Below are positions 1 to 64,000 of a DNA stretch of 64,000 bases, piece after piece (the stretch's first letter is position 1; each line of letters begins with the position of its first letter). The notes beneath the pieces were generated by a model. The model searched no databases, had not been told where the DNA came from, and saw nothing but the letters and a program-made list of their open reading frames with translations. Both the position numbers and the translations under genes were made by a program. The DNA lies in contig CALSUY010000001.1 of NCBI GenBank assembly GCA_943840565.1, positions 372,001-436,000 of the forward strand. Direction: 5' to 3'. This stretch comes from an uncultured Candidatus Actinomarinales bacterium (lineage in GTDB: Bacteria; Actinomycetota; Acidimicrobiia; Actinomarinales; Actinomarinaceae).

Positions 1-73
1 ATTTTATTAGTCATAGATTAAGGTTAATAAAAAATATAACTATGAAAAAGTCAGGCCGTATACTTTCCAGTAT

Positions 74-1147
74 TTAATTTGCAAAAATAGAAAATAAATC
101 TAGGAACTTAAATTTCCAAATTACTTCATAGCTGTTTGAATCTACACGTACTCGTCTACTTGAAATTGTATTATCGAAATTTAATGTATTTTCATTGAAC
201 TTAATAAAATTTATCGAAAGCTTGTCTTTTAGATTTAAAAAATCTTTCCACTCATCTTTTGACGTACTGACAGATTGAGAACTTGAGTTTCTTATAGAGT
301 AAATCGGTTGGTCAATTTTAAAATTCTGAAAGTATCCAAAATTTTTAAGAGACTCATAATACAGTAACTCTGTGTCGATAAAATGGTTTGTTTTAAGTTC
401 ATCCACGAAAGACTTGTTAACAATTGTAATGATTTGTCTATCATTATCTAAATTAAGTCCAGCAAAGGTTAGTCCCGCATTAGCAGTCCATCCTGTTTTT
501 ATACCAATAAAGCCTTTATCGATAATTTGATTAGTTGAATAATAAACTTGTTCATTTCCAGACACATCATCAGAAAAACTACTCTTACTTGTTATAGCTA
601 TTAGTTTATAGTTTTCAATAAAATCTAAAGACATTAATAGTAGATCACTTAAAGTTGTCATATGATTTGCTTCATCCAAACCATCAGGATTTACAAAGTT
701 AGTATCTAACATACCAAGATTTTCTGCTTTCTTGTTCATTTTATCAACAAATAAATCTACATCATTGGATACAGCCATTGCAATTGCATATGCAGCGTCA
801 TTTGCGGAATAGATTAGAAGAAATTCAAGAAGATCTTCTACCGTTATTGTTACCCCATTCTTTAGATATGCAACCTTTCCAGCATATTCATAGTTTTCAG
901 GTAATGAAATTGTTATTAAGTCTTCAAACTCAAAGTGGTCAAGAAAAACAAGTGCTGTCATAATTTTTGTAATAGAAGCCGGAGCTATTTGTACGTCTAT
1001 ATTCTTTGAGTACATAGTAATTTCATTAACCAGGTCGTAAGAAAGGTAGTGTTCCGTTGTTATTTCCTCATTTTCTAATTCTGCACTAAGTAAATTTGTT
1101 CCTGGTAAAACAGTGAATGCAAGGAATAAAATTATAAATCTTCTGAT
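74..1147 (-). CDS. dacA: D-alanyl-D-alanine carboxypeptidase (PBP5/DacA family), probable ATC start
   Basis: Exported serine peptidase that trims the terminal D-Ala of peptidoglycan stem peptides. The three penicillin-binding motifs are present: SITK (SxxK), SAN (SxN) and KTG. The first ATG (1013-1015) lies only about 14 residues before SITK and would remove the secretion signal. Reading upstream in frame gives a good signal peptide (RRFIILFLAFTVLPG...LLSA) with no ATG, GTG or TTG. An ATC at 1145-1147 sits 6 nt after a GGGAG Shine-Dalgarno (1154-1158) and is my chosen start; it overlaps the stop of the upstream ftsR-like gene. The C-terminal PBP5 domain is short. The function is secure; the start codon is inference and a sequence error is possible. 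Confidence 0.85.
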   Translation of the reverse strand: MRRFIILFLAFTVLPGTNLLSAELENEEITTEHYLSYDLVNEITMYSKNIDVQIAPASITKIMTALVFLDHFEFEDLITISLPENYEYAGKVAYLKNGVTITVEDLLEFLLIYSANDAAYAIAMAVSNDVDLFVDKMNKKAENLGMLDTNFVNPDGLDEANHMTTLSDLLLMSLDFIENYKLIAITSKSSFSDDVSGNEQVYYSTNQIIDKGFIGIKTGWTANAGLTFAGLNLDNDRQIITIVNKSFVDELKTNHFIDTELLYYESLKNFGYFQNFKIDQPIYSIRNSSSQSVSTSKDEWKDFLNLKDKLSINFIKFNENTLNFDNTISSRRVRVDSNSYEVIWKFKFLDLFSIFAN

Positions 1148-1701
1148 ATAAAGCTCCCGATAATACTTGTAAAATTTTCAATAGCAATATTTAACTCTGA
1201 ATCATCATCAATATTATTTTTAACTAGTTCCATAAAGCCAGCTCCCCTATCAGACATAGATTTAAATATGGAAAAATTTTTAGCAGTAAAGCCTAAAGAA
1301 TAGAAATAAGCAAAAGCTAAGAATCTTCTAACGTCATCTTGTGTGTATAAATCCTTTTTATTTTCTAGTTGGTAATCTATAAGATCTTCATAATGAGCTA
1401 TTGACAACCCGGACCTTTTTAAAGCTTCATGTAAAGAGTAATCTTGAATAATAATGTTAACTTTTGCTCCTGATTTAAATAAATCAGGATTATTTTTAAT
1501 AGCTTTTAGTGTATAAAACTGATTTTCTTGTAAATCTAAAATTTTTAATATTCTCTTTATATCCTTATCTTTGAAATTTCTTGTCCCACCTTTTGAACGA
1601 GTTGGAGCTATCAATCCTTCCTTTTCAAGAAATCTAAGTCTAGAGATTGTAACTGATGGAAAATCTTTTTGAAGTTTCTTAACTGTTTCTCCAATATTCA
1701 T
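1132..1701 (-). CDS. MerR-family transcriptional regulator, FtsR-like
   Basis: DNA-binding regulator of 189 aa. The N-terminal winged helix (residues about 1-75) contains TISRLRFLEKEGLI and a GGTRNF wing, close to the pattern of the actinobacterial FtsR/Rv1828 group, which controls cell-division genes. The C-terminal part is a helical effector or dimerisation region without a recognisable metal site. The start overlaps the end of fmt by 4 nt, and the gene is followed by the carboxypeptidase, so it is probably the penultimate gene of the long minus-strand run. Assignment to FtsR rather than another MerR protein rests on motif resemblance only. Confidence 0.7.
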   Translation of the reverse strand: MNIGETVKKLQKDFPSVTISRLRFLEKEGLIAPTRSKGGTRNFKDKDIKRILKILDLQENQFYTLKAIKNNPDLFKSGAKVNIIIQDYSLHEALKRSGLSIAHYEDLIDYQLENKKDLYTQDDVRRFLAFAYFYSLGFTAKNFSIFKSMSDRGAGFMELVKNNIDDDSELNIAIENFTSIIGSFISEDL

Positions 1702-2513
1702 AAATTTCCTCTCATGTAGTCGTTTATACTCATCATTTTTTTTCCTTCAGGTGTTATTAATGAAGGATAAAGTTTCCCGTCAGTTAATTCTATTGGATAA
1801 TTATGTTCTTCATCTGTATATTTATGAATCTTAAAAATGTGTTGTTTGTGTGTAATAAATGCTGGACCCATAACATCAAACGCACGTATTATTTTTTTTG
1901 CTTCGGTAAGGGTTTTCCCATCTAGAGAGAAATCAACTTTTTTAAATTTCTTTGTAGTTGAATCTACTGTAGGTGATTTGATAACTATTTTTTCAGTTGC
2001 ATCAATAATTACTCCAATGTTTGTTTGGAACGACTGTACACAATTATTGTAAATATCTGATGCGTATGTTGAGCTATCTACCTTAAAGGAATCTTGGTAA
2101 ACAATATCACCGGCATCGATCTCTTTTTTAATTTTAAAAACGGTTAAACCTGCAGTGTTTTCATTGTTCAATATAATTGATTCCACTGGAGATGGTCCCT
2201 TATAACTAGGGAGTAAACTTAGGTGAATGTTATAAATCGCATTATTATTTTGAAGGAAATTTTCAGAAAATATTCTCCCAAAACTTACACACAACCCTCT
2301 TGTCATATCAAGATATTTTGCATTTTTATCGAAATATTGAAAATTTAGCCCATTGTCTTTGCAGAAAATTTCAACAGGATTGGGTAATATCTTCCTACCT
2401 CTTCCACTTGGTATAGGTTCGGTTGTTATCACAGTTAATATTTTTGTCTGATTCGATAAGACTCTTAAATAAGGGACACTTCGAACATCAGAGCCAAAAA
2501 AATAATTAAACAT
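1698..2513 (-). CDS. fmt: Methionyl-tRNA formyltransferase
   Basis: Formylates initiator Met-tRNA using 10-formyl-THF. The family N-terminus is seen as FNYFFGSDVRSVPYL and the catalytic segment as HLSLLPSYKGPSPVE, followed by AGLTVFKIKKEIDAGDI. A start at 2531 would add six residues; I prefer the ATG at 2511-2513 because it aligns with the family and overlaps the def stop (ATGTTTAA). At about 271 aa it is shorter than the usual 310 or so, the C-terminal tRNA-binding domain being reduced. It sits directly after def, the classical pairing of formylation and deformylation. Confidence 0.9.
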   Translation of the reverse strand: MFNYFFGSDVRSVPYLRVLSNQTKILTVITTEPIPSGRGRKILPNPVEIFCKDNGLNFQYFDKNAKYLDMTRGLCVSFGRIFSENFLQNNNAIYNIHLSLLPSYKGPSPVESIILNNENTAGLTVFKIKKEIDAGDIVYQDSFKVDSSTYASDIYNNCVQSFQTNIGVIIDATEKIVIKSPTVDSTTKKFKKVDFSLDGKTLTEAKKIIRAFDVMGPAFITHKQHIFKIHKYTDEEHNYPIELTDGKLYPSLITPEGKKMMSINDYMRGNL

Positions 2514-3000
2514 GTCTCCCAGGAAATCCATTTATTGAAATTTCTTTTAGCGCAGCTTTTCTTTCCTTCCTTTTCAAAGAACTAATTAAAAGCTTTCCAT
2601 TAAGGTGGTCTAGCTCATGTTGCAGTACTCTGCCAAGTAAATCGTCTCCTTCATATGTAACTAAGTTACCCTTTTCGTCATAAGCATCCAATGATGCGTA
2701 TTCTGCCCTTTCAATATCCCAATAATATCCTGGTAACGACAGGCAACCTTCCATGAATGTAATTGAACCCTTAGTATTTAAATTGTGTGGATTGATAGCA
2801 ACATACGGGCCATCTCCCGAATCAAAAACAAAAATATTTTTATTAATCCCGATTTGTGGAGCTGCTAAACCCACTCCGGGTGCAGCGTACATTATCTCAA
2901 TCATTTCATCTACAAGTAATTTAATAGAGTTATCAAAAATAGTAACGTCTGAAGACTTCATTTTTAAAGAAGGATAACCAAATTTAACTATCTCCTTCAT
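2506..3000 (-). CDS. def: Peptide deformylase
   Basis: Removes the N-formyl group from nascent proteins using a metal ion. All three signature motifs are visible: GVGLAAPQIG, EGCLSLPG (metal-binding Cys) and HELDH (two metal His plus catalytic Glu). The length of 164 aa is normal. Its ATG overlaps the stop of the upstream PriA-like gene (TAATG), and its stop overlaps the start of fmt, so coaBC-priA-def-fmt are translationally coupled. Confidence 0.96.
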   Translation of the reverse strand: MKEIVKFGYPSLKMKSSDVTIFDNSIKLLVDEMIEIMYAAPGVGLAAPQIGINKNIFVFDSGDGPYVAINPHNLNTKGSITFMEGCLSLPGYYWDIERAEYASLDAYDEKGNLVTYEGDDLLGRVLQHELDHLNGKLLISSLKRKERKAALKEISINGFPGRHV

Positions 3001-4364
3001 TACAGACTTTTTACCCTTTCAACAGTTGATTTATTTAATTTCTTAAATAGATTAATAATTTCATTGTAATTTATATTGTCGGTTAGTTTTATTTTGACTT
3101 CATAAACGTATTGATTATTTGTAATTTTTGGTCCAATTATATATTTGTTACTATTAACAAAATCTAAATTAATTTTCGAAGTAATTTTGTAGATTCTTAT
3201 ATTTAAGTTTGGTCCATATTTAGCTCGTTCACGCGCTTCTTTTTCAGCCCACTTTGACAGTTGTTTAGATTTTAATTTAGTAATTAAATCAATTTTTTTA
3301 GTTGTGAATATCACGATAGCTATATTCTTTTTATGGAAACGCGTGATATTCCTAATAAAACTTATCAATCTGTTAGAACTTAATATTCCATTAAATGAAA
3401 TTGTTGGATTGTATAATATTGCCGAAGTAATTGCTGCATTTTTTGGATCTGTGGTTAAATTATGGTTTTTTGAAATAAATTGTAAATCTTGGACATAAGA
3501 AAATATGGTTAGATCTTTATCTTGGTATTTTAGATCAAAAATTTCTAAACATTCATCCAGGCTGTTGCCATAAATGTAAGTAATGTCAATTTCAGGTATT
3601 TCCAAAAAATATTCATTAACATTAGAAAAGTACTCTAAGGATGGGAATTCGTTGTAATAATAAAAAGACCCATTAAATACCTTATGTTTGATTAAAGATG
3701 ATTCAATGATATTTAAATTATTTAATTTTGGTAGGTTGTAGCTAATATTGTTCGAATTAAAGAAATGGAAAGTAAGCTTATCATCAACATTAATTCTTTC
3801 AAAATTTACTGATAAAACAATTATCGTTTCAAACTCTTTATTCTTCTCCCAAAATGAAGTAAATTCTTTAACGCCACCAGTTTTTTGATAAAAGCTTACT
3901 TTTTTCCCATTATTTTTTAAATGCTCAGCTACTTGTTTTGATTCTTCTAATGAAGATGTAAAAATGATGTTATAAGACTCTTTAAGATAAATTGCTACAT
4001 CAGAATTTGGTTTAATAAAAATATTGTTCGTTTTCACTTTATTTTGCTTAGAAAGCAACTCATAGCTTATGTGTTTATCTAGTAAAATCCCAATGTTAAG
4101 ATTATTTGACACAGCTAATCTTTCTAAATATTTGTATTGGTTCCTATTGATACTTCCTATCTTTTTAAAAAGAGTTTTAGTATTGCTTACTGAACTAGTT
4201 GCTAAATTTACTTCAGTAATTATTGCGTTCCTTGTTGTGTTTCTAAATGGGACAGTTACGATATCCCCAACTTGGATATTATCTGCATATTTATCAGGAA
4301 CTTTGTATGTAAATTGATTAAAGCCATAAGTGTTATTGAATATAATTTCAAGGTTTATAAACAC
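3000..4364 (-). CDS. priA: Degenerate PriA-like primosomal protein
   Basis: Probable replication-restart protein. The N-terminus resembles the PriA 3'-DNA-binding domain (LEIIFNNTYGFNQFTY...VGDIVTVPFRN), and its place between coaBC and def is a PriA position in Actinobacteria. The protein is only 454 aa against roughly 650-730 in the family. I see no Walker A motif, no helicase DExH box and only one cysteine, so neither ATPase activity nor the zinc-binding cysteine cluster is supported. Actinobacterial PriA proteins are known to lack helicase motifs; this one looks even more reduced. Identity is moderately sure and rests partly on position. Confidence 0.65.
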   Translation of the reverse strand: MFINLEIIFNNTYGFNQFTYKVPDKYADNIQVGDIVTVPFRNTTRNAIITEVNLATSSVSNTKTLFKKIGSINRNQYKYLERLAVSNNLNIGILLDKHISYELLSKQNKVKTNNIFIKPNSDVAIYLKESYNIIFTSSLEESKQVAEHLKNNGKKVSFYQKTGGVKEFTSFWEKNKEFETIIVLSVNFERINVDDKLTFHFFNSNNISYNLPKLNNLNIIESSLIKHKVFNGSFYYYNEFPSLEYFSNVNEYFLEIPEIDITYIYGNSLDECLEIFDLKYQDKDLTIFSYVQDLQFISKNHNLTTDPKNAAITSAILYNPTISFNGILSSNRLISFIRNITRFHKKNIAIVIFTTKKIDLITKLKSKQLSKWAEKEARERAKYGPNLNIRIYKITSKINLDFVNSNKYIIGPKITNNQYVYEVKIKLTDNINYNEIINLFKKLNKSTVERVKSL

Positions 4365-4366
4365 GA

Positions 4367-5479
4367 CTATAAAACAGTATTATCGATTATTAAAACTGCA
4401 ATTTCATACTTTGAAAGCCTATTGGTCTTTATTAACAATCTATCTGAATTTATAATAGACACTTCATTGTAGTCACTTCCCACTTGATTATTTTTAATAT
4501 TGTTAATTACTAAAAAGTTTACATTTTTATCTTTCAATTTTTCAAATCTTAATTCATCATCAAGTTGTGCAGAAAAAGCAATAGATATAATATTGGGATT
4601 ATTTTTCACGATACTTTTTATAATGTCGATATTTGGACGTAACGTTATATTAAGAGCGCCATTTTTCCTACTGAGCTTTTTATCTGTATAGTCGGTAACA
4701 AAATCAGATACTGCAGCAACCATAAATAAGTGTGAGGCATCAACAACTTCTCTTCCAAGAATGTTCATTAAACTTTCTGAATTGGTAAATTCTATATTAT
4801 TAGCATGAGGAATTTCATCGATGTTTGATGCATGAATGTAAGTAATTTCATAACCCCTTGCAAGGAGTTCTAACGCAATTGCTCTCCCCTGCTTTCCTGA
4901 TGAATTATTGGTGATTGTTCTCACAGAGTCTATATGTTCAACTGTTCCACCCGAAGTAACGACAATTTTAGTCTTTTTGTCGCTAATCAAAGTAACAAAT
5001 TCTTCTGGCTCAATTAATCTTCCTTCTCCTTTGTCTCCTATATCTAAGTTTCCATAACGAGGCCCACAGATTATGTTGTTTTTAGATAAAAATTTCAAAT
5101 TAGATTGTATATTATGATTTAAATACATTTCTTGATGCATAGCGGGTGCTATGTACACAGGTTTTGTATGCATGAGAATGGTTGAAAGCAATAAATCATC
5201 AGCAATTCCCATTGCCATCTTCGATATAAAGTTTGCTGTTGCTGGATAAATAAGAAACTTGTCTGCCCAGCGCCCTAATTCTATATGAGGAGAGCCAGGT
5301 AACTCATCCCAAGAAGTGTAAACTGATTCATTATCTAAAAACTTCTTTGAAAGGTACCTTTTCCCACCAGATGTAGCTATTACCTTTACATTATTCTCTT
5401 TAGCTAAAATGTTATACAGTAATTCGGATTTTGAAGCAGCAACACTACCAGTTATCCCCAATAGTATTTTGTTACTCAT
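4367..5479 (-). CDS. coaBC: Bifunctional CoaBC (phosphopantothenoylcysteine synthetase/decarboxylase)
   Basis: Converts 4'-phosphopantothenate plus cysteine to 4'-phosphopantetheine in CoA synthesis. The N-terminal flavoprotein decarboxylase (CoaC) shows GITGSVAASK, the active-site His in SPHIELGRWAD and PATANFISKMAMGIADD. The CoaB half begins near TKIVVTSGGTVEHID and carries NNSSGKQG and AAVSDF. The PxMNxxMW motif reads PAMHQEMY, so Asn and Trp are replaced. The length of 370 aa is slightly under the usual 400. The gene follows rpoZ after a 5-nt gap. Confidence 0.92.
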   Translation of the reverse strand: MSNKILLGITGSVAASKSELLYNILAKENNVKVIATSGGKRYLSKKFLDNESVYTSWDELPGSPHIELGRWADKFLIYPATANFISKMAMGIADDLLLSTILMHTKPVYIAPAMHQEMYLNHNIQSNLKFLSKNNIICGPRYGNLDIGDKGEGRLIEPEEFVTLISDKKTKIVVTSGGTVEHIDSVRTITNNSSGKQGRAIALELLARGYEITYIHASNIDEIPHANNIEFTNSESLMNILGREVVDASHLFMVAAVSDFVTDYTDKKLSRKNGALNITLRPNIDIIKSIVKNNPNIISIAFSAQLDDELRFEKLKDKNVNFLVINNIKNNQVGSDYNEVSIINSDRLLIKTNRLSKYEIAVLIIDNTVL

Positions 5480-5484
5480 CGCGA

Positions 5485-5712
5485 CTATTCGTTGTCTGAA
5501 ACCTCTACTTTGCCTGCAGCTATTTCTTCAAAAGCGACAGTCAATGGTTTCCTACTTAAGCTTTGAACTTGAGGTGGAGTGTACGCTCCTATACCTTCGC
5601 CAAGTTGGTTAAAGTATGAATTTATATCCTTCGCTCTTTTTGCAGAGGTTATTACGAGTGCAAATCTTCCAGGTGTTTCTTTAAGCAATTCTTCAATAGG
5701 TGGTTTTATCAT
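5485..5712 (-). CDS. rpoZ: RNA polymerase omega subunit
   Basis: Small RNA polymerase assembly subunit, 75 aa. The family pattern is clear in GRFALVITSAKRAKDIN and in the C-terminal KPLTVAFEEIAAGKV. The gmk-rpoZ-coaBC order is typical of Actinobacteria. Its start overlaps the gmk stop, a TGA at 5709-5711. Confidence 0.94.
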   Translation of the reverse strand: MIKPPIEELLKETPGRFALVITSAKRAKDINSYFNQLGEGIGAYTPPQVQSLSRKPLTVAFEEIAAGKVEVSDNE

Positions 5713-6242
5713 CTTTCCTCCAGACTATATATTATATCTAATATCTTATTAACTGTAGTATTTATATCCTTATTCTTAATTTGATAATCAAATTTGTCCA
5801 TAAAGCTTCGTTGGTATTCAGCTAGACGCATCCTCTCATCGATGAATGCTTCATCGTGCCCCCTTTTTATTAGTCGTTTGATTAATTCTTCATCATCTAT
5901 ATCTATAAATATTCCTGTAAAAGATGGATTTGAAGCTAAAAGCTTTGTAGCTCCGTTTACTTCTAGATCAAGAATAAGGGAACCTACAGAATTATTTACA
6001 GCATTTTTGCTTGTCCCGTAGTAGTTTCTTCCATATTTTTCATATTCAACAAAGAAATCATCGTCAATAAGTCTTAAAAACTCTTCTTCTGTAACGAAAT
6101 TGTAATCTTCACCGTTATACTCTCCCTCTCTAATATTTCTTGATGTATAAGAAACAGAAAATTGGAAGTCTCTTTTTTGCCGTATTGCATCGATGATTGT
6201 TGATTTACCAACACCTGATGGACCAGAAAAAATAAAAATCAT
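5709..6242 (-). CDS. gmk: Guanylate kinase
   Basis: ATP-dependent phosphorylation of GMP to GDP. A P-loop GPSGVGKST opens the protein; SVSYTSRNIREGEYNGEDY is the GMP-binding region. The length of 177 aa is normal for a compact Gmk. The gene lies directly after the mIHF gene, overlapping by 4 nt. It ends in TGA, which serves as one of the controls that TGA is an ordinary stop in this genome. Confidence 0.96.
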   Translation of the reverse strand: MIFIFSGPSGVGKSTIIDAIRQKRDFQFSVSYTSRNIREGEYNGEDYNFVTEEEFLRLIDDDFFVEYEKYGRNYYGTSKNAVNNSVGSLILDLEVNGATKLLASNPSFTGIFIDIDDEELIKRLIKRGHDEAFIDERMRLAEYQRSFMDKFDYQIKNKDINTTVNKILDIIYSLEER

Positions 6243-6526
6243 TTCGAATCTATAAAAACTTTTATGTTCATAATATTTTCGTTTGTTAGTTCTTTAATCA
6301 TAGTTTTTTCGGTTAAACCTATATTATCGAGATATCGAGCAGTTTCCACTTTTCCTAAGAATTTAGTTTCTGTTAGATACTTATGCACCCTTATAGAATT
6401 AAGTTCATTATCTTTATAGGCCATCTCAAGGTTTTTAACTATAAAATCAGAATTCATTTCAAAATCTGAAATAAATTCTTTCCTTTTTAAACTTATATCA
6501 GCGACAATTTCAGTAAATTTACTCAA
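6239..6526 (-). CDS. mihF: Actinobacterial integration host factor (mIHF)
   Basis: Small nucleoid protein of 95 aa. The central stretch IVKNLEMAYKDNELNSI followed by RVHKYLTETKFLGKVETARYL matches the mIHF/sIHF pattern (variable helix, then a GKVRA-like helix-two-turn-helix). Its position just before gmk is the position of mIHF in mycobacteria and streptomycetes. In those genomes pyr genes usually lie between nusB and mIHF; here nusB abuts it, overlapping by 8 nt. A strong marker that the source is an actinobacterium. Confidence 0.85.
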   Translation of the reverse strand: MSKFTEIVADISLKRKEFISDFEMNSDFIVKNLEMAYKDNELNSIRVHKYLTETKFLGKVETARYLDNIGLTEKTMIKELTNENIMNIKVFIDSK

Positions 6527-6896
6527 TTTCAGTACTCACTGAATTTAAAATACCATTTACGAATTTAGCACCACTTTGTGAGGAATGCTTATCTGTTAAT
6601 TTTACCCATTCTGAAATTATGACTTTTTTTGGAGTTAAGTTCATAATTAACTCAGATATTCCTAAAATCAAGGAACTTTTTTCAACTTTACCTATTCTGG
6701 TATAGCTCCAATTTTTGCTGTAAGTTTCTATTGAATTTATTATCCGTTCATTGTTTAATTTTGTATTCTCAATTAGTTGCGTACATCGTAATAATTGATT
6801 TTCTTCTAAGTTGTTTTTAACAATCTCAACATTCTGAAAATCAAGATCGGAATTAAAAAAAGATTCAAACGAAACAGCTCTAAAATCTTTCATCAT
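6519..6896 (-). CDS. nusB: Transcription antitermination protein NusB
   Basis: All-helical RNA-binding protein that pairs with NusE (S10) at rRNA boxA. The C-terminal half shows NWSYTRIGKVEKSSLILGI, PKKVIISEWVKL and GAKFVNGILN, all family signatures. It is 125 aa, on the short side. Its start overlaps the efp stop, so translation is probably coupled. Confidence 0.93.
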   Translation of the reverse strand: MMKDFRAVSFESFFNSDLDFQNVEIVKNNLEENQLLRCTQLIENTKLNNERIINSIETYSKNWSYTRIGKVEKSSLILGISELIMNLTPKKVIISEWVKLTDKHSSQSGAKFVNGILNSVSTEIE

Positions 6897-7450
6897 GTTC
6901 GTGTCATATAAGTTGAGTTTTTTGTATCGACCTTTATAGTCTCATCTTCTTCAATAAACATAGGTACATTTAGAACTAAGCCAGTTTCGCAGGTTATAGA
7001 TTTAGTTGAAGAAGAGACAGTGTCCCCTTTTACAGCAGGTTCAGCTTTAGTAACTTTTAAGTTAACCGTTGCAGGCAAAACTATATCTATAGGTGTTTCA
7101 TTGTACATTTGAATAGTTACCTCTTGGTTTGAAGTTAAAAAAAGATATTTGTTTTCAACAATAGAGGGAGTAAGTGATATTTGTACATAGGTTTCAGTGT
7201 TCATAAATACATAATTATCCCCATCTTGATAGAGAAATTGAAAAGTTTGTTTATCAATGTATGCTTGTTCAACGTCTTCATCAGCTCTAAAAGTTTTATC
7301 AACTACACCACCACTTGATAAATTTTTTAATTTTGTTTTAACAAAAGCTCTACCTTTACCTGGTTTAACGTGTTGGTATTCAAGAATTAAGTAAAGAGTA
7401 TTATCGACAAGAATTGACTGACCTGGTCTTATATCATTAGTAGATACCAT
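6893..7450 (-). CDS. efp: Elongation factor P
   Basis: Relieves ribosome stalling at polyproline. The domain-I tip HVKPGKGRAFVKTKLKN carries the modifiable residue in KPGKG. The usual three OB/KOW-like domains fit in 185 aa. In most Actinobacteria aro genes separate mltG and efp; here mltG ends exactly where efp begins. The stop is TGA. Confidence 0.97.
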   Translation of the reverse strand: MVSTNDIRPGQSILVDNTLYLILEYQHVKPGKGRAFVKTKLKNLSSGGVVDKTFRADEDVEQAYIDKQTFQFLYQDGDNYVFMNTETYVQISLTPSIVENKYLFLTSNQEVTIQMYNETPIDIVLPATVNLKVTKAEPAVKGDTVSSSTKSITCETGLVLNVPMFIEEDETIKVDTKNSTYMTRT

Positions 7451-8523
7451 TATGGAATCACTCCTTCTTCCTTTGCTTTATTTTTCATATTTATAAAATC
7501 CGTATAATCATTTGTAAAGGACATCTTGCCATTCTTTTCAGTCAAAAGGTAATACAAATAATCATTTTCAGGTGTTTCCAACACTGCACGAAGAGACCTT
7601 TCTCCGAATCCTGATATAGGAGTAGGTGGTAACCCTAAATACTTATATGTATTGTAAGGGGAATCTACTTGTAAATCTACCAATAAAACCTGTGACTTTC
7701 TCTTTTGTAGTGCGTACAATACAGTGGCATCAATTTGAATTAGCATGTCTTCATCAAGTCTATTTTTTACAACTGAAGAAACAAGAGGGCGGTCTTCCTG
7801 TAATTTAGACTCAGCTTCAACCAAACTAGCAATAGTAAAAAATTCGTTATAAGAATTAATCCACGAAGGAAGAGAAGTGCTTAAGAGCAACCTATCTGCA
7901 ACCGTTTCTAATTCGTTAACCATTAATTGAAGGATATCTTCACCGTTTGAGTCAATGTTTATTTGATATGTATTTGGATAAAGTAAACCTTCCCAGTTGT
8001 TTAGATTTGATGGGTCGTTTAAATAAAGATACTTACTCTTTACCTGACCAGACAAAAGTGAGTTTTTTAGTAGGTCGTAATCGAAACCTGTTTGCGAAGA
8101 TATAGATACCAATGTTTCAGTTATCCAAAGTCCCTCTGGAACTGTTATTGTATAAGTCTTTAATGGAGGTCCTTTCAGGAGTATTTCTGTTATCTCAGAA
8201 AATTCTAAGTTATTAGGAATTTCATACTCTCCTGCACGTAATTTATCAGTAAGGTTTTCATTTCTTAAATATAATTCAAAAGCAAGTTTTGAAGAAATAA
8301 CTCCTTCAGATGACAAAAGAGAGGCAATTTCAGAAGCTGAAGATCCTTGTTGGATTTGAACATCTATAATCTGAACGATTGATGAGTTTGAATTATTAAA
8401 ATTTGCATCAACTTTTTCTATTGAGTTCGCTAAATTCCCAGTTGTTATTACAGCAATAAAAATAAGACTTATTGTTATTAAGACCATAAAATTGGTGCGG
8501 TTTTTAAGATATGTATTAAACAT
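7450..8523 (-). CDS. mltG: Endolytic transglycosylase MltG (YceG family)
   Basis: Membrane-anchored lytic transglycosylase that cleaves nascent glycan strands. One N-terminal membrane segment (NFMVLITISLIFIAVITTG) is followed by a LysM-like region, then the YceG catalytic part with SLVEAESK (catalytic Glu), RPLVSSVVKNRL, LGLPPTPI and ENDYLYYL. I chose the ATG at 8521-8523, whose ATGTTTAA overlaps the ruvX stop, giving 357 aa; an upstream start at 8565 would lie deep inside ruvX. Confidence 0.92.
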   Translation of the reverse strand: MFNTYLKNRTNFMVLITISLIFIAVITTGNLANSIEKVDANFNNSNSSIVQIIDVQIQQGSSASEIASLLSSEGVISSKLAFELYLRNENLTDKLRAGEYEIPNNLEFSEITEILLKGPPLKTYTITVPEGLWITETLVSISSQTGFDYDLLKNSLLSGQVKSKYLYLNDPSNLNNWEGLLYPNTYQINIDSNGEDILQLMVNELETVADRLLLSTSLPSWINSYNEFFTIASLVEAESKLQEDRPLVSSVVKNRLDEDMLIQIDATVLYALQKRKSQVLLVDLQVDSPYNTYKYLGLPPTPISGFGERSLRAVLETPENDYLYYLLTEKNGKMSFTNDYTDFINMKNKAKEEGVIP

Positions 8524-8893
8524 TAGAAAGATAAGTTTCAAGAATTTGTAATGCAGATATGTCATCTACTCTTTCATTATTTGATTTTGTTACAATTGAA
8601 GAAGTCATTCTTTCATCAATCTTAATGACTGTTATATTAAAATTTTCATTAATAACTTCTTTGATAAAAAGATCTGTTTCTTTGCTCATTCTTGTTTCGC
8701 TATTATTCAGACCTATCGGATTCCCAATAGCTATCCGATCTATTTCATAGTTTTCAACTATTTTTGACAATTCTTCAATCAAATTTGTTTTTTTAGTATC
8801 TATAACTTTTAAAGCAAAGGAGGTATTGGATTTTCTTGTATATACTGCTAAACCTATATACCTCTCGCCGAAGTCAATTGCTAAAATGTTCAC
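8516..8893 (-). CDS. ruvX: Putative pre-16S rRNA nuclease / Holliday junction resolvase YqgF
   Basis: RNase H-fold nuclease acting in 16S rRNA 5' maturation. The catalytic Asp sits in AIDFGERYIGLAV; the second acidic region is KIDERMTSS and the last is VDDISALQIL. It is 125 aa and lies one base after the alaS stop, in the conserved alaS-ruvX-mltG order. Confidence 0.92.
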   Translation of the reverse strand: MNILAIDFGERYIGLAVYTRKSNTSFALKVIDTKKTNLIEELSKIVENYEIDRIAIGNPIGLNNSETRMSKETDLFIKEVINENFNITVIKIDERMTSSIVTKSNNERVDDISALQILETYLSNV

Positions 8894-8894
8894 A

Positions 8895-11414
8895 CTAAAT
8901 CATTTTAAGTAAAAGGTTTTCGATGTGAGAGAGCACTTTGACATCATCAAAATTACCAGGACCTCCGCCAATAGATAATTTCGGATCTTTAGACGCTCCA
9001 CCTTTGTAAAATTGCGAGGCTTCACTTATAATATTCGAGATATCAATTTGAGTATCCTTATTAACAGCACCTACTAAACCTGTTTTGTCCCCAATTTTAG
9101 AAAGAATAACAACAATATCGACACTATCGGTAGATATGCAATTAAGTGCTAAATTTTTAAGATCTTCAGTTGTTTCAACTTCTACCAGGCCAATGTAGAC
9201 TTTTTTATTGTTAATATTTTCACTTGAATCAACAATCTGTTTTGATAAATTAGTTAGTTCCTGTTGCTTAAAACGACTAAGTTTTGATGATAGCTCTTCA
9301 TAATCTTCTAAAAATGATTGAAGTTTTATTGGAACATCTTCAATGTTTGTTTTCAAAATTTGACTAACACTTTCGTATGATTGATATGCATTTGATAGAA
9401 AATTGTAGGCATCTATACCAGAAAGCATTTCAACCCTCCTAAGGTTTGACCCAATTGAAGATTCTGAAGTGAGAACAATTAGACCTACATCATTAGAATT
9501 CTTTACATGAGTACCACCACAGAGTTCTTTACTAAAGTTACCTATAGATACAACACGAACATCATTTTCATACTTGTCACCAAAAAATGCTAAAGCACCT
9601 TCTTCTTTTGCTTTTTCAATATTCATAATGTTCGTCTCTATTTCCAAATCATAAAATACCTGCTTGTTTGTTTCTTTAAAAATAGAATCTAGCTCGTCTT
9701 GAGCGACTTTATTCGTATGGCTAAAGTCAAACCTAAATCTGCCAGGTGCAACATGTGATCCTGCTTGTGCTACATGAGAGCCCAATATATTACGTAATGA
9801 TGCATGTACCATATGTGCTGCAGTATGACTTTTAGAGACAGCATTTCTAAACTTATGGTCAACAACTTGAGTAACTTTATCACCAATTTGAAAATTAGTG
9901 TTTGAAGTAACAAGACCTGTAGCGCCAGATTTAGTCTGAACTAATTCAGTAACATTAAACTTAACTTCATCACTAATCAGAATTCCTTCATCAGAAACTT
10001 GACCTCCTGCTTCATAATAGAAAGGTGTCTCAGTAAAAAATAGAATCTGTTTTCCATCTACATCTTTAATATCATAAATTTCAGATACAGACTCCAGAGA
10101 ATCATAACCTGTGAAAAGATTCTTATCTACGTTAAATAGTACTTCAGAGCTAGCTTGTCTAGATTTACTTGACTTATCTTTGTGGGCTTCGAAATGTTCC
10201 AAAAATTCTTTTTCATCTATTATGAAATTATTTTCAATAGCTATTTCGTTAGTAAGTTCATAGGGAAAACCGTATGTTTCAAATAAATAAAAGGCATCTT
10301 TAGAGTCAATATTGTTTTTTTTATTAATAATCGAATTAATTTCAACAACCCCTTTTTCAATAGTTCTCTGGAATAAATTTTCCTCTGCTTTATAAAGTTT
10401 GACTATTTTCGCTTTGTTGTCTGTTAATTCAGGATAGGAACTTTTATATAAATTAATAATCTCTTCTAATAGATAATCTAGTGAGTTTATCTCGTTTTTT
10501 AACTGGTGGTATGCACGAATAGTACGTCTTATAAGTCTACGCAATATGTAACCCCTACCTTCATTAGTAGGAACCACACCATCAGAAATCATGAATGTAC
10601 TTGATTTCATATGATCTAATATAATTTTTTCAAACTTATCATTCCTATCATCAATATTCTTAATAAGAACTTCATGAATAGGTGCAAAAAGATCTGTTTG
10701 AAATAAGTTATCCTTTTCTTGGAGAACCATAGCCATACGCTCTAGGCCCATCCCAGTATCTATGTTTTTACTCGGCAACTCTCCAACCACTTCATAGGGT
10801 TTATCTTGAATTGAATCTGTAAAGACAAGATTCCAAACTTCAATAAAACGATCTTCTCCCCCACCTATAGGCCCACCGTCTTCTCCAAATTCTGAGCCTC
10901 GATCAATAAATATTTCTGAACTAGGCCCACATGGTCCAGGAATGTTCATGTGCCAGAAATTATCTTTATCTCCTCTTTGTATTCTTAATTCAGATATTCC
11001 GATTTCATCTTTCCATATATCAAATGCTTCGTCGTCATTTTTGTACACTGTGATCCATATTTTGTTTGGATCTACTCCTAATATATTTGTTATAAAGTCG
11101 TAGGAATACCTAATTGCTTCTTTCTTAAAATATTCACCTACACTAAAGTTTCCTAACATTTCAAAGAATGTAAGGTGTCTGTCTGTGTCACCTACTATAT
11201 CTATATCAACAGTACGGATACATTTTTGCGAAGAAGCCATATTTCTATTATCTGGTGTTTTGGTTCCCGAGAAGTAATCTTTAAGAGGTACCATTCCGGC
11301 AGCAGTAAACAGCAGAGTATCATCGTGTGGTATCAAAGATGCAGAGGATAAAATTTTATGATTATGTTCTTGAAAATATTCAAGAAATTTACTTCTTATT
11401 TCATTGCTTTTCAT
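8895..11414 (-). CDS. alaS: Alanyl-tRNA synthetase
   Basis: Class II synthetase, 839 aa. The catalytic domain opens with RSKFLEYFQEHNHKIL and contains HLTFFEMLGNFSVGEYF. The editing domain has the metal motifs HTAAH and CGGTH. The C-terminal DHHA1 part has SIGGGPGNFDD. The start overlaps the aspS stop by 14 nt. The length is slightly below the usual 870 or so. Confidence 0.97.
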   Translation of the reverse strand: MKSNEIRSKFLEYFQEHNHKILSSASLIPHDDTLLFTAAGMVPLKDYFSGTKTPDNRNMASSQKCIRTVDIDIVGDTDRHLTFFEMLGNFSVGEYFKKEAIRYSYDFITNILGVDPNKIWITVYKNDDEAFDIWKDEIGISELRIQRGDKDNFWHMNIPGPCGPSSEIFIDRGSEFGEDGGPIGGGEDRFIEVWNLVFTDSIQDKPYEVVGELPSKNIDTGMGLERMAMVLQEKDNLFQTDLFAPIHEVLIKNIDDRNDKFEKIILDHMKSSTFMISDGVVPTNEGRGYILRRLIRRTIRAYHQLKNEINSLDYLLEEIINLYKSSYPELTDNKAKIVKLYKAEENLFQRTIEKGVVEINSIINKKNNIDSKDAFYLFETYGFPYELTNEIAIENNFIIDEKEFLEHFEAHKDKSSKSRQASSEVLFNVDKNLFTGYDSLESVSEIYDIKDVDGKQILFFTETPFYYEAGGQVSDEGILISDEVKFNVTELVQTKSGATGLVTSNTNFQIGDKVTQVVDHKFRNAVSKSHTAAHMVHASLRNILGSHVAQAGSHVAPGRFRFDFSHTNKVAQDELDSIFKETNKQVFYDLEIETNIMNIEKAKEEGALAFFGDKYENDVRVVSIGNFSKELCGGTHVKNSNDVGLIVLTSESSIGSNLRRVEMLSGIDAYNFLSNAYQSYESVSQILKTNIEDVPIKLQSFLEDYEELSSKLSRFKQQELTNLSKQIVDSSENINNKKVYIGLVEVETTEDLKNLALNCISTDSVDIVVILSKIGDKTGLVGAVNKDTQIDISNIISEASQFYKGGASKDPKLSIGGGPGNFDDVKVLSHIENLLLKMI

Positions 11415-13107
11415 CGCTAATATACCTTAGATTATAGTCTGATAGTTCATTTTCATTTATTGAAGAAGGAGCTTCTGTTAATGGATCCATGCCTGATTGT
11501 GTTTTAGGAAAAGGTATGACATCTCTAATAGATGGTTGCTTAAGAATTTCTGCAACAAGTCTATCTATTCCAATTGCAAAACCTGCATGTTGTGGGGTTC
11601 CGTATGAAAGAGCTTCTATAAACCATCCGAACCTAGTGTCTATTTCTTCATTGGATAATCCCCATTTTTCAAGAACAAGTTTTTGTATTTCAGGGGTGTT
11701 AATTCTTTGTGAGCCTGAACCTAATTCCACACCATTTAGAACTAAATCGTAGTGTAACGCAATAGCTTCATCAGGAGCCTCTTTAAAAAGTTCAGAATCT
11801 TTAGGCGCTGTAAATGGATGGTGCGAAGGCTGTAGAACTCCACCTTCATTTTCAAAATATGGAAAATCTTCTACCCAGAGAAAACTAGCTGCTTCAGTTG
11901 CCTCACCTTTAAAAATATCTCTACGAAGAACATCCATGTATTTAGATATTTCTAACAAATCGCCTGACTGAAATATGGTCACACCACTACCCTTTGAAAG
12001 AATAGAGTTAATTTCCTCTTCCTTTAAAAACTTAACTAACGGACCTGTTAATTCGTTATCAGTACATTTAAACCAACCAAGTCCATTAGAACCCATCTCT
12101 TTAACTAATTGATCTAACCTATCCAACTCTTTTCGTGTTAATAATTCTGATGTATGAAGTGACAAAACTTTGCCATTGTTAGATAGATTTTCCTTTATAA
12201 ACTTTATTTCAGTATTTACAAAAATCTCAGTAGAGTCACTAATTGTCGATGCAATTCTTAAATCTGGTTTATCAGTCCCGTATAATTTAATCGATTCTTG
12301 ATATGAAATAGTTTTAAACGGAGTGGTTATTTTAATATCAAATGCTTCATCAAATATATGTTTTACAATAATTTCTACATTCTTCTTTACTAGTTCGGGG
12401 TTACCATTCGAAAACTCTAAATCTAACTGGGTAAATTCTGGTTGGCGATCTTTTCTCGAATCTTCATCACGATAGCATTTTGCTATTTGGTAATAATTTG
12501 GAAACCCAGACATCATGAATAATTGTTTATACATTTGTGGTGATTGTGGTAACGCATAAAAAGAACCAGGAGATTTCCTAGAAGGAACAAGAAAATCTTT
12601 TGCACCTTCAGGAGTAGATTTAATTAATGTGGGTGTATCTATTTCTAATATGTCTAATTTGTTCATGATAGTTCTAATACTCTTAAAAGTTTTTGACCTT
12701 GCGACAATATTATGTTTCATTTCATTTCGACGTAAGTCTAGATATCTGTATTTTAAACGTATTGTTTCATCGGTTTCTATACCATCTTCAATCTGAAAAG
12801 GTAATGACTTACTTGGATTTACAACTGTTATTTCGTTAACTGTAATTTCGAATTCACCAAGTAAAGTTTTTTTATTTATTAATTCACTGTCTCTTTTTTT
12901 AAAAATACCTGAAATTTCTATATAGTACTCACTTTTAACATTCACTTCAATTGAGGATTCTTTATCAAATACCAATTGAATTGTAGATTCAAAATCCCTT
13001 AAATCTATAAAAGTTAAACCTCCATGATCTCTTACGTTATCAACCCACCCACGCAAAGAAGTAATATTTGAATCTACGACAGTAGTAGTTAAATCTTTAA
13101 TTCTCAA
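11401..13107 (-). CDS. aspS: Aspartyl-tRNA synthetase (bacterial type)
   Basis: Class II synthetase, 568 aa. An N-terminal OB anticodon-binding domain (LRGWVDNVRDHGGLTFIDLRD) is followed by class II motif 2 (YRDEDSRKDRQPEF) and motif 3 (GFAIGIDRLVAEIL); the bacterial GAD insertion lies between. I did not decide between discriminating and non-discriminating types. It overlaps hisS by 11 nt. The stop is TGA (11401-11403), a control that TGA terminates in this genome. Confidence 0.97.
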   Translation of the reverse strand: MRIKDLTTTVVDSNITSLRGWVDNVRDHGGLTFIDLRDFESTIQLVFDKESSIEVNVKSEYYIEISGIFKKRDSELINKKTLLGEFEITVNEITVVNPSKSLPFQIEDGIETDETIRLKYRYLDLRRNEMKHNIVARSKTFKSIRTIMNKLDILEIDTPTLIKSTPEGAKDFLVPSRKSPGSFYALPQSPQMYKQLFMMSGFPNYYQIAKCYRDEDSRKDRQPEFTQLDLEFSNGNPELVKKNVEIIVKHIFDEAFDIKITTPFKTISYQESIKLYGTDKPDLRIASTISDSTEIFVNTEIKFIKENLSNNGKVLSLHTSELLTRKELDRLDQLVKEMGSNGLGWFKCTDNELTGPLVKFLKEEEINSILSKGSGVTIFQSGDLLEISKYMDVLRRDIFKGEATEAASFLWVEDFPYFENEGGVLQPSHHPFTAPKDSELFKEAPDEAIALHYDLVLNGVELGSGSQRINTPEIQKLVLEKWGLSNEEIDTRFGWFIEALSYGTPQHAGFAIGIDRLVAEILKQPSIRDVIPFPKTQSGMDPLTEAPSSINENELSDYNLRYISDEKQ

Positions 13108-14269
13108 TTAATACCTCTATATCAAAATCAACGGAAGTGTTGTTAACTAAGTCTTTAATTGTATCTTCATCTGTGTTAATCACGTACCTTGCATTAAGAT
13201 TTTTAGCCTGTTTAAATTGAGCATTCAATTTGGATATACGTGGTGGTTTAAAGTAATTAATATTTTTATCGTCTAAAAATAATGCATATTCTGTAATTTT
13301 ATTTATATTAGAACCAATTAAATATATAGTTGGGTCTGCAGAAACTGTTCCAATTGTATTCATTATTCTTTCTATCCCAAATGCAACTCCAACACCATTA
13401 AACGTACCAAGACCAAGTATTTCGGATAAACGGTCGTACCTCCCACCGCCTCCAAGAACTAGGCCATCTTTAGTAATGAATTCAAATGTTAAGTCATTAT
13501 AATAGTCAAGACCTCTAACAAGCTTTGTATTTTCTCTATAAGCTATTTTGTTTTTATTAAGAAGAGATTTCAAAAGATTGAACTTTAGAATTGAATCTTC
13601 GTTAATGTACTCTAAAATTTCAGGAGCATCTCTAATGACATCGAAATCTGTTTTATTGTTAGAATCTAGTATCCGTAAAGTATTATTATTTAACTTTTCA
13701 AGGCTTTCATCAGATAGCTTGTCTTTATTTAATGTTAAATATTTATGCAAATTATCAATATATGCATTTCTATCTTCAAGTGAACCTATTGTATTAATTT
13801 CCAAAGTGAATTCGAGATCTAAGTTTTTTAGAAATCTAATTGAGTCACTTATTACTTGAAAATCAGAATATTCGTCAATTTGACCTAAAATTTCAATACC
13901 ACCTTGAGTAAATTCTCTGTATCGATTTTTTTGCGGATTTTCATATCTAAACATTTGACCAAAATATGCGTAATGTTTAGTTTGTTCTTTATTGAACTGT
14001 GAGTGATATCTTACAATACTTGATGTGCCTTCAGGTCTAAGTACAAGAGATCTACCACCTTTATCATCGAATTGATACATCTGTTTAGACACAATTTCTG
14101 AATTTACACCTATAGATTTTTCAAATAATTCGGTATATTCAATATGAGGTGTTTGAGTATATGAATATCCATAATTAATAAATGATTTATGGAATTGATC
14201 TCTTATATAGAGGTATTTCGTCGAATTTTCATCAACTATGTTTTGAGTACCTTTTACCTGTTCAATCAT
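13097..14269 (-). CDS. hisS: Histidyl-tRNA synthetase
   Basis: Class II synthetase, 390 aa. Visible motifs are MYQFDDKGGRSLVLRPEGT, MFRYENPQKNRYREFTQ (motif 2), the histidine loop LVRGLDYYNDLTFEF, and GVAFGIERI (motif 3). The C-terminal anticodon domain is compact. The start overlaps the end of the MBL hydrolase gene by 8 nt, keeping the actinobacterial order relA-MBL-hisS-aspS-alaS. Confidence 0.96.
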   Translation of the reverse strand: MIEQVKGTQNIVDENSTKYLYIRDQFHKSFINYGYSYTQTPHIEYTELFEKSIGVNSEIVSKQMYQFDDKGGRSLVLRPEGTSSIVRYHSQFNKEQTKHYAYFGQMFRYENPQKNRYREFTQGGIEILGQIDEYSDFQVISDSIRFLKNLDLEFTLEINTIGSLEDRNAYIDNLHKYLTLNKDKLSDESLEKLNNNTLRILDSNNKTDFDVIRDAPEILEYINEDSILKFNLLKSLLNKNKIAYRENTKLVRGLDYYNDLTFEFITKDGLVLGGGGRYDRLSEILGLGTFNGVGVAFGIERIMNTIGTVSADPTIYLIGSNINKITEYALFLDDKNINYFKPPRISKLNAQFKQAKNLNARYVINTDEDTIKDLVNNTSVDFDIEVLIEN

Positions 14270-14888
14270 TTAAATATTCCCTTATAAACGCATTTTCCTT
14301 ACTTATAATACTCACTTTTTCAGATGGTCCGTGGCCTGGAAGAATTTCATAATCTTTATTAAATTTAGAGTACACGTTCTTAATTGACGATATCATATCG
14401 GAATTACTACCACTTTTTAGATCAGTTCTACCGATACTTTCTTTAAAAACAAAATCACCTGTAAAAATAATTCCAAGATCAGGGAATTCAAAGGAAGTAC
14501 TACCTGCTGTGTGACCTGGATTATGGTAAATATTAATTAAGTCGTTATTTAATGTATTAACATCAATTATTTCACCATTAAATGTTTCGCTCTGAATAAA
14601 GTTATTCGTAAATGAAGCAATCTGTTCTTGTGGGTTTCTAGCAAGAAACTCATCTTCAAGATTCATAAAAATTTTGCTTTCAAAGTTAACCATCCCCAAT
14701 GAGTGATCAAAGTGACCGTGGGTTACCAATGCTCCCCCAATACTTAAGTTATTCTTTTTAACATAGTTAATTGGTTCATCTAAATCCGGTGGCAAGTCTA
14801 CAAAAAAGCATACGTCATCGTTAAATGGTCTTAGTATGTAACAATTTGAGGACGTAAAACTTGTAAATCTATATAGTTCAGAATTCAT
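14262..14888 (-). CDS. Metallo-beta-lactamase-fold hydrolase, glyoxalase II-like
   Basis: Probable thioester hydrolase with a binuclear metal site, 208 aa. The ligands are seen in THGHFDHSLG (HxHxDH), in PGHTAGS, in FTGDFVFKESIGRTD (bridging Asp) and in LPGHGPSEKV. The gene is conserved between relA and hisS in Actinobacteria, where it is usually annotated only as an MBL-fold hydrolase. Substrate unknown; the glyoxalase-II label is by resemblance. Confidence 0.85.
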   Translation of the reverse strand: MNSELYRFTSFTSSNCYILRPFNDDVCFFVDLPPDLDEPINYVKKNNLSIGGALVTHGHFDHSLGMVNFESKIFMNLEDEFLARNPQEQIASFTNNFIQSETFNGEIIDVNTLNNDLINIYHNPGHTAGSTSFEFPDLGIIFTGDFVFKESIGRTDLKSGSNSDMISSIKNVYSKFNKDYEILPGHGPSEKVSIISKENAFIREYLND

Positions 14889-17050
14889 TTTTTACCTGGG
14901 AATATTCTTGATGCCTCAAAAACATTTTCTATCTTTTTAGCATCTTTAATAATCTCTTCTAGTTGGTTATTGTCACTAATTTCTATTTGAAATACTAAAC
15001 TTACAATCCTTTTACTACTTGTAACAGATTTAGCAACGAGTATATTTCCCCCATTGTCTGAAATTGCAATAGTTGCATCCCTTAAGAGATATGGCCTATC
15101 AATAGCTTCGATTTCTAACCAAATAATGCTACCTGTGTGTGTGTGGAAGCCCCATGTAACATCGATAATACGTTCCCCTTTTGTGCTATCAATTTGAACG
15201 TTCATACAATCTGATCGATGCACAGAGATACCATTAGTGATTGTTACAAATCCTAATATATCATCACCCGGAACAGGAACGCAGCACTTAGCCATCCTTA
15301 CTTGAATATCATCATATCCTTCTACAATTATAAGATCCGAACTCTCAGAGTCTTTTGCTTCCGGTGTAAATATATCTTCATCGTCAGTAATTTCTTCTGG
15401 AAATACATAGTTCCGTATTTTATTTCCAATATTATTAATTTTTAAATTACCATTACCTAATTTTTGATAAAACATTTCATAATTTGGTAATGAAGTTACA
15501 TCAAGTATATTTTTTAAAATATCTTCTTTATTTGCAAAATTTAATACATCAGTATTTTCATCTAGCCATGTGTTGAGTATCTGCTTTCCTTTTTGTATGT
15601 CCTCATCTTTCATTTGCTTCTGATACCATTGTTTAATTTTTGATCTAGCTCTTGATGTTTTTACTAAATTTAGCCAGTCTCTACTGGGTCCTTTTGTAGA
15701 ATCATTAGTTGTCAATACTTCGACAATATCACCAGTTTTAATAGTGTTACCTAAGTTAGATAATTTTCCATTAACTTTTGCACCAATCATTTTTTCACCG
15801 ACTTCTGTATGAACTGCAAATGCGAAATCCACTGCGGTAGATCCTGAAGGAAGTGTCACAACATCACCATTTGGTGTTAGACAAAAGATTTCGTCTTCAT
15901 ATAAATCTAATTTCATGTGTTGCAAAAATTCATTAGGATCTGGATATTCTGAAGAAATATTATTTAAATCATTTGTCCATTCTTTTAAATCGTTAGAGGG
16001 CTTCTCTTTATACTTCCAATGTGCAGCAACTCCAAATTCAGCTCTATAATGCATCTCTCTTGTTCTTATTTGAATTTCAACCTTATTCCCATCTGGAGTC
16101 AAAACAGTTGTGTGCAGACTTTGGTACAGATTAAATTTTGGCATTGATATAAAATCTTTGAACCTTCCAAGGACAGGTTGAAAGTTCGCATGAACAAGCC
16201 CAAGTATTGAATAACAGTTTTTAACATCATCAGTAATAATTCTTACACCTATAAGATCATTAATTTCATGGAAAGATAAACCACTATTTATAATCTTTTT
16301 ATAAATAGAGTAATTGTGTTTTGGTCTTCCAACTACATCGGCAGATATAGAATTGTCTCCTAATAGTTCTGTAAGAATTTTGGTTGTTTTCTTTATTTCA
16401 GAATTTCGATGGGGTGAAGTTTTATTAATCAGGCTTTCTATTTCTAAATTTTGTTTCTTAAATAAGATTTCAAAAGAGGTGTCTTCAAGAGTATGTTTTA
16501 TATTTTGCAATCCTAGTCGATGAGCTAACGGAGCATAAACGTATAATGTTTCATTAGCTATTTTTTCCTGTTTCCAATCATTTAAGTGCTCCAATGTTTC
16601 AATATTATGCAATCTATCTGCAAGTTTGAGAATCAATACTCTAATATCTTTAGACATAGCAACAACCATTTTTCTAATGGCATCCGCTTTAGCTTCTTCT
16701 TTTGTGTTGTATTTTATACGATCTAATTTGGTTACACCATCTACGATGTTTGCAACATCTGCACCAAAACTTTTTTTGATATCATTATAAGTAATATCAG
16801 TATCTTCTATTAAATCATGCAAAAGAGCTGCTGTTACTGTTTCTATATCCATACTCAAATCTGAAAGATAGATTGCAACACTAACTGGGTGGGAAATATA
16901 AGGCTCACCGGATTTTCTTTTCTGAGAAATGTGACCGTTAAATGCCATATTGTAGGCAGAATTAATGATATCTAATTCTTTATCCTCATATCTCGATCTA
17001 AGATCTTCTATTAAATCATCAACAGTACTTGTTTTAAGATTTTCACCCAT
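14885..17050 (-). CDS. relA: Bifunctional (p)ppGpp synthetase/hydrolase RelA/SpoT
   Basis: Makes and degrades (p)ppGpp in the stringent response, 721 aa. Domains in order: HD hydrolase (GEPYISHPVSVA, LLHDLIEDTD), synthetase (GRFKDFISMPKFNLYQSLHT, VEIQIRTREMHYRAEFG), TGS (DVVTLPSGSTAVDFAFAVH), a Cys-containing middle segment (AKCCVPVPGDDI) and a C-terminal ACT domain. With HDxxED intact, both activities are likely. A TAGCAT box 6 nt before ATG suggests its own leaderless promoter inside the 21-nt gap after secF. The apt gene usually found here is absent. Confidence 0.96.
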   Translation of the reverse strand: MGENLKTSTVDDLIEDLRSRYEDKELDIINSAYNMAFNGHISQKRKSGEPYISHPVSVAIYLSDLSMDIETVTAALLHDLIEDTDITYNDIKKSFGADVANIVDGVTKLDRIKYNTKEEAKADAIRKMVVAMSKDIRVLILKLADRLHNIETLEHLNDWKQEKIANETLYVYAPLAHRLGLQNIKHTLEDTSFEILFKKQNLEIESLINKTSPHRNSEIKKTTKILTELLGDNSISADVVGRPKHNYSIYKKIINSGLSFHEINDLIGVRIITDDVKNCYSILGLVHANFQPVLGRFKDFISMPKFNLYQSLHTTVLTPDGNKVEIQIRTREMHYRAEFGVAAHWKYKEKPSNDLKEWTNDLNNISSEYPDPNEFLQHMKLDLYEDEIFCLTPNGDVVTLPSGSTAVDFAFAVHTEVGEKMIGAKVNGKLSNLGNTIKTGDIVEVLTTNDSTKGPSRDWLNLVKTSRARSKIKQWYQKQMKDEDIQKGKQILNTWLDENTDVLNFANKEDILKNILDVTSLPNYEMFYQKLGNGNLKINNIGNKIRNYVFPEEITDDEDIFTPEAKDSESSDLIIVEGYDDIQVRMAKCCVPVPGDDILGFVTITNGISVHRSDCMNVQIDSTKGERIIDVTWGFHTHTGSIIWLEIEAIDRPYLLRDATIAISDNGGNILVAKSVTSSKRIVSLVFQIEISDNNQLEEIIKDAKKIENVFEASRIFPGKK

Positions 17051-17056
17051 ACCTAT

Positions 17057-17062
17057 ATGCTA
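17057..17062 (-). promoter_or_regulatory. -10 box of leaderless promoter for relA
   Basis: TAGCAT on the minus strand, followed by exactly 6 nt and then the relA ATG, as in the other TANNNT-N6-start cases in this window. Confidence 0.5.
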
Positions 17063-17071
17063 GTAAAGAAT

Positions 17072-17977
17072 TTATTTATTAATTATCTTTGCTAAAAATG
17101 GAACTGTAACGAATATAGAGCTATAAGTTCCAGAAAGTATTCCTATAAATAATGGAAGTGCAAAATCAGTAAGAGTGCCTGATAATCCTAAATAATTACC
17201 CAGGAATAGAATGGAGGCTATGGGTATAGCTGAAGTAATTGATGTGTTCAGACTTCTCATAAGAACTTCATTAAATGTTTTATTAAGTGAATCATCGGAG
17301 AGATAGGAAAATCTTGAAGTCTTCACTGTATCATTCAATTTATCGAAAAGTATAACTGTATCGTATAGTGAGTACCCTAAAATCGTAAGTAACGCAATTA
17401 CTGTTGAAGGAGTTATTTCCAACCCTAGTAACACATAAATTGAGAATACTAACAATAGATCATGCATGAGTGCAATTAAAGCAATTATTGAGTATTTAAA
17501 TTCATACCTGTAAGAGATTAATAATATAACTAAAGTTAAAAATATGAGTAAAGCTTGAAGGCCTTTAGAAGTAATCTCATCTCCAAATGTAGGGCCAACC
17601 CTTTGAAAATCAATATTTTCATCGCTTACATCAAATTTATTTGAAAGATAAAAAAGAAATTCTGTCTCTTTCTGTTGAGTATTTTCTGTTGCACGGAAAA
17701 TTATTGAGTCAGAATTGTCAAATGTTTGGTATCTAGAAACATCAAGAATTGAAGAATTCATTACCTCTGATATATCCTCATCTGAATAGTTGGCTTCTAG
17801 TTGATACGTTGTTCCACCAGTAAAGTCAACAGAAAGATTTACAGGTAATACACCCAGTGAAGACATTATTAATACAGCCAAAAAAATGACCACTTCTATT
17901 AAAAATACTTTATAAAATAATTTTCCAACTTTTAAAAAATCAACATTAGTTGATCCGAGAAACAGACGTTTAATCAT
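17072..17977 (-). CDS. secF: Protein translocase subunit SecF
   Basis: RND-type membrane partner of SecD that helps pull exported proteins through SecYEG. It is 301 aa with six membrane segments; VDFTGGTTYQLE after the first segment and the later GYSLYDTVILFDKLND are family signatures. It overlaps secD by 8 nt. Confidence 0.96.
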   Translation of the reverse strand: MIKRLFLGSTNVDFLKVGKLFYKVFLIEVVIFLAVLIMSSLGVLPVNLSVDFTGGTTYQLEANYSDEDISEVMNSSILDVSRYQTFDNSDSIIFRATENTQQKETEFLFYLSNKFDVSDENIDFQRVGPTFGDEITSKGLQALLIFLTLVILLISYRYEFKYSIIALIALMHDLLLVFSIYVLLGLEITPSTVIALLTILGYSLYDTVILFDKLNDTVKTSRFSYLSDDSLNKTFNEVLMRSLNTSITSAIPIASILFLGNYLGLSGTLTDFALPLFIGILSGTYSSIFVTVPFLAKIINK

Positions 17978-19424
17978 TTATTAAATCACTTTCTTTTATT
18001 GGGAAGAATACTCTCGGGCTCTTAGATAATGAACTTATTACAGGTACAGCATTTCTTGTATAGATTCTAGTAAATATCAAGTCAAAGATAGTTGCTACTC
18101 CAAGTGCAAGTGCAAATCCGCGAATCGGCCCTATTGCTAGAACATACAATAATAATGCAGCTGATAATGATACAAAATCTGCTGTCAAAATTGTTTTCCA
18201 TGCATCTTGTGAAGCTTTTTCAGCCGCGAATTGAAATGATCTACCAATCTTAATTTCATCTTTAAACTTTTCAAATGTAACAATGTATGAATCGGCAGCT
18301 AATCCAATAGAAACAATGATTCCAGCAATCCCGGATAAAGTTAGGGTAAAACCTTGATATTCGCCAAGCAGAGTTATTACAGAATAGAAAAGCAAACCAA
18401 AAGAACTCAATCCAAGAATTGCTACAAGACCTAATGTACGATAATAAAGAATTAGATACATTGAAACAATAACCAAACCTACTAATCCTGCTTGTAGACC
18501 CAAGTTCAAGGTATCTTCACCAAGAGTAGCTGAAACTTTTTCTATAGAAGATCTTTCAAATGATACTGGCAAAGCTCCGTACCTTAGAATAATAGCTAAG
18601 TTATTTGCTGATTCCCCTCCATCAGCATTACCCATAGATATTGCTGCAGTTCCACCAGTTATACCAACTGAAGGATCTACATCAAAGGCAACACCAGGTG
18701 CTGAAACAACTTCTCCGTCTAGAACTATAGCTAGCTTTCTCTGTTCACCATTTTGGCTTGCAAGTTTTTTAGTTAATTCAGTAAATAGCTGTGCAGAGTC
18801 TTCTTTAAACTCCAAGGAAACAATCCATTCATTTTCTGGAAACACTGCAATCGCATCAGAAATATCATTACCAGTTAACTCTGCAGGACCTAATTGGTAT
18901 ATAACTGGATATCCACCGCTCACTGATAATATATAAGATTCAAATTCAGGATTATCATTAATTGATATACCAATAACTTCATCAACCCCGGTTACTCCTT
19001 CTTTTATTTTAGTGCTCACATCTTCAGGGTCATCAGGATTTACTTCTAAACTTAGTGCTGGTGAGTATCCAGTTGTTAGAGATGAGTCGAGTACTGGCCT
19101 AAATGTTAATAGTCCAGTTGTTCCTAAAGCTTCAATAGCTCTTTCTTGGTCTGTAACACCTGGTAACTGGACAAGCACAGAATTTTCACCGCTTATTGCA
19201 ATTTCTGGTTCTTGAACATCTCCAAATGCCTCAATCCTAGTTCTCATTATTTCAACTGCCTGCTCTATAAGTTCTTGATCTGTATCATCATCTGCGGTAA
19301 GTATTACTGAAATACCTCCTTGTAAATCAAGTCCTAGTTTTGGTGTTAATTCCTGGATGTAAACTAGAGCAAACAGAGATGCTGAAATAATCGGTAAAAA
19401 CAAAATGTTAAAATACTTTTTCAC
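17970..19424 (-). CDS. secD: Protein translocase subunit SecD
   Basis: Membrane partner of SecF, 484 aa. It shows LGLDLQGGISVIL after the first membrane segment, the periplasmic region (RIEAFGDVQEPEI, VQLPGV), and the GIAGIIVSIGLAADSYIVTFE transmembrane signature. The start overlaps the yajC stop, so yajC-secD-secF form one unit. Confidence 0.97.
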   Translation of the reverse strand: MKKYFNILFLPIISASLFALVYIQELTPKLGLDLQGGISVILTADDDTDQELIEQAVEIMRTRIEAFGDVQEPEIAISGENSVLVQLPGVTDQERAIEALGTTGLLTFRPVLDSSLTTGYSPALSLEVNPDDPEDVSTKIKEGVTGVDEVIGISINDNPEFESYILSVSGGYPVIYQLGPAELTGNDISDAIAVFPENEWIVSLEFKEDSAQLFTELTKKLASQNGEQRKLAIVLDGEVVSAPGVAFDVDPSVGITGGTAAISMGNADGGESANNLAIILRYGALPVSFERSSIEKVSATLGEDTLNLGLQAGLVGLVIVSMYLILYYRTLGLVAILGLSSFGLLFYSVITLLGEYQGFTLTLSGIAGIIVSIGLAADSYIVTFEKFKDEIKIGRSFQFAAEKASQDAWKTILTADFVSLSAALLLYVLAIGPIRGFALALGVATIFDLIFTRIYTRNAVPVISSLSKSPRVFFPIKESDLIND

Positions 19425-19672
19425 AACAACCCATTAATTTTTGATTTTGCGATTACAACTTCACCTTTTTTTAATACAAGAGTGACAGTTTTTTCATCTA
19501 AGGCAACAATTCTTCCATGCATACCTGAATCAGTTATAACGTTGTTTCCAATTTTGAGTTGATCAAGCATTTGATTGTGTTTTTTATTCCTCCTTCTCTG
19601 AGGAACCCATAGAATTGTGTAAAAAACGATTAATACGATGACTAAAGGTAATACACTTATTAATTCATTCAT
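19421..19672 (-). CDS. yajC: Preprotein translocase accessory subunit YajC
   Basis: Small membrane protein of 83 aa with one N-terminal membrane segment and the family stretch KIGNNVITDSGMHGRIVALD. It is associated with SecDF. It overlaps tgt by 4 nt. Confidence 0.93.
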   Translation of the reverse strand: MNELISVLPLVIVLIVFYTILWVPQRRRNKKHNQMLDQLKIGNNVITDSGMHGRIVALDEKTVTLVLKKGEVVIAKSKINGLL

Positions 19673-20751
19673 ACGTATCTCTTCCTAAAATTAGCAAAAT
19701 CTGATTCTAATATACTTTTTCTTGCATCATCAAGCATAATCTCAGTCTGAATTAAATTATGAACTGTTAAATATAACCAAGCACTTGTTGGCTCATTTCT
19801 AAGTATATGTCTCAAGTAAGCTTTTGAATAATTTTTGCAGGTAAAACATGGACATCCTTCGTATATCGGGGATGGATCATTAGCGAATTGTTTATTCTTT
19901 ATATTTAAATAAGTATTTCCTGTTATTAATTTTCCGTGTCTGGCTAATCTAGCAGGCCATACACAATCAAACATATCAATACCTTCTTCAATTAAATCAA
20001 TCAAACCCAATGTATCTCCAAGTCCCATTACATATCTTGGTCTGTTTTCAGGTAAAAATTGCGTAGTGTAGTTAACTATTTCTTTTCTTTCTCCTCTTGT
20101 TTCACCTAGGGCAAGACCACCAAGTGCATATCCATCAAACTCTAACTTTGTCATAGAGAGGGCAGATTTTTCTCTTAATTCTTTTACTAACCCACCTTGG
20201 ACGATTCCAAAAAGAGACTGATTATTGTTAGCATGTATATTTTTAGCTATATTAGCCCACGTCTCAGTTGTTTTAATCGCATCTTCTTGTTTCTCAATTG
20301 GGGCATCAATATTTACAACATAATCAAATATCATTGCAATATCACTTCCCAGGAGGTTTTGAGTTTTAATAGAAACTTCTGGTGTCATTAAAAAAGTAGA
20401 CCCGTCATATATATTCTTAAACTCTATTCCCTCTTGTATTTTTTTAGTTGGTAATGACCAACCCTGAAAACCACCTGAGTCAGTAAGAATAAGCTTATTC
20501 CAATTCATAAACTTATGAAGACCACCGAGTTCATTAATCAAATCTGCACCAGGCCTTAGATATAAATGGTATGTATTTGCTAATAGAACTGTTGTTTTAT
20601 CGAGCATTTCGTGAGGAGTTGATTTTAATGAGCCTTTTGTAGCGACTGGCATAAACGTAGGCGTCAGTAATTCTTTGTTATTGATTTTGACTATTCCAGC
20701 TCTTGCAAAGCTATCTTTTTTAACAATATTAAAATCTAAATTACTCATCAA
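19669..20751 (-). CDS. tgt: Queuine/preQ1 tRNA-guanine transglycosylase
   Basis: Exchanges G34 for preQ1 in GUN-anticodon tRNAs, 360 aa. Recognisable parts are LANTYHLYLRPG, DSGGFQGWSL (usually DSGGFQVFSL), ALGGLALGE, GIDMFDCVWPARLARHG and the zinc site CPCFTCKNYS plus the downstream H in the LRHI region. Coupled to queA by an 11-nt overlap. The GW in place of VF and WPARLARHG in place of LPTRNARNG show a divergent but complete enzyme. Confidence 0.93.
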   Translation of the reverse strand: MMSNLDFNIVKKDSFARAGIVKINNKELLTPTFMPVATKGSLKSTPHEMLDKTTVLLANTYHLYLRPGADLINELGGLHKFMNWNKLILTDSGGFQGWSLPTKKIQEGIEFKNIYDGSTFLMTPEVSIKTQNLLGSDIAMIFDYVVNIDAPIEKQEDAIKTTETWANIAKNIHANNNQSLFGIVQGGLVKELREKSALSMTKLEFDGYALGGLALGETRGERKEIVNYTTQFLPENRPRYVMGLGDTLGLIDLIEEGIDMFDCVWPARLARHGKLITGNTYLNIKNKQFANDPSPIYEGCPCFTCKNYSKAYLRHILRNEPTSAWLYLTVHNLIQTEIMLDDARKSILESDFANFRKRYV

Positions 20752-21742
20752 TCTTGAATATTACTGCATCCCCAAAACTTAAAAACTTAAGATTATTATT
20801 TTGTGCATATTCATAAAGTTCTTTCCAATTATCTCCATAAATTGATTTAACAATTGATAACAATGTACTTTTCGGTGCATGAAAATTTGTTATTAGGTAA
20901 TCCCCTATATTAAATTTATAACCAGGAGTTATAAAAAGATTGGACATACCTTCATAGACTCCCGTATTGAAAACAGTTTCTAGAGTTCTTAAGACAGTAG
21001 TTCCAACCTGAACAATTTTATATCCAGATTGCTTTAAAGTCAGAATTTTCTTATAATCGCTTTCCTCTATCCGATAATATTCAGAGTGTATTTTGTAGTT
21101 CTCAACTATTTCTGTGTCTATTGGTTTGAAAGTACCAAGGTTTATGTCTAAGTTAATAAAAATTACTTCATGTCCGTTGAACTTTAATTGCTCAATCATG
21201 TCTAAGGTAAAATGTAAACCTGCTGTAGAAGATGCAACAGAAAAGCCGCCACTAGAGAATTCATTAATGTAATCTTTGTATTTCGATGAATCATCTTTTA
21301 TATATGGTGGCAAAGGTACAGTACCAAATCTGTCTATTAGGCTATTTACATTTTCACTAAATTCTATAGTGTAAGTACTCGCATCTTTATTCAGAATTTT
21401 TATTTCAGCTATTTCGGTATTTAAAGTGTCACCTATTTTTATTTTTCCTGATGATTTGATAAGAACTTCAGCTTGGTAGTCGTTTTTTATAACTAATACA
21501 AAAAGTTCAACTTTACCCTGTGTGTCTACTTTATTTGTTTTAATTCTTACATTTCTAACTGTAGATTTGTTGAAGATAAAAACAGATTGTTCTTGAAGAG
21601 TTTCTATATACTGACTGAACTTAATTATTTTTTTAGATTCACTAATTAATAATTTTGAATTCTTGGGTTCGATATATCTGTTCTGTGCAATTGAAGATGT
21701 CTCTAGATTGTAATCTAAATCATCTATCGGTGTATTGAACAA
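20741..21742 (-). CDS. queA: S-adenosylmethionine:tRNA ribosyltransferase-isomerase (TTG start)
   Basis: Builds epoxyqueuosine on tRNA from preQ1 and the ribosyl group of SAM, 333 aa. Family motifs are VASSTAGLHFT, LGTFKPIDTE, VGTTVLRTLE, LFITPGYKF and NFHAPKSTLL. The start is TTG (21740-21742) immediately after the TAA of the nuclease gene; the N-terminus FNTPIDDLDYNLE aligns with the family, supporting this start. With tgt it makes a queuosine pair in the place where ruvABC is often found. Confidence 0.94.
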   Translation of the reverse strand: MFNTPIDDLDYNLETSSIAQNRYIEPKNSKLLISESKKIIKFSQYIETLQEQSVFIFNKSTVRNVRIKTNKVDTQGKVELFVLVIKNDYQAEVLIKSSGKIKIGDTLNTEIAEIKILNKDASTYTIEFSENVNSLIDRFGTVPLPPYIKDDSSKYKDYINEFSSGGFSVASSTAGLHFTLDMIEQLKFNGHEVIFINLDINLGTFKPIDTEIVENYKIHSEYYRIEESDYKKILTLKQSGYKIVQVGTTVLRTLETVFNTGVYEGMSNLFITPGYKFNIGDYLITNFHAPKSTLLSIVKSIYGDNWKELYEYAQNNNLKFLSFGDAVIFKIDE

Positions 21743-22096
21743 TTATTTTTCTAAAAGTTTAACAAACAGGTCATATGACATTGATATTACCTCGGGTATA
21801 CCATCGTTTGTTCTTCTTGAATTATTGTCTTTACGTTTGAGTTTTTTCCAAAATACTAGAGTATTAGTATCACCAGATTTTGTAATAGCTTTATCAAGAG
21901 TTTGGTGTAGATTTAGGTTTTGACGTGATTTAGCTTCTATAAAGAATTCTTCTTCTCCTATAAATAATTGAATATCTCCTAAATCGTTAGAGCCACCTTC
22001 TGCAAATCTTTGAGCTCTAAAATTAGATACATTATTAAGCCTATTTACAATGTTTGTTTCGTAGTTAGTACCTTGTTTTTTTGCTTTATTTACCAT
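21743..22096 (-). CDS. PD-(D/E)XK superfamily nuclease, Hjc/VRR-like
   Basis: Small (117 aa) predicted endonuclease. It starts with KQGTNYETNIVNRLN (early Glu), then EGGSNDLGDIQL (Asp) and FFIEAKSRQ (ExK), the order expected for a PD-(D/E)XK active site like that of archaeal Hjc or phage resolvases. It lies right after yebC, where actinobacterial genomes usually carry ruvC. A role as Holliday-junction resolvase is inference from fold and place; it could be another DNA repair nuclease. Confidence 0.7.
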   Translation of the reverse strand: MVNKAKKQGTNYETNIVNRLNNVSNFRAQRFAEGGSNDLGDIQLFIGEEEFFIEAKSRQNLNLHQTLDKAITKSGDTNTLVFWKKLKRKDNNSRRTNDGIPEVISMSYDLFVKLLEK

Positions 22097-22102
22097 CTAG
22101 CA

Positions 22103-22108
22103 ATTTTA
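22103..22108 (-). promoter_or_regulatory. -10 box of leaderless promoter for the PD-(D/E)XK nuclease
   Basis: TAAAAT on the minus strand, then 6 nt, then ATG, inside the 19-nt gap after yebC. Confidence 0.5.
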
Positions 22109-22115
22109 ACAAAAA

Positions 22116-22859
22116 TTATTCATTTAATGCAGCATCCATAAGATTCTCTTCAATATCAAAATTTGTATATACATTTTGAACGTCATCGAGATCTTCTAGT
22201 GAATCAATTAACTTGGATAATTTTTGAAATTTTGACAAATCTAGCATAACAAAAGTTGATGGAATGTATGCAACTTCAGAATTCGTAGTTTTAAAATTAT
22301 TGTTTATAAATATTTCATTTATTTTTTTGAAATCTTGGGGAAGAAATTCAAATGTTAAACTCGATTCATTTTCAGTGAAATCAAGACAGGAGTTTTCAAT
22401 TGCTAAATCTATCAGGATATCGCTACTTTCATCAAATTGGAACACTGCTTTTCTTTCAAAAAGATAATTTACACTTCCTGGGGCTCCAGTGGACCCATCA
22501 AACTTTGAGAAAATCGACTTTACGTCAGCAGAAGTTCTGTTCCGATTATCAGTTAGACATTCTACAAGTATTGCTACCCCATGAGGTCCATATCCTTCAT
22601 AGAAAACTTCATCAAAGTTATCACTTTCTTGCTGACCACTTAAACGTTTGAGTGCTTTCTCTATATTGTCGTTGGGGACAGACATAGACTTAGCTTTTGA
22701 TATAGCTTGATAAAGAGATGCATTGCTTGATGGGTCCGCACCACCGTTTTTTGCTGCTACTTCTATTGCCCTAATAAGTTTTGCAAAAAGTTTACCTCTT
22801 TTAACATCGTTTGCTCCCTTTTTTCTTTTAATTGTTGACCATTTAGAGTGCCCCGACAT
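22116..22859 (-). CDS. yebC: YebC/PmpR family translation/transcription regulator
   Basis: TACO1-like protein, 247 aa. The N-terminus SGHSKWSTIKRKKGAND and the later YEGYGPHGVAILVECLTDNR are diagnostic. Family members bind DNA or help ribosomes through difficult sequences. It overlaps pdxT by 17 nt. Confidence 0.95.
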   Translation of the reverse strand: MSGHSKWSTIKRKKGANDVKRGKLFAKLIRAIEVAAKNGGADPSSNASLYQAISKAKSMSVPNDNIEKALKRLSGQQESDNFDEVFYEGYGPHGVAILVECLTDNRNRTSADVKSIFSKFDGSTGAPGSVNYLFERKAVFQFDESSDILIDLAIENSCLDFTENESSLTFEFLPQDFKKINEIFINNNFKTTNSEVAYIPSTFVMLDLSKFQKLSKLIDSLEDLDDVQNVYTNFDIEENLMDAALNE

Positions 22860-23421
22860 TTGATCCTTTCATTACAAAATTATCTAACCAATTTAAATAA
22901 TTTTGCTCATTATTTAGTTCTGGATGAAAAGTTAAACCAACAATATTGTTTGATTGAACACCTACGATTTCATCTTCCATTTTAGCTATCACCTTTACCC
23001 CACTGCCTACACTTGTAATTTTAGGTGCTCTAATGAAACAATAATTATCATTAAAGTTGTTAAATTGAACTTTCCCTTCAAATGATTGATTCTGTCTACC
23101 GTAACCATTTCTTTCAATATCACAGTCAAGTATGTTGAGTGTACTTTTACCTAAAATAGAATTCTTTGCTAACAGTATTAATCCAGCACAAGTTCCAAGC
23201 GTAGGTATTCCAGTAAGAATCTTAATTTTAAGATGATTAAATAAGTCATTGTTTTCTTGAATTTTAATCATAGAGGTTGATTCACCACCAGGTAAGATAA
23301 TTGAACCAACTTCTTCTAAATCGTCAACTGTACGGATTAAAATGAAATCTCTCTCGATTAATTTAAGAGATTCAAGGTGTTCCTGAAAGCTTCCTTGAAG
23401 TGCTAGGATACCTGTTTTCAA
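22843..23421 (-). CDS. pdxT: Pyridoxal 5'-phosphate synthase glutaminase subunit PdxT
   Basis: Class I glutaminase that feeds ammonia to PdxS, 192 aa. It starts GILALQGSFQEH, with ILPGGEST, the nucleophile Cys in LGTCAGLILLA and the His-Glu pair in LTFHPEL. It is immediately downstream of pdxS. Confidence 0.96.
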   Translation of the reverse strand: MKTGILALQGSFQEHLESLKLIERDFILIRTVDDLEEVGSIILPGGESTSMIKIQENNDLFNHLKIKILTGIPTLGTCAGLILLAKNSILGKSTLNILDCDIERNGYGRQNQSFEGKVQFNNFNDNYCFIRAPKITSVGSGVKVIAKMEDEIVGVQSNNIVGLTFHPELNNEQNYLNWLDNFVMKGSNVGAL

Positions 23422-24306
23422 CTACCAACCTCTTTTAGCGAGCTTCTCCGATTCATGTAGATCATCAATGTTAATACCAACCATAGGTTCGCCAAGATTC
23501 TTGGATACTTCAACTAATTTTGCAGGATTGTCATAATTAGTTGTAGCTATTACAATTGCTTCAGCTCTTTCTAATGGATCTCCACTCTTAAATATTCCGG
23601 AGCCAACAAACACTCCATCACATCCAAGCTGCATCATTAAGGCTGCATCAGCTGGCGTTGCTATACCTCCTGCTGCAAAATTTACTACAGGTAATCTGCC
23701 ACTTTCTCTTATTGAATTTAATACCGTAACAGGTGCCCCATAATTCTTAGCTAGTGCCATGAGTTCATTTTCATCAGCTGATAAGACTTCATTAATTCCT
23801 TTGGTCATACTTCTCATATGTCTGACAGCTTCTATGACATTGCCAGTTCCGGCTTCACCTTTAGTTCTTATCATTGCAGCACCTTCACCAATTCGCCTGC
23901 ACGCTTCACCTATATCTGTAGCACCATTTACAAAAGGTGTTTTAATTTCATGTTTACTAATATGATTAACCTCATCAGCAGGTGTAAGAACCTCACTTTC
24001 GTCAATAAAATCAATACCTAGTTCTTCTAAAATCTGAGCTTCAACAAAGTGGCCAATTCTTGCTTTAGCCATAACTGGAATAGAAACCGTGTTCATAACT
24101 TCTTGAATGACTTCAACAGATGACATTCTTGAAACTCCGCCCTCGGCTCTTATATCTGCCGGAATTCTTTCTAGTGCCATAACAGCAACTGCCCCAGATT
24201 TTTCAGCAATTTTAGCTTGCTCAGCATTAACGACATCCATGATAACGCCACCTTTGAGCATCTCTGCAAAACCTTTTTTTACTTTAAATGTAGATTCAAT
24301 TTTCAT
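23422..24306 (-). CDS. pdxS: Pyridoxal 5'-phosphate synthase subunit PdxS
   Basis: TIM-barrel synthase making PLP from ribose 5-phosphate, glyceraldehyde 3-phosphate and ammonia, 294 aa. Clear signatures are [51 protein letters not shown] and [17 protein letters not shown] box ends 6 nt before its ATG, suggesting a promoter of its own in the 13-nt gap after pimA. Confidence 0.98.
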
Positions 24307-24312
24307 ATTTTT

Positions 24313-24318
24313 ATTGTA
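24313..24318 (-). promoter_or_regulatory. -10 box of leaderless promoter for pdxS-pdxT
   Basis: TACAAT on the minus strand, then 6 nt (AAAAAT), then the pdxS ATG. Confidence 0.5.
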
Positions 24319-24319
24319 A

Positions 24320-25303
24320 CTATATTTTAAAGTAGAGAGAAATCCAACACTCCATTACTTTTTCAATTGAGTAACGGTTTATATGTACAAGTTGTTTTCT
24401 ATGAATGTCTTCGATATTACTTTTTAATAATATATCTATTGTTTCAGAAAGTGATTCAAGCGATTTATTTTTGAAGTATATACCAGTGTTACCTAATAGT
24501 TCGGTAAATGCTGGGATGTCACTGCATACAACCACACAACCATAGCTGATAGCTTCAATTAGTGTTATGCCAAAGCTTTCACCACGTGAATTAACAGCAA
24601 GGTATATGTCTGATTCTAATAAAATCTGATGTTTTTGTTCATTGTCAGGATTTACATGCGTAATAATGTTTTTTGAAAATTTATCACGATTCACGATTGC
24701 TTGAAATATAGAATTCTTATTGATTTTTGTTTCTGCATACTCTTTATAAAGATCGAAGTTTTTTCTTTTCTCATCTCTACCAATAAACAAGAACTTTGTA
24801 TTGCCATTATTTTTATATTCATTTTTAAGCACCGGAATAGCATTCGGAATTATTCCTACTGCTATTTTTGATGAGATAGATTTTCTAGCAACATTACTAA
24901 CTGCTGTTACAGCAGATGATTGTTTTTCATTATATAAAAGCATTTTTTGTACATATTGCAACATGGGCGAAAGATCAGCATGGTGTGATAATATTGTCTT
25001 GTTATTTATAGGGATACGCCAAAAAAAAACAGGTATAAATGGTTCGTGAATATGTATAACATCAGCCCATAAAAGTGCTTTTTTAACAATTTTACGCCGT
25101 GGAAATAATTTAATTGGTGCAACGGATCCATTAAACCTAAATTTGAATATCTCACCTATATCAAAATCATTTGAATCAGGACTGAGTATTTTTATATCTA
25201 ATTCTTGACTACTTGCATATTTTTTTATTAATGATAATTGATTCTGTACTCCTCCATAATAGTTCATACTGTATGGTGAGATAAGTAAAACCTTAGTACT
25301 CAT
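24320..25303 (-). CDS. pimA: PimA-like GT4 alpha-mannosyltransferase
   Basis: Probable GDP-mannose:phosphatidylinositol mannosyltransferase, the first step of PIM synthesis at the inner membrane face. The GT-B N-terminal domain shows [29 protein letters not shown] and DVIHIHEPF, close to the mycobacterial PimA pattern. The C-terminal domain shows [15 protein letters not shown] and the donor-site Glu region [18 protein letters not shown] start at ATG 25301-25303, which overlaps the patA stop, giving 327 aa. Specificity is inferred from motifs and the pgsA-patA-pimA neighbourhood. Confidence 0.82.
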
Positions 25304-26165
25304 CTGTCCATACAGGCTGTATTGAATGCCATTGATTGGCATCTAAAGAAATAAGTTTTTCAAAAGATTTGGCAAGCACCTTCATGCCTTGTTGTATGCT
25401 TTGTGCTTCATTCTCGAAATGGGGGACGTAAAATGGTTTTTCAAAATATAAGGTATATTTATTATTAATTTTTATAAATGTTGCAGGAACAATAGGTACA
25501 CCTGTCTTTAGGGCAAGTGCAACAGGACCTTTGGGGAATGCTGCTAGATCACCAAAAAACTCAGTACCTACTCCACTTTTATTCACACTTCTTTCTGATA
25601 GAAGGCAAACATGGTAACCATTGTTTATTTTTTCCTGTACCAGATTAAAAGTATTTTGACCCTTTCCTCCAAGTATAATTTCACAACCAAGTTCTTCTCT
25701 CAATGATTTAAACCATGTCATAACTTTTTGATTATCTAAAGGTTCAGCAACAGCAAGTAGTTTCAAATCAAGTTTATTACCAACAGGTATTGCCATTTCC
25801 CAATTTCCAACATGTGGTAGAGCAAAAATAAAGCCAATATTTGAAGTCTTTAAAGTTGTTATATAATGTTCGTTAACTATTTCAACATTATTAAGAATTT
25901 TATTTTGAAAATTTGTTTTTGTTAACCATAGTGTCTCAAGCCAATACTTTACATAGTTAATCTTAACTTTAATTGGACTGTAACTGATTTCACCAAACTT
26001 TTGAAATCGTGAAATTCTTTTATGGAGGTTGATACTGTTTTTAAATGACAATAGATAATAAATTGGTCCAACGATATATGAAAGTACAAGTAAAAATCTA
26101 AGATTGAGATGTTTTACTAGGTTATGTGTAAATATAATAAGTAAGTATTGAAGGTACTTAATCAT
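25293..26165 (-). CDS. PatA-like phosphatidylinositol mannoside acyltransferase
   Basis: LpxL/HtrB-family membrane acyltransferase, 290 aa. The catalytic H(x)4E is in LPHVGNWEMA; later segments CLLSERSVNKSGVGTEFFGD and FPKGPVALALKTGVPIVPA are typical. An N-terminal hydrophobic segment anchors it. Between a PI-phosphate synthase and a PimA-like transferase, the likely substrate is a PIM rather than lipid A. It overlaps both neighbours by about 4-11 nt. Confidence 0.82.
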   Translation of the reverse strand: MIKYLQYLLIIFTHNLVKHLNLRFLLVLSYIVGPIYYLLSFKNSINLHKRISRFQKFGEISYSPIKVKINYVKYWLETLWLTKTNFQNKILNNVEIVNEHYITTLKTSNIGFIFALPHVGNWEMAIPVGNKLDLKLLAVAEPLDNQKVMTWFKSLREELGCEIILGGKGQNTFNLVQEKINNGYHVCLLSERSVNKSGVGTEFFGDLAAFPKGPVALALKTGVPIVPATFIKINNKYTLYFEKPFYVPHFENEAQSIQQGMKVLAKSFEKLISLDANQWHSIQPVWTDEY

Positions 26166-26728
26166 AGGTTTTTATATAGCTTAGTAAATCTTTGCATAAC
26201 TGTGACCCACGTGATTAGAGCAAACAAATATACGAAATTAAAAGAAAACTCAAAATACATAAAAAATACTGCAAACAATACCCTTTCAGGTCTTGCCGCT
26301 AAACCAACTTTGTTATCAAAACCATAGATCTCTGATTTAGCTCTAATATAAGGAATTAATCCTGAAGATGTGAGAATTGCAAATACCGTAAAAAGCTCAA
26401 TTTCATTGCTGGTGTATTTGATACCGATGACACCCCAAATGAAAAGCTCACCGATTCTATCTACTGTTGAATCAAGAAAAGCTCCTTTTTTAGAGGATAA
26501 ATTCAATGTCCTGGCCAGTGGTCCGTCAAGACCATCGATTGCACTTCCTAAAAAAATTAAGATAATTCCGATATTTTTATTGTTGGTTAAAAAATAAATT
26601 GTACCTAGGATAACAACTAAAATTCCAAATATAGATAAAGTATTCGGTTTAATCTTTAAAAATATACATATCTTTATAAATGGTTTAGCAAATTTTTCAG
26701 ATGCACCTTTGAAGTATTTTTCAAGCAT
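26162..26728 (-). CDS. CDP-alcohol phosphatidyltransferase, probable PI-phosphate synthase
   Basis: Membrane enzyme of 188 aa with the CDP-alcohol motif DGLDGPLAR then GAFLDSTVDR, giving the DG-AR-G-D-D residue pattern. In Actinobacteria the homologue at this place joins CDP-diacylglycerol and inositol 1-phosphate. About five hydrophobic segments are visible. Substrate assignment is from context; phosphatidylglycerophosphate synthase is the main alternative. Confidence 0.82.
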   Translation of the reverse strand: MLEKYFKGASEKFAKPFIKICIFLKIKPNTLSIFGILVVILGTIYFLTNNKNIGIILIFLGSAIDGLDGPLARTLNLSSKKGAFLDSTVDRIGELFIWGVIGIKYTSNEIELFTVFAILTSSGLIPYIRAKSEIYGFDNKVGLAARPERVLFAVFFMYFEFSFNFVYLFALITWVTVMQRFTKLYKNL

Positions 26729-27212
26729 TTTGTATAGACTCTGTGTAAACTTCCGACACTAAGTCACCATTCGCTGCATCTATTTCAATTATTGTTTTTT
26801 TAGTTGGTGGATTTTTATGATCGTAAACTATTACTGTCCAAATTGGTTTTAAAAATTTGTATGAATTAATGAATTCAAAAGTTAAAGCTATTGAATAATA
26901 ACCAATAGAATGTGGAACGTTATTTTCTATATTTTTAATGACTTCATTTTGTTTAATGTTTACTGAATTGTCTATCAACAATATGAATAATCCAAACATT
27001 ACGATTAGTGATGAGCCTGATGATACAGACAACCATCCAGTTAAACTGAATACAATTTGTGATAATACTCCTGTCACAATTAGCACGAAACCATATAATT
27101 TTCTTCTTTTTGGATTAGGAATGATGTAACTGCCTACTGCTAACGAATTTAGGTCTTCTGGGACAACTTGTTTCTCAGCATCGTCTTTTGATATATCAAT
27201 ACCATCTATCAT
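26721..27212 (-). CDS. Unknown two-TM membrane protein with PepSY-like tail
   Basis: I do not recognise this 163-aa protein. It has a hydrophilic acidic N-terminus, two adjacent membrane segments (about residues 38-58 and 64-84), and a C-terminal soluble part ending IIEIDAANGDLVSEVY, which resembles the last strand of PepSY-type domains. In many Actinobacteria a HIT-family protein stands between thrS and pgsA; this protein occupies that slot. It overlaps both neighbours, so it belongs to the thrS-pgsA-patA-pimA transcription unit. Confidence 0.7.
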   Translation of the reverse strand: MIDGIDISKDDAEKQVVPEDLNSLAVGSYIIPNPKRRKLYGFVLIVTGVLSQIVFSLTGWLSVSSGSSLIVMFGLFILLIDNSVNIKQNEVIKNIENNVPHSIGYYSIALTFEFINSYKFLKPIWTVIVYDHKNPPTKKTIIEIDAANGDLVSEVYTESIQNA

Positions 27213-29143
27213 CAGAAACTGAACTTAGGCTCTTTTGAAGACTCTTTTATTATAGAAATTAATGAGTCTATATCATCATCGTTTATGTCGTCAGAATCTA
27301 CTCTATTCAACGAGCCAGTATTATTAGCTAAGTCCTTTTCTCCGATGATTAATACTTGTGGAATTCTCATCTTGTTAGCATCATGAATCTTTTCACCTAA
27401 CCTTATATTTCTATCATCAATTTCAATACGTATATTTGTAAGTTTTGAAGCTATTTTTTGTACGTATTCATCGACAGATCCTATTGTCAGTATCTTGAGC
27501 TGTATTGGTGCTAACCAATATGGAAAGTTTCCTTCATAGTGTTCAATCAAAATTCCTGTAAATCTTTCAATAGAACCTAGTAGAGCTCTATGTATCATGA
27601 CAGGTTTATCTTTAGTATTTTCGGTCGATACGTATTCTAGATCAAAATTAGTAGGCTGAGCAAAGTCAATTTGTATTGTAGAAAGTTGCCATCTGCGACC
27701 AATAGCATCTTTAACATGTAGGTCTATTTTGGGACCGTAGAATGCTCCTTCACCCTCTGCAGTAATAAAATCTATACCTTGTTCTTCTAAAGCATTCTCC
27801 AATGATGATGTTGCTATTTCCCAATCTTTACTTTCACCGATAGCCTTTGAAGGTTTTGTTGATAAATCTGCTTCAATTTGTGTAAATCCAAATGAATTTA
27901 ACAAAGCAATTGAAAATCTTAATAAATTATTTACTTCCTTATTGATTTGATCGAACGTACAAAATATGTGTGCATCATCCTGTGTAAACCCTCTTGCTCG
28001 CAATAGTCCGTGTAATACACCTGACTTTTCAAATCTATAAACTGAGCCTAATTCAAAAAGTCTTAACGGTAATTCTCTGTATGACCTTAAGTCACTTTTG
28101 TAGATAAGTATATGGAATGGACAATTCATCGGTTTTAAGTAATATTTATCATCATTATCTTTGCTGTTGAGAGGTGGATACATTCCCTCTTCATAGTGTT
28201 CAAGGTGGCCAGAAGTTTCCCACAGTACTGATCTTCCTATGTGAGGAGTGTTAACAAATTTATATCCATTATTAAGATGTGCAGACTTACTGTAGTTTTC
28301 TATAATATTTCGTAGTAACGCACCGTTTGGTTTCCATAAAAACTGACCTGGTCCTAACTCATCTGCTGTTGTAAAAAGTTCTAACTCTTTACCAAGTTTG
28401 CGATGATCTCTTTTTTCAGCTTCTATTCTTCGTTCTAGGTACTGTTGTAGATCTTTGTCGCTATACCAACTCGTCCCATATATTCTTTGGAGTTGTGGGT
28501 TGCTCTCATCGCCCCTCCAGTAAGCACCACCTAATCTAGTTAATTTAAAATGTTTAATAAAACCTGTATGAGGGACATGCGGACCTCTGCATAGATCTAT
28601 AAATGAGTTATTTGAATAAACTGAAACATTCTCACCTTGAACCCCTTCATTAGAATCTGCAGCTTCAATAAGTTCTTTTTTGAATTTCTGATCTTGAAAT
28701 AATTTCGATGCGTCTTTTTTACTCATATACGACTTTACAAAGGGTTGATTTTCCTTTGATAATTTATGCATTTCTTTTTCTATTTCTTTGAGGTCGTCTT
28801 CACTAATTGTTTTTTCAAATAGGAAGTCATAATAAAAACCATCTTCTATATCGGGTCCCACTCCATACATAGTTCCCGGATAAAGATTTAAAACAGCTTG
28901 TGCAAGTAAGTGAGCAGATGAATGTCTTAATATTTTTAGTGAACTTAGATCTTTCTTTGTGAGTATTCTTATATCAGAGCTTTGACTTATTAGGTACGAA
29001 GTATCAAATATTTCCTTATTAACTTCTACACATACAGCATCTCTAGCTAGGTTAGAACCAATATCAGAAGCTATTTCATATCCAGAAACTGGTTCAGTGT
29101 ATTTTTTTACTGTGCCATCTGGTAACTTTATTTCAATACTCAT
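27212..29143 (-). CDS. thrS: Threonyl-tRNA synthetase
   Basis: Class II synthetase, 643 aa. Order: TGS domain (IKLPDGTVKKYTEPVSGYEIA), editing domain (RHSSAHLLAQAV with HxxxH; LCRGPHVPHTG), catalytic core (LKPMNCPFHILIYKS with zinc Cys, YRELPLRLFELGSVYR, ARGFTQDDAHIF), and the anticodon domain at the end. It is the first gene of the 29-kb minus-strand run. A TATTAT box lies 5 nt before the ATG, so it may be leaderless. No T-box is visible. Confidence 0.98.
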   Translation of the reverse strand: MSIEIKLPDGTVKKYTEPVSGYEIASDIGSNLARDAVCVEVNKEIFDTSYLISQSSDIRILTKKDLSSLKILRHSSAHLLAQAVLNLYPGTMYGVGPDIEDGFYYDFLFEKTISEDDLKEIEKEMHKLSKENQPFVKSYMSKKDASKLFQDQKFKKELIEAADSNEGVQGENVSVYSNNSFIDLCRGPHVPHTGFIKHFKLTRLGGAYWRGDESNPQLQRIYGTSWYSDKDLQQYLERRIEAEKRDHRKLGKELELFTTADELGPGQFLWKPNGALLRNIIENYSKSAHLNNGYKFVNTPHIGRSVLWETSGHLEHYEEGMYPPLNSKDNDDKYYLKPMNCPFHILIYKSDLRSYRELPLRLFELGSVYRFEKSGVLHGLLRARGFTQDDAHIFCTFDQINKEVNNLLRFSIALLNSFGFTQIEADLSTKPSKAIGESKDWEIATSSLENALEEQGIDFITAEGEGAFYGPKIDLHVKDAIGRRWQLSTIQIDFAQPTNFDLEYVSTENTKDKPVMIHRALLGSIERFTGILIEHYEGNFPYWLAPIQLKILTIGSVDEYVQKIASKLTNIRIEIDDRNIRLGEKIHDANKMRIPQVLIIGEKDLANNTGSLNRVDSDDINDDDIDSLISIIKESSKEPKFSF

Positions 29144-29221
29144 TGGTTATAATATTAGTGATACTTACAAACTATTATTTTCAAGTAAAAAAAACATCGA
29201 TTTTTTATGTTTTAATAGATA

Positions 29222-29806
29222 GTGAGTAAAAAAGTAAATATTTCTTTAAATAATAAAAGTATAGAAATATCGTTCAACGACGTTCTAAAAAATCACACAG
29301 TAATTTGTGAATATGTAGGTCTAAACATCTACCAACTGAGTATGAGCAAAATTTCTGTGCAAAATACAAAAAATAAGCCGGTCTCCCTTACTTCTACAGA
29401 ACTTCGCAATATAAACATGCACTCATTAAATAAACGATCGATAAGACTCATTAATTCTTTTATTAATCTCGATAAGTCAAATGCCTACGAGAAATTAGAA
29501 TTTATATACATAGCTGACTATGACCTTAAAAATGTGTTGAGACTGATCCATAAAACAAACAAAGAACTGACTAAAAAAAACTTTCTTGCACAATTTTCTC
29601 TTTATTATGTCAACACATGTCTCTCGTATGATAAAAATATTACAAAGATATTAGAACAGAAAACTGGTTACAAGCAGACATATATTAAAAACTTAGTAAA
29701 AGAGTGTTTTCAAAATGGTTACCTTAAGAATTCCTCACAGGGTCTACCTGGAGGCATACTCACTACAAAAACTATTAATTACTTGAAACAGTCACACTTA
29801 ATATAG
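29222..29806 (+). CDS. Unknown protein with C-terminal winged-helix-like region (GTG start)
   Basis: Unrecognised 194-aa protein, divergent from thrS. Residues about 135-190 (ITKILEQKTGYKQTYIKNLV, then ECFQNGYL and LPGGILTTKTINYLK) look like a small winged helix: two helices, a recognition helix and a GG-containing turn. The rest is lysine- and asparagine-rich without motifs. The 3' end overlaps the convergent cyclophilin gene by 32 nt. A DNA-binding role is a guess. Confidence 0.6.
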   Translation: MSKKVNISLNNKSIEISFNDVLKNHTVICEYVGLNIYQLSMSKISVQNTKNKPVSLTSTELRNINMHSLNKRSIRLINSFINLDKSNAYEKLEFIYIADYDLKNVLRLIHKTNKELTKKNFLAQFSLYYVNTCLSYDKNITKILEQKTGYKQTYIKNLVKECFQNGYLKNSSQGLPGGILTTKTINYLKQSHLI

Positions 29807-30431
29807 TTACATCCTCTACCGGTTTATCACCTTCGGCTGTTTGTACAGATGCTATAGAATCTATTACTTCAAGACCATCAGTCACTTTACCAAAAATTGT
29901 ATATTGATACGGGAGCGGATAATCAACGTGCATAATAAAAAATTGACTACCATTTGTGTTTGGTCCAGCATTAGCCATCGCTAATATCCCTTTTTCGTAG
30001 GGTTGTTGATTATTTAATTCATCTTCAAACGTGTATCCTGGGTATTTTCCATAATCACCATGCCCTGTTCCGCTGGGATCTCCACCCTGAATCATGAAAC
30101 CAGATATTACCCTGTGAAAAATAATATTGTCATAATAACCATCATTCGAGAGTGATATAAAGTTATTTACAGTCATTGGTGCTGTATCAGTAAAAAATTC
30201 GACAGTCATATCCCCTTTTGTTGTTGAAATAACAGCCGTATGCTTTTTACTTGTGTCTATTGTCATCTCTGGCATAGAGGAATAAACTTTTTCGTTATCC
30301 ATTGTTTCTTCTCCTTCATTTTTATCTTCCACTATCTCATTTAATTCAACTTTTTCAGTTTCTCCAGTTTCTGTACAAGATCCAAATACAAGGGACAAAG
30401 CAATTATTAAGAACAATTTCTTTTTATACAT
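29775..30431 (-). CDS. Cyclophilin-type peptidyl-prolyl isomerase, lipoprotein
   Basis: Extracytoplasmic prolyl isomerase, 218 aa. A lipobox LVFGSC ends the signal peptide at about residue 19, followed by an acidic linker and then the cyclophilin domain from about residue 65: NNFISLSNDGYYDN, IFHRVISGFMIQGGDP, LAMANAGPNTNGSQFFI and YTIFGKV. The FHR...Q core is intact, so activity is likely. It is followed convergently by the unknown gene at 29222 and preceded by a thioesterase whose end overlaps by 8 nt. Confidence 0.92.
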   Translation of the reverse strand: MYKKKLFLIIALSLVFGSCTETGETEKVELNEIVEDKNEGEETMDNEKVYSSMPEMTIDTSKKHTAVISTTKGDMTVEFFTDTAPMTVNNFISLSNDGYYDNIIFHRVISGFMIQGGDPSGTGHGDYGKYPGYTFEDELNNQQPYEKGILAMANAGPNTNGSQFFIMHVDYPLPYQYTIFGKVTDGLEVIDSIASVQTAEGDKPVEDVTILSVTVSSN

Positions 30432-30813
30432 TTAAATTACTCAACCTTACCTTGGATATTGCACATAAGTTACTGTCATTGTATATCTTGGCTTCCCATA
30501 GTTGTGAACGCTTTCCTATTTTTATTGGACTTGCTTCACAAATAAGTTGACCTTCCTTGGCGGATTTCAAAAAATCTGTATTATTATTGACTCCAACCCA
30601 AACACCTTCTTGTGTAAAATATGCAGCGTATGAAATAGCAGCTTCAGCCATAGATGCATACACGCCACCATGGACAAGTCCCATTGGTTGATGATGATCT
30701 GATGTAATTAATAGTTCTGTTTTAATGCTATCTCTTTCGATTTTTATAATCTTATGTCCATAAAGTGCGTCAAAAGTACCTTCGGTAAATTGCATCTCAT
30801 TCATATTGTCCAT
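30424..30813 (-). CDS. Hotdog-fold acyl-CoA thioesterase (PaaI/YdiI-like)
   Basis: 129-aa hotdog protein. Family pattern: QPMGLVHGGVYASMAEAAISYAA (HGG motif with the catalytic acid on the following helix), and VGVNNNTDFLKSAKEG. It probably hydrolyses an aromatic or medium-chain acyl-CoA; the substrate cannot be read from sequence. It overlaps the preceding membrane-protein gene by 17 nt. Confidence 0.83.
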   Translation of the reverse strand: MDNMNEMQFTEGTFDALYGHKIIKIERDSIKTELLITSDHHQPMGLVHGGVYASMAEAAISYAAYFTQEGVWVGVNNNTDFLKSAKEGQLICEASPIKIGKRSQLWEAKIYNDSNLCAISKVRLSNLNV

Positions 30814-31363
30814 AGACGTCCTTTAATCGTTTCTCACCTTCACCTCTAATAAACCACCAAAAACCAATTGCGACAGTTAATAAAGTTGAGGAAGTTAATG
30901 TTATTGTATATATTATCGAGTCTAATAAATTAACATTTAAAATTCCATAAACAAACAAACCTATGCCATAAGAAGTAATGAAAAGGGTAACAAATCCAAA
31001 CCAACTAAACGATTTACCGAACCCTGCGACTACAATTTTTCTATCCTGAATAGGAAAAAAATATCTATTTTCAAGTTGATGAGCTATCAATAACTCATCT
31101 CCCGTTTCGAGGTTAATTTTCTTTTCAAGGTATTGACTAAAGTTTCTAGAAAATATTAAGTAATGTGCATGAAATGAAAGTATTACTGCACCGAATAAGC
31201 TTACAAACGGAATGATATAGAAAACAATATTTTCTTGAATAACTATTAATAAGATCGAGGCCGCAAAAAGAAATCTGACATCTATAAGAAACTGTTGATG
31301 ATAATAGCGATTCATTTGTCGCATTCTTTGCAATTGTTCTCTAATAACTGTTAATTTATCCAC
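30797..31363 (-). CDS. Unknown four-TM membrane protein (GTG start)
   Basis: Unrecognised 188-aa protein. Two hydrophobic segments occur at about residues 28-70 and two more at about 120-170, with a charged central loop. The N-terminus is rich in Arg and Gln and the C-terminus is basic and acidic mixed. The start is GTG (31361-31363); a TAAACT box lies 7 nt upstream. It heads a small minus operon with the thioesterase and cyclophilin genes. Confidence 0.65.
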   Translation of the reverse strand: MDKLTVIREQLQRMRQMNRYYHQQFLIDVRFLFAASILLIVIQENIVFYIIPFVSLFGAVILSFHAHYLIFSRNFSQYLEKKINLETGDELLIAHQLENRYFFPIQDRKIVVAGFGKSFSWFGFVTLFITSYGIGLFVYGILNVNLLDSIIYTITLTSSTLLTVAIGFWWFIRGEGEKRLKDVYGQYE

Positions 31364-31384
31364 AGGTTAAAGTTTATATAAGAT

Positions 31385-31759
31385 ATGTTTAAATCAAAAT
31401 ACACATTATGGTTTATTACTTTTTTAATAGGTATAGCAATATACAATATATTTGCAATCGTTCAAATAGAGTTCAACACAGTATCTCTATATAGTTTTAA
31501 GAAATTTACTATTGAATGTGGAACTATCTATGACTTACTGACAAATAATGTAGATTTTTCACAAAATAAAAATTTAAGTATGAACAGATCTATTTGTGTG
31601 AACCAGGCAATGGTTACCCTTACAACCTCAATTCTTACTATTATTTTTCTAATGTTTATGTTTTATTATGCTTATAAGGCTTTCAAAAATAAAGACAATT
31701 TTGAAGACATGAGCTCACTTTTGACAATATTAAGACGAAGAAACAATAAATCTCTATAA
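31385..31759 (+). CDS. Unknown two-TM membrane protein
   Basis: Unrecognised 124-aa protein with an N-terminal membrane segment (TLWFITFLIGIAIYNIFAIV) and a second near residues 76-100 (ITIIFLMFMFYYAY-like). Two Cys in the outer loop (IECG, SICVN) could form a disulfide. It is divergent from the GTG gene at 31363, with only 21 nt between them. Its stop codon lies inside the -10 box of the next gene. Confidence 0.55.
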   Translation: MFKSKYTLWFITFLIGIAIYNIFAIVQIEFNTVSLYSFKKFTIECGTIYDLLTNNVDFSQNKNLSMNRSICVNQAMVTLTTSILTIIFLMFMFYYAYKAFKNKDNFEDMSSLLTILRRRNNKSL

Positions 31760-31760
31760 T
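31755..31760 (+). promoter_or_regulatory. -10 box of leaderless promoter for the LLM oxidoreductase
   Basis: Perfect TATAAT, then 6 nt, then ATG at 31767. It overlaps the stop codon of the preceding small membrane-protein gene. Confidence 0.55.
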
Positions 31761-31766
31761 CAAATT

Positions 31767-32708
31767 ATGCATATAGGTGCTTTTATACCTCAGGGATGGC
31801 GAATGGACTTATCTGGAGTCCCTATTAACGAACAGTGGGAAACAATAATAAATTCCGCTAACAAGATTGAAGAATTAGGTTATCACTCATTGTGGGTATA
31901 CGATCATTTTCATACTGTTCCATCTCCTACTCAAGACCCTACATATGAATGTTGGTCACTGATGGCAGCTTTGTCTCAAACAACTTCTAAAGTACGACTA
32001 GGTCAGATGTGTACGTGTAACTCATATAGAAATCCTGCCTATCTTACAAAAGTAGCATCTACTATCGATGTTATGTCCGGCGGACGTCTTGAGTATGCAA
32101 TTGGTGCAGGTTGGTATGACCAGGAATACAAAGCATATGGATATGATTATCCATCAGCTGGTGTTAGGTTAAAAATGCTTGAAGAATCGTTAATTATTTA
32201 TAAAAAAATGACTACAGAAGATGAAGCTTCATTCGAGGGCGAATATTATCAAATTAATAAAGCAATAAATCAGCCAAAACCTATTCAAAAACCACACCCA
32301 CCACTTTGGGTATGTGGTGGCGGCGAAAAAGTTACACTTAAACTCTTAGCTCGATATGGTGATTATGGAAATTGGGATGTTGACGTAGAGGGGTTTATAA
32401 ATAAATCAAACATACTTAGAGAACATTGTGAAAATGAAAATAGAGAGTTTTCTGATATTGGCAGGACCTTGCACACCAATGTTATTATTGGTGAAAATCA
32501 AGCTGATCTCGATAGTAAGATCGAAAAGATCTCAGAGTTTACATCCATTCCAAAAGATATGTATTTAAGCAAGCCATTAGTTGGGGTCAAAAATAAAGTA
32601 TTTGAAAAAATTGATGAGTTTGAATCACATGGCTGTAGTTATTTAATTGCCTATATAGCTGATATTGTCTGGGGAGATACGTTAGACATTCTTAAAGAAA
32701 AGCTCTAG
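31767..32708 (+). CDS. LLM-class F420-dependent oxidoreductase
   Basis: Luciferase-like TIM-barrel oxidoreductase, 313 aa. The N-terminus HIGAFIPQGWRMDLSG, the SLWVYDHFH strand, the PAYLTKVASTIDVMSGGRLEYAIGAGWY block and PPLWVCGGGE are typical of the actinobacterial F420 branch (TIGR03560-like). The substrate is unknown. The gene stands alone and ends in a hairpin-containing convergent gap. Confidence 0.85.
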   Translation: MHIGAFIPQGWRMDLSGVPINEQWETIINSANKIEELGYHSLWVYDHFHTVPSPTQDPTYECWSLMAALSQTTSKVRLGQMCTCNSYRNPAYLTKVASTIDVMSGGRLEYAIGAGWYDQEYKAYGYDYPSAGVRLKMLEESLIIYKKMTTEDEASFEGEYYQINKAINQPKPIQKPHPPLWVCGGGEKVTLKLLARYGDYGNWDVDVEGFINKSNILREHCENENREFSDIGRTLHTNVIIGENQADLDSKIEKISEFTSIPKDMYLSKPLVGVKNKVFEKIDEFESHGCSYLIAYIADIVWGDTLDILKEKL

Positions 32709-32714
32709 AAATAC

Positions 32715-32740
32715 GGAAGCCCCCAATGAAGAGGGCTTCC
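32715..32740. terminator. Inverted repeat between convergent genes
   Basis: An 8-bp perfect stem, GGAAGCCC (32715-32722) with GGGCTTCC (32733-32740), and a 10-nt loop, lying in the 107-nt gap between two convergent 3' ends. There is no clear T-run, so termination or transcript-end protection is inferred from position only. Confidence 0.5.
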
Positions 32741-32815
32741 CAACAGGGCTGCGTATCACACTTAATTGAAACGCACTATCAGAATACCATGAGAAATGTT
32801 GAAAAGTAAAGTTAT

Positions 32816-34558
32816 TTAGCCAAAACTAGGATTTTTAGTGTTTGGAACTAAAGAAATCCAGACTTTTCCCTTAGGGACAAAAAGTTTAGTTCCATTTTGA
32901 TCAACAATATGAAAAGGATCGAGATTTGATCCACGTTTCCAGAATGCGTCTAAGAGTTTTCCCTTGTGAAGGATGATTGCTCTACCTTCTCCTACTGTTT
33001 TTACTGATGGAAGTTGCAATGGATGTATATATGGTTCACATAAAAGAGCTATTACTGTTGTTGTTGAAATCTGCCCCTGATTCCCATTTTTATCTACCCA
33101 GTTATGGATATTGTTTTTTGAAGTACCTTTGTAAGCGTCATAGTATGTTCTCACATAAGAGTTTCCGTTCCAGGTCCATGTCGTACTTGTCTGGGATGAA
33201 AACGTTAAGTTTAAATAAGAATTAGATGACCAGCTAGAGAGAGAGGGCTCCCCCCAAGGAAAAAGAGGTTGTGGTGTTGATGATTTAACATATCCCTTAT
33301 CAACAGCTAATTTCTTTAGTTTTACAGTATCAGCATATAGATTATGCGGCGCTTTTCTATCTGAAATACGAAAGTATTCTGGTCTTCTGTCGCTAATGAC
33401 GGGAACACCCATATCAATTATTTCTGGAATAAGACCTCCGGTCGCTCCACTTGCTACAAGAACTCCACCTAATGGTCTTAATACTGTAGGATCAGTAGGT
33501 CTCGCTGATCGAATAGGTCCGTGATAAGTTGTATCACTTTGGTAAAAGATATTAATGAATCTCGTCATGCCACCTTCAACCAACACTTCAACTACTGCAT
33601 CTGCGTCTTGTGGACCTGATTGAGGTCTAGCTCTAACATTATTATCATTTTTTATTCCGATGACTATTGAATTATTCGAACCGGCTGGCATAAGCAACCC
33701 GTTTACAGGAGAATTTACTCCAGGGGTGTAGTTCTGAGTCTCCACGGGTCCGATAGATGAATATGATTTTTCTTTGGTTAGTGACCATCTTGCCTGTAAG
33801 TAAGAATCGAGTTCATTTTGTGAATTAACTTGTGCAATGTTGCCAAATCGATATACGAAAACAGGGTAAAAACATGGATCTGGGACCCATACATCAGAAT
33901 TATTTACATATCCATCGATACAACTGAGACTAGGATTATAGTAGCGTAGGTCTAAAGCTGAATTAGCTACTACTGGTGTTGATATTGTTGTTGTTGACTC
34001 ATTAGATATATCAATAGTTTTAGTATCATCAGCAATATAAGAACTTTCACCTTTATTTAAAGCAGATAATGTTTTTGGTCCAACAACACCATCAGTACTT
34101 AAACCTGCTTTAGCTTGAAAAGTTTTCACTGCCCTTTTGGTTCCAGGTCCATTAATTCCATCAACTTTACCTGAATAAATACCAAGGTTCTGAAGGAGTT
34201 TTTGTATTTGCTCTGTTTGTTCTGAGTACTGGTTAATACTGCTAACTACTTTTGTAGAAGTACTTTTTTGTTTGCTAACAAGTACTGATTTATCCAATAA
34301 CTTTGTACATGTTTCAGGCCCTAGTATTCCATCAGCTGTTGCATTGTTTAATAATTGAAATTCTTTTAATGCATTTATAGAGATTGGTCCTATCTGGCCA
34401 TCAATTTTCCCCTCATAATAGTTATATGATTTTAAAACAATTTGGAGCATAAATTCATTTCTTACTGGATGTTTTTCATATTCATCCACACAGGTATATT
34501 CAGCTGAAGAAAATGATGCGTTAAATATTAATAATGGAAGTATTAAAGAGGCCAGCAA
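32816..34558 (-). CDS. Exported DUF3048 (YerB-like) protein with two peptidoglycan-binding domains (TTG start)
   Basis: Secreted protein of 580 aa. A signal peptide (SLILPLLIFNASFSSAEY) is followed by two PG_binding_1 repeats (about residues 30-90 with IDGQIGPISINALKEFQ; about 110-170 with VDGINGPGTKRAVKTFQ and DGVVGPKTLSAL), a linker, then a DUF3048 domain from about 290 (RARPQSGPQDADAVVEVLVE, GPIRSARPTDPTVLRPLGG, APHNLYADT). The start is TTG directly after the TAA of the paralogous gene upstream. Probably cell-wall attached; function unknown. Confidence 0.85.
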   Translation of the reverse strand: MLASLILPLLIFNASFSSAEYTCVDEYEKHPVRNEFMLQIVLKSYNYYEGKIDGQIGPISINALKEFQLLNNATADGILGPETCTKLLDKSVLVSKQKSTSTKVVSSINQYSEQTEQIQKLLQNLGIYSGKVDGINGPGTKRAVKTFQAKAGLSTDGVVGPKTLSALNKGESSYIADDTKTIDISNESTTTISTPVVANSALDLRYYNPSLSCIDGYVNNSDVWVPDPCFYPVFVYRFGNIAQVNSQNELDSYLQARWSLTKEKSYSSIGPVETQNYTPGVNSPVNGLLMPAGSNNSIVIGIKNDNNVRARPQSGPQDADAVVEVLVEGGMTRFINIFYQSDTTYHGPIRSARPTDPTVLRPLGGVLVASGATGGLIPEIIDMGVPVISDRRPEYFRISDRKAPHNLYADTVKLKKLAVDKGYVKSSTPQPLFPWGEPSLSSWSSNSYLNLTFSSQTSTTWTWNGNSYVRTYYDAYKGTSKNNIHNWVDKNGNQGQISTTTVIALLCEPYIHPLQLPSVKTVGEGRAIILHKGKLLDAFWKRGSNLDPFHIVDQNGTKLFVPKGKVWISLVPNTKNPSFG

Positions 34559-35671
34559 TTAATTACTGTTCCAAGTAATTTCTCCATTAGTTGGAACAAT
34601 ATGAATCCACTGGGAACTTGGTGGTACTTCGATAAGATTTTGATTGTTGTCTGTAAAAATAAATGGTTCTTTGATGTCATTTCTTCTCCAAGTACCTTGG
34701 ATTAAATTCCCATTGTGAAAGATTGTAACCGGGCCAACTCCCACAGTTAAAATACTTGGAAGTGTAGTATTTTCATCATTATAAAGTGGTCCTTGAATCA
34801 CTACTACAGTTTGTGTTTTCAAAATATCACTATAGTTTCCATCCTGAGAAATAAAATTATGAGCAACTGCCTCTTTATTTGGAGCGTATCCATCAATAAT
34901 AAATCTTTCGTAACCCTTTTCACCGAGTTTCCATATCACAGTTGTAAATTCGCTGTATTTTATTGTTATTCTTGCTGCGCCTTCTTCCCAATTAGATTGG
35001 TTGTATCCAAAATCGTATAATGGTTGTGGTCCAGGTTGAAGAAAATAATATCCTTTGTCGTTTACAACACCTCTAACCAGTTCAGTGTCTGCATATAGAT
35101 TATGTGGTGCATTTCTATTTGCAATTCTAAACATTGAAGGAGCTACGGTTTCTTCAAGAACTGGTACACCAGATTCTCTTATTGTGGGTATTAATCCTCC
35201 GGTAGCACCAGATACTACAAGTGTTCCACCAAATGGTCTTATAACAGTTGGATCTGTTGGTCTAGCTGACCTAATCGGACCTAAATAACTGGAGGATTTA
35301 TCTAAAAACAATGCTAAAAATCTCGTCATACCGCCTTCTACAAGGATTTCAAAGATTGCATCTGCTTCCTGTAAACCAGATTGTGGTCTTGCATTTATAT
35401 TATTATCAATTTTAAAAGCTAATACTCTTCTGGGTCTTTTTAACCAAAGTTCTGGTGATATTTCTAATCCTGTTAAAGCAGACATTCTTTCTATGTCAAA
35501 ATTATATTCTTCTACAACTTCTCCTGTATCAGAAGTTGTTGTTGTAGTTGCTGGCACTTCAATGGAATCATTCAATGTTGTGGTTGTAGGATTTGCTTCC
35601 TCGGTTACTTCGTTACTAGAGGAACAAGCTATCAATACTAATGCAAGCATTAGAATGTTAATTTTTTTCAT
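34559..35671 (-). CDS. DUF3048 (YerB-like) lipoprotein
   Basis: Lipoprotein of 370 aa, a tandem paralogue of the next gene without the peptidoglycan-binding repeats. The lipobox is LVLIAC, followed by a Thr/Ser-rich acidic linker; the DUF3048 part repeats the same blocks (INARPQSGLQEADAIFEILV, LGPIRSARPTDPTVIRPFGG, NAPHNLYADT). The two proteins align across the whole domain, so one arose by duplication. A TAATAT box ends 6 nt before the ATG. Confidence 0.87.
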   Translation of the reverse strand: MKKINILMLALVLIACSSSNEVTEEANPTTTTLNDSIEVPATTTTTSDTGEVVEEYNFDIERMSALTGLEISPELWLKRPRRVLAFKIDNNINARPQSGLQEADAIFEILVEGGMTRFLALFLDKSSSYLGPIRSARPTDPTVIRPFGGTLVVSGATGGLIPTIRESGVPVLEETVAPSMFRIANRNAPHNLYADTELVRGVVNDKGYYFLQPGPQPLYDFGYNQSNWEEGAARITIKYSEFTTVIWKLGEKGYERFIIDGYAPNKEAVAHNFISQDGNYSDILKTQTVVVIQGPLYNDENTTLPSILTVGVGPVTIFHNGNLIQGTWRRNDIKEPFIFTDNNQNLIEVPPSSQWIHIVPTNGEITWNSN

Positions 35672-35675
35672 ACTG

Positions 35676-37319
35676 TTATATTAGTGCTGAAAAAATTAAC
35701 TTTATAAGGTTTATTTTTGAATTCTCAAGCTGATAATATGTAAGATTTTTAAAAATCTTCTTCCCTTTTCTATTTGATGTAAACCACACAGGGTCCACAA
35801 ATGGAAGTTTAAATTTTGAGTATAAAACACCTTTTTGTGGGGATTCAAAGAAAAATGCATTGTGAACATAACCCTGTCCGCTTTGTATGTCTGAGTCTTT
35901 ATTGCCTGGAAATCCACCCCAGGGCATTGTTGGTATTATGAAACCTAACGCTGACCATTCATTAATAGCAACTGTTCCATATTTGAGTTTTTCTACATAT
36001 TTCGAAAGAATATTTTTATTCCTTTTAGAATTGTGATTCTTTAACAATACTGAAACACCTAAATTACCCCATAAGTCTTCATTTGCATAAAGAATTGCTT
36101 TATTAGCAAAATCTTCTTCACCTTCAGATTCTAAATATTTAAAAAACAACGTTGAAGACCATACTTCATTATTTTCATAATGATCATTTAATTCTAAATC
36201 CTTTGTTAAGTGGGGTGTTGCGCATGACTCATCATTCTCTTGTGTGTACCTTTTGTCCGATCTAAGTGATTGAAGTTTTTCACTACTATTTGGGTAGTAA
36301 GCTAATCTATCTGACTCTTTTTTAAGTTGTTTCTTAATTTCAGAGACTAAAGCTGGGGTATGTTTCCATGTTTTTGGCAATACAACTATTTGCGCAGATA
36401 TACAATTAAATCCATTGTTATTTAGCTTCGCAGTGACAATTTTCCTTGCTTGATATTTTATTTCTGATGAAGACCATTTTCCTGGATGGATAATAAAAGG
36501 GGTAACATTTCCAAGTTCAGTGGTAAATGACTTTTTATTTATCTTTTTAAGTGTTTTCTTTCCTTTTTCATTTTCTGTAAGTGTGTGTCCATATACAATA
36601 TTCTCATACGTTTTGTCAGAACCTGTTAAATGCATATTTGTTATACCTGAATGTTCTGTCATATATTTAGAGATATCAATATCACCCTGAGTAACAACTA
36701 AGAATCCCTTTTCAATAAAATTTTCAAAAACCTTTTCAAATACTGGTTTTAAATACTCATTAACAGGATTGAGTTTAAGTAAAATTGTATGGCGGTTTAC
36801 TACCATATCGTATATTGTGTCTAATAAAGGAATTGATGAAACATTTCCAGCACCTAAAATTAACGTAATACCTTTAGTGAATCCAAGTCTATTTCCAAAT
36901 CCTCTTGTTTCTAATATGTCTGTTTTGGACATATTTTTATGGAAATGAAGATCAGCTGTAATGAAAGGGAAAAGTAGTTTTTCTATATTTTTAGTAGGAA
37001 AGATATTTATTTTGTTGTCTATGATTTCAGATTCATTTATTAGTGAATCATTATTTTTGAGTAGGTAGTCAATATAGTACTGAAGACCAAGTGTCGAAGC
37101 AAAGGGTCCGCCAAGCCATTCCTCTCCTTCAGCTATAGATTCCTTTACACCTTTGTTATCGGCTCCTATAGTTGCCCAAAAATAAGCAATACTTTTTAAA
37201 TTTTGTAATGATTGTTCAAACATGGTTGCTAATTCTTTATTAGTGACCTCAGAAAAAGCCTTTGAATGAAGTCTAAGTTTTGAGATATTTCTATCTACTT
37301 CAAGAGTTGTAACCACCAT
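35676..37319 (-). CDS. Aldehyde dehydrogenase superfamily protein
   Basis: NAD(P)-dependent dehydrogenase, 547 aa. Visible parts are the Rossmann region (ITLILGAGNVSSIPLLDTIYDMV), LLKLNPVNEYLKPVFEKVF, the catalytic Glu area (FTTELGNVTPFII) and the catalytic Cys in NNNGFNCISAQIVVLP. It is divergent from classical ALDHs and the substrate is not evident. It follows gcvPB by 37 nt but has its own TAAACT box 6 nt before ATG, so it may be separately transcribed. Confidence 0.8.
   Translation of the reverse strand: MVVTTLEVDRNISKLRLHSKAFSEVTNKELATMFEQSLQNLKSIAYFWATIGADNKGVKESIAEGEEWLGGPFASTLGLQYYIDYLLKNNDSLINESEIIDNKINIFPTKNIEKLLFPFITADLHFHKNMSKTDILETRGFGNRLGFTKGITLILGAGNVSSIPLLDTIYDMVVNRHTILLKLNPVNEYLKPVFEKVFENFIEKGFLVVTQGDIDISKYMTEHSGITNMHLTGSDKTYENIVYGHTLTENEKGKKTLKKINKKSFTTELGNVTPFIIHPGKWSSSEIKYQARKIVTAKLNNNGFNCISAQIVVLPKTWKHTPALVSEIKKQLKKESDRLAYYPNSSEKLQSLRSDKRYTQENDESCATPHLTKDLELNDHYENNEVWSSTLFFKYLESEGEEDFANKAILYANEDLWGNLGVSVLLKNHNSKRNKNILSKYVEKLKYGTVAINEWSALGFIIPTMPWGGFPGNKDSDIQSGQGYVHNAFFFESPQKGVLYSKFKLPFVDPVWFTSNRKGKKIFKNLTYYQLENSKINLIKLIFSALI
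35678..35683 (-). promoter_or_regulatory. -10 box of leaderless promoter for the DUF3048 lipoprotein
   Basis: TAATAT on the minus strand, then 6 nt (AACAGT), then ATG; it lies inside the 3' end of the ALDH gene. Confidence 0.5.
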
Positions 37320-37325
37320 AAAGCT

Positions 37326-37331
37326 AGTTTA
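37326..37331 (-). promoter_or_regulatory. -10 box of leaderless promoter for the aldehyde dehydrogenase
   Basis: TAAACT on the minus strand, 6 nt before the ATG, within the 37-nt gap after gcvPB. Confidence 0.45.
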
Positions 37332-37356
37332 TTGCTTATTAACCTAACTTCAAAAT

Positions 37357-38862
37357 CTATTCAGTTAATTCCAAAAGCTCAAAATCACCCCAATGAACAG
37401 TAAGATGTTTAGCTGGTATTAATTCATTTGGTCTTCCAACCGGTAAATTTTTTGGATAATCAGTAAGGTTAACCCCTGGTGCTGAAAGTTCCTCAACGAT
37501 AAGTTTTATACTTTCGGCTAAGTCGTCTAATGTTTCAACTGTTTGTGTCTCTGTAGGTTCAAACATTAATGCTTCTTCAACTATTAACGGGAAGTATATT
37601 GTTGGTGAATGAAATCCTTTATCTAGAAGAGCTTTACCAACATCGTATGCTTTAATTTTGTGTGATTTTTTTAATTCTTTAACAGTAGCAACAAATTCAT
37701 GCATACACGGTTCATCGTAAGCTAATGGAAGGTGTTTTGAAACCTTTGAACTTAGATATCTTGCATTAAGAACTGCATAGGAACCTAGGGTGTCCAATCC
37801 TTCTTTTCCTAAAAGCTTCATGTATACGAGTGCTCTCAGAGCAACAAGAAAGTTTCCGTGATAACCATGCATTCTTCCAATACTGAATTCTGGAGTGTAC
37901 CAGCTATAATTATCACTATTTTTAACCACAATTGGTCCAGGTAAGTATTCTCTAAGATAATCTTTGACTGCTACAGGACCAGAACCAGGTCCACCTCCTC
38001 CATGAGGTGTTGCAAAAGTTTTATGAAGATTAGAATGAACAATATCAAACCCCATATCTCCTGGTCTGCATACACCGACAATAGCATTTAGATTTGCTCC
38101 ATCGTAGTAGAGTAATCCCCCAGCTTCGTGAATAATATTAGATATTGTGAGAATCTCCTCTTCGAATAACCCCCCAGTATTTGGGTTAGTGAGCATCAGA
38201 CCGGCAGTATTTTCATTGACCAAAGATTTCAAGTCTTCAATGTTTACCATACCTCTTTGATCGGTAGCTACTTCAACGACGTTAAAACCAGCCATTTTGG
38301 CAGATGCAGGATTAGTTCCATGCGCTGAATCAGGAACAATAATATCTTTTTTGTGATCAAGTTTTTGATTTTGTAAATAACGCTTTATTATCAACAGTCC
38401 AGTTAACTCTCCGGATGCACCTGCTGGTGGTTGAAAACTGGCGTGATCCATACCTGTTATCTCTGTTAAATAATCTTCTAAAATATGTAGAATCTCAAGC
38501 GAGCCTTGTGTGAATTCTGAAGGAGTAGCTGGATGTGTGTTGGAGAAGTTGGGAATTGATGCAACATAATCAGCAAACCTAGGATTATATTTCATGGTGC
38601 ATGATCCAAGTGGATAAAAACCAAGATCAACTGCGAAATTCCTATGTGCGAGTCGTGAATAGTGCATAACCAAATCATGTTCAGAAACTTCTGGGAGAGG
38701 TGCTTTCTCATTTTTTAAAGCAGGATGATTAAGATCTACCTCAGGTACATCTAGATTAGGATACTTGGAAGCTTTTCTTCCTGGTCTTGATAGTTCTCTA
38801 ATAGTAGGTTCCGCTGAACCACCTACTAATGGAAGTGAACTTGCGTTACCACCGCTAACCAT
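37357..38862 (-). CDS. gcvPB: Glycine dehydrogenase (decarboxylating) subunit 2
   Basis: PLP-binding half of the split P-protein of glycine cleavage, 501 aa. The PLP lysine is in NLHKTFATPHGGGGPGSGPV; HGTNPASAKMAGFNVV and YYDGANLNAIVG are also diagnostic. It overlaps gcvPA by 8 nt. Together with GcvH and GcvT it decarboxylates glycine and delivers a C1 unit to THF; the L-protein is not in this window. Confidence 0.96.
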   Translation of the reverse strand: MVSGGNASSLPLVGGSAEPTIRELSRPGRKASKYPNLDVPEVDLNHPALKNEKAPLPEVSEHDLVMHYSRLAHRNFAVDLGFYPLGSCTMKYNPRFADYVASIPNFSNTHPATPSEFTQGSLEILHILEDYLTEITGMDHASFQPPAGASGELTGLLIIKRYLQNQKLDHKKDIIVPDSAHGTNPASAKMAGFNVVEVATDQRGMVNIEDLKSLVNENTAGLMLTNPNTGGLFEEEILTISNIIHEAGGLLYYDGANLNAIVGVCRPGDMGFDIVHSNLHKTFATPHGGGGPGSGPVAVKDYLREYLPGPIVVKNSDNYSWYTPEFSIGRMHGYHGNFLVALRALVYMKLLGKEGLDTLGSYAVLNARYLSSKVSKHLPLAYDEPCMHEFVATVKELKKSHKIKAYDVGKALLDKGFHSPTIYFPLIVEEALMFEPTETQTVETLDDLAESIKLIVEELSAPGVNLTDYPKNLPVGRPNELIPAKHLTVHWGDFELLELTE

Positions 38863-40162
38863 TATTCACCTCTTTAAAGCAATCTATATAATTATCAATT
38901 TCTTTTTTTGTGCGTTTTTCAGTTAGTGCAATAAGTAATTCATTGTCACTATAACTAATACCTGCAAGAAATCCTTTTTGGCCCATCTTTGTTAATACCT
39001 CACTAGTTGGTATTTTCGTTTCTATAAGAAATTCTCTTAGAGATGTTGATTCATTTTTAATTTTGAAACCTGAATTTTTAAGTTCAGATTTCATATAGGC
39101 AGCTTTTTGAATTGCTTGATACCCAACTTGATAAATTCCCTCCGGACCCATCCATGAAAGATGAATTGCAGAACCAATAGCATTTAGGGTTTGGTTTGTA
39201 CAAATATTTGACGATGCTTTTTCTCTGCGTATGTCTTGCTCTCTTGCTCTAAGAGTCATCACGTAAGTCTTTTTATGGTTACTGTCTATAGTTTCGCCAA
39301 TTATTCTTCCTGGAACTAAACGTGCAAGATCTTTTTTTGTTGCAAACCAACCTACAGTAGGACCACCGAAAGATAGTGGAGTACCTATTGATTGGCCTTC
39401 TGCAACGACTATATCAAAACCCATTGATCCCGGAGTTTTTAGAACACCTAACATTGATGGATCTACGTAACATATTGCAATAAGCCCCTTGGCATGTGCT
39501 TTGTTGACGAGTTCTGTTAAATCTTGGGCTGATCCTTCATAGTGGGGAAAAGATACAACAAATGCAGCATCATCTTCGTTAAATTCATAGTCTTCGGGGA
39601 AAAGATAGTTATCCAGTTCTATATATTTAATGTTAAATTTATCACCATCTATTAAAGTGTTGATTACTTCTTTACTGTTTGGATTGAATCCCTGTGAAAT
39701 AATAATATTGTCACGTTTAGTTTTATTAATAGCTACTGAAATAGCTTCAGCGATTGAGGTTGCACCGTCATAAAGAGATGCGTTTGCCAACTCCATTTCA
39801 GTTATATCGCAAACAAGAGATTGAAATTCAAATAACACTTGTAATATACCTTGTGATATTTCAGCTTGATATGGTGTATAAGAGGTCATAAATTCTGGTC
39901 TCATTGTGAGAGATTTAACTGTAGGTGGTAAATATATATCGTAATGTCCACCACCTGCAAAACAGACTAACTTGCTTGCGTTTTTTGAGGCGATTGTTTC
40001 AAATAATTCTGTAGCCTCAAGTTCAGAAAGAGATTCATCAAAATCAAGTCCGCCATCTATTAATAACTCTTTAGGTATATGTGAAAACAATTCTTCGAGT
40101 GATGATATTTTTAACTCATCAAAAATAGTATTGAGGTCAATATTGGAATGTGGTACAAACAT
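38855..40162 (-). CDS. gcvPA: Glycine dehydrogenase (decarboxylating) subunit 1
   Basis: N-terminal half of the split P-protein, 435 aa. Recognisable are YTPYQAEISQGILQVLFEFQ, MELANASLYDGATSIAEA, GQSIGTPLSFGGPTVGWF and ALRAREQDIRREKASSNICTNQ-type sequence near the C-terminus. It starts exactly where gcvT ends (1-nt overlap). Confidence 0.96.
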   Translation of the reverse strand: MFVPHSNIDLNTIFDELKISSLEELFSHIPKELLIDGGLDFDESLSELEATELFETIASKNASKLVCFAGGGHYDIYLPPTVKSLTMRPEFMTSYTPYQAEISQGILQVLFEFQSLVCDITEMELANASLYDGATSIAEAISVAINKTKRDNIIISQGFNPNSKEVINTLIDGDKFNIKYIELDNYLFPEDYEFNEDDAAFVVSFPHYEGSAQDLTELVNKAHAKGLIAICYVDPSMLGVLKTPGSMGFDIVVAEGQSIGTPLSFGGPTVGWFATKKDLARLVPGRIIGETIDSNHKKTYVMTLRAREQDIRREKASSNICTNQTLNAIGSAIHLSWMGPEGIYQVGYQAIQKAAYMKSELKNSGFKIKNESTSLREFLIETKIPTSEVLTKMGQKGFLAGISYSDNELLIALTEKRTKKEIDNYIDCFKEVNNG

Positions 40163-41184
40163 TAATTTAAAAACCTTTTCTTTAGTATTTTACCTTCAAC
40201 CAATTTACCACGAATATCAAATACTATTAAATCTGTAGAAGGTTGGTTCTCAAACATCACAAAGCCAATTGATTTTTGTAGCCTAGGGGAAAAGTTTCCG
40301 GATGTAACAACTCCTCCACTTTCTCCTGCAGAAACTTTTGTACCTGTCCTTGCTATTGCTCTAGTGTCTATTTCAAATTTTTTCAGAATTTTATTGGGTC
40401 CATTCTTTAATTGTTCAGTAATCACTTCTGATCCTAAGTATGGCTGTTTGTTCGTTATCGTCCACTTTAAACCGGCCTCTACAGGGGTTATTTCATCTGA
40501 TAATTCAAAACCATACAATGGTAAAGAAGCTTCTAGTCTTAACGTATCCCTTGAGCCTAAACCGCAAGGAGAAATATTATTAGATTTCAAATAATCTAAT
40601 AATTCATCTACATAATCTAAAGAAACCATTATTTCCAATCCGTCCTCACCCGTGTAGCCTGTCCTAGCATAAGTGTATTGGTCATTTTGTAAGCATGAAA
40701 ATGAATCTGGTATATCAACAAGACCTTTCATAATTTGAATAGCATTTGGTCCCTGTATTGCAATTAATGCTGTTGAATTTGTTACATCATTAAAAGAAAT
40801 CGAGTATGTAATTAGATGTTCTTTAATTTTTAATGTATTAGCTGCATTGCAGATAAGTAAAATCTTATCTTGAAATTTCCAAAATATAACATCATCGATT
40901 GCACAACCGTTATTGTTAGTGAAAATTGTGTATAAAGCTTTTCCAACCTGTAAATTTTCTATGTCAGAGCAGATTAAGGTCTGTAAAATAGCGATATCAT
41001 TATATTGGATTTCTAATCTCCCCATATGTGAAACATCAAAGAATCCTTTATCTTCTCTTACGTAATTGTGTTCTTTTATTGTTCCTTCATACGAAAAAGG
41101 CATAGACCAACCAGCAAAGTCGATAAATTTTGCATTTTGCGAGGTATGGTAATTATGTAATGGTGATACTAAAGAGTCTGGCAT
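40162..41184 (-). CDS. gcvT: Aminomethyltransferase (glycine cleavage T protein)
   Basis: Transfers the methylene group from lipoyl-bound aminomethyl to THF, 340 aa. It shows FAGWSMPFSYEG, GFFDVSHMGRLEI, the catalytic Asp region CAIDDVIFWK, ARTGYTGEDGLEIMV and GVVTSGNFSPRLQKSIGF. It is immediately downstream of gcvH. Confidence 0.96.
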   Translation of the reverse strand: MPDSLVSPLHNYHTSQNAKFIDFAGWSMPFSYEGTIKEHNYVREDKGFFDVSHMGRLEIQYNDIAILQTLICSDIENLQVGKALYTIFTNNNGCAIDDVIFWKFQDKILLICNAANTLKIKEHLITYSISFNDVTNSTALIAIQGPNAIQIMKGLVDIPDSFSCLQNDQYTYARTGYTGEDGLEIMVSLDYVDELLDYLKSNNISPCGLGSRDTLRLEASLPLYGFELSDEITPVEAGLKWTITNKQPYLGSEVITEQLKNGPNKILKKFEIDTRAIARTGTKVSAGESGGVVTSGNFSPRLQKSIGFVMFENQPSTDLIVFDIRGKLVEGKILKKRFLN

Positions 41185-41547
41185 TTAAGATATAAATGTT
41201 TCGTACTCTTGATAAAGCATTCCAGAATCGTCAAGGTTAACGACCTCAGCCTTAACCATCCAACCATCTCCACATGGATCAGTATTAATGACCTCAGGTT
41301 CTGATTCGAGTCTGTCGTTTATTTCAACAATAACACAATCCATTGGGGCATATGCTTCTGCAACTGTTTTAGTTGCTTCAACCTCTACCATAGATTCCCC
41401 TTTGGAAAACTCCTGACCTACTTCAGGTAATGTAACAAACACAATATCTCCAAGTTCACCTTGTGCGTAATCTGAAATCCCAATTGTAATTTTATTTTCT
41501 GTCAAGGAATACCATTCGTGTGTTTCTAAATACTTTATTTCACTCAT
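41185..41547 (-). CDS. gcvH: Glycine cleavage system H protein
   Basis: Lipoyl carrier, 120 aa. The lipoylated Lys is in EVEATKTVAEAYAP; other parts are HEWYSLTENKITIGISDYAQ, LGDIVFVTLPEVGQ and DGWMVKAEV. An AGGAG Shine-Dalgarno lies before the ATG, in contrast to the leaderless genes nearby. No glycine riboswitch could fit in the 7-nt gap upstream. Confidence 0.97.
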   Translation of the reverse strand: MSEIKYLETHEWYSLTENKITIGISDYAQGELGDIVFVTLPEVGQEFSKGESMVEVEATKTVAEAYAPMDCVIVEINDRLESEPEVINTDPCGDGWMVKAEVVNLDDSGMLYQEYETFIS

Positions 41548-41554
41548 AAATCTC

Positions 41555-42265
41555 CTATCTAGGTTTTACTGTCGAAAAACCACCGTCAACATGTATAGTT
41601 TGCCCAGTAATCCATTTAGAATCATCTGACAGCAACCACTTTACAACAGGAATTATATCACTAGTATCACCAATCTTCGAAATAGGATGCATAGATTTTG
41701 ATAACTCGACTGCAGCTTCACTTGACAATATTTTTTGTGACATATTCGAATCCATGATGCTTGGAGCGATAACATTTACCCTTAGATTATCTTTAGCATA
41801 ACTTGCAGCTGCTGATCTTGCCATACCTTCTATACCAGATTTAGCTGCCGATATTAACTCATGATTTGATAAGCCCTTAGTTGCAGCTACAGATGAAAAA
41901 AATATAGCTGATCCATTCGGCATTTTTCTAGCAAAAGAAGACAATAAATAATATGATGAAAATAAATTGATATTAATAACATCTCTGAAATCTTGAATTG
42001 TTGAACCATGTAAAGGTTTGAGATGAATTGAACCTATACAATTGATTAATCCTTTTATTTCTTCATGTTCTACAGTTTTTTGAAATTCTTTTGTATCTAC
42101 AGGATTATCAAGGTCAATCAAACTATAAGTAGCATTCAGTTCCTCGGAGAGTTGTTTAAGTTGTAAATCATCCCTACCAATCAAATGTACAGTTTCAGTC
42201 TGTGATAGCTCCTTAGCGATTGCTTTACCTGTTGTACCAGTAGCTCCTGCAATAATGTATGTCAT
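41555..42265 (-). CDS. Short-chain dehydrogenase/reductase lacking the catalytic Tyr
   Basis: SDR-fold protein of 236 aa with the nucleotide motif GATGTTGKA, a later NCIGS (NNAG equivalent), the Ser of FFSSVAATKG and a C-terminal ITGQTIHVDGGFS. Where the family has YxxxK the sequence reads ISAAK: the spacing from the catalytic Ser is normal but Tyr is replaced by Ile. It could be a non-catalytic or altered SDR. It precedes gcvH by 7 nt and has a TAACAT box 6 nt before its ATG, so it may head the gcv transcript. Confidence 0.8.
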   Translation of the reverse strand: MTYIIAGATGTTGKAIAKELSQTETVHLIGRDDLQLKQLSEELNATYSLIDLDNPVDTKEFQKTVEHEEIKGLINCIGSIHLKPLHGSTIQDFRDVININLFSSYYLLSSFARKMPNGSAIFFSSVAATKGLSNHELISAAKSGIEGMARSAAASYAKDNLRVNVIAPSIMDSNMSQKILSSEAAVELSKSMHPISKIGDTSDIIPVVKWLLSDDSKWITGQTIHVDGGFSTVKPR

Positions 42266-42271
42266 CTTAAT

Positions 42272-42277
42272 ATGTTA
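42272..42277 (-). promoter_or_regulatory. -10 box of leaderless promoter for the SDR-gcv unit
   Basis: TAACAT on the minus strand, then 6 nt (ATTAAG), then ATG. Confidence 0.45.
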
Positions 42278-42289
42278 GTTAGTAGCAGA

Positions 42290-43558
42290 TTAATCAGAAA
42301 AAGAATTCGTACTTGATATTTCGCCAAACCAGAATGCTGAAGGATGGGGTTTTCTTTCGAACGTAGATTTGTTTACTTCTACAAGTCCAAAATTCATATT
42401 GTAACCTAAATCCCATTCAAAATTATCTAATAAAGACCAGTAAAGATATCCTATAACCTTTCCATTATTTTTTTGGTAATCATGTACGTCTTTTAATACT
42501 TCAGTGACAAACTCTATTCTCTCATCATCATTGTCGGTTGCTATACCATTTTCAGTAATAAAGATATCCTTGTCAGGGAATTTACTATGAATTCTATGAA
42601 GATTGTATTTTATAGCTTCCGGCCTATATTCGTAACCCATCTTTGTTTTCCTAGCCTTGGGTGGTACGTAATCATTTCTTCCAGAAAATGTATCAAGAAA
42701 AATTGGAAAATAGTAATTTCTAAGTATTGGAATTTTGATTAATAACCACGCTAAAGACCTATAGATAAGGTTTGGGCTTGTTCTTTTGATTGAATACGTC
42801 TGCAGACCTATAAAGTCATCTAGATCTGAAGCATAAAAGAACTTATCTTCGAGATGGTATTTTAAGTACTTATTGAAAGTGCTATTGTCACTATCATCCC
42901 ATTCATGTAAAGCATGCGTCATGCCAACCTTTGCGTTAGGATTTTTCTCTTTGATTACCATCAATGCCTTTTTGTGTGCTTTGATGATGTTTTCTGAAGC
43001 TGTGATAAATATTTTTTCATTTCGTATCCCAGGTGGAAATTTTTTCTTAGAAAAATATCCAAACATACTAAAGATGCCGGGTTCATTAATCGTATTATAA
43101 TATTGAACTTCTTTAGGCAAGACATCCATCATCTTAGAAACATAATTAACAAAGGCTTCAGTTGTTTTTGGTGATGCCCAGTAACCATACTTTTCAAGCC
43201 AATCAGGTGTTGTGAAGTGATGAAAAGTAATTACAGGTGTTATATTATTTTTCAGTAATATTCTTGCTTTCTGTACATAATGGTTGATTGCGACCTCGTC
43301 AAAAGATTCTTCAGATGGCTGGATTCTACTCCACTCCATAGAGAATCTAAAAGCTTTGATTCCAAGGGTATTGATTAAATCTATATCGTTTTCTAAATAT
43401 TCATAATGTTTGCATGCATCATTACATGGTTCTGCGCATACAGTACCTTTTTTATTTTCCCAGTGTGTCCAATCATTGTTATAGATACCACCTTCGACCT
43501 GGTAGGAAGCAACTGCTGTGCCAAAAATAAATTCTTTAGGAAATGTGTATTTACTCAT
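42290..43558 (-). CDS. Glycoside hydrolase family 1 (beta-glucosidase-like)
   Basis: Retaining beta-glycosidase, 422 aa. The N-terminal signature is FIFGTAVASYQVEGG; the acid/base Glu is in NTINEPG and the nucleophile Glu in FITENGIA; YLYWSLLDNFEWDLGY is the usual C-terminal block. There is no signal peptide, so it probably acts on imported disaccharides or glycosides. It overlaps the DoxX-like gene by 8 nt and may be cotranscribed with glpK. Confidence 0.93.
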   Translation of the reverse strand: MSKYTFPKEFIFGTAVASYQVEGGIYNNDWTHWENKKGTVCAEPCNDACKHYEYLENDIDLINTLGIKAFRFSMEWSRIQPSEESFDEVAINHYVQKARILLKNNITPVITFHHFTTPDWLEKYGYWASPKTTEAFVNYVSKMMDVLPKEVQYYNTINEPGIFSMFGYFSKKKFPPGIRNEKIFITASENIIKAHKKALMVIKEKNPNAKVGMTHALHEWDDSDNSTFNKYLKYHLEDKFFYASDLDDFIGLQTYSIKRTSPNLIYRSLAWLLIKIPILRNYYFPIFLDTFSGRNDYVPPKARKTKMGYEYRPEAIKYNLHRIHSKFPDKDIFITENGIATDNDDERIEFVTEVLKDVHDYQKNNGKVIGYLYWSLLDNFEWDLGYNMNFGLVEVNKSTFERKPHPSAFWFGEISSTNSFSD

Positions 43559-43919
43559 ACCGATAAATAATATATGTTATACCTACATATGCAAATTGGA
43601 TTAACATTCTATAAAAGTGTTGTAGGTTAGTGAATACTCGGTTTCCATAAGGTAAATTCTCTACCCACACGTATAAATTAGCACCGTATATAACAATAAG
43701 AAAAACAATCATTATTAAGGCTGCTTCTGATCTCCATTTAGTTAATAAAAACATTGGAATAAGAATTTCGAGAAAACCAGTAAATTGATGAACGGCTCTG
43801 GGGAAAGGTATGAACGGTGGAACTATAGCATCGTAGAATCCAGGATTAATAAAATGGTTTAAACCTGCAAGAATAAAAAAAATCACATATGCGTAAGTTA
43901 ATAATTTCACTACATCCAA
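43551..43919 (-). CDS. DoxX-like four-TM membrane protein (TTG start)
   Basis: 122-aa integral membrane protein with four hydrophobic segments and the DoxX/DUF-type motif GLNHFINPGFYDAIVPPFIPFP. Members are linked to redox or lipid metabolism without a firm reaction. The listed start is TTG (43917-43919), overlapping glpK's stop by 10 nt; a GTG three codons later is an alternative. Confidence 0.75.
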   Translation of the reverse strand: MDVVKLLTYAYVIFFILAGLNHFINPGFYDAIVPPFIPFPRAVHQFTGFLEILIPMFLLTKWRSEAALIMIVFLIVIYGANLYVWVENLPYGNRVFTNLQHFYRMLIQFAYVGITYIIYRYE

Positions 43920-45376
43920 TTTTTGGCCTTACCAATAGCTTTGTTCCAATTATTTAGATAATCAAAACGTATATTATCGTTCATATTAGGTGACCATGTT
44001 TGTTCTCTTGATTGATTTGCTGATATTGTATCCAATCGAATATCATTTATGTAAACATATGAAGCTAAACCAGCGCCAAAGGCAGTAACTTCTTGAATTT
44101 TCTGGGACTGTATTTGCAAGTTGCTTATATCGGCTTGGAACTGCATCAATAAATTGTTGGCAGTCATTCCACCATCAACTGAGAGTGTAGAGAGTTTAAC
44201 ACCTAAATCTAACTCAAAAGCTTTAAGTAACTCGTCTGCCTGATAAGCAACAGATTCAATAACTGATCTGGCAATATGCGATTTATTAGTGTGTCTAGTC
44301 ATACCTGCAATTGTTCCGCGTGCAGATGGGTCCCAGTGAGGTGAGAATAATCCAGAAAATGCTGGTACAAAATATACTCCACCATTATCTTTTACTAAAA
44401 GTGCAAGATTTTCAATATCACTACTTTTATCTATTAAACCTATATTATCTCTTAACCATTGAACTGATGATCCAGCAATAGCGACAGATCCCTCAAGTGC
44501 ATAAACTGGCTCTTCGTTCTCGATTTGATATGCGACTGTTGATATAAGTCCATTTTGAGATTGAACTATATCAGTACCAGTATTGCTCAATAAGAAGCAT
44601 CCAGTTCCGTACGTGTTTTTACTATCCCCTACTTGATATGCTTTATGCCCGAATAAAGATGCTTGTTGGTCACCTAAAACAGCTGTTATAGGTACATTTT
44701 TTAATAACTCAGTATTTTCAACAAAAAGAGATAAGGATGGCTGTACATTTGGAAGGCTTGTAAACGGTATGTTAAATTTTTCGATTATTGGCATACTCCA
44801 GTCTGAGGTATGTAGATTAAACATAAGTGTTCTACTTGCATTAGTGATATCAGTAACATGTTTTCCAGAAAGCTTATAAAGCAACCATGAATCTACAGTT
44901 CCAAAACATAAATCATCTTTTTGAGCTGCATCTTGAATTTTTTTTACATTTCGAAGTAGCCAAACTATTTTTGTAAGCGAAAAATATGTTGCTACTGGCA
45001 GACCTGTATGTAATATTTCGTCTTTAAGAGATTCTATATTTATTATTTCATCACAAATATCCTGTGTTCTTGTATCTTGCCAAACTATTGCATTGTAAAG
45101 TGGCTTACCTGTTGATTTTGACCATGCGACAGTTGTTTCTCGTTGATTTGTAATTCCTATTGAAGAAAGTTTATTTAGATCAAATTTCTTAGCTACTTCT
45201 GATATACAAGTATTGACACTCTCCCATATTTCATCAGGATTGTGCTCAACATAGTTTGGTGCAGGATAAATTTGTTCAATTTCAATTTGATGAATAGCAA
45301 TCTGATTCTCTTCACTATCAAATATAGCAAATCTTGTACTTGTCGTTCCTTGATCAATGGCACCAAAATATTGCAT
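43910..45376 (-). CDS. glpK: Glycerol kinase
   Basis: FGGY kinase that phosphorylates glycerol to sn-glycerol 3-phosphate, 488 aa. Diagnostic parts are GAIDQGTTSTRFAIFD, GITNQRETTVAW, NAIVWQDTRT, GTVDSWLLYKL, AVLGDQQASLFGH and GTGCFLLSNTG. It starts the glpK-DoxX-GH1 unit from a perfect TATAAT box 6 nt before ATG. Confidence 0.97.
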   Translation of the reverse strand: MQYFGAIDQGTTSTRFAIFDSEENQIAIHQIEIEQIYPAPNYVEHNPDEIWESVNTCISEVAKKFDLNKLSSIGITNQRETTVAWSKSTGKPLYNAIVWQDTRTQDICDEIINIESLKDEILHTGLPVATYFSLTKIVWLLRNVKKIQDAAQKDDLCFGTVDSWLLYKLSGKHVTDITNASRTLMFNLHTSDWSMPIIEKFNIPFTSLPNVQPSLSLFVENTELLKNVPITAVLGDQQASLFGHKAYQVGDSKNTYGTGCFLLSNTGTDIVQSQNGLISTVAYQIENEEPVYALEGSVAIAGSSVQWLRDNIGLIDKSSDIENLALLVKDNGGVYFVPAFSGLFSPHWDPSARGTIAGMTRHTNKSHIARSVIESVAYQADELLKAFELDLGVKLSTLSVDGGMTANNLLMQFQADISNLQIQSQKIQEVTAFGAGLASYVYINDIRLDTISANQSREQTWSPNMNDNIRFDYLNNWNKAIGKAKNWM

Positions 45377-45382
45377 ATTGTA

Positions 45383-45388
45383 ATTATA
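45383..45388 (-). promoter_or_regulatory. -10 box of leaderless promoter for glpK
   Basis: Perfect TATAAT on the minus strand, then 6 nt (TACAAT), then the glpK ATG. No good -35 match was seen. Confidence 0.6.
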
Positions 45389-45437
45389 ACAAGTGAGTTT
45401 TTTCTTAATTTTAATATCTTCATTAATAAATATTCTT

Positions 45438-45443
45438 TAAAGT
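45438..45443 (+). promoter_or_regulatory. -10 box of leaderless promoter for the TauE-family gene
   Basis: TAAAGT, then 6 nt, then ATG at 45450; divergent from glpK. Confidence 0.45.
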
Positions 45444-45449
45444 ACTTGT

Positions 45450-46199
45450 ATGGAATTTTCTTTAGAATTTAATACTTACGTAATCCTATTTATTGCAGCT
45501 TTTCTTGCATCGTTAATTGATTCTATAGCTGGAGGTGGAGGTTTGCTCACTACTCCAGCAATGTTATTAGTTGGCATAAGTCCCTTGAACACACTTGCTA
45601 CAAATAAATTTCAATCATGTTTTGGTACATTTACTTCCACGTATAACTATTACAAAAACGGATTTCTGACTGAACCTAAAAGGTTTATATATTTCTTTTT
45701 ATCGTTTGCGGGATCGATGGTTGGAACATTACTTGTTAGTCGAATATCTAACGAAGTCCTTGAAAATATAATCCCTATTCTCCTGATTTCTGCCGCAATC
45801 TTTTTTATCTTAAATAGAGGCCCATCAACATCAGACAACAACAACTCTTTGATTTATATTTTTAATGTGATAGTTATTCTTATAGGATTTTATGATGGTT
45901 TTTTTGGTCCTGGTACTGGTTCTTTCTTCGTTTTAGCATTCGTGATCATAAAAGGTATTTCAATAATGGAAGCTACTGCTATTACAAAATTGTTAAATTT
46001 TGCATCTAATTTTGCAGCATTCATAATTTTTGCATTAAAGGGTTATGTAATATGGGAATTAGGCTTAATAATGGCGGTCGCGCAAATTGGAGGTGCTAAT
46101 CTAGGCTCTCGATTTGCAATTACGAATGGTGAAAAAGTTGTGAGACCTGTTCTTGTAATTGTTTCAATTTTATTGTCGATAAGGATACTATTTGGCTAA
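45450..46199 (+). CDS. TauE/SafE-family membrane permease
   Basis: Putative sulfite or organosulfonate exporter, 249 aa. The first family repeat shows SLIDSIAGGGGLLTTPAMLLVG and NTLATNKFQSCFGTF; the second repeat shows GFYDGFFGPGTGSFFVLAF and AITKLLNFASNFAAF. Seven to eight membrane segments. The transported compound cannot be deduced. It ends 5 nt from the convergent small membrane gene. Confidence 0.87.
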   Translation: MEFSLEFNTYVILFIAAFLASLIDSIAGGGGLLTTPAMLLVGISPLNTLATNKFQSCFGTFTSTYNYYKNGFLTEPKRFIYFFLSFAGSMVGTLLVSRISNEVLENIIPILLISAAIFFILNRGPSTSDNNNSLIYIFNVIVILIGFYDGFFGPGTGSFFVLAFVIIKGISIMEATAITKLLNFASNFAAFIIFALKGYVIWELGLIMAVAQIGGANLGSRFAITNGEKVVRPVLVIVSILLSIRILFG

Positions 46200-46204
46200 C
46201 TAAA

Positions 46205-46465
46205 CTAGATTCCATTCCTTTGCCCGAATGGACCAATGATTGTGCCCATGATAAAGCCATAAATAAAACCATAAGTGAGACCAATTTTTAAATATTTAAT
46301 ACATTCTTTTTTAAAAGCGAGATTTTTATCATCAGACTGATAGAACCGGAATCTGTAATCTCTTGATACGAGATGCCTAACAAAAGGATAGCAATAAAAA
46401 ATAAATCCTATCCCTATACCAGACAAACCACCCTGGATAATTCTTGAAAGCACAACTTCTATCAT
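46205..46465 (-). CDS. Small membrane protein, unknown
   Basis: Unrecognised 86-aa protein with two glycine-rich membrane segments (GGLSGIGIGFIFYCYPF and IGLTYGFIYGFIMGTIIGPF) around a charged middle loop. It lies convergent to the TauE-family gene. The small-residue pattern suggests tight helix packing. No function is proposed. Confidence 0.55.
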   Translation of the reverse strand: MIEVVLSRIIQGGLSGIGIGFIFYCYPFVRHLVSRDYRFRFYQSDDKNLAFKKECIKYLKIGLTYGFIYGFIMGTIIGPFGQRNGI

Positions 46466-46519
46466 TATCTTAATTTAAAGGTCAGAATTATTAATAGGTA
46501 ATTGAAACTATAAATATGT

Positions 46520-46551
46520 AAAAAAGAGTCCGATTTCTCGAACTCTTTTTT
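46520..46551 (-). terminator. Rho-independent terminator of the AlkA-like gene
   Basis: A 10-bp A/T-rich outer stem (46520-46529 with 46542-46551) plus an inner CGA/TCG stem. On the minus strand it ends in a run of T. It lies about 70 nt after the AlkA-like reading frame; the symmetric A-run would also let it work on the plus strand. Confidence 0.7.
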
Positions 46552-46622
46552 GAGGTAACAGGCTTATTACCTAATCAAATAATAACTTAAATTATGATCT
46601 TAGTAACAAGGAATCTTAGTAA

Positions 46623-47220
46623 TTAATTAATAGATGACCATAGGTGAATTGAAGCAATTGAGCGATAAGGTATCCATTTTTCAGAGTATTTGTCATAAGC
46701 ATCTTCTGGTGAATTGGAATTTACCATTCCAGCTACTTCCATTCCTTTTCTCAGTGCTGCATCTTTACTTGAGAAAATATCTGTATAACCTAATCTAAAT
46801 AACTTGAACATCTGTACGGACCATGGACCAACTACCATATATAGATAGTAATATTTTATCAAGATCAGCTTCTGAGAAGCTATTGATCTTATATGCAAGG
46901 TTTGATTCGTGGAAAATTTTAGAAATTTCTTTTATGGATTTAGATTTATTAGTTGATAATCCAAATGATTTTATTTCTTTAATACTTAAGTCTATAAATT
47001 GATCAGGTGAGAAGGTTTTGGTATTAAAATAAATTAAAATTTTTTTTGAAATAGCAGATGCTGCAGTAGTTGAGATAAATTGAGAAATTACAATATTTAT
47101 CAAAGAATTAAAATATGAACTCTTTCTGGGTTTAAATTTAATTGAGTTATTTTTTTGAATCACATTTTTTAAAATTTTATCTTTTTTCATTAAATATATT
47201 TCTTCATTCGAATATTTCAT
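46623..47220 (-). pseudogene. alkA: Frameshifted AlkA-like DNA-3-methyladenine glycosylase II
   Basis: HhH-GPD base-excision glycosylase broken into two frames. The first part reads NSLINIVISQFISTTAASAI ... LLSIYG; the second continues VGPWSVQMFKLFRLG, then DIFSSKDAALRKGM (catalytic Asp equivalent) and WIPYRSIASIHLW. Removing one base near plus-strand position 46833 (the T between AAC and ACC) restores a continuous IYGVGPWSVQM. The protein is otherwise intact, so this is either a very recent mutation or a sequence error. I start at ATG 47218-47220, with a TACTAT box 7 nt upstream; the longer start at 47292 would overlap deoD. Confidence 0.8.
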
Positions 47221-47267
47221 ATATTGGATAGTAGTAAAGTTAGATGTTCGATTATTGTTTTTGGTGT

Positions 47268-47273
47268 TAGAAT
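47268..47273 (+). promoter_or_regulatory. -10 box of leaderless promoter for deoD
   Basis: TAGAAT, then 6 nt (TATCAA), then ATG at 47280. Confidence 0.5.
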
Positions 47274-47279
47274 TATCAA

Positions 47280-47981
47280 ATGGTAACACCACACATTAAC
47301 GCAGAAGATGGAGCTTTCGCTGAAGCAATCTTATTACCGGGTGATCCTCTAAGAGCTAAATTTATTGCTGAAACTTTTTTCAATAACCCTAAAGAGGTTT
47401 CAAATGTACGCAATATTTTAGGATATACAGGCACATATAAAGATAAACGTGTATCGGTAATGGGGACAGGAATGGGTATTCCATCTATATCGATATATGC
47501 AAAAGAATTAATCACTGAATACAATGTTAAGTCTCTAATTAGAGTTGGTAGTTCAGGATCAATTGCTGATCATTTAGAGCTTGGGGATATAGTTGTAGGT
47601 GTTGGTGCTTCAACAGATTCTGTTGTTAATAGGTCTAGGTTTTTTAATGCAGACTTTTCTGCAACCGCTTCTTGGAATTTATTACATAACTTTGTACATG
47701 CTGCGGAGAATTTAAATAAGAATGTTCATGTTGGAAATATTTTTTCTGGTGATTTATTTTATGACCCAAGAAAAGAGACTTTCGAATTAATGAATAAAAT
47801 GGGAATACTCGCTGTTGAAATGGAAGCTGCAGGGTTGTACGGCGTTGCAGCTGAATATGGTGCTGATGCTCTAGCAGTTGCAACTGTATCAGATGTGATT
47901 TCTAAAAATCTTCAAATGTCTTCTGAAGAAAGAGAAATAGGGTTGAAAACCATGGTTGAAATTACTTTAGATTCTCTATAG
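47280..47981 (+). CDS. deoD: Purine nucleoside phosphorylase (DeoD type)
   Basis: Phosphorolysis of purine (deoxy)nucleosides in salvage, 233 aa. It shows PHINAEDGAFAEAILLPGDP, MGTGMGIPSISIYAKEL, IRVGSSGSI, and the nucleoside-binding VEMEAAGLYGVAAEYG. It is divergently transcribed from the AlkA-like gene across a 59-nt region. Confidence 0.95.
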   Translation: MVTPHINAEDGAFAEAILLPGDPLRAKFIAETFFNNPKEVSNVRNILGYTGTYKDKRVSVMGTGMGIPSISIYAKELITEYNVKSLIRVGSSGSIADHLELGDIVVGVGASTDSVVNRSRFFNADFSATASWNLLHNFVHAAENLNKNVHVGNIFSGDLFYDPRKETFELMNKMGILAVEMEAAGLYGVAAEYGADALAVATVSDVISKNLQMSSEEREIGLKTMVEITLDSL

Positions 47982-48147
47982 CTAAAACTACAACCTTTCT
48001 AGCAACTTGTTTTTTTAGAATCATTGACAAAACCAGCTTCAATAGTGTTGTAGGTAAATTTTTCGTATCTGATCTTGAGAATAATTAAAAGAATCAACTA
48101 GATTTTGTACCTCATCAGATATGGTATGATTTTGAAAATAAAATTGA

Positions 48148-48153
48148 TATAAT
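48148..48153 (+). promoter_or_regulatory. Extended -10 box for the 72-aa membrane protein
   Basis: TGATATAAT (extended -10, TGnTATAAT) with the TATAAT ending 7 nt before ATG at 48161. Confidence 0.55.
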
Positions 48154-48160
48154 TTTTTAA

Positions 48161-48379
48161 ATGAAAGATAAATTACCTTCAAAATTTACGGGATTTTTCA
48201 TAGCATTAATAGGTTCAGGAATGGTTTTGAGTCTACTTTCAACTGGTATTGATAGATTATTTTTACAGAATTCTAATGTTTCATTGTTGGAAAATGAAAA
48301 TTTCGGGTTAGTTGTTTTAGGAATATCAATATTAATTGCCTTGTTATGGTTATTCAAAATAAGAGATATGAAAGACTAG
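48161..48379 (+). CDS. Small two-TM membrane protein, unknown
   Basis: Unrecognised 72-aa protein with two hydrophobic segments (about residues 10-28 and 48-66) and charged ends. The good -10 box directly upstream and the typical membrane-protein composition support it as real over the opposite-strand frame. Its 3' end overlaps the aldo-keto reductase stop by 4 nt (convergent). Confidence 0.6.
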   Translation: MKDKLPSKFTGFFIALIGSGMVLSLLSTGIDRLFLQNSNVSLLENENFGLVVLGISILIALLWLFKIRDMKD

Positions 48380-49272
48380 TCTACAAGTAACGGGTCTCCC
48401 CATTCCCAGGTTATTCCCCCACCTTTGTTTTCTAATTTAATCATATCCATATCAGAATCTTGGATCGAAAATGAAAAATCAAAGTTCTCTCTTAATCTTG
48501 GAATTTTTATAGTCTTGGGAAGTACAGCATAATTTTGCTGCAGCGCCCACTGTAACAGTATCTGTGACTCTGTAACAGAATATTTTGTAGCGAGTTGTTT
48601 AAATATTGAATTTGCAGATTTAACTTCATCTTCAAGCTCCCTAGTTTTAAGGCTATTTTCACCTTCTTTTTTTCTCCAAGTTGAAAGAGGTACCAAACTA
48701 CTGTATGCAATAATATGAATATCTTTAGAATTTAAAAATTGTACTAATTCTGGTTGTTGAGCCCAAGGATGTAATTCAATTTGATTTGTGTCTGGAGTCG
48801 GTAAATCTAGGTCTATAAGTTCCTGGATATGTTTTATATTCCAGTTTGCAACACCTGCATAGTGTATTTTTTTATCACTTTTAAGATCCAGAAGAGCTTT
48901 CCACTGTTCTATCCTTGTATTGTTTGCATGGGCTGAATGAATGAGATAAAGATCTATATAATCTAACTCAAGTCGTGCAAGACTTTTCTGAAATGCTTCT
49001 ATTACATCATCATATTTTTTTTGTTCCTGACCCCACATTTCATTCCCTGGAAAAACTTTAGTGGTGATAAATAAATCTGATCGTGTTGTGAGTCCTTCAT
49101 TAATTGCTTTTTTGATACCGTTAGCAACTCCTTTTTCGTTCCTATAAACTTCCGCTGTATCTATGTGTCTGTAGCCAACTTTTATAGCTTCATAGGTCAT
49201 TTCTTCAGCTTCTTCTGGTGACATCATATATGTACCAAGTCCAATTTGTGGAATATTAGAATGTATCGACAT
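48376..49272 (-). CDS. Aldo/keto reductase
   Basis: NAD(P)H-dependent (beta/alpha)8 reductase, 298 aa. The catalytic tetrad is visible: Asp in HIDTAEVY (with Tyr), Lys in TTKVFP, His in YLIHSAH. NQIELHPWAQ and ESQILLQWALQQ follow. I start at ATG 49270-49272, which has a GAGGAAAGG Shine-Dalgarno; longer frames are not supported. The leader can form two competing hairpins (see the leader entry). The substrate is unknown. Confidence 0.9.
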   Translation of the reverse strand: MSIHSNIPQIGLGTYMMSPEEAEEMTYEAIKVGYRHIDTAEVYRNEKGVANGIKKAINEGLTTRSDLFITTKVFPGNEMWGQEQKKYDDVIEAFQKSLARLELDYIDLYLIHSAHANNTRIEQWKALLDLKSDKKIHYAGVANWNIKHIQELIDLDLPTPDTNQIELHPWAQQPELVQFLNSKDIHIIAYSSLVPLSTWRKKEGENSLKTRELEDEVKSANSIFKQLATKYSVTESQILLQWALQQNYAVLPKTIKIPRLRENFDFSFSIQDSDMDMIKLENKGGGITWEWGDPLLVD

Positions 49273-49277
49273 TAATA

Positions 49278-49316
49278 CCTTTCCTCTATGAAAGAGGAGC
49301 TCAGACAGAGAACTCC
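49278..49316 (-). promoter_or_regulatory. Structured leader with alternative hairpins before the aldo-keto reductase
   Basis: On the minus strand a 7-bp hairpin GGAGTTC/GAGCTCC (49310-49316 with 49296-49302) is followed by CCTCT (49293-49297), which can pair with AGAGG (49283-49287) within the Shine-Dalgarno. The two share 49296-49297, so they exclude each other. This looks like a small on/off leader, but the sequence does not match a riboswitch class I know. Confidence 0.45.
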
Positions 49317-49327
49317 CCCTTCTTAAT

Positions 49328-49362
49328 ATCTTATAACACAAGATGTATCAGTGATATAAGAT
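49328..49362. repeat. Inverted repeat, possible operator upstream of the aldo-keto reductase
   Basis: ATCTTATA (49328-49335) and TATAAGAT (49355-49362) form a perfect 8-bp dyad with a 19-nt spacer. It covers a possible minus-strand -10 (TAAGAT) for the aldo-keto reductase transcript, so a regulator might bind here. Confidence 0.3.
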
Positions 49363-49400
49363 TATCTAAGTTTAGTTAAATCTGAGTATAAAATGTGAGT

Positions 49401-49468
49401 GGCGAAGTTTCTATCACTAGTACTTCGCAAATGAAAGGGGGGTTTGCCGACTCCCTTTTCTATTTTTA
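49401..49468 (+). ncRNA. Candidate small RNA or attenuated leader
   Basis: A TATAAAAT box at 49387-49394 is followed by two hairpins: GCGAAGT/ACTTCGC (49402-49408 with 49422-49428, with an inner CTA/TAG) and AAAGGG/CCCTTT (49434-49439 with 49453-49458) with a T-rich tail (about 49456-49467). The second looks like a terminator although no plus-strand gene ends here. It may be a roughly 70-nt RNA, or an attenuator for the basic-peptide gene downstream. No known family was recognised. Confidence 0.4.
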
Positions 49469-49489
49469 ATAAGAATAATTGAAATTTAG

Positions 49490-49495
49490 TATTAT
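49490..49495 (+). promoter_or_regulatory. -10 box of leaderless promoter for the 37-aa basic peptide
   Basis: TATTAT, then 6 nt (AGAAAT), then ATG at 49502. Confidence 0.45.
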
Positions 49496-49501
49496 AGAAA
49501 T

Positions 49502-49615
49502 ATGAAAGATTTTTCAATACCAGAAGGTAGAAGGCAAAAGAGAAAAAAGAAACACGTCGCAAAAAGAAAAGGGCGATTAGATTTTAGAACAGGAAGAACA
49601 GGTAAAAGAAAGTAA
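49502..49615 (+). CDS. 37-residue highly basic peptide
   Basis: A short frame encoding a Lys/Arg-rich peptide beginning MKDFSIPEGRRQKRKKKH and ending RTGRTGKRK; 17 of 37 residues are Lys or Arg. A TANNNT-N6-ATG promoter precedes it and a perfect hairpin begins at its stop, which argues for a real transcript. The composition resembles small ribosomal or RNA-binding proteins such as the actinobacterial bS22 group, but I cannot align it convincingly. Possible nucleic-acid-binding microprotein. Confidence 0.5.
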   Translation: MKDFSIPEGRRQKRKKKHVAKRKGRLDFRTGRTGKRK

Positions 49616-49635
49616 GTATTTTATTTACTTTCTTT
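49605..49635 (+). terminator. A/T-rich hairpin after the basic-peptide gene
   Basis: Perfect 11-bp inverted repeat, AAAGAAAGTAA (49605-49615) and TTACTTTCTTT (49625-49635), with a 9-nt loop, starting inside the last codons of the peptide. It may end or stabilise the small transcript. Confidence 0.5.
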
Positions 49636-49648
49636 ATTCAAATCTATT

Positions 49649-50482
49649 ATGAACATTGCAAATATAACTGGTTATAAATTTACACCAATAACTGATACGA
49701 AGTTGCTTCAAGAGAAAATTATTAACCTCTCTGAAGAGAACAATCTTAAAGGAACCGTACTCATAAGTGATAAAGGCATAAATTTTTCAGTTGCTGGTTT
49801 GATAGAGAATACAAGTAACTTTTTGAAGGTAATCAAAAAAGATGAACAATTTAGTGATATAGACATCAAAACTACATTTAACGAGTATCAACCATTTAGA
49901 AAAATGTTAGTAAGAATTAAAAAAGAAATTATATCAATGGGTGTTGATGAAATAAATCCTTATGAATTTACTGGAGAAAAGATAAAGCCATTTGAACTAA
50001 ATAAAAAATTAGATGCTGGAGAAGATGTCATATTACTTGACACAAGGAATGAATATGAAGTGAGACTTGGAACATTTGAAAATGCAATTGATTTAAATCT
50101 TGATAGTTTTAGAGATTTTCCAACAAAGATTAACGGCTTGAGAGAACAAATTGGAGACAAAGAGATAGTTATGTTTTGCACAGGAGGAGTACGCTGTGAA
50201 AAAGCCTCTGCGTTAATGCTTAAGAGTGGCTTCAAAAATGTAAAACAAATTGACGGGGGTGTAATTAACTACTTTAAAGAAACTGGTGGAGCACATTGGA
50301 AAGGTGATTGCTTTGTATTTGATGATCGTGTTGCACTAGATAAAGAACTAAATGAAACCGATTATGTTTTATGTTTCAGATGTCGCGAGCCACTGAATAA
50401 AGACGAAATAGCATCTGAAAATTATAAAATTGATGAATATTGTCCATACTGCTACGGAGATGTGGTTACGAAGAAAAGTTAA
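49649..50482 (+). CDS. trhO: tRNA uridine-34 hydroxylase TrhO (rhodanese-like)
   Basis: Makes 5-hydroxyuridine at the tRNA wobble position, 277 aa. The N-terminal acylphosphatase-like domain shows NLKGTVLISDKGINFSVAG; the rhodanese domain shows VILLDTRNEYEVRLG and the active Cys in MFCTGGVRCEKASA. The C-terminus has two CxxC pairs (CFRC, CPYC), as in the family. No Shine-Dalgarno and no TANNNT box at the usual distance were seen. Confidence 0.92.
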   Translation: MNIANITGYKFTPITDTKLLQEKIINLSEENNLKGTVLISDKGINFSVAGLIENTSNFLKVIKKDEQFSDIDIKTTFNEYQPFRKMLVRIKKEIISMGVDEINPYEFTGEKIKPFELNKKLDAGEDVILLDTRNEYEVRLGTFENAIDLNLDSFRDFPTKINGLREQIGDKEIVMFCTGGVRCEKASALMLKSGFKNVKQIDGGVINYFKETGGAHWKGDCFVFDDRVALDKELNETDYVLCFRCREPLNKDEIASENYKIDEYCPYCYGDVVTKKS

Positions 50483-50484
50483 AT

Positions 50485-50646
50485 ATGCCATTTAGTTTTT
50501 ACTACGATGAAGGTGATTTATTCACAATAATACTTTGGAGTATTCTTGTAGTAGTTGCAATATTCTTCAATTTATATATGAAATACTGGTGGTATAAAAA
50601 TAGAGACACAATGAAAGATTTTGTTTCAACATTAGAAGAAAAGTAA
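50485..50646 (+). CDS. Small single-TM protein, unknown
   Basis: 53-aa frame with one membrane helix (ILWSILVVVAIFFNLYMKYWW) and a charged C-terminus. It starts 2 nt after the trhO stop, suggesting cotranscription. The longer frame start at 50440 lies within trhO and is rejected. Confidence 0.5.
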   Translation: MPFSFYYDEGDLFTIILWSILVVVAIFFNLYMKYWWYKNRDTMKDFVSTLEEK

Positions 50647-50835
50647 TTTCATTTTTCCAAATCTAAAGAATAAATCAATAGTTTTTGTAATTAACCCCAA
50701 ACAATTTTTCCACCTAAATAGCCAATATATCGCAGTGAGCGATAAATAAAACATACTTCAGAAGTGAGCAGTTCTAAATTTGTTCTAACTTTTGCATTTT
50801 GTATTAGTGATGAGCAATAGAGTCTATGTTTATTG

Positions 50836-50887
50836 TGGCCAGAGGCAGAATCGAACTGCCGACCCCTTGTTTTTCAGACAAGTGCTC
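50836..50887 (-). other. 3' fragment of tRNA-Phe (GAA), truncated at the D-stem
   Basis: Reading the minus strand: GAGC (D-stem 3' side), anticodon stem CTTGT/ACAAG with loop CTGAAAA (anticodon GAA), variable loop, T-arm GGCAG-TTCGATT-CTGCC, acceptor 3' strand TCTGGCC and discriminator A. The expected 5' acceptor GGCCAGA and D-arm 5' side are absent; homology stops at 50887. It cannot be a functional tRNA. It may be an integration scar or a duplication. Confidence 0.75.
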
Positions 50888-50890
50888 CTG

Positions 50891-50896
50891 TATAAT
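50891..50896 (+). promoter_or_regulatory. -10 box of leaderless promoter for the PanB-like gene
   Basis: Perfect TATAAT, then 6 nt (GCACTC), then ATG at 50903. A TTGTTT at 50867-50872, 18 nt upstream, could be the -35 and lies inside the tRNA-Phe fragment. Confidence 0.6.
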
Positions 50897-50902
50897 GCAC
50901 TC

Positions 50903-51733
50903 ATGAAAAAGATATATACTTTTGGTCATGAACAGGTAGAGCGAAATATTACTGTAGGCGACATTATTAATAATAAAAAAAACAATACAAAAATGACACA
51001 GGTGACTGCTGCTAACCAAGAAGAAGCGGAAATAGTAGCCTCGCAAAATATTGATATGCTAATAACTGGTAGCGATTGGTATTCAGATGTGAGAAAAGGA
51101 GCGCCAAACTTGTTCATAACTGCAGCATTATTTGCAGGTCGTTTTATTACGAATGATGAAATTCTTCGTGGAGCCTTTGATGTTGTAATGGCGGGTGCTG
51201 ACTCTGTACTAACTCCTAGAAGTTTTGAAGTTGTTGAATTATTAGCTAACGAAGGAATGCAGGTTCAAGGTCATGTTGGCATGGTTCCTTCTATGTCAAC
51301 AAAATACGGAGGTATTCGAACAGTAGGTAAAACAGCCGATGAAGCTATAGAGATATTAAAAGATTTGAAAAGACTCGAAGATGCTGGTGCTTTTGGTGCA
51401 GAGGTAGAATGTGTTGCTGAAGACGCATTATTAGAAATAAGTAAACATACTTCACTGGTATTAAATTCGCTTGGTTCAGGATCTGGTGGTGATGTTATGT
51501 TTCTTTTCTTTGAAGATATATGCGGTGAAACTGTTGGTATAAAGATGCCAAGACATGCAAAATCTTGGGGTGACGGTAAAGCAATTAAAGAAGAACTTAA
51601 TGCAGAGAGATCGAGGGCAATTAAGGGATTCAAAGATGAAGTTGATAATAGTACATATCCCGATAGTGATCATGTTGTTCAAATGTTACCTGGTGAAAAA
51701 GATCAACTCTTAGAAAAGCTTGACTCACTCTAA
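50903..51733 (+). CDS. Divergent PanB-like (ketopantoate hydroxymethyltransferase superfamily) protein
   Basis: 276-aa TIM-barrel protein resembling PanB in VQGHVGMVPSM, LEDAGAFGAEVECVAEDAL and LNSLGSGSGGDVMFLFFED. The metal-binding and catalytic segments differ: the VGDS motif becomes TGSDWYS, and the KLEGG lysine region becomes AGADSVLTPRS. It is therefore probably not an ordinary panB; another PEP-mutase/isocitrate-lyase superfamily activity is possible. I start at 50903 because of the TATAAT-N6-ATG arrangement; the longer frame runs through the tRNA fragment. Confidence 0.7.
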   Translation: MKKIYTFGHEQVERNITVGDIINNKKNNTKMTQVTAANQEEAEIVASQNIDMLITGSDWYSDVRKGAPNLFITAALFAGRFITNDEILRGAFDVVMAGADSVLTPRSFEVVELLANEGMQVQGHVGMVPSMSTKYGGIRTVGKTADEAIEILKDLKRLEDAGAFGAEVECVAEDALLEISKHTSLVLNSLGSGSGGDVMFLFFEDICGETVGIKMPRHAKSWGDGKAIKEELNAERSRAIKGFKDEVDNSTYPDSDHVVQMLPGEKDQLLEKLDSL

Positions 51734-51879
51734 TGAAGAACTGGCAAAAATTAGCCGTAAGTCTTGGAATTATTGGTATCGGATATAACTTTGTTATAAG
51801 ATACGAAACTCTACCCTATTATCAATTACTCGCTATTGCTGTTGGGGTCTTTTATATTGTTAAACAATTTAGGAAATAA
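51733..51879 (+). CDS. 48-aa two-TM microprotein, unknown
   Basis: Frame starting at the stop of the PanB-like gene (TAATG overlap). It encodes two hydrophobic stretches (LAVSLGIIGIGYNFVI and LLAIAVGVFYIV) separated by a polar turn and ends in a basic tail. Coupling to the upstream gene supports it. Its end overlaps the convergent DUF1295 gene by 54 nt. Confidence 0.45.
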   Translation: MKNWQKLAVSLGIIGIGYNFVIRYETLPYYQLLAIAVGVFYIVKQFRK

Positions 51880-52728
51880 AACAGGGGTATTTTTCTTATA
51901 CTCTTTGTAATCAGCTTCTTCTCCCCATCTTTTTTCTGCACTTCTCTCTAAAAGAGGTATTCCACTTCCTTTTGAAAGTAAGGCGTAAACAAATAAAGGT
52001 GAGATTAAAGCAATATAACCTAAACCACTTAAGCTACTAAATGCAATTACAGCTGCTCCAGTCCATAAAGTAATTTCTCCAAAATAATTTGGATGTCTAC
52101 TTCTACTCCAGAGTCCAGATGAAATATATCTACCTTTGTTAGTTAGATCTTTTCTAAAATTTCTTTTTTGACTATCGGCTACTACCTCAATTGCGAAACC
52201 TGCAATCCATATAATTAAACCTATTAATGAAATAATAGAGAGTGTGTTACTTTCATCAGAAATCATTGCAACATAAACGGATATACATGTAAATGAGACC
52301 CACATAGCTTGACCTGTCCAATATTGTAAAAAATGAAAAAATGACTTTTTGGCTTTATCAAATCTAGTGTCATTACCATCTTCTAGTATTCGTCTAAAAA
52401 GAAATAGACCAAGTCTGACTGACCAGATTAATACAAGTATTAACAAAATATTGTCTGTTTGTGATTTAACTGGTAAGGAGAAATAAACAATTAAAGTTGA
52501 GGATGAGTAGGTTAAACTTCCAATGAAATCATAGTATTTTTCAGTTTGGTAAATAAAAGCAAAAATAAAGGATACGACCTGAACTAACCAGACGTAAAGC
52601 AAAACAAATTGCAAAATATTGAGGTTTAATATTTTTATATCAGTATTGGGTGCAATTAAAGATAGAAGCAAAATTATTGTTGTGAAAAAGAAAATTAATC
52701 GTATATGTCCTATATTCTTTGATGTCAT
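51826..52728 (-). CDS. DUF1295 / steroid 5-alpha-reductase-like membrane protein
   Basis: 300-aa integral membrane protein, about seven hydrophobic segments. The C-terminal catalytic-type block is SRHPNYFGEITLWTGA, preceded by KGRYISSGLWS and followed by LLERSAEKRWG and YKEYKKNTP, typical of the isoprenylcysteine methyltransferase/5-alpha-reductase superfamily. The reaction is unknown. A TAGACT box ends 6 nt before the ATG. Confidence 0.85.
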   Translation of the reverse strand: MTSKNIGHIRLIFFFTTIILLLSLIAPNTDIKILNLNILQFVLLYVWLVQVVSFIFAFIYQTEKYYDFIGSLTYSSSTLIVYFSLPVKSQTDNILLILVLIWSVRLGLFLFRRILEDGNDTRFDKAKKSFFHFLQYWTGQAMWVSFTCISVYVAMISDESNTLSIISLIGLIIWIAGFAIEVVADSQKRNFRKDLTNKGRYISSGLWSRSRHPNYFGEITLWTGAAVIAFSSLSGLGYIALISPLFVYALLSKGSGIPLLERSAEKRWGEEADYKEYKKNTPVLFPKLFNNIKDPNSNSE

Positions 52729-52734
52729 AGTTTA

Positions 52735-52740
52735 AGTCTA
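52735..52740 (-). promoter_or_regulatory. -10 box of leaderless promoter for the DUF1295 gene
   Basis: TAGACT on the minus strand, then 6 nt (TAAACT), then ATG. Confidence 0.45.
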
Positions 52741-52767
52741 TGTAAATGATTAATTTAGTTACAAAAG

Positions 52768-52805
52768 AAAAAAGGGAATTCCCATCCTGGAGAAACCCCT
52801 CTTTT
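52768..52805 (-). terminator. Rho-independent terminator downstream of the 44-aa gene and tRNA-Val
   Basis: On the minus strand AAAAGAGGG (52797-52805) pairs with CCCTTTTTT (52768-52776), with one G-T pair, enclosing an inner TTCTC/GGGAA helix and ending in a T-run. The rest of the 187-nt gap (52729-52915) shows no gene. Confidence 0.6.
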
Positions 52806-52915
52806 CTAAATGACCACTGTAAATTCCTTTATACATATTTAAGTGAGTTGAATACTACCCAAATAAACGGTCATGATAACTATATAGCAAATAATTTATT
52901 AAGCCAATAATTGAT

Positions 52916-53050
52916 TTAATTGTTACTTAAATATGCGTAGAAAGACAGAAGTATAAATAACGTCCATATAACAATCTCAAGTCTTTTTGTTATCCAGATA
53001 TGACCATGTCTTCTATATATGAAAACAAATTTCTTTAGGAACTCACTCAT
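52916..53050 (-). CDS. 44-aa membrane microprotein adjacent to tRNA-Val
   Basis: Small frame with a basic N-terminal half (FLKKFVFIYRRHGHIWITKR) and one hydrophobic segment (IVIWTLFILLSFYAYL). The ATG lies 7 nt after the 3' end of tRNA-Val on the same strand, so tRNA 3' processing would leave a nearly leaderless mRNA. The longer frame is an artefact reading through the tRNA. Confidence 0.45.
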   Translation of the reverse strand: MSEFLKKFVFIYRRHGHIWITKRLEIVIWTLFILLSFYAYLSNN

Positions 53051-53057
53051 CGTAATG

Positions 53058-53131
53058 TGGGAGATACAAGATTTGAACTTGTGACATCTACCTTGTCGAG
53101 GTAGCGCTCTGCCAGACTGAGCTAATCTCCC
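53058..53131 (-). tRNA. tRNA-Val (anticodon GAC)
   Basis: Complete 74-nt cloverleaf: acceptor GGGAGAT/ATCTCCC with discriminator A, D-arm GCTC/GAGC, anticodon stem CTACC/GGTAG with loop TCGACAA, T-arm ACAAG/CTTGT. No CCA is encoded. Position 33 is C instead of the nearly invariant T, which is unusual. The Gly/Cys/Val tRNA neighbourhood agrees with an actinobacterial arrangement. Confidence 0.85.
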
Positions 53132-53170
53132 TTTTTTCAAATATAGCAAAGATACTAGTTTAAGTAAATC

Positions 53171-53374
53171 CTATCGTTCGACTGTGTAGATACGTCTCCC
53201 AAATTTAAGCAATAATCTCTCTGCAAGTTCAATAAAAAAGTTCAACACCCAAAGACCGATATAAAGAGCCAAAAAAAGTGTGAGAACTTTAGTAATGACA
53301 TAAACGATGACTATATATATTAAAATCCAGGAAATAGTAAATCTAAATGAATAAATCGGTGATTGTGAATTCAT
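53171..53374 (-). CDS. Small membrane protein, unknown
   Basis: 67-aa protein with about two hydrophobic segments and a basic amphipathic C-terminus (ERLLLKFGRRIYTVER). The start overlaps the SRAP stop (TAATG), so it is cotranscribed with it. It ends 39 nt before the tRNA-Val 5' end on the same strand. Confidence 0.55.
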   Translation of the reverse strand: MNSQSPIYSFRFTISWILIYIVIVYVITKVLTLFLALYIGLWVLNFFIELAERLLLKFGRRIYTVER

Positions 53375-54015
53375 TAGAACGGGACCTCTGTGTATTCATT
53401 TATTAAAGATGAGTTTTGATTTTTTGGATTATTAACTGATTTACTAACTCTATGAAAATTAATAACGATATCTTGTTGATTTGAAATATCCTGATAAATA
53501 CTTTCTGTCTCAAGATCTGACACCCATTTTACTTGTTTTTCTTTTGATAGAATCAAAGGAGTTCTATTATGAATCGTCGCCAAGGTGCCAAATGCTTCTT
53601 GAGTAATGATTGAGAATTCAATATCACCATTTGATCTTTTCCAATAAAGGGCTGCGGCTTTTAAAATATTTTTTTCGTTATGGAAAAAATATGGATGTTT
53701 TTCATTATCGACATTTTTCCATTCGTACCATCCTGATATTGGTACCAAACAACGATGTTTTTTGAATGCTGTCTGAAATGTACGTTTTTCTTGTATAGTT
53801 TCCCATCGAGTATTAAATAGTGGTTTTGAATTTTTTTGTTTTTTAAGCCAATCTGGATAGTAGCCCCAGGTGCCAATGATTAATTTATTTTCAATTATTA
53901 TAGGAACCTGAGATTGTGGTGTAATGTTAAAATTTGTCTCATATGTAATTTCGCCACTTAACTCATATTCTTCATTAAGAAGATTGTTTAAATCGAGGTA
54001 GTATCGACCACACAT
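53374..54015 (-). CDS. SRAP domain protein (YedK/HMCES family)
   Basis: Forms a thiazolidine crosslink with abasic sites in single-stranded DNA to protect them. Diagnostic residues are the N-terminal catalytic Cys (MCGRYY), FNTRWETIQEK, the Glu in ISGWYEWK and the His in IHNRTPLIL. The length of 213 aa is normal. It follows the S51 peptidase directly. Confidence 0.95.
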   Translation of the reverse strand: MCGRYYLDLNNLLNEEYELSGEITYETNFNITPQSQVPIIIENKLIIGTWGYYPDWLKKQKNSKPLFNTRWETIQEKRTFQTAFKKHRCLVPISGWYEWKNVDNEKHPYFFHNEKNILKAAALYWKRSNGDIEFSIITQEAFGTLATIHNRTPLILSKEKQVKWVSDLETESIYQDISNQQDIVINFHRVSKSVNNPKNQNSSLINEYTEVPF

Positions 54016-54693
54016 TTATATCGCTAAATCTTTCTTGTCCAAGATATCTCCATCTTTAAATGTTTTATGTTCATCTTTAAATATAATGTGTACGTTGTTT
54101 TTTCCAATAATCTCTACTTGGTTGTTGTCGATTGTGAAGTATGTATCCTTTTCCAAACATAAAAGTTTGTAATTACCTCGATTTAACAATTTTACAGTAT
54201 TAGTTATCCAAGAATAAAATGACTCCCCATAATGTGGTATCACAATCACATTATTTATTAAATTAAATCCATATCCTTTTATCATTTTTTCGCCCATAAT
54301 CATGGCACCAGCGCTGCAACCTGCAACGACTCCACCATTATGATGAGTATCTAAAATTTCAGAGTAAAAAGGAGTTTCTTTAATTGTTTCATACAAATAA
54401 CTTGGATTACCTCCAGAGAAGTAAATAAAGTTCGCATTTTTTACTTTATTGATTAAATCTTCATCAAAAAAATCATTTCGTTTTAAAGCACGGATATTTT
54501 GATGTTCGACACCAAGTTTAGTGAAGTGTTCTGTAGCTAGATCACACCAGTAGTCAATTCTTGAAGAGTTCTCTTTACCAGCAGCTGTAGGGAAGCTTAA
54601 AACATTTGCTTTAGTTGTTAGTTTAGACAACAGTTTTGCATCAGCATAAGATATGCCTGATAAATACTCACCTGAACCTGTAACTGCTATCAA
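54016..54693 (-). CDS. Peptidase S51 family protein (dipeptidase E / cyanophycinase-like, TTG start)
   Basis: 225-aa class I glutamine-amidotransferase-like serine hydrolase. The nucleophile Ser is in VAGCSAGAMIMG; YFSGGNPSYLYE is the oxyanion region. It probably cleaves Asp-containing dipeptides; the specificity is uncertain. The TTG start (54691-54693) has a GGAG Shine-Dalgarno at normal spacing and lies 19 nt downstream of tRNA-Cys. Confidence 0.85.
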   Translation of the reverse strand: MIAVTGSGEYLSGISYADAKLLSKLTTKANVLSFPTAAGKENSSRIDYWCDLATEHFTKLGVEHQNIRALKRNDFFDEDLINKVKNANFIYFSGGNPSYLYETIKETPFYSEILDTHHNGGVVAGCSAGAMIMGEKMIKGYGFNLINNVIVIPHYGESFYSWITNTVKLLNRGNYKLLCLEKDTYFTIDNNQVEIIGKNNVHIIFKDEHKTFKDGDILDKKDLAI

Positions 54694-54712
54694 TTTTTAC
54701 TCCGAAGTTTGG

Positions 54713-54783
54713 AGGCGACGACCAGAATCGAACTGGTGTACACGGTTTTGCAGACCGCTGCGTAGCCACTCCGCCACGTCGCC
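54713..54783 (-). tRNA. tRNA-Cys (anticodon GCA)
   Basis: 71-nt cloverleaf: acceptor GGCGACG/CGTCGCC with discriminator T, anticodon stem GCGGT/ACCGT with loop CTGCAAA, T-arm ACCAG/CTGGT. U73 and GCA fit cysteine identity. It lies 5 nt downstream of tRNA-Gly, so the two are probably one transcript. Confidence 0.95.
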
Positions 54784-54788
54784 ATTTG

Positions 54789-54863
54789 AGCGGTAGAAGG
54801 GATTCGAACCCTCGACTTTCACCTTGGCAAGGTGACGCTCTAGCCAGACTGAGCTACTACCGC
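54789..54863 (-). tRNA. tRNA-Gly (anticodon GCC)
   Basis: 75-nt cloverleaf: acceptor GCGGTAG/CTACCGC with discriminator T, D-arm GCTC/GAGC, anticodon stem TCACC/GGTGA with loop TTGCCAA, T-arm CGAGG/CCCTT region with GTTCGAAT. No CCA is encoded. Confidence 0.95.
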
Positions 54864-54906
54864 ATAAATATAATATTAGCTAAATGTCAGCTTAAAAATA
54901 AGGAAA

Positions 54907-55338
54907 TTATCCTGTAGATCCAAAACCCTTATCGGACCTTTTAGAGTCATCAAGTACATCTACTACTTCGAAACTTACATGCTCTTCACTTAGTAATACA
55001 AGTTGTGCAATCCTATCATGCTTATCTATAAGATAATCAGAATTACTGTGGTTTATTAATGGGACCAATATTTCACCTGTATATCCTGGATCAATAAGTC
55101 CTGGAGAATTAATTAATGTAATCTGATGTTTTGTTGCTAATCCTGATCTAGGTAAAACAAACCCAGCAATCCCTTCAGGTAAAGATATCGATATACCTGT
55201 ATGAACTAAAGTAACCTCTTTACTTGGTAATTTAACTTCTTCGATGGAAGATAAGTCATAACCTATATCAGATGAATGTTGTTTTTGAGGAATTTTAGCA
55301 TCACTAATCAGTAATTTAATTTGAATGTTTTTACTCAT
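54907..55338 (-). CDS. dut: dUTP diphosphatase
   Basis: Trimeric dUTPase keeping uracil out of DNA, 143 aa. Motifs: SSDIGYDLSS (I), PRSGLA (II), INSPGLIDPGYTGEI (III), DRIAQLVLL (IV) and KGFGSTG (V). I start at ATG 55336-55338; the longer frame would overlap the divergent gene and adds a non-family extension. A TACCAT box lies 5 nt upstream. Confidence 0.95.
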   Translation of the reverse strand: MSKNIQIKLLISDAKIPQKQHSSDIGYDLSSIEEVKLPSKEVTLVHTGISISLPEGIAGFVLPRSGLATKHQITLINSPGLIDPGYTGEILVPLINHSNSDYLIDKHDRIAQLVLLSEEHVSFEVVDVLDDSKRSDKGFGSTG

Positions 55339-55360
55339 ACACAATGGTAACCTTTCATTG

Positions 55361-56446
55361 ATGAATATTAGAGATTTTATTTTTATAAATAAAGCAAAAA
55401 GTACAGATAGAATAAAAATATTAGAGCTGTTAGGTTTCGAAACTGAAACAATAATCACACAGGCTCCTGAAAATTATCTAGATGCAGATGAGGTACAGGA
55501 AGTTAACAATTTCAACATTTATGATGATGTAAAAGATATTAAACGTGATGTGCCTCAGCAATCATCTGTAGAGGCTTACATAACAGAAACTGAAAAGATA
55601 TATTCATCCAACACAACAGAGGAATCAGATAGTTTAGAATTGCCAACTGAAACATTTAAACCAATAAACGTAACAAATAAAATAAAAAAGATATGGACTG
55701 ATGTAGAATCTCGGCGCCAGTGGGTGATGCCGTTAACAATAAGTATCATAGCAATAACGGTTATAGCTACAGCAATTACTACTTTTACTTCGAGAAATGC
55801 TGCCCAAGAAGAGGTAATCGAAATTAGTTCTAATTTAGCTTCAGACACCAACGTATTAATCAATGGTCTAGAAAACGTTCTAGAAATCGCAACGGATACA
55901 TTTTATTCAAAATATGACATCTCTAACGCAAGCGCTTATCTGCAGTCTGTAGAGTCATCCACTTTAGAATATCAAACCTTGATAACTCAAAAAGAGAATG
56001 TAAACCTACAAGATATTAATTACAATTTATCAACAATCTTTAATTTAATCAATGAACTTGATGATCTACTTGCATATAGAATTTTAGTTTCTGAAATATT
56101 AATTTATGACACCTTGCTTGAAATAGATGAAACAACCGAAGTAGATGTATTGACTACAAAACTCTCAGAGATAACAGCAATAAGCAAGAGAAACTTTTCT
56201 GAATTACCAGATATTGAAGAAATGATTAATCATAAAAACTTAATTGAGGTTGCAATCATAACTGCTGAAGATCTACACGGAAGGCTTCTTGCTGCATTAC
56301 GTAACAATGAATATGAAGTAGTTAACTCAATTTCAAGCGCATTGTTGCTTAATAAGCAAACAGAGTTATCTGCTTTTGAAAACTCACTATCAATTTTTAA
56401 TACAAATAAGTCTGCAGATTATAAAAGTATTAAGGATTTAGACTAA
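55361..56446 (+). CDS. Unknown single-TM protein with acidic cytoplasmic and helical outer part
   Basis: Unrecognised 361-aa protein. An acidic, low-complexity N-terminus (about residues 25-110) precedes one membrane segment (LTISIIAITVIATAITTF). The long outer region is predicted by eye to be helical, with many Leu, Ile and Asn and little Cys or aromatic content. A TAACCT box lies 7 nt before ATG 55361. It is divergent from dut across 22 nt and overlaps the nrdR stop by 4 nt. No function is proposed. Confidence 0.7.
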   Translation: MNIRDFIFINKAKSTDRIKILELLGFETETIITQAPENYLDADEVQEVNNFNIYDDVKDIKRDVPQQSSVEAYITETEKIYSSNTTEESDSLELPTETFKPINVTNKIKKIWTDVESRRQWVMPLTISIIAITVIATAITTFTSRNAAQEEVIEISSNLASDTNVLINGLENVLEIATDTFYSKYDISNASAYLQSVESSTLEYQTLITQKENVNLQDINYNLSTIFNLINELDDLLAYRILVSEILIYDTLLEIDETTEVDVLTTKLSEITAISKRNFSELPDIEEMINHKNLIEVAIITAEDLHGRLLAALRNNEYEVVNSISSALLLNKQTELSAFENSLSIFNTNKSADYKSIKDLD

Positions 56447-56883
56447 TTAAACTCAGCAGCTTCTTTTTCGAAGTCTGAAGCATCTGAAAATTCTTTATAC
56501 ACAGAGGCAAATCTGACATAAGCTACTTGGTTTACCTCTTTTAAGTGTGAAAGTACCGTTTCTCCAATAAACTCTGATTGAACTTTGTTCCCTTGCTCTT
56601 GTATGTCTTTGTAAATAGTGTCTACTAATGCTTTTAATTTCTTTTCACTTAATTCCTGGCCTCCAAAGGCGTTTTGCACACCTTGGTATAGCTTCTCTAA
56701 GTTAAACTCCTCACGATTTCCATTTCTTTTGATAACAATTTGGCCAATTGATGCTTTTTCATAAGTTGTAAACCTAGATTTGCACGAAGAACAGTTCCTT
56801 CGTCTACGAATTGAAGTACCTTCAGTGTTTTTTCTTGAATCTACAACTGAAGTTTCTTCTGCTTGACAGAAAGGGCATACCAT
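56443..56883 (-). CDS. nrdR: Transcriptional repressor NrdR
   Basis: Represses ribonucleotide reductase genes using a zinc ribbon and an ATP-cone, 146 aa. The zinc ribbon is CPFC ... CSSC; SRFTTYEKASIGQIVIKRNGN leads into the ATP-cone. A TAATAT box lies 7 nt before the ATG. It is next to the SOS-controlled LysM gene, an order conserved in Actinobacteria. Confidence 0.96.
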   Translation of the reverse strand: MVCPFCQAEETSVVDSRKNTEGTSIRRRRNCSSCKSRFTTYEKASIGQIVIKRNGNREEFNLEKLYQGVQNAFGGQELSEKKLKALVDTIYKDIQEQGNKVQSEFIGETVLSHLKEVNQVAYVRFASVYKEFSDASDFEKEAAEFN

Positions 56884-56926
56884 ATATGGTATATTATAAA
56901 GATTCCTAATGATTTAAGCAAACAAT

Positions 56927-57190
56927 CTATGGTATTTTTATAATTTGATCAACAAATAATATTGATTCTTCTAAATTATTAGCTTTTTTTACTTCAAATA
57001 CAAATTCTGAGACATTTTGTACGTTTAATTTGTTACCAATTACCCATAAGTTGTCGCCATGTTGTACTTTATATGTTAATTCTGAAGAATGATCTCTAGA
57101 AGAGACATCAGTTAATATTAATGGTGTAGTGATTATTGAAAATAAAATCACAAATGCTAATAGATAAATTGTATTTTTAATGTTTTCCAT
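56927..57190 (-). CDS. LysM-domain membrane protein, possible SOS-induced division inhibitor
   Basis: 87-aa protein with an N-terminal membrane segment (IYLLAFVILFSIITTPLIL) and a C-terminal LysM domain (YKVQHGDNLWVIGNKL ... VDQIIKIP). It is divergent from lexA. Mycobacterial Rv2719c (ChiZ) and corynebacterial DivS are LysM proteins at the same place and are SOS-induced cell-division suppressors. The shared SOS box supports that role here; function is by analogy. Confidence 0.75.
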   Translation of the reverse strand: MENIKNTIYLLAFVILFSIITTPLILTDVSSRDHSSELTYKVQHGDNLWVIGNKLNVQNVSEFVFEVKKANNLEESILFVDQIIKIP

Positions 57191-57196
57191 GATTAC

Positions 57197-57202
57197 ATAG
57201 TA
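57197..57202 (-). promoter_or_regulatory. -10 box of leaderless promoter for the LysM gene
   Basis: TACTAT on the minus strand, then 6 nt (GTAATC), then ATG, close to the SOS box. Confidence 0.45.
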
Positions 57203-57230
57203 GAAACCAAGTATGACACTTTTATTATTA

Positions 57231-57242
57231 GAACATATGTGC
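57231..57242. promoter_or_regulatory. SOS box (LexA operator) between lexA and the LysM gene
   Basis: GAACATATGTGC, one mismatch from GAAC-N4-GTTC. It directly abuts the lexA -10 (TAATAT, 57243-57248), so LexA would block its own promoter; divergent control of the LysM gene is likely. Confidence 0.75.
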
Positions 57243-57253
57243 TAATATGGAGT

Positions 57254-57841
57254 ATGAGTAATAAAGAAACAGAAATACTTGAATTTATAAATTTTACACT
57301 TAAAAATGATGGCTACTCTCCTTCTGTAAGAGAGATCTGTGAAGCAGTAGGGTTAAAATCAACAAGTACCGTTCAATACCACTTAAACAAGTTAGAAAAA
57401 AGAGGCGTTATTAATAAATCTGAAGGTAAATCACGATCTCTACATCTTAATGATGTAACAAATGAATTTAGATCTATCCCAATAGTTGGAGAAATAGCAG
57501 CTGGGTTACCGCTTGCTGCAGAGGAAAATATAATTGGAGAGCTTCCTTATCCAGAAAGCAATTTTAATGACTCGCTTATTGCATTAAAAATAAATGGAGA
57601 TTCCATGATTGATGCTGGAATACATGATGGAGATCTAGTAGTTGTAGATAAGTCAAAACAACCAACGAATGGAGATATAGGAGCATTCCTTGTACTAGGA
57701 ACTGAGGCTACAGTAAAATATATAGACACAATAAGTAATAAGAAGTATCTAATCCCGGCCAATAAAAACTACGAAAATATTGAAGTAAATGAAAACATCT
57801 CAATAGTTGGTAAGGTTGTGTCTCTATTTAGAGATATGTAA
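57254..57841 (+). CDS. lexA: LexA repressor
   Basis: SOS master repressor and self-cleaving peptidase, 195 aa. Winged HTH: SPSVREICEAVGLKSTSTVQ. Cleavage site Ala-Gly in GEIAAGLPLA; catalytic Ser in NGDSMIDAGI and Lys in EATVKYID. The frame begins at 57239, but the ATG at 57254 gives the family N-terminus and has GGAG just upstream. Its 3' end overlaps dapF convergently. Confidence 0.96.
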   Translation: MSNKETEILEFINFTLKNDGYSPSVREICEAVGLKSTSTVQYHLNKLEKRGVINKSEGKSRSLHLNDVTNEFRSIPIVGEIAAGLPLAAEENIIGELPYPESNFNDSLIALKINGDSMIDAGIHDGDLVVVDKSKQPTNGDIGAFLVLGTEATVKYIDTISNKKYLIPANKNYENIEVNENISIVGKVVSLFRDM

Positions 57842-58562
57842 CGATTCCGCTTATATACAGGTTCGTATCTTTAAATTCTAAATCTAACTCTCCACCAGGA
57901 AAAAGAATTGTTGTTGGGTTGTGTACAATTTTTTCAGAGTAAAGATAGTTAAATAAACACAATGCGCCGGAACCACAGGCATCAGTCTCCCCTACACCTC
58001 TTTCGAATACTCTTGTTTTAACAAAATTTTCACTAACAACTTCATAAATTTCAACATTGACCCCCTCGGAGAAATGTTCAGATTCATTAACTTTATTGTA
58101 AAAAGTTGCCAAATCGAAAGTCTCTACATTTTCTACACTAACTAAAAAATGTGGGTTACCAACTTGTGACTTAATACCATCGATATCATCAATTAGTATT
58201 GATTCACTTGAGTAAGTTGGCAATGGTGCATTCACTGTGACTACTGAATCTTCAACAACTGCAGTAAGATTACCGACAGGAGCTACGACAGTCATTTTAT
58301 GTGCGGTTACGAGTTCATTATCATAAGCGTACTTAGCAGTACACCTGACACCGTTGACACATAACTCAGCAGCAGTTCCGTCACTATTAAAATAATGCAT
58401 TTTTACAGTTGAATCATCTATAGATTCGACAAAAATGACCCCATCTACTTCATAATCAGAATCCGCAACAAGAGAAATAATTTGAATCTCCGAAGTAGGG
58501 CCAGTGTAAGGAGAAACAATAAAATCATTTCCTGTACCAGACATATAAGCGAAATTACTCAT
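57828..58562 (-). CDS. dapF: Diaminopimelate epimerase
   Basis: Interconverts LL- and meso-DAP for lysine and peptidoglycan, 244 aa. The two catalytic Cys are in ELCVNGVRC (usually CGNG) and DACGSGA; GTGNDFIV opens the protein. It overlaps miaA by 8 nt, in the actinobacterial order miaB-miaA-dapF. Confidence 0.93.
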   Translation of the reverse strand: MSNFAYMSGTGNDFIVSPYTGPTSEIQIISLVADSDYEVDGVIFVESIDDSTVKMHYFNSDGTAAELCVNGVRCTAKYAYDNELVTAHKMTVVAPVGNLTAVVEDSVVTVNAPLPTYSSESILIDDIDGIKSQVGNPHFLVSVENVETFDLATFYNKVNESEHFSEGVNVEIYEVVSENFVKTRVFERGVGETDACGSGALCLFNYLYSEKIVHNPTTILFPGGELDLEFKDTNLYISGIVTYL

Positions 58563-59379
58563 CCATTAACTCTATCATTTTATTTTTTATAAAATTAGGG
58601 TCGTTTGTTGAATGTTGTTCAAGAGATGTTTCTTTTTTAAACCAAGTAATTTGTTTTTTTACTAATTTAAAGGTTTTCTGATTAATGTTAGATTCTATGT
58701 CTGTATTTACATTCATGCCTATAGCTTGAAGTATGGTTTTAGATGGATTTAAAAGTGATGATAGTTCATTAGCTAAACCATTTTCTATCATCAACTTTGT
58801 TCGTTGTTCAATATTTGCTTTGTAATCAGGGTTGTTCCAAAAAATACCAACTTTATTTTTACTTATATTTAATGGTGGGAATATATATTTTGAATCTTCA
58901 AGAAGACTAGATTCAATATTTCGAATTAATCTTCTTTTATTTAGCTCAACATTTGGGAGCTCAATTTTATAAACGTCATGAAATTTAAGAAGTTGTCCAT
59001 AATTAAGTTGCTCTAGTTCAGCTCGAATAGATGGATCAGTAGGACGAAATTCAAAGTTTTTTACCATTGATGAAAAATATAATCCAGTTCCCCCAACTGC
59101 TAAAATATCTCTCTCGTAGGTCATTTTTGGAAAATCAATATCTAATAAATAGTTAAGGAAATCTACTACTGAAAAGTTTTGGTCAGGTTCTGCTATATCA
59201 ATACCAAGATATTCAACCTGAGCCTGCATTACATCAGTTGGTTTGGCGCTTAATATATCTAAACCTCTATACACTGCCATGGAATCAAGGGAAAGCAGTG
59301 GAATATTTCGCTCAATTGCAATCTCATGTGCAACATTTGTCTTTCCAGATGCAGTTGTGCCAGTTAAAAAATAGAGCAA
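58555..59379 (-). CDS. miaA: tRNA dimethylallyltransferase
   Basis: Prenylates A37 of tRNAs reading UNN codons, 274 aa. P-loop GTTASGKTN; DSMAVYRGLDILSAKP; AVGGTGLY. It is shorter than the usual 300 or so at the C-terminus but the core is complete. It begins directly after the miaB stop. Confidence 0.95.
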   Translation of the reverse strand: MLYFLTGTTASGKTNVAHEIAIERNIPLLSLDSMAVYRGLDILSAKPTDVMQAQVEYLGIDIAEPDQNFSVVDFLNYLLDIDFPKMTYERDILAVGGTGLYFSSMVKNFEFRPTDPSIRAELEQLNYGQLLKFHDVYKIELPNVELNKRRLIRNIESSLLEDSKYIFPPLNISKNKVGIFWNNPDYKANIEQRTKLMIENGLANELSSLLNPSKTILQAIGMNVNTDIESNINQKTFKLVKKQITWFKKETSLEQHSTNDPNFIKNKMIELMDE

Positions 59380-60756
59380 TTAGATAATTTCCGCGGTTAA
59401 AGCAAAGGGAGTAGCTTCAATAATCCTTACATCAAGAAAATCACCTATTGATACGTCCTGAGAAGGTATGTGTACTGTCTGTCCTCCATCTATTTTTCCA
59501 CTCATAAATGTATTCGTTTTCTTAGAGTATTTTTCTACAAGTAATTTTTGGTCTGTTCCAATAAATCTTTTGTAACGAACGTGACTGATTTCAGTTTGTA
59601 TTTCTTTAAGTTTCATAAACCTTGAGTCAATAACTTCTTTTTCAATAAAATCATCATCCATTGTGTTTGCTGTTGTTCCTGGGCGAGGTGAAAATTTAAA
59701 CATATATACAGCGTCAAATTGTGATTCTTTAATAACTTTTAATGTCTCTTCAAAATCTTCATCTGTTTCACCTGGAAAGCCCACAATAATATCAGTTGTT
59801 AGTGAAACATCTTCTATTGTTTCTTTTGCTAGGTTAAGTTTTTCAAGAAACTTTTCTTGAGTGTATCCACGTTGCATTTTTCTCAATATTTTATTACTAC
59901 CACTTTGTAATGGCATATGGATCTGGTTCGCTACTTTATCTAGATCATTTACTGCAATAAGTGTTTCAGGTTTAAAGTCTTTTGGGTGAGGTGATGTAAA
60001 TCTTATACGTTTTAATCCTTCTACGTTATTTAATTCCGTTAATAGTTCGGTAAAATATGGTTTAGAAGAACCATTAATTTTCAAATCTCTTCCGTATGAG
60101 TTAACATTCTGTCCCAGTAAGGTAATCTCTTTAACTCCACTATCTATCATTGCTGTAGCCTCATTAACTATGTCAGAAGGACGCCTACTAATTTCTGGAC
60201 CTCGTACAGATGGGACAATACAGAAGGTACAACTGTTATTACATCCAATTTGAATCGTTAGCCAAGCAGATACTTCTGACTCACGTATTGAAGGTGCATC
60301 TGTGGGTAGGGATTCTATCTCATCAATAACTTCAGTAATCGGCCCCCAATCTTCGCTTTGATTTAAAAGGTTTACAATATTAGTGAGATTATGAGTTCCA
60401 ATAACAACATCTACCCATGGAGCACGCTCTCTGACTAATTCTTTATCTTTTTGAGCAGCACAGCCACCTACCAATAATTTACGATTACTTTTTTCGCTTT
60501 TCCATTTTTTAAGTTGTCCGAGTGTTCCATATAACTTGTCATCTGCATTTTCACGAATTGTGCATGTGTTGATAAATAATACATCAGCTTGTTCTAAAGA
60601 ATTAGCCTTTAACATGCCATCGTATTCAAATAGTCCAGCGATACGTTCAGAATCATGTTCATTCATCTGACAACCAAAGGTTTTAACAAAATAATTTAAT
60701 CCGCTCCTTGACGGTTTGGCCCTTGGAGTTTTGTTTAATTCAATTGCTGCTTTCAC
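59380..60756 (-). CDS. miaB: tRNA-2-methylthio-N6-dimethylallyladenosine synthase (GTG start)
   Basis: Radical-SAM methylthiotransferase, 458 aa. The first cluster ligands include TFGCQMNEHDSER, NTCTIRENA and GGCAAQKD; the radical-SAM triad is NSCTFCIVP; a TRAM domain ends the protein. GTG start with a perfect TATAAT 6 nt upstream. In many Actinobacteria recX lies between recA and miaB; here there is only a 37-nt gap. Confidence 0.96.
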   Translation of the reverse strand: MKAAIELNKTPRAKPSRSGLNYFVKTFGCQMNEHDSERIAGLFEYDGMLKANSLEQADVLFINTCTIRENADDKLYGTLGQLKKWKSEKSNRKLLVGGCAAQKDKELVRERAPWVDVVIGTHNLTNIVNLLNQSEDWGPITEVIDEIESLPTDAPSIRESEVSAWLTIQIGCNNSCTFCIVPSVRGPEISRRPSDIVNEATAMIDSGVKEITLLGQNVNSYGRDLKINGSSKPYFTELLTELNNVEGLKRIRFTSPHPKDFKPETLIAVNDLDKVANQIHMPLQSGSNKILRKMQRGYTQEKFLEKLNLAKETIEDVSLTTDIIVGFPGETDEDFEETLKVIKESQFDAVYMFKFSPRPGTTANTMDDDFIEKEVIDSRFMKLKEIQTEISHVRYKRFIGTDQKLLVEKYSKKTNTFMSGKIDGGQTVHIPSQDVSIGDFLDVRIIEATPFALTAEII

Positions 60757-60762
60757 AATTAA

Positions 60763-60768
60763 ATTATA
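60763..60768 (-). promoter_or_regulatory. -10 box of leaderless promoter for miaB
   Basis: Perfect TATAAT on the minus strand, then 6 nt (TTAATT), then GTG. Confidence 0.6.
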
Positions 60769-60793
60769 TGGATATTTTTAGAAAATATATATA

Positions 60794-61879
60794 TTATTTT
60801 TCTTTATTAGTGGTTTTTGATTCTTTTGTTTCATCAACTGAAATGTCATCTGTTTCAACCTCATCAGTTGTTACATCTTCCGTGTCTGATTCAATCAAAC
60901 CTACCGCTTTATACACATCATTTTCAAGCTGAAGTGCTAGATCTGGATTTTCTCTTAAATAGTTTTTAGAGTTCTCTTTACCCTGACCAAGTTGTACTTC
61001 ATCATATGTAAACCATGCACCACCTTTACGAACGATGCCATGTTCTACACCAACGTCTAGCAAGCTACCTTCTCTAGATATTCCTTTTCCAAACATAATA
61101 TCAAATTGTGCTTCTTTAAACGGAGGAGCAACTTTATTCTTTACAATTTTTGCTCTTACTCTATTACCTATCATCTCAGCACCAACTTTGAGTGTCTCTA
61201 TTCTTCTTATATCGATACGAACTGATGCATAAAATTTAAGCGCTCTACCTCCACTAGTAGTTTCTGGAGATCCCCACATAACGCCAATTTTTTCACGAAT
61301 TTGATTAATAAAAATTACAGTTGTTTGTGTTTTATGGATTGAACCAGTTAGTTTACGTAATGCTTGTGACATCAATCGTGCTTGAAGTCCAACATGAGAT
61401 TGACCCATTTCACCATCAATCTCTGCTTTAGGGACAAGTGCAGCAACTGAATCAATAACAACAACGTCAACACCACCAGACTCAATAAGCATATCTGCAA
61501 TCTCTAAAGCTTGTTCACCTGTGTCAGGTTGTGAGACTAATAATTCATCGATATCAACACCAAGAGCTGCTGCATAAACAGGATCTAGGGCATGCTCTGC
61601 ATCTATAAATGCTGCTACGCCACCTGCTTTTTGAGCTTCTGCTGCTACATGTAAAGAAAGTGTTGTCTTACCAGAACTTTCTGGCCCATAAATTTCAACT
61701 ACTCTTCCTTTTGGTATTCCACCTATACCTAGAGCTAAATCGATAGATAGTGCTCCGGTTGATATTGCTGGGATTTTTTTAATATTATCAGCACCGAGTT
61801 TCATAAGTGAACCCTCACCAAATTGTTTCTCAATTTGATCGAATACTGTATCTAGTTTTTTTGCCCTGTCTTTATCCAT
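60794..61879 (-). CDS. recA: Recombinase RecA
   Basis: Strand-exchange ATPase and LexA coprotease, 361 aa. Walker [20 protein letters not shown] (Walker B); [21 protein letters not shown] loop region; an acidic C-terminal tail. A Shine-Dalgarno AGGAGA precedes the ATG, so unlike many neighbours it has a normal leader. Controlled by the upstream SOS box. Confidence 0.98.
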
Positions 61880-61904
61880 TTTTATCTCCTAATTAGATTA
61901 ATTA

Positions 61905-61933
61905 TTATTAATTAAAACATCTATGTAAGACAA
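61905..61933 (-). promoter_or_regulatory. recA promoter
   Basis: Minus strand: TTGTCT (-35, 61928-61933), 17-nt spacer, TAATAA (-10, 61905-61910), followed by a leader with a Shine-Dalgarno. The SOS box lies just upstream of the -35. Confidence 0.5.
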
Positions 61934-61942
61934 ATTTTACTA

Positions 61943-61954
61943 GAACATTTGTTC
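61943..61954. promoter_or_regulatory. SOS box (LexA operator) of recA
   Basis: GAACATTTGTTC, a perfect GAAC-N4-GTTC within the palindrome TAGAACATTTGTTCTA (61941-61956). It overlaps the cinA stop codon. Confidence 0.88.
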
Positions 61955-63159
61955 TAATACAAGTTTTTAAGAAATTTTATAAGCTCCCAAAAGGCTTTAT
62001 TTACTGATCTTTCAATTATTTCTTGTCTGTTTCCATTAATTTTATGTTTAGTAGATACAGATTTTTCTTTATTTGAGATAGTGATAAAAATATCACCAAT
62101 TCCATACTTACTTGATGTTATTGGACCTGCCTCACCTAATATGCTTAGATTAAGGTCTGTAGAATAATGATTTAACGCATTTTCAGACAAGACCTCAGTT
62201 AATTCTGGCCAATTTTTATAATCGACTTCTTCGTCAATTAATAACTTCTTTGCATCATTTGTATAAGTGATAGAACTTCCCTTTAATATTTTGCTAGCAC
62301 CTGGATTTTTTGTAAATCTAGAAGATAGCTCTCCACCAGTAACACTTTCAACAAAAGAGATTGTGAGTTCTTTTTCTATAAGTAAATCTAAAAGAATTTT
62401 AGAAATATCTATATTTTCATAAGCAATGATATCGTCTGAAAACACATCTCTAAGTGTGTCTATAAACAATTGTTCATCATCATTTGAAATTGTATTTTTA
62501 TCATAACGTAATTTGATTATTCCTTTACTTGCTAAATATGCGATGTCTATACCTTCAGGTTTAAATTTATTTATTGACTGAGCAAGTGAAGATTCTGCCT
62601 GATTGTAAAACAATACAAACTGATAGTTTTTTGGTTTCTCATTTGATGTCTCTATTAATAGTGGGACTATCTCATCTTGAACCATTGGAATAAATTCCCT
62701 TGGTGGCCCGGGTAGTATAAATATTTTTTTATTGTCGGACTCTATTAAAGTTCCGGGGGCTGTTCCCTGTGTGTTGTTTAGTTTTATGGAATTTTTAGGA
62801 AGATAAGCTTGCTTCATATTGGTTTCTGGCATCATAAGCCCTCTAGCTTGCCATCTTTTTTTCATGAATTCTACATGAGATTCGTCCAGCTCTAATTCTA
62901 TGTTTAGGTGTTTAGATATTACTTCTCGAGTAATATCATCTTCAGTTGGCCCCAATCCCCCACAAGTAATCACAACATCACAAGAAGTATATAAGAAATT
63001 AAATCCTGCTATTATTTCATCTTCAATATCAGAGACTGTTACTTCATGTGTGAGTGTATTTCCAGAATTATATAGTTCGCTCCCAAGTTTTGAGAGGTTT
63101 GTGTTTATGGTATCACCTAACAGAATTTCAGTGCCTACAGATAACAGTCCGATTTTCAT
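61954..63159 (-). CDS. cinA: CinA-like competence/damage-inducible protein
   Basis: 401 aa. N-terminal MoaB/CinA domain: GLLSVGTEILLGDTINTN, VITCGGLGPTEDD, ILPGPPREF. C-terminal nicotinamide-nucleotide amidase domain: VESVTGGELSSRFTKNPGAS (family ESCTGG, here Cys to Val). It recycles damaged nicotinamide or ADP-ribose compounds. A TATCCT box is 6 nt before the ATG. The cinA-recA order is common. Confidence 0.92.
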   Translation of the reverse strand: MKIGLLSVGTEILLGDTINTNLSKLGSELYNSGNTLTHEVTVSDIEDEIIAGFNFLYTSCDVVITCGGLGPTEDDITREVISKHLNIELELDESHVEFMKKRWQARGLMMPETNMKQAYLPKNSIKLNNTQGTAPGTLIESDNKKIFILPGPPREFIPMVQDEIVPLLIETSNEKPKNYQFVLFYNQAESSLAQSINKFKPEGIDIAYLASKGIIKLRYDKNTISNDDEQLFIDTLRDVFSDDIIAYENIDISKILLDLLIEKELTISFVESVTGGELSSRFTKNPGASKILKGSSITYTNDAKKLLIDEEVDYKNWPELTEVLSENALNHYSTDLNLSILGEAGPITSSKYGIGDIFITISNKEKSVSTKHKINGNRQEIIERSVNKAFWELIKFLKNLY

Positions 63160-63165
63160 ATGGTT

Positions 63166-63171
63166 AGGATA
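63166..63171 (-). promoter_or_regulatory. -10 box of leaderless promoter for cinA
   Basis: TATCCT on the minus strand, then 6 nt (AACCAT), then ATG. Confidence 0.45.
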
Positions 63172-63194
63172 ACAATGTTTAATCCGTATATAAG

Positions 63195-63200
63195 TAAAAT
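63195..63200 (+). promoter_or_regulatory. -10 box of leaderless promoter for the selenoprotein candidate
   Basis: TAAAAT, then 6 nt (AAACTT), then ATG at 63207. Confidence 0.5.
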
Positions 63201-63206
63201 AAACTT

Positions 63207-63668
63207 ATGAAAAAACTAATATTTATTCTGTTTTTTAGCTTTTGTAGCTCTTCAGTTTCTGTAGATAATTCTGCAGCAGATATACCTAATGATACAGTCA
63301 ATACCTCACCAACTACATTGACATACACTAACGAGTTAGGTGATTTTGTTATTGAAGATTTAACAAACAAGAAAACACTAATTGTTTTCTGGGCTGACTA
63401 CTGAGGTATCTGTCGAGAGGAGTTGCCTCTCTTAGAAAAGAATTTAGAAAAACTTTCAGAAACTTATGACATTATTGCGCTTGCACACAGTGAAGTTGAT
63501 CCGACTATGGAGTGGGTACAAAACAATTTAACAGGAAAATTAACAATTGGTTTTTCAACTAGTGAATTAAGAGATGAACTACAAGTAGTAGGTCAACCAA
63601 TATCAATTATTTTTGACACGAATGGAAATATTCTCAGTAGAGAATTTGGATACATACCTACGAATTAA
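63207..63668 (+). CDS. Thioredoxin/TlpA-like selenoprotein candidate (in-frame TGA = Sec66)
   Basis: Predicted exported thiol-disulfide oxidoreductase of 153 residues interrupted by TGA at 63402-63404. Before it: a hydrophobic signal segment with a possible lipoprotein Cys (FFSFCSSS) and the strand LIVFWADY. After it, in the same frame: GICREELPLLEK, then VVGQPISIIFDTNGNIL, the cis-Pro and last strands of the thioredoxin fold. The TGA falls exactly at the first Cys of WCxxC, giving U-G-I-C. A hairpin of SECIS type follows. Without readthrough neither half is a complete fold. The alternative is a nonsense mutation from TGT or TGC. Confidence 0.82.
63405..63431 (+). promoter_or_regulatory. Candidate bacterial SECIS element
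   Basis: Directly after the TGA, GAGAGG (63415-63420) pairs perfectly with CCTCTC (63426-63431), leaving the loop AGTTG. The loop begins 16 nt after the TGA and has G as its second base, followed by T, as in bacterial SECIS loops read by SelB. It is encoded by GAG GAG TTG CCT CTC, codons unusually G/C-rich for this genome. Confidence 0.75.
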
Positions 63669-63736
63669 ATTTACCTTAATTTTAAATACTCTTCTATCAG
63701 ATTCGTTAGTATGAGAGTAAGTTAAGCGGAGGTAAT

Positions 63737-64000
63737 GTGAAAAAAACATTTCTTATTCTACTTTGTCTTTCTATGTTGTTAGTCGCATGTGGCGGCTCAG
63801 CAGAAGAGACAGTAGAAGAAACTGCATCTGTGGAAGAATCAGAATCACTTGAATCACCGGCAACAACCGTTGCTCCAGTTCTTGATAAGATAACATTCGG
63901 ATTTATTCCCAGTGCAGAACAAACAGATCTTCAAGACAATATAAAACCATTAATGAAAGTTCTATCTGATGGCTTAGGTATTGAAGTTGAAGGATTTGTA
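63737..64000 (+). CDS. PhnD/PtxB-type phosphonate/phosphite ABC transporter binding lipoprotein, partial (GTG start)
   Basis: First 88 codons of a substrate-binding lipoprotein that continues past the window. Signal peptide with lipobox LLVAC, then a Glu/Ser/Thr-rich linker, then the mature start ITFGFIPSAEQTDLQDNI followed by KPLMKVLSDGLGIEVEGF, the PhnD pattern. A strong GGAGG (63728-63732) precedes the GTG at 63737-63739, so this mRNA has a leader. The ligand is probably a phosphonate or phosphite; other family ligands are possible. Confidence 0.8.
   Translation, partial: MKKTFLILLCLSMLLVACGGSAEETVEETASVEESESLESPATTVAPVLDKITFGFIPSAEQTDLQDNIKPLMKVLSDGLGIEVEGFV

Follow-up and report, generated by a model that had tools for sequence, protein, structure and literature searches.

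The described proteins closest to the one reported here are bS22, a protein of the 30S ribosomal subunit, bL37, a 24-residue protein of the mycobacterial 50S subunit, and the bS21 proteins encoded by phages such as pelagiphage HTVC008M. Annotation of other bacteria has missed bS22 (PMC10618245). Phage bS21 is described as repeatedly exchanged between phages and hosts, enriched in aquatic samples and incorporated into ribosomes (PMC6375957). The 37-residue peptide analyzed here resembles bS22 in its size (approximately 30–40 residues) and its strong richness in Lys and Arg, bL37 in being tiny, basic and lineage-restricted, and phage bS21 in being small, basic and common to aquatic phages and bacteria. 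Its sequence is unrelated to that of bS21, and, whereas bS21 has a Pfam family (PF01165) and a known site, the peptide family has neither. Small-protein catalogues such as GMSC reportedly hold unannotated conserved proteins of fewer than 100 codons, a class to which this family also belongs, and it may already be present in smORF catalogues without a function. A literature search on small proteins of Actinomarina gave no paper, and among those found on its ribosomal proteins none concerned the peptide by title.

The gene was found in a stretch of 64,000 nucleotides (G000:C1:372001-436000, hereafter the window) from a 640-kb assembly, estimated to be 70.6% complete, of Candidatus Actinomarina, a minute bacterium of the ocean. 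Its frame runs from an ATG at 49502 to a TAA at 49613-49615, and 17 of the 37 residues are Lys or Arg, as had been predicted from the window alone. A search with only the peptide as query matched 28 of 59 genomes at E 1 or better, and the 17 strong matches (E 1.4e-9 or better, own genome counted) all came from the same genus. With a 12-row profile, the gene was detected at E 5e-20 or better in 21 of the 42 same-genus genomes listed, beside which the genus may include further genomes with no match; the count leaves out a partial weak match in G063 (E 0.08). All 17 loci read had 37 codons from the same ATG to a common end residue, with an extra ATG two codons upstream of the common start in L002. 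Across 12 distinct bacterial proteins, the frame, the end point and 21 of the 37 residues were fixed. The window copy and its closest relative (L002) differed by 15 synonymous and no nonsynonymous changes, with neighboring proteins of this pair sharing just 73-76% identity, and pooled values over all pairs of the 17 loci were 0.70 for pS and 0.17 for pN. A-rich DNA favors Lys and Arg codons, and the frame could in principle have been open by chance. This explanation is refuted by the fixed residues, frame and end and by the predominance of synonymous changes, leaving it practically no credence; the other two sense frames were open in only one and none of the 17 loci, although an antisense frame was open in 10 of them. 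Judging from these comparisons, the frame is a real gene under strong purifying selection, and the original prediction of a genuine microprotein holds, its frame being kept in relatives. Weak matches in other Acidimicrobiia (E 0.003 to 0.1) were incomplete, in some cases interrupted by stops or embedded in long frames, and were attributed to chance, as was one weak match in the wider phylum.

Table 1. Features at the microprotein locus, in coordinates of the window.
Feature	Position	Strand	Evidence or remark
Aldo/keto reductase gene, divergent	48376..49272	-	PF00248, E 7.7e-47
-10 box TATTAT, leaderless promoter form	49490..49495	+	6 nt before microprotein ATG
37-aa basic microprotein gene	49502..49615	+	Stop codon included; constant length, synonymous-dominated changes, phage relatives
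Perfect 11-bp inverted repeat across stop codon	49605..49635	+	-12.5 kcal/mol; terminator role unsupported
trhO-type tRNA uridine hydroxylase gene	49649..50482	+	UPF0176_N, Rhodanese; TrhO equivalog above cut-off

Leaderless transcription is common in actinobacteria, and we read the arrangement upstream of the gene, TANNNT separated from the ATG by exactly 6 nt, in this way. The same spacing was found in 9 of 17 homologous loci with otherwise differing upstream sequences; the remaining eight comprised seven loci of one clade with TATTAT at 13 nt and L007 with a box at 5 nt. In the window, TANNNT at a spacing of 6 preceded 12 of the 59 ORFs that start with ATG and encode at least 120 aa, against a background of 2.5% for all 965 forward-strand ATGs, and the box is therefore a genuine promoter form of this organism. 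This pattern indicates that the microprotein gene has its own promoter, as proposed earlier, and that the promoter is of the leaderless form. The signature could also aid gene calling in this organism.

The same proposal held that a hairpin beginning at the stop codon terminates the transcript. A perfect 11-bp repeat does exist (arms at 49605-49615 and 49625-49635, 9-nt loop), but it begins inside the last codons of the gene. It has no long T run, and trhO starts on the same strand 34 nt past the microprotein stop. Perfect 11-bp repeats of this type occurred twice in the window versus 0 to 2 times in ten first-order Markov shuffles. The two closest homologous loci (L002 and L003) lacked any inverted repeat of at least 8 bp at that site, and, besides the window's own, just two of the 17 loci (L013 and L014) carried one. 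Because the hairpin is absent from the nearest relatives and sits before trhO, a role as the microprotein's own terminator is not supported. As for the small independent unit once suggested, its own promoter stands, but the terminator is not conserved.

Within Actinomarina, trhO also lies directly downstream of the peptide gene in L055, L056 and L057. The same-strand downstream neighbor was trhO in 4 of 21 loci (window counted) and typA/bipA in 7 of 21, so that a translation gene follows in 11 of 21; nine others face a methylguanine-methyltransferase-domain gene of DNA-repair type, and one has other genes. An aldo/keto reductase gene was located within 2.3 kb of the peptide gene in 15 of the 20 named loci as well as in the window. 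Of the remaining five loci, four are truncated at the end of a contig, and L059 has no reductase nearby. A search for this reductase at E 1e-40 gave no match in any of the 21 peptide-free genomes. In a 30-genome LepA tree, presence of the gene was clustered (5 changes vs. 9.6 in shuffles), with a well-supported clade of 11 genomes without it, indicating that the gene is dispensable. Some isolated absences may be due to incomplete assemblies. The typA/bipA gene, which encodes a translation GTPase, is itself patchy in the genus: it was strongly matched in 9 of 21 genomes that have the peptide gene and in 4 of 21 that lack it (L058, L060, L061, L063, L064, L066, L070; L169-L172, L179-L187).

Relatives of the peptide were found in at least 83 uncultured marine phage contigs. 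The bacterial profile retrieved four contigs from IMG/VR, and 61 were retrieved once phage rows had been added to it. The DNA pattern H-x2-KRKG-[KR]-x-D-x-RT found 81 stretches, of which 24 were read as new contigs (picked by name, by eye), with 22 belonging to the family and two due to chance. Against the bacterial profile, 28 phage segments scored 33.8-63.8 bits (best of 56,000 shuffles, 15.5), and against the phage profile, 12 bacterial copies scored 52.6-61.7 bits (48,000 shuffles, at most 18.1). A likeness so far above composition is, by these sequence scores, homology. The phage relatives combine a fixed C-terminal signature with varied N-termini and are found in several different genomic contexts. 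Across 46 distinct sequences, the 11 columns of the C-terminal R-x6-H-x2-KR-x-G-x2-D-x-RT-x3-GK-x-K were invariant, an invariance that is partly imposed, as residues within the search patterns were partly selected by the search. The invariant residues include His, Gly, Asp and Thr besides charged ones, and therefore more than bulk charge is kept. In a peptide tree of 33 columns, the bacterial copies grouped together in 94% of 200 bootstrap replicates, so that one transfer is enough; the direction of transfer is beyond the reach of so few columns. An annotated phage collection searched with four peptide queries gave nothing usable, a result of little weight since queries of this kind are masked by the low-complexity filter of BLAST. 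No family member was found in five reference phages scanned with the profile, or in seven stretches of reference phages scanned locally in six frames. In HTVC008M, an unrelated 46-aa protein directly follows the ribonucleotide reductase small subunit, which is the site of the peptide in group C phages.

Among the 61 phage loci, 22 lie between head-closure and packaging-side genes or have a partial neighborhood of this kind on the contig, 10 are near DUF4385 or an associated small gene, 10 come after ribonucleotide reductase, 9 are beside a Gram-negative porin (PF13609, E 1.7e-15 in L103), 5 follow a baseplate gene and 5 have other positions. Where they could be placed, the peptide-carrying phages were T4-like. 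The terminase of one group was 54% identical to that of Pseudomonas phage PA5oct, the baseplate and ribonucleotide reductase genes of two groups were nearest to those of pelagiphage HTVC008M, and the marker gene of the DUF4385 group was nearest to cyanophages. We also found bS21 in 3 of 14 phage contigs with the peptide, and this, together with the porin, suggests that at least some of these phages infect Gram-negative bacteria. To our knowledge, bS21 is generally missing from actinobacteria. Phages of Actinomarinales have been recognized by whiB and, in the available portion of the source, are not described as T4-like (PMC7771536). The porin adjoins the peptide gene in L093, L095, L096, L099-L101, L103, L104 and L137, and HTVC008M likewise has an annotated outer membrane porin.

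AlphaFold2, run on a 34-row alignment, predicted a helix at residues 6-21 followed by two short paired strands forming a C-terminal beta hairpin (mean pLDDT 86.4, with a low pTM of 0.47). The hairpin segment is the most conserved part of the family, above the helix. Foldseek returned nothing significant in the PDB or among viral models, and searches of Pfam, NCBIfam and the PDB gave no family match and thus no homology to any known ribosomal protein family. The best PHROGs match (38,880 profiles, 11 members scanned) had an E of 0.041, and matches were of unknown function and differed by member. By these searches, the peptide family appears to be undescribed.

Comparison with bS22 and bL37 had been suggested at the outset, and neither identification survives. 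The peptide has a similar size and charge, and bL37 was undetected in all 35 same-genus genomes, both of which would suit a diverged copy of either protein. Against this, a separate COX24_C gene, encoding bS22, exceeded the cut-off in 21 of the 22 relatives from the genus (it was not found in the window's own incomplete genome), and PF08213 (COX24_C) did not match the window protein or 12 bacterial members at E 10, or any of 34 members at E 1. Against the profiles of the peptide family, bL37 scored 1.2 and 1.4 bits, and profile searches of PDB chains were empty at E 10, a search in which a bL37 query itself retrieves bL37 chains. Moreover, the half of the genus without the peptide is alike without bL37. 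We consider such a diverged copy very improbable. Loss or divergence of bL37 in Actinomarina is possible, considering that weak to fair matches were obtained in 17 of 24 other members of the class (G035-G058, Acidimicrobiia) and none in Actinomarina (G000-G034).

What the peptide binds has to be judged from its charge, its predicted shape and its neighbors. We infer that this small protein binds RNA, is probably directed to the ribosome and has been exchanged between phages and Actinomarina, in line with the ribosomal or RNA-binding role suggested at the outset. This is the likeliest reading, given the charge of the peptide, its invariant His, Gly, Asp and Thr, its predicted compact helix-hairpin, the translation genes downstream and the bS21 precedent, and we hold it with slightly less than even confidence. 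Several observations count against it, namely the loci facing a DNA-repair-type or other gene, the clade without the gene, the many phage loci among structural genes, the lack of a fold or PDB match, the low pTM and the search-imposed part of the invariance. A phage-born peptide acting on DNA, in the virion or in counter-defence (condensation, packaging or shielding), and later domesticated for a nucleoid or defence role, would fit the high Lys/Arg content equally, as well as the dispensability of the gene in the bacterium and the phage loci next to packaging-side and baseplate genes. However, other phage groups carry the peptide beside ribonucleotide reductase, porin or DUF4385 genes, and this variety argues that it is not part of one structural module. 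In the related phage PA5oct, the same head-closure cluster passes directly to the next gene without the peptide. With the gene accessory in the bacterium and variously placed in phages, a role in DNA binding or counter-defence stays in play, as an explanation we find rather unlikely. Less probable still, and in our view poorly fitting, is an arginine-rich RNA-binding regulator of antitermination or mRNA that is not ribosome-bound. In its layout, a basic helix behind varied phage N-termini, the family is similar to arginine-rich antiterminators, but conservation here peaks in the C-terminal hairpin segment and not in the helix.

Under the ribosome-directed reading, the microprotein is transcribed from its own leaderless promoter, and its basic helix and signature-bearing hairpin would together make up a single small unit for binding folded RNA, most probably rRNA. 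Marine phages place the same unit behind varied N-terminal segments, and their versions presumably act on the host translation apparatus, by analogy with what has been proposed for phage bS21. Actinomarina may have acquired one version once, or donated it to phages, and keeps it as a dispensable chromosomal gene. A bolder and distinctly doubtful extension is that marine T4-like phages and bacteria pass between them a portable RNA-docking unit of approximately 28 residues, which phages would join to varied N-termini so as to dock on the host ribosome and steer translation, and of which Actinomarina would have domesticated one copy as a lineage-specific ribosome-associated protein.

Few small basic proteins are known to be common to phages and bacteria, and the peptide adds an undescribed family to them. 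This family is frequent in ocean viral contigs but easily lost when searches mask low-complexity sequence. Owing to the fixed signature, its function could be tested directly with a synthetic peptide of 37 residues. Should it bind ribosomes, this would reveal another means by which marine phages alter host translation.

The region between the aldo/keto reductase start and the microprotein also contains a conserved structured element of approximately 175 nt (window 49288-49466), common to four near relatives (the window, L055, L056 and L057). It had no Rfam match at E 5. Its fold was stronger on the reverse strand (z -4.5), which would be the 5' leader of the reductase, than on the forward strand (z -2.6), with few compensatory changes, and the element may act as a riboswitch-like leader or as a small RNA.
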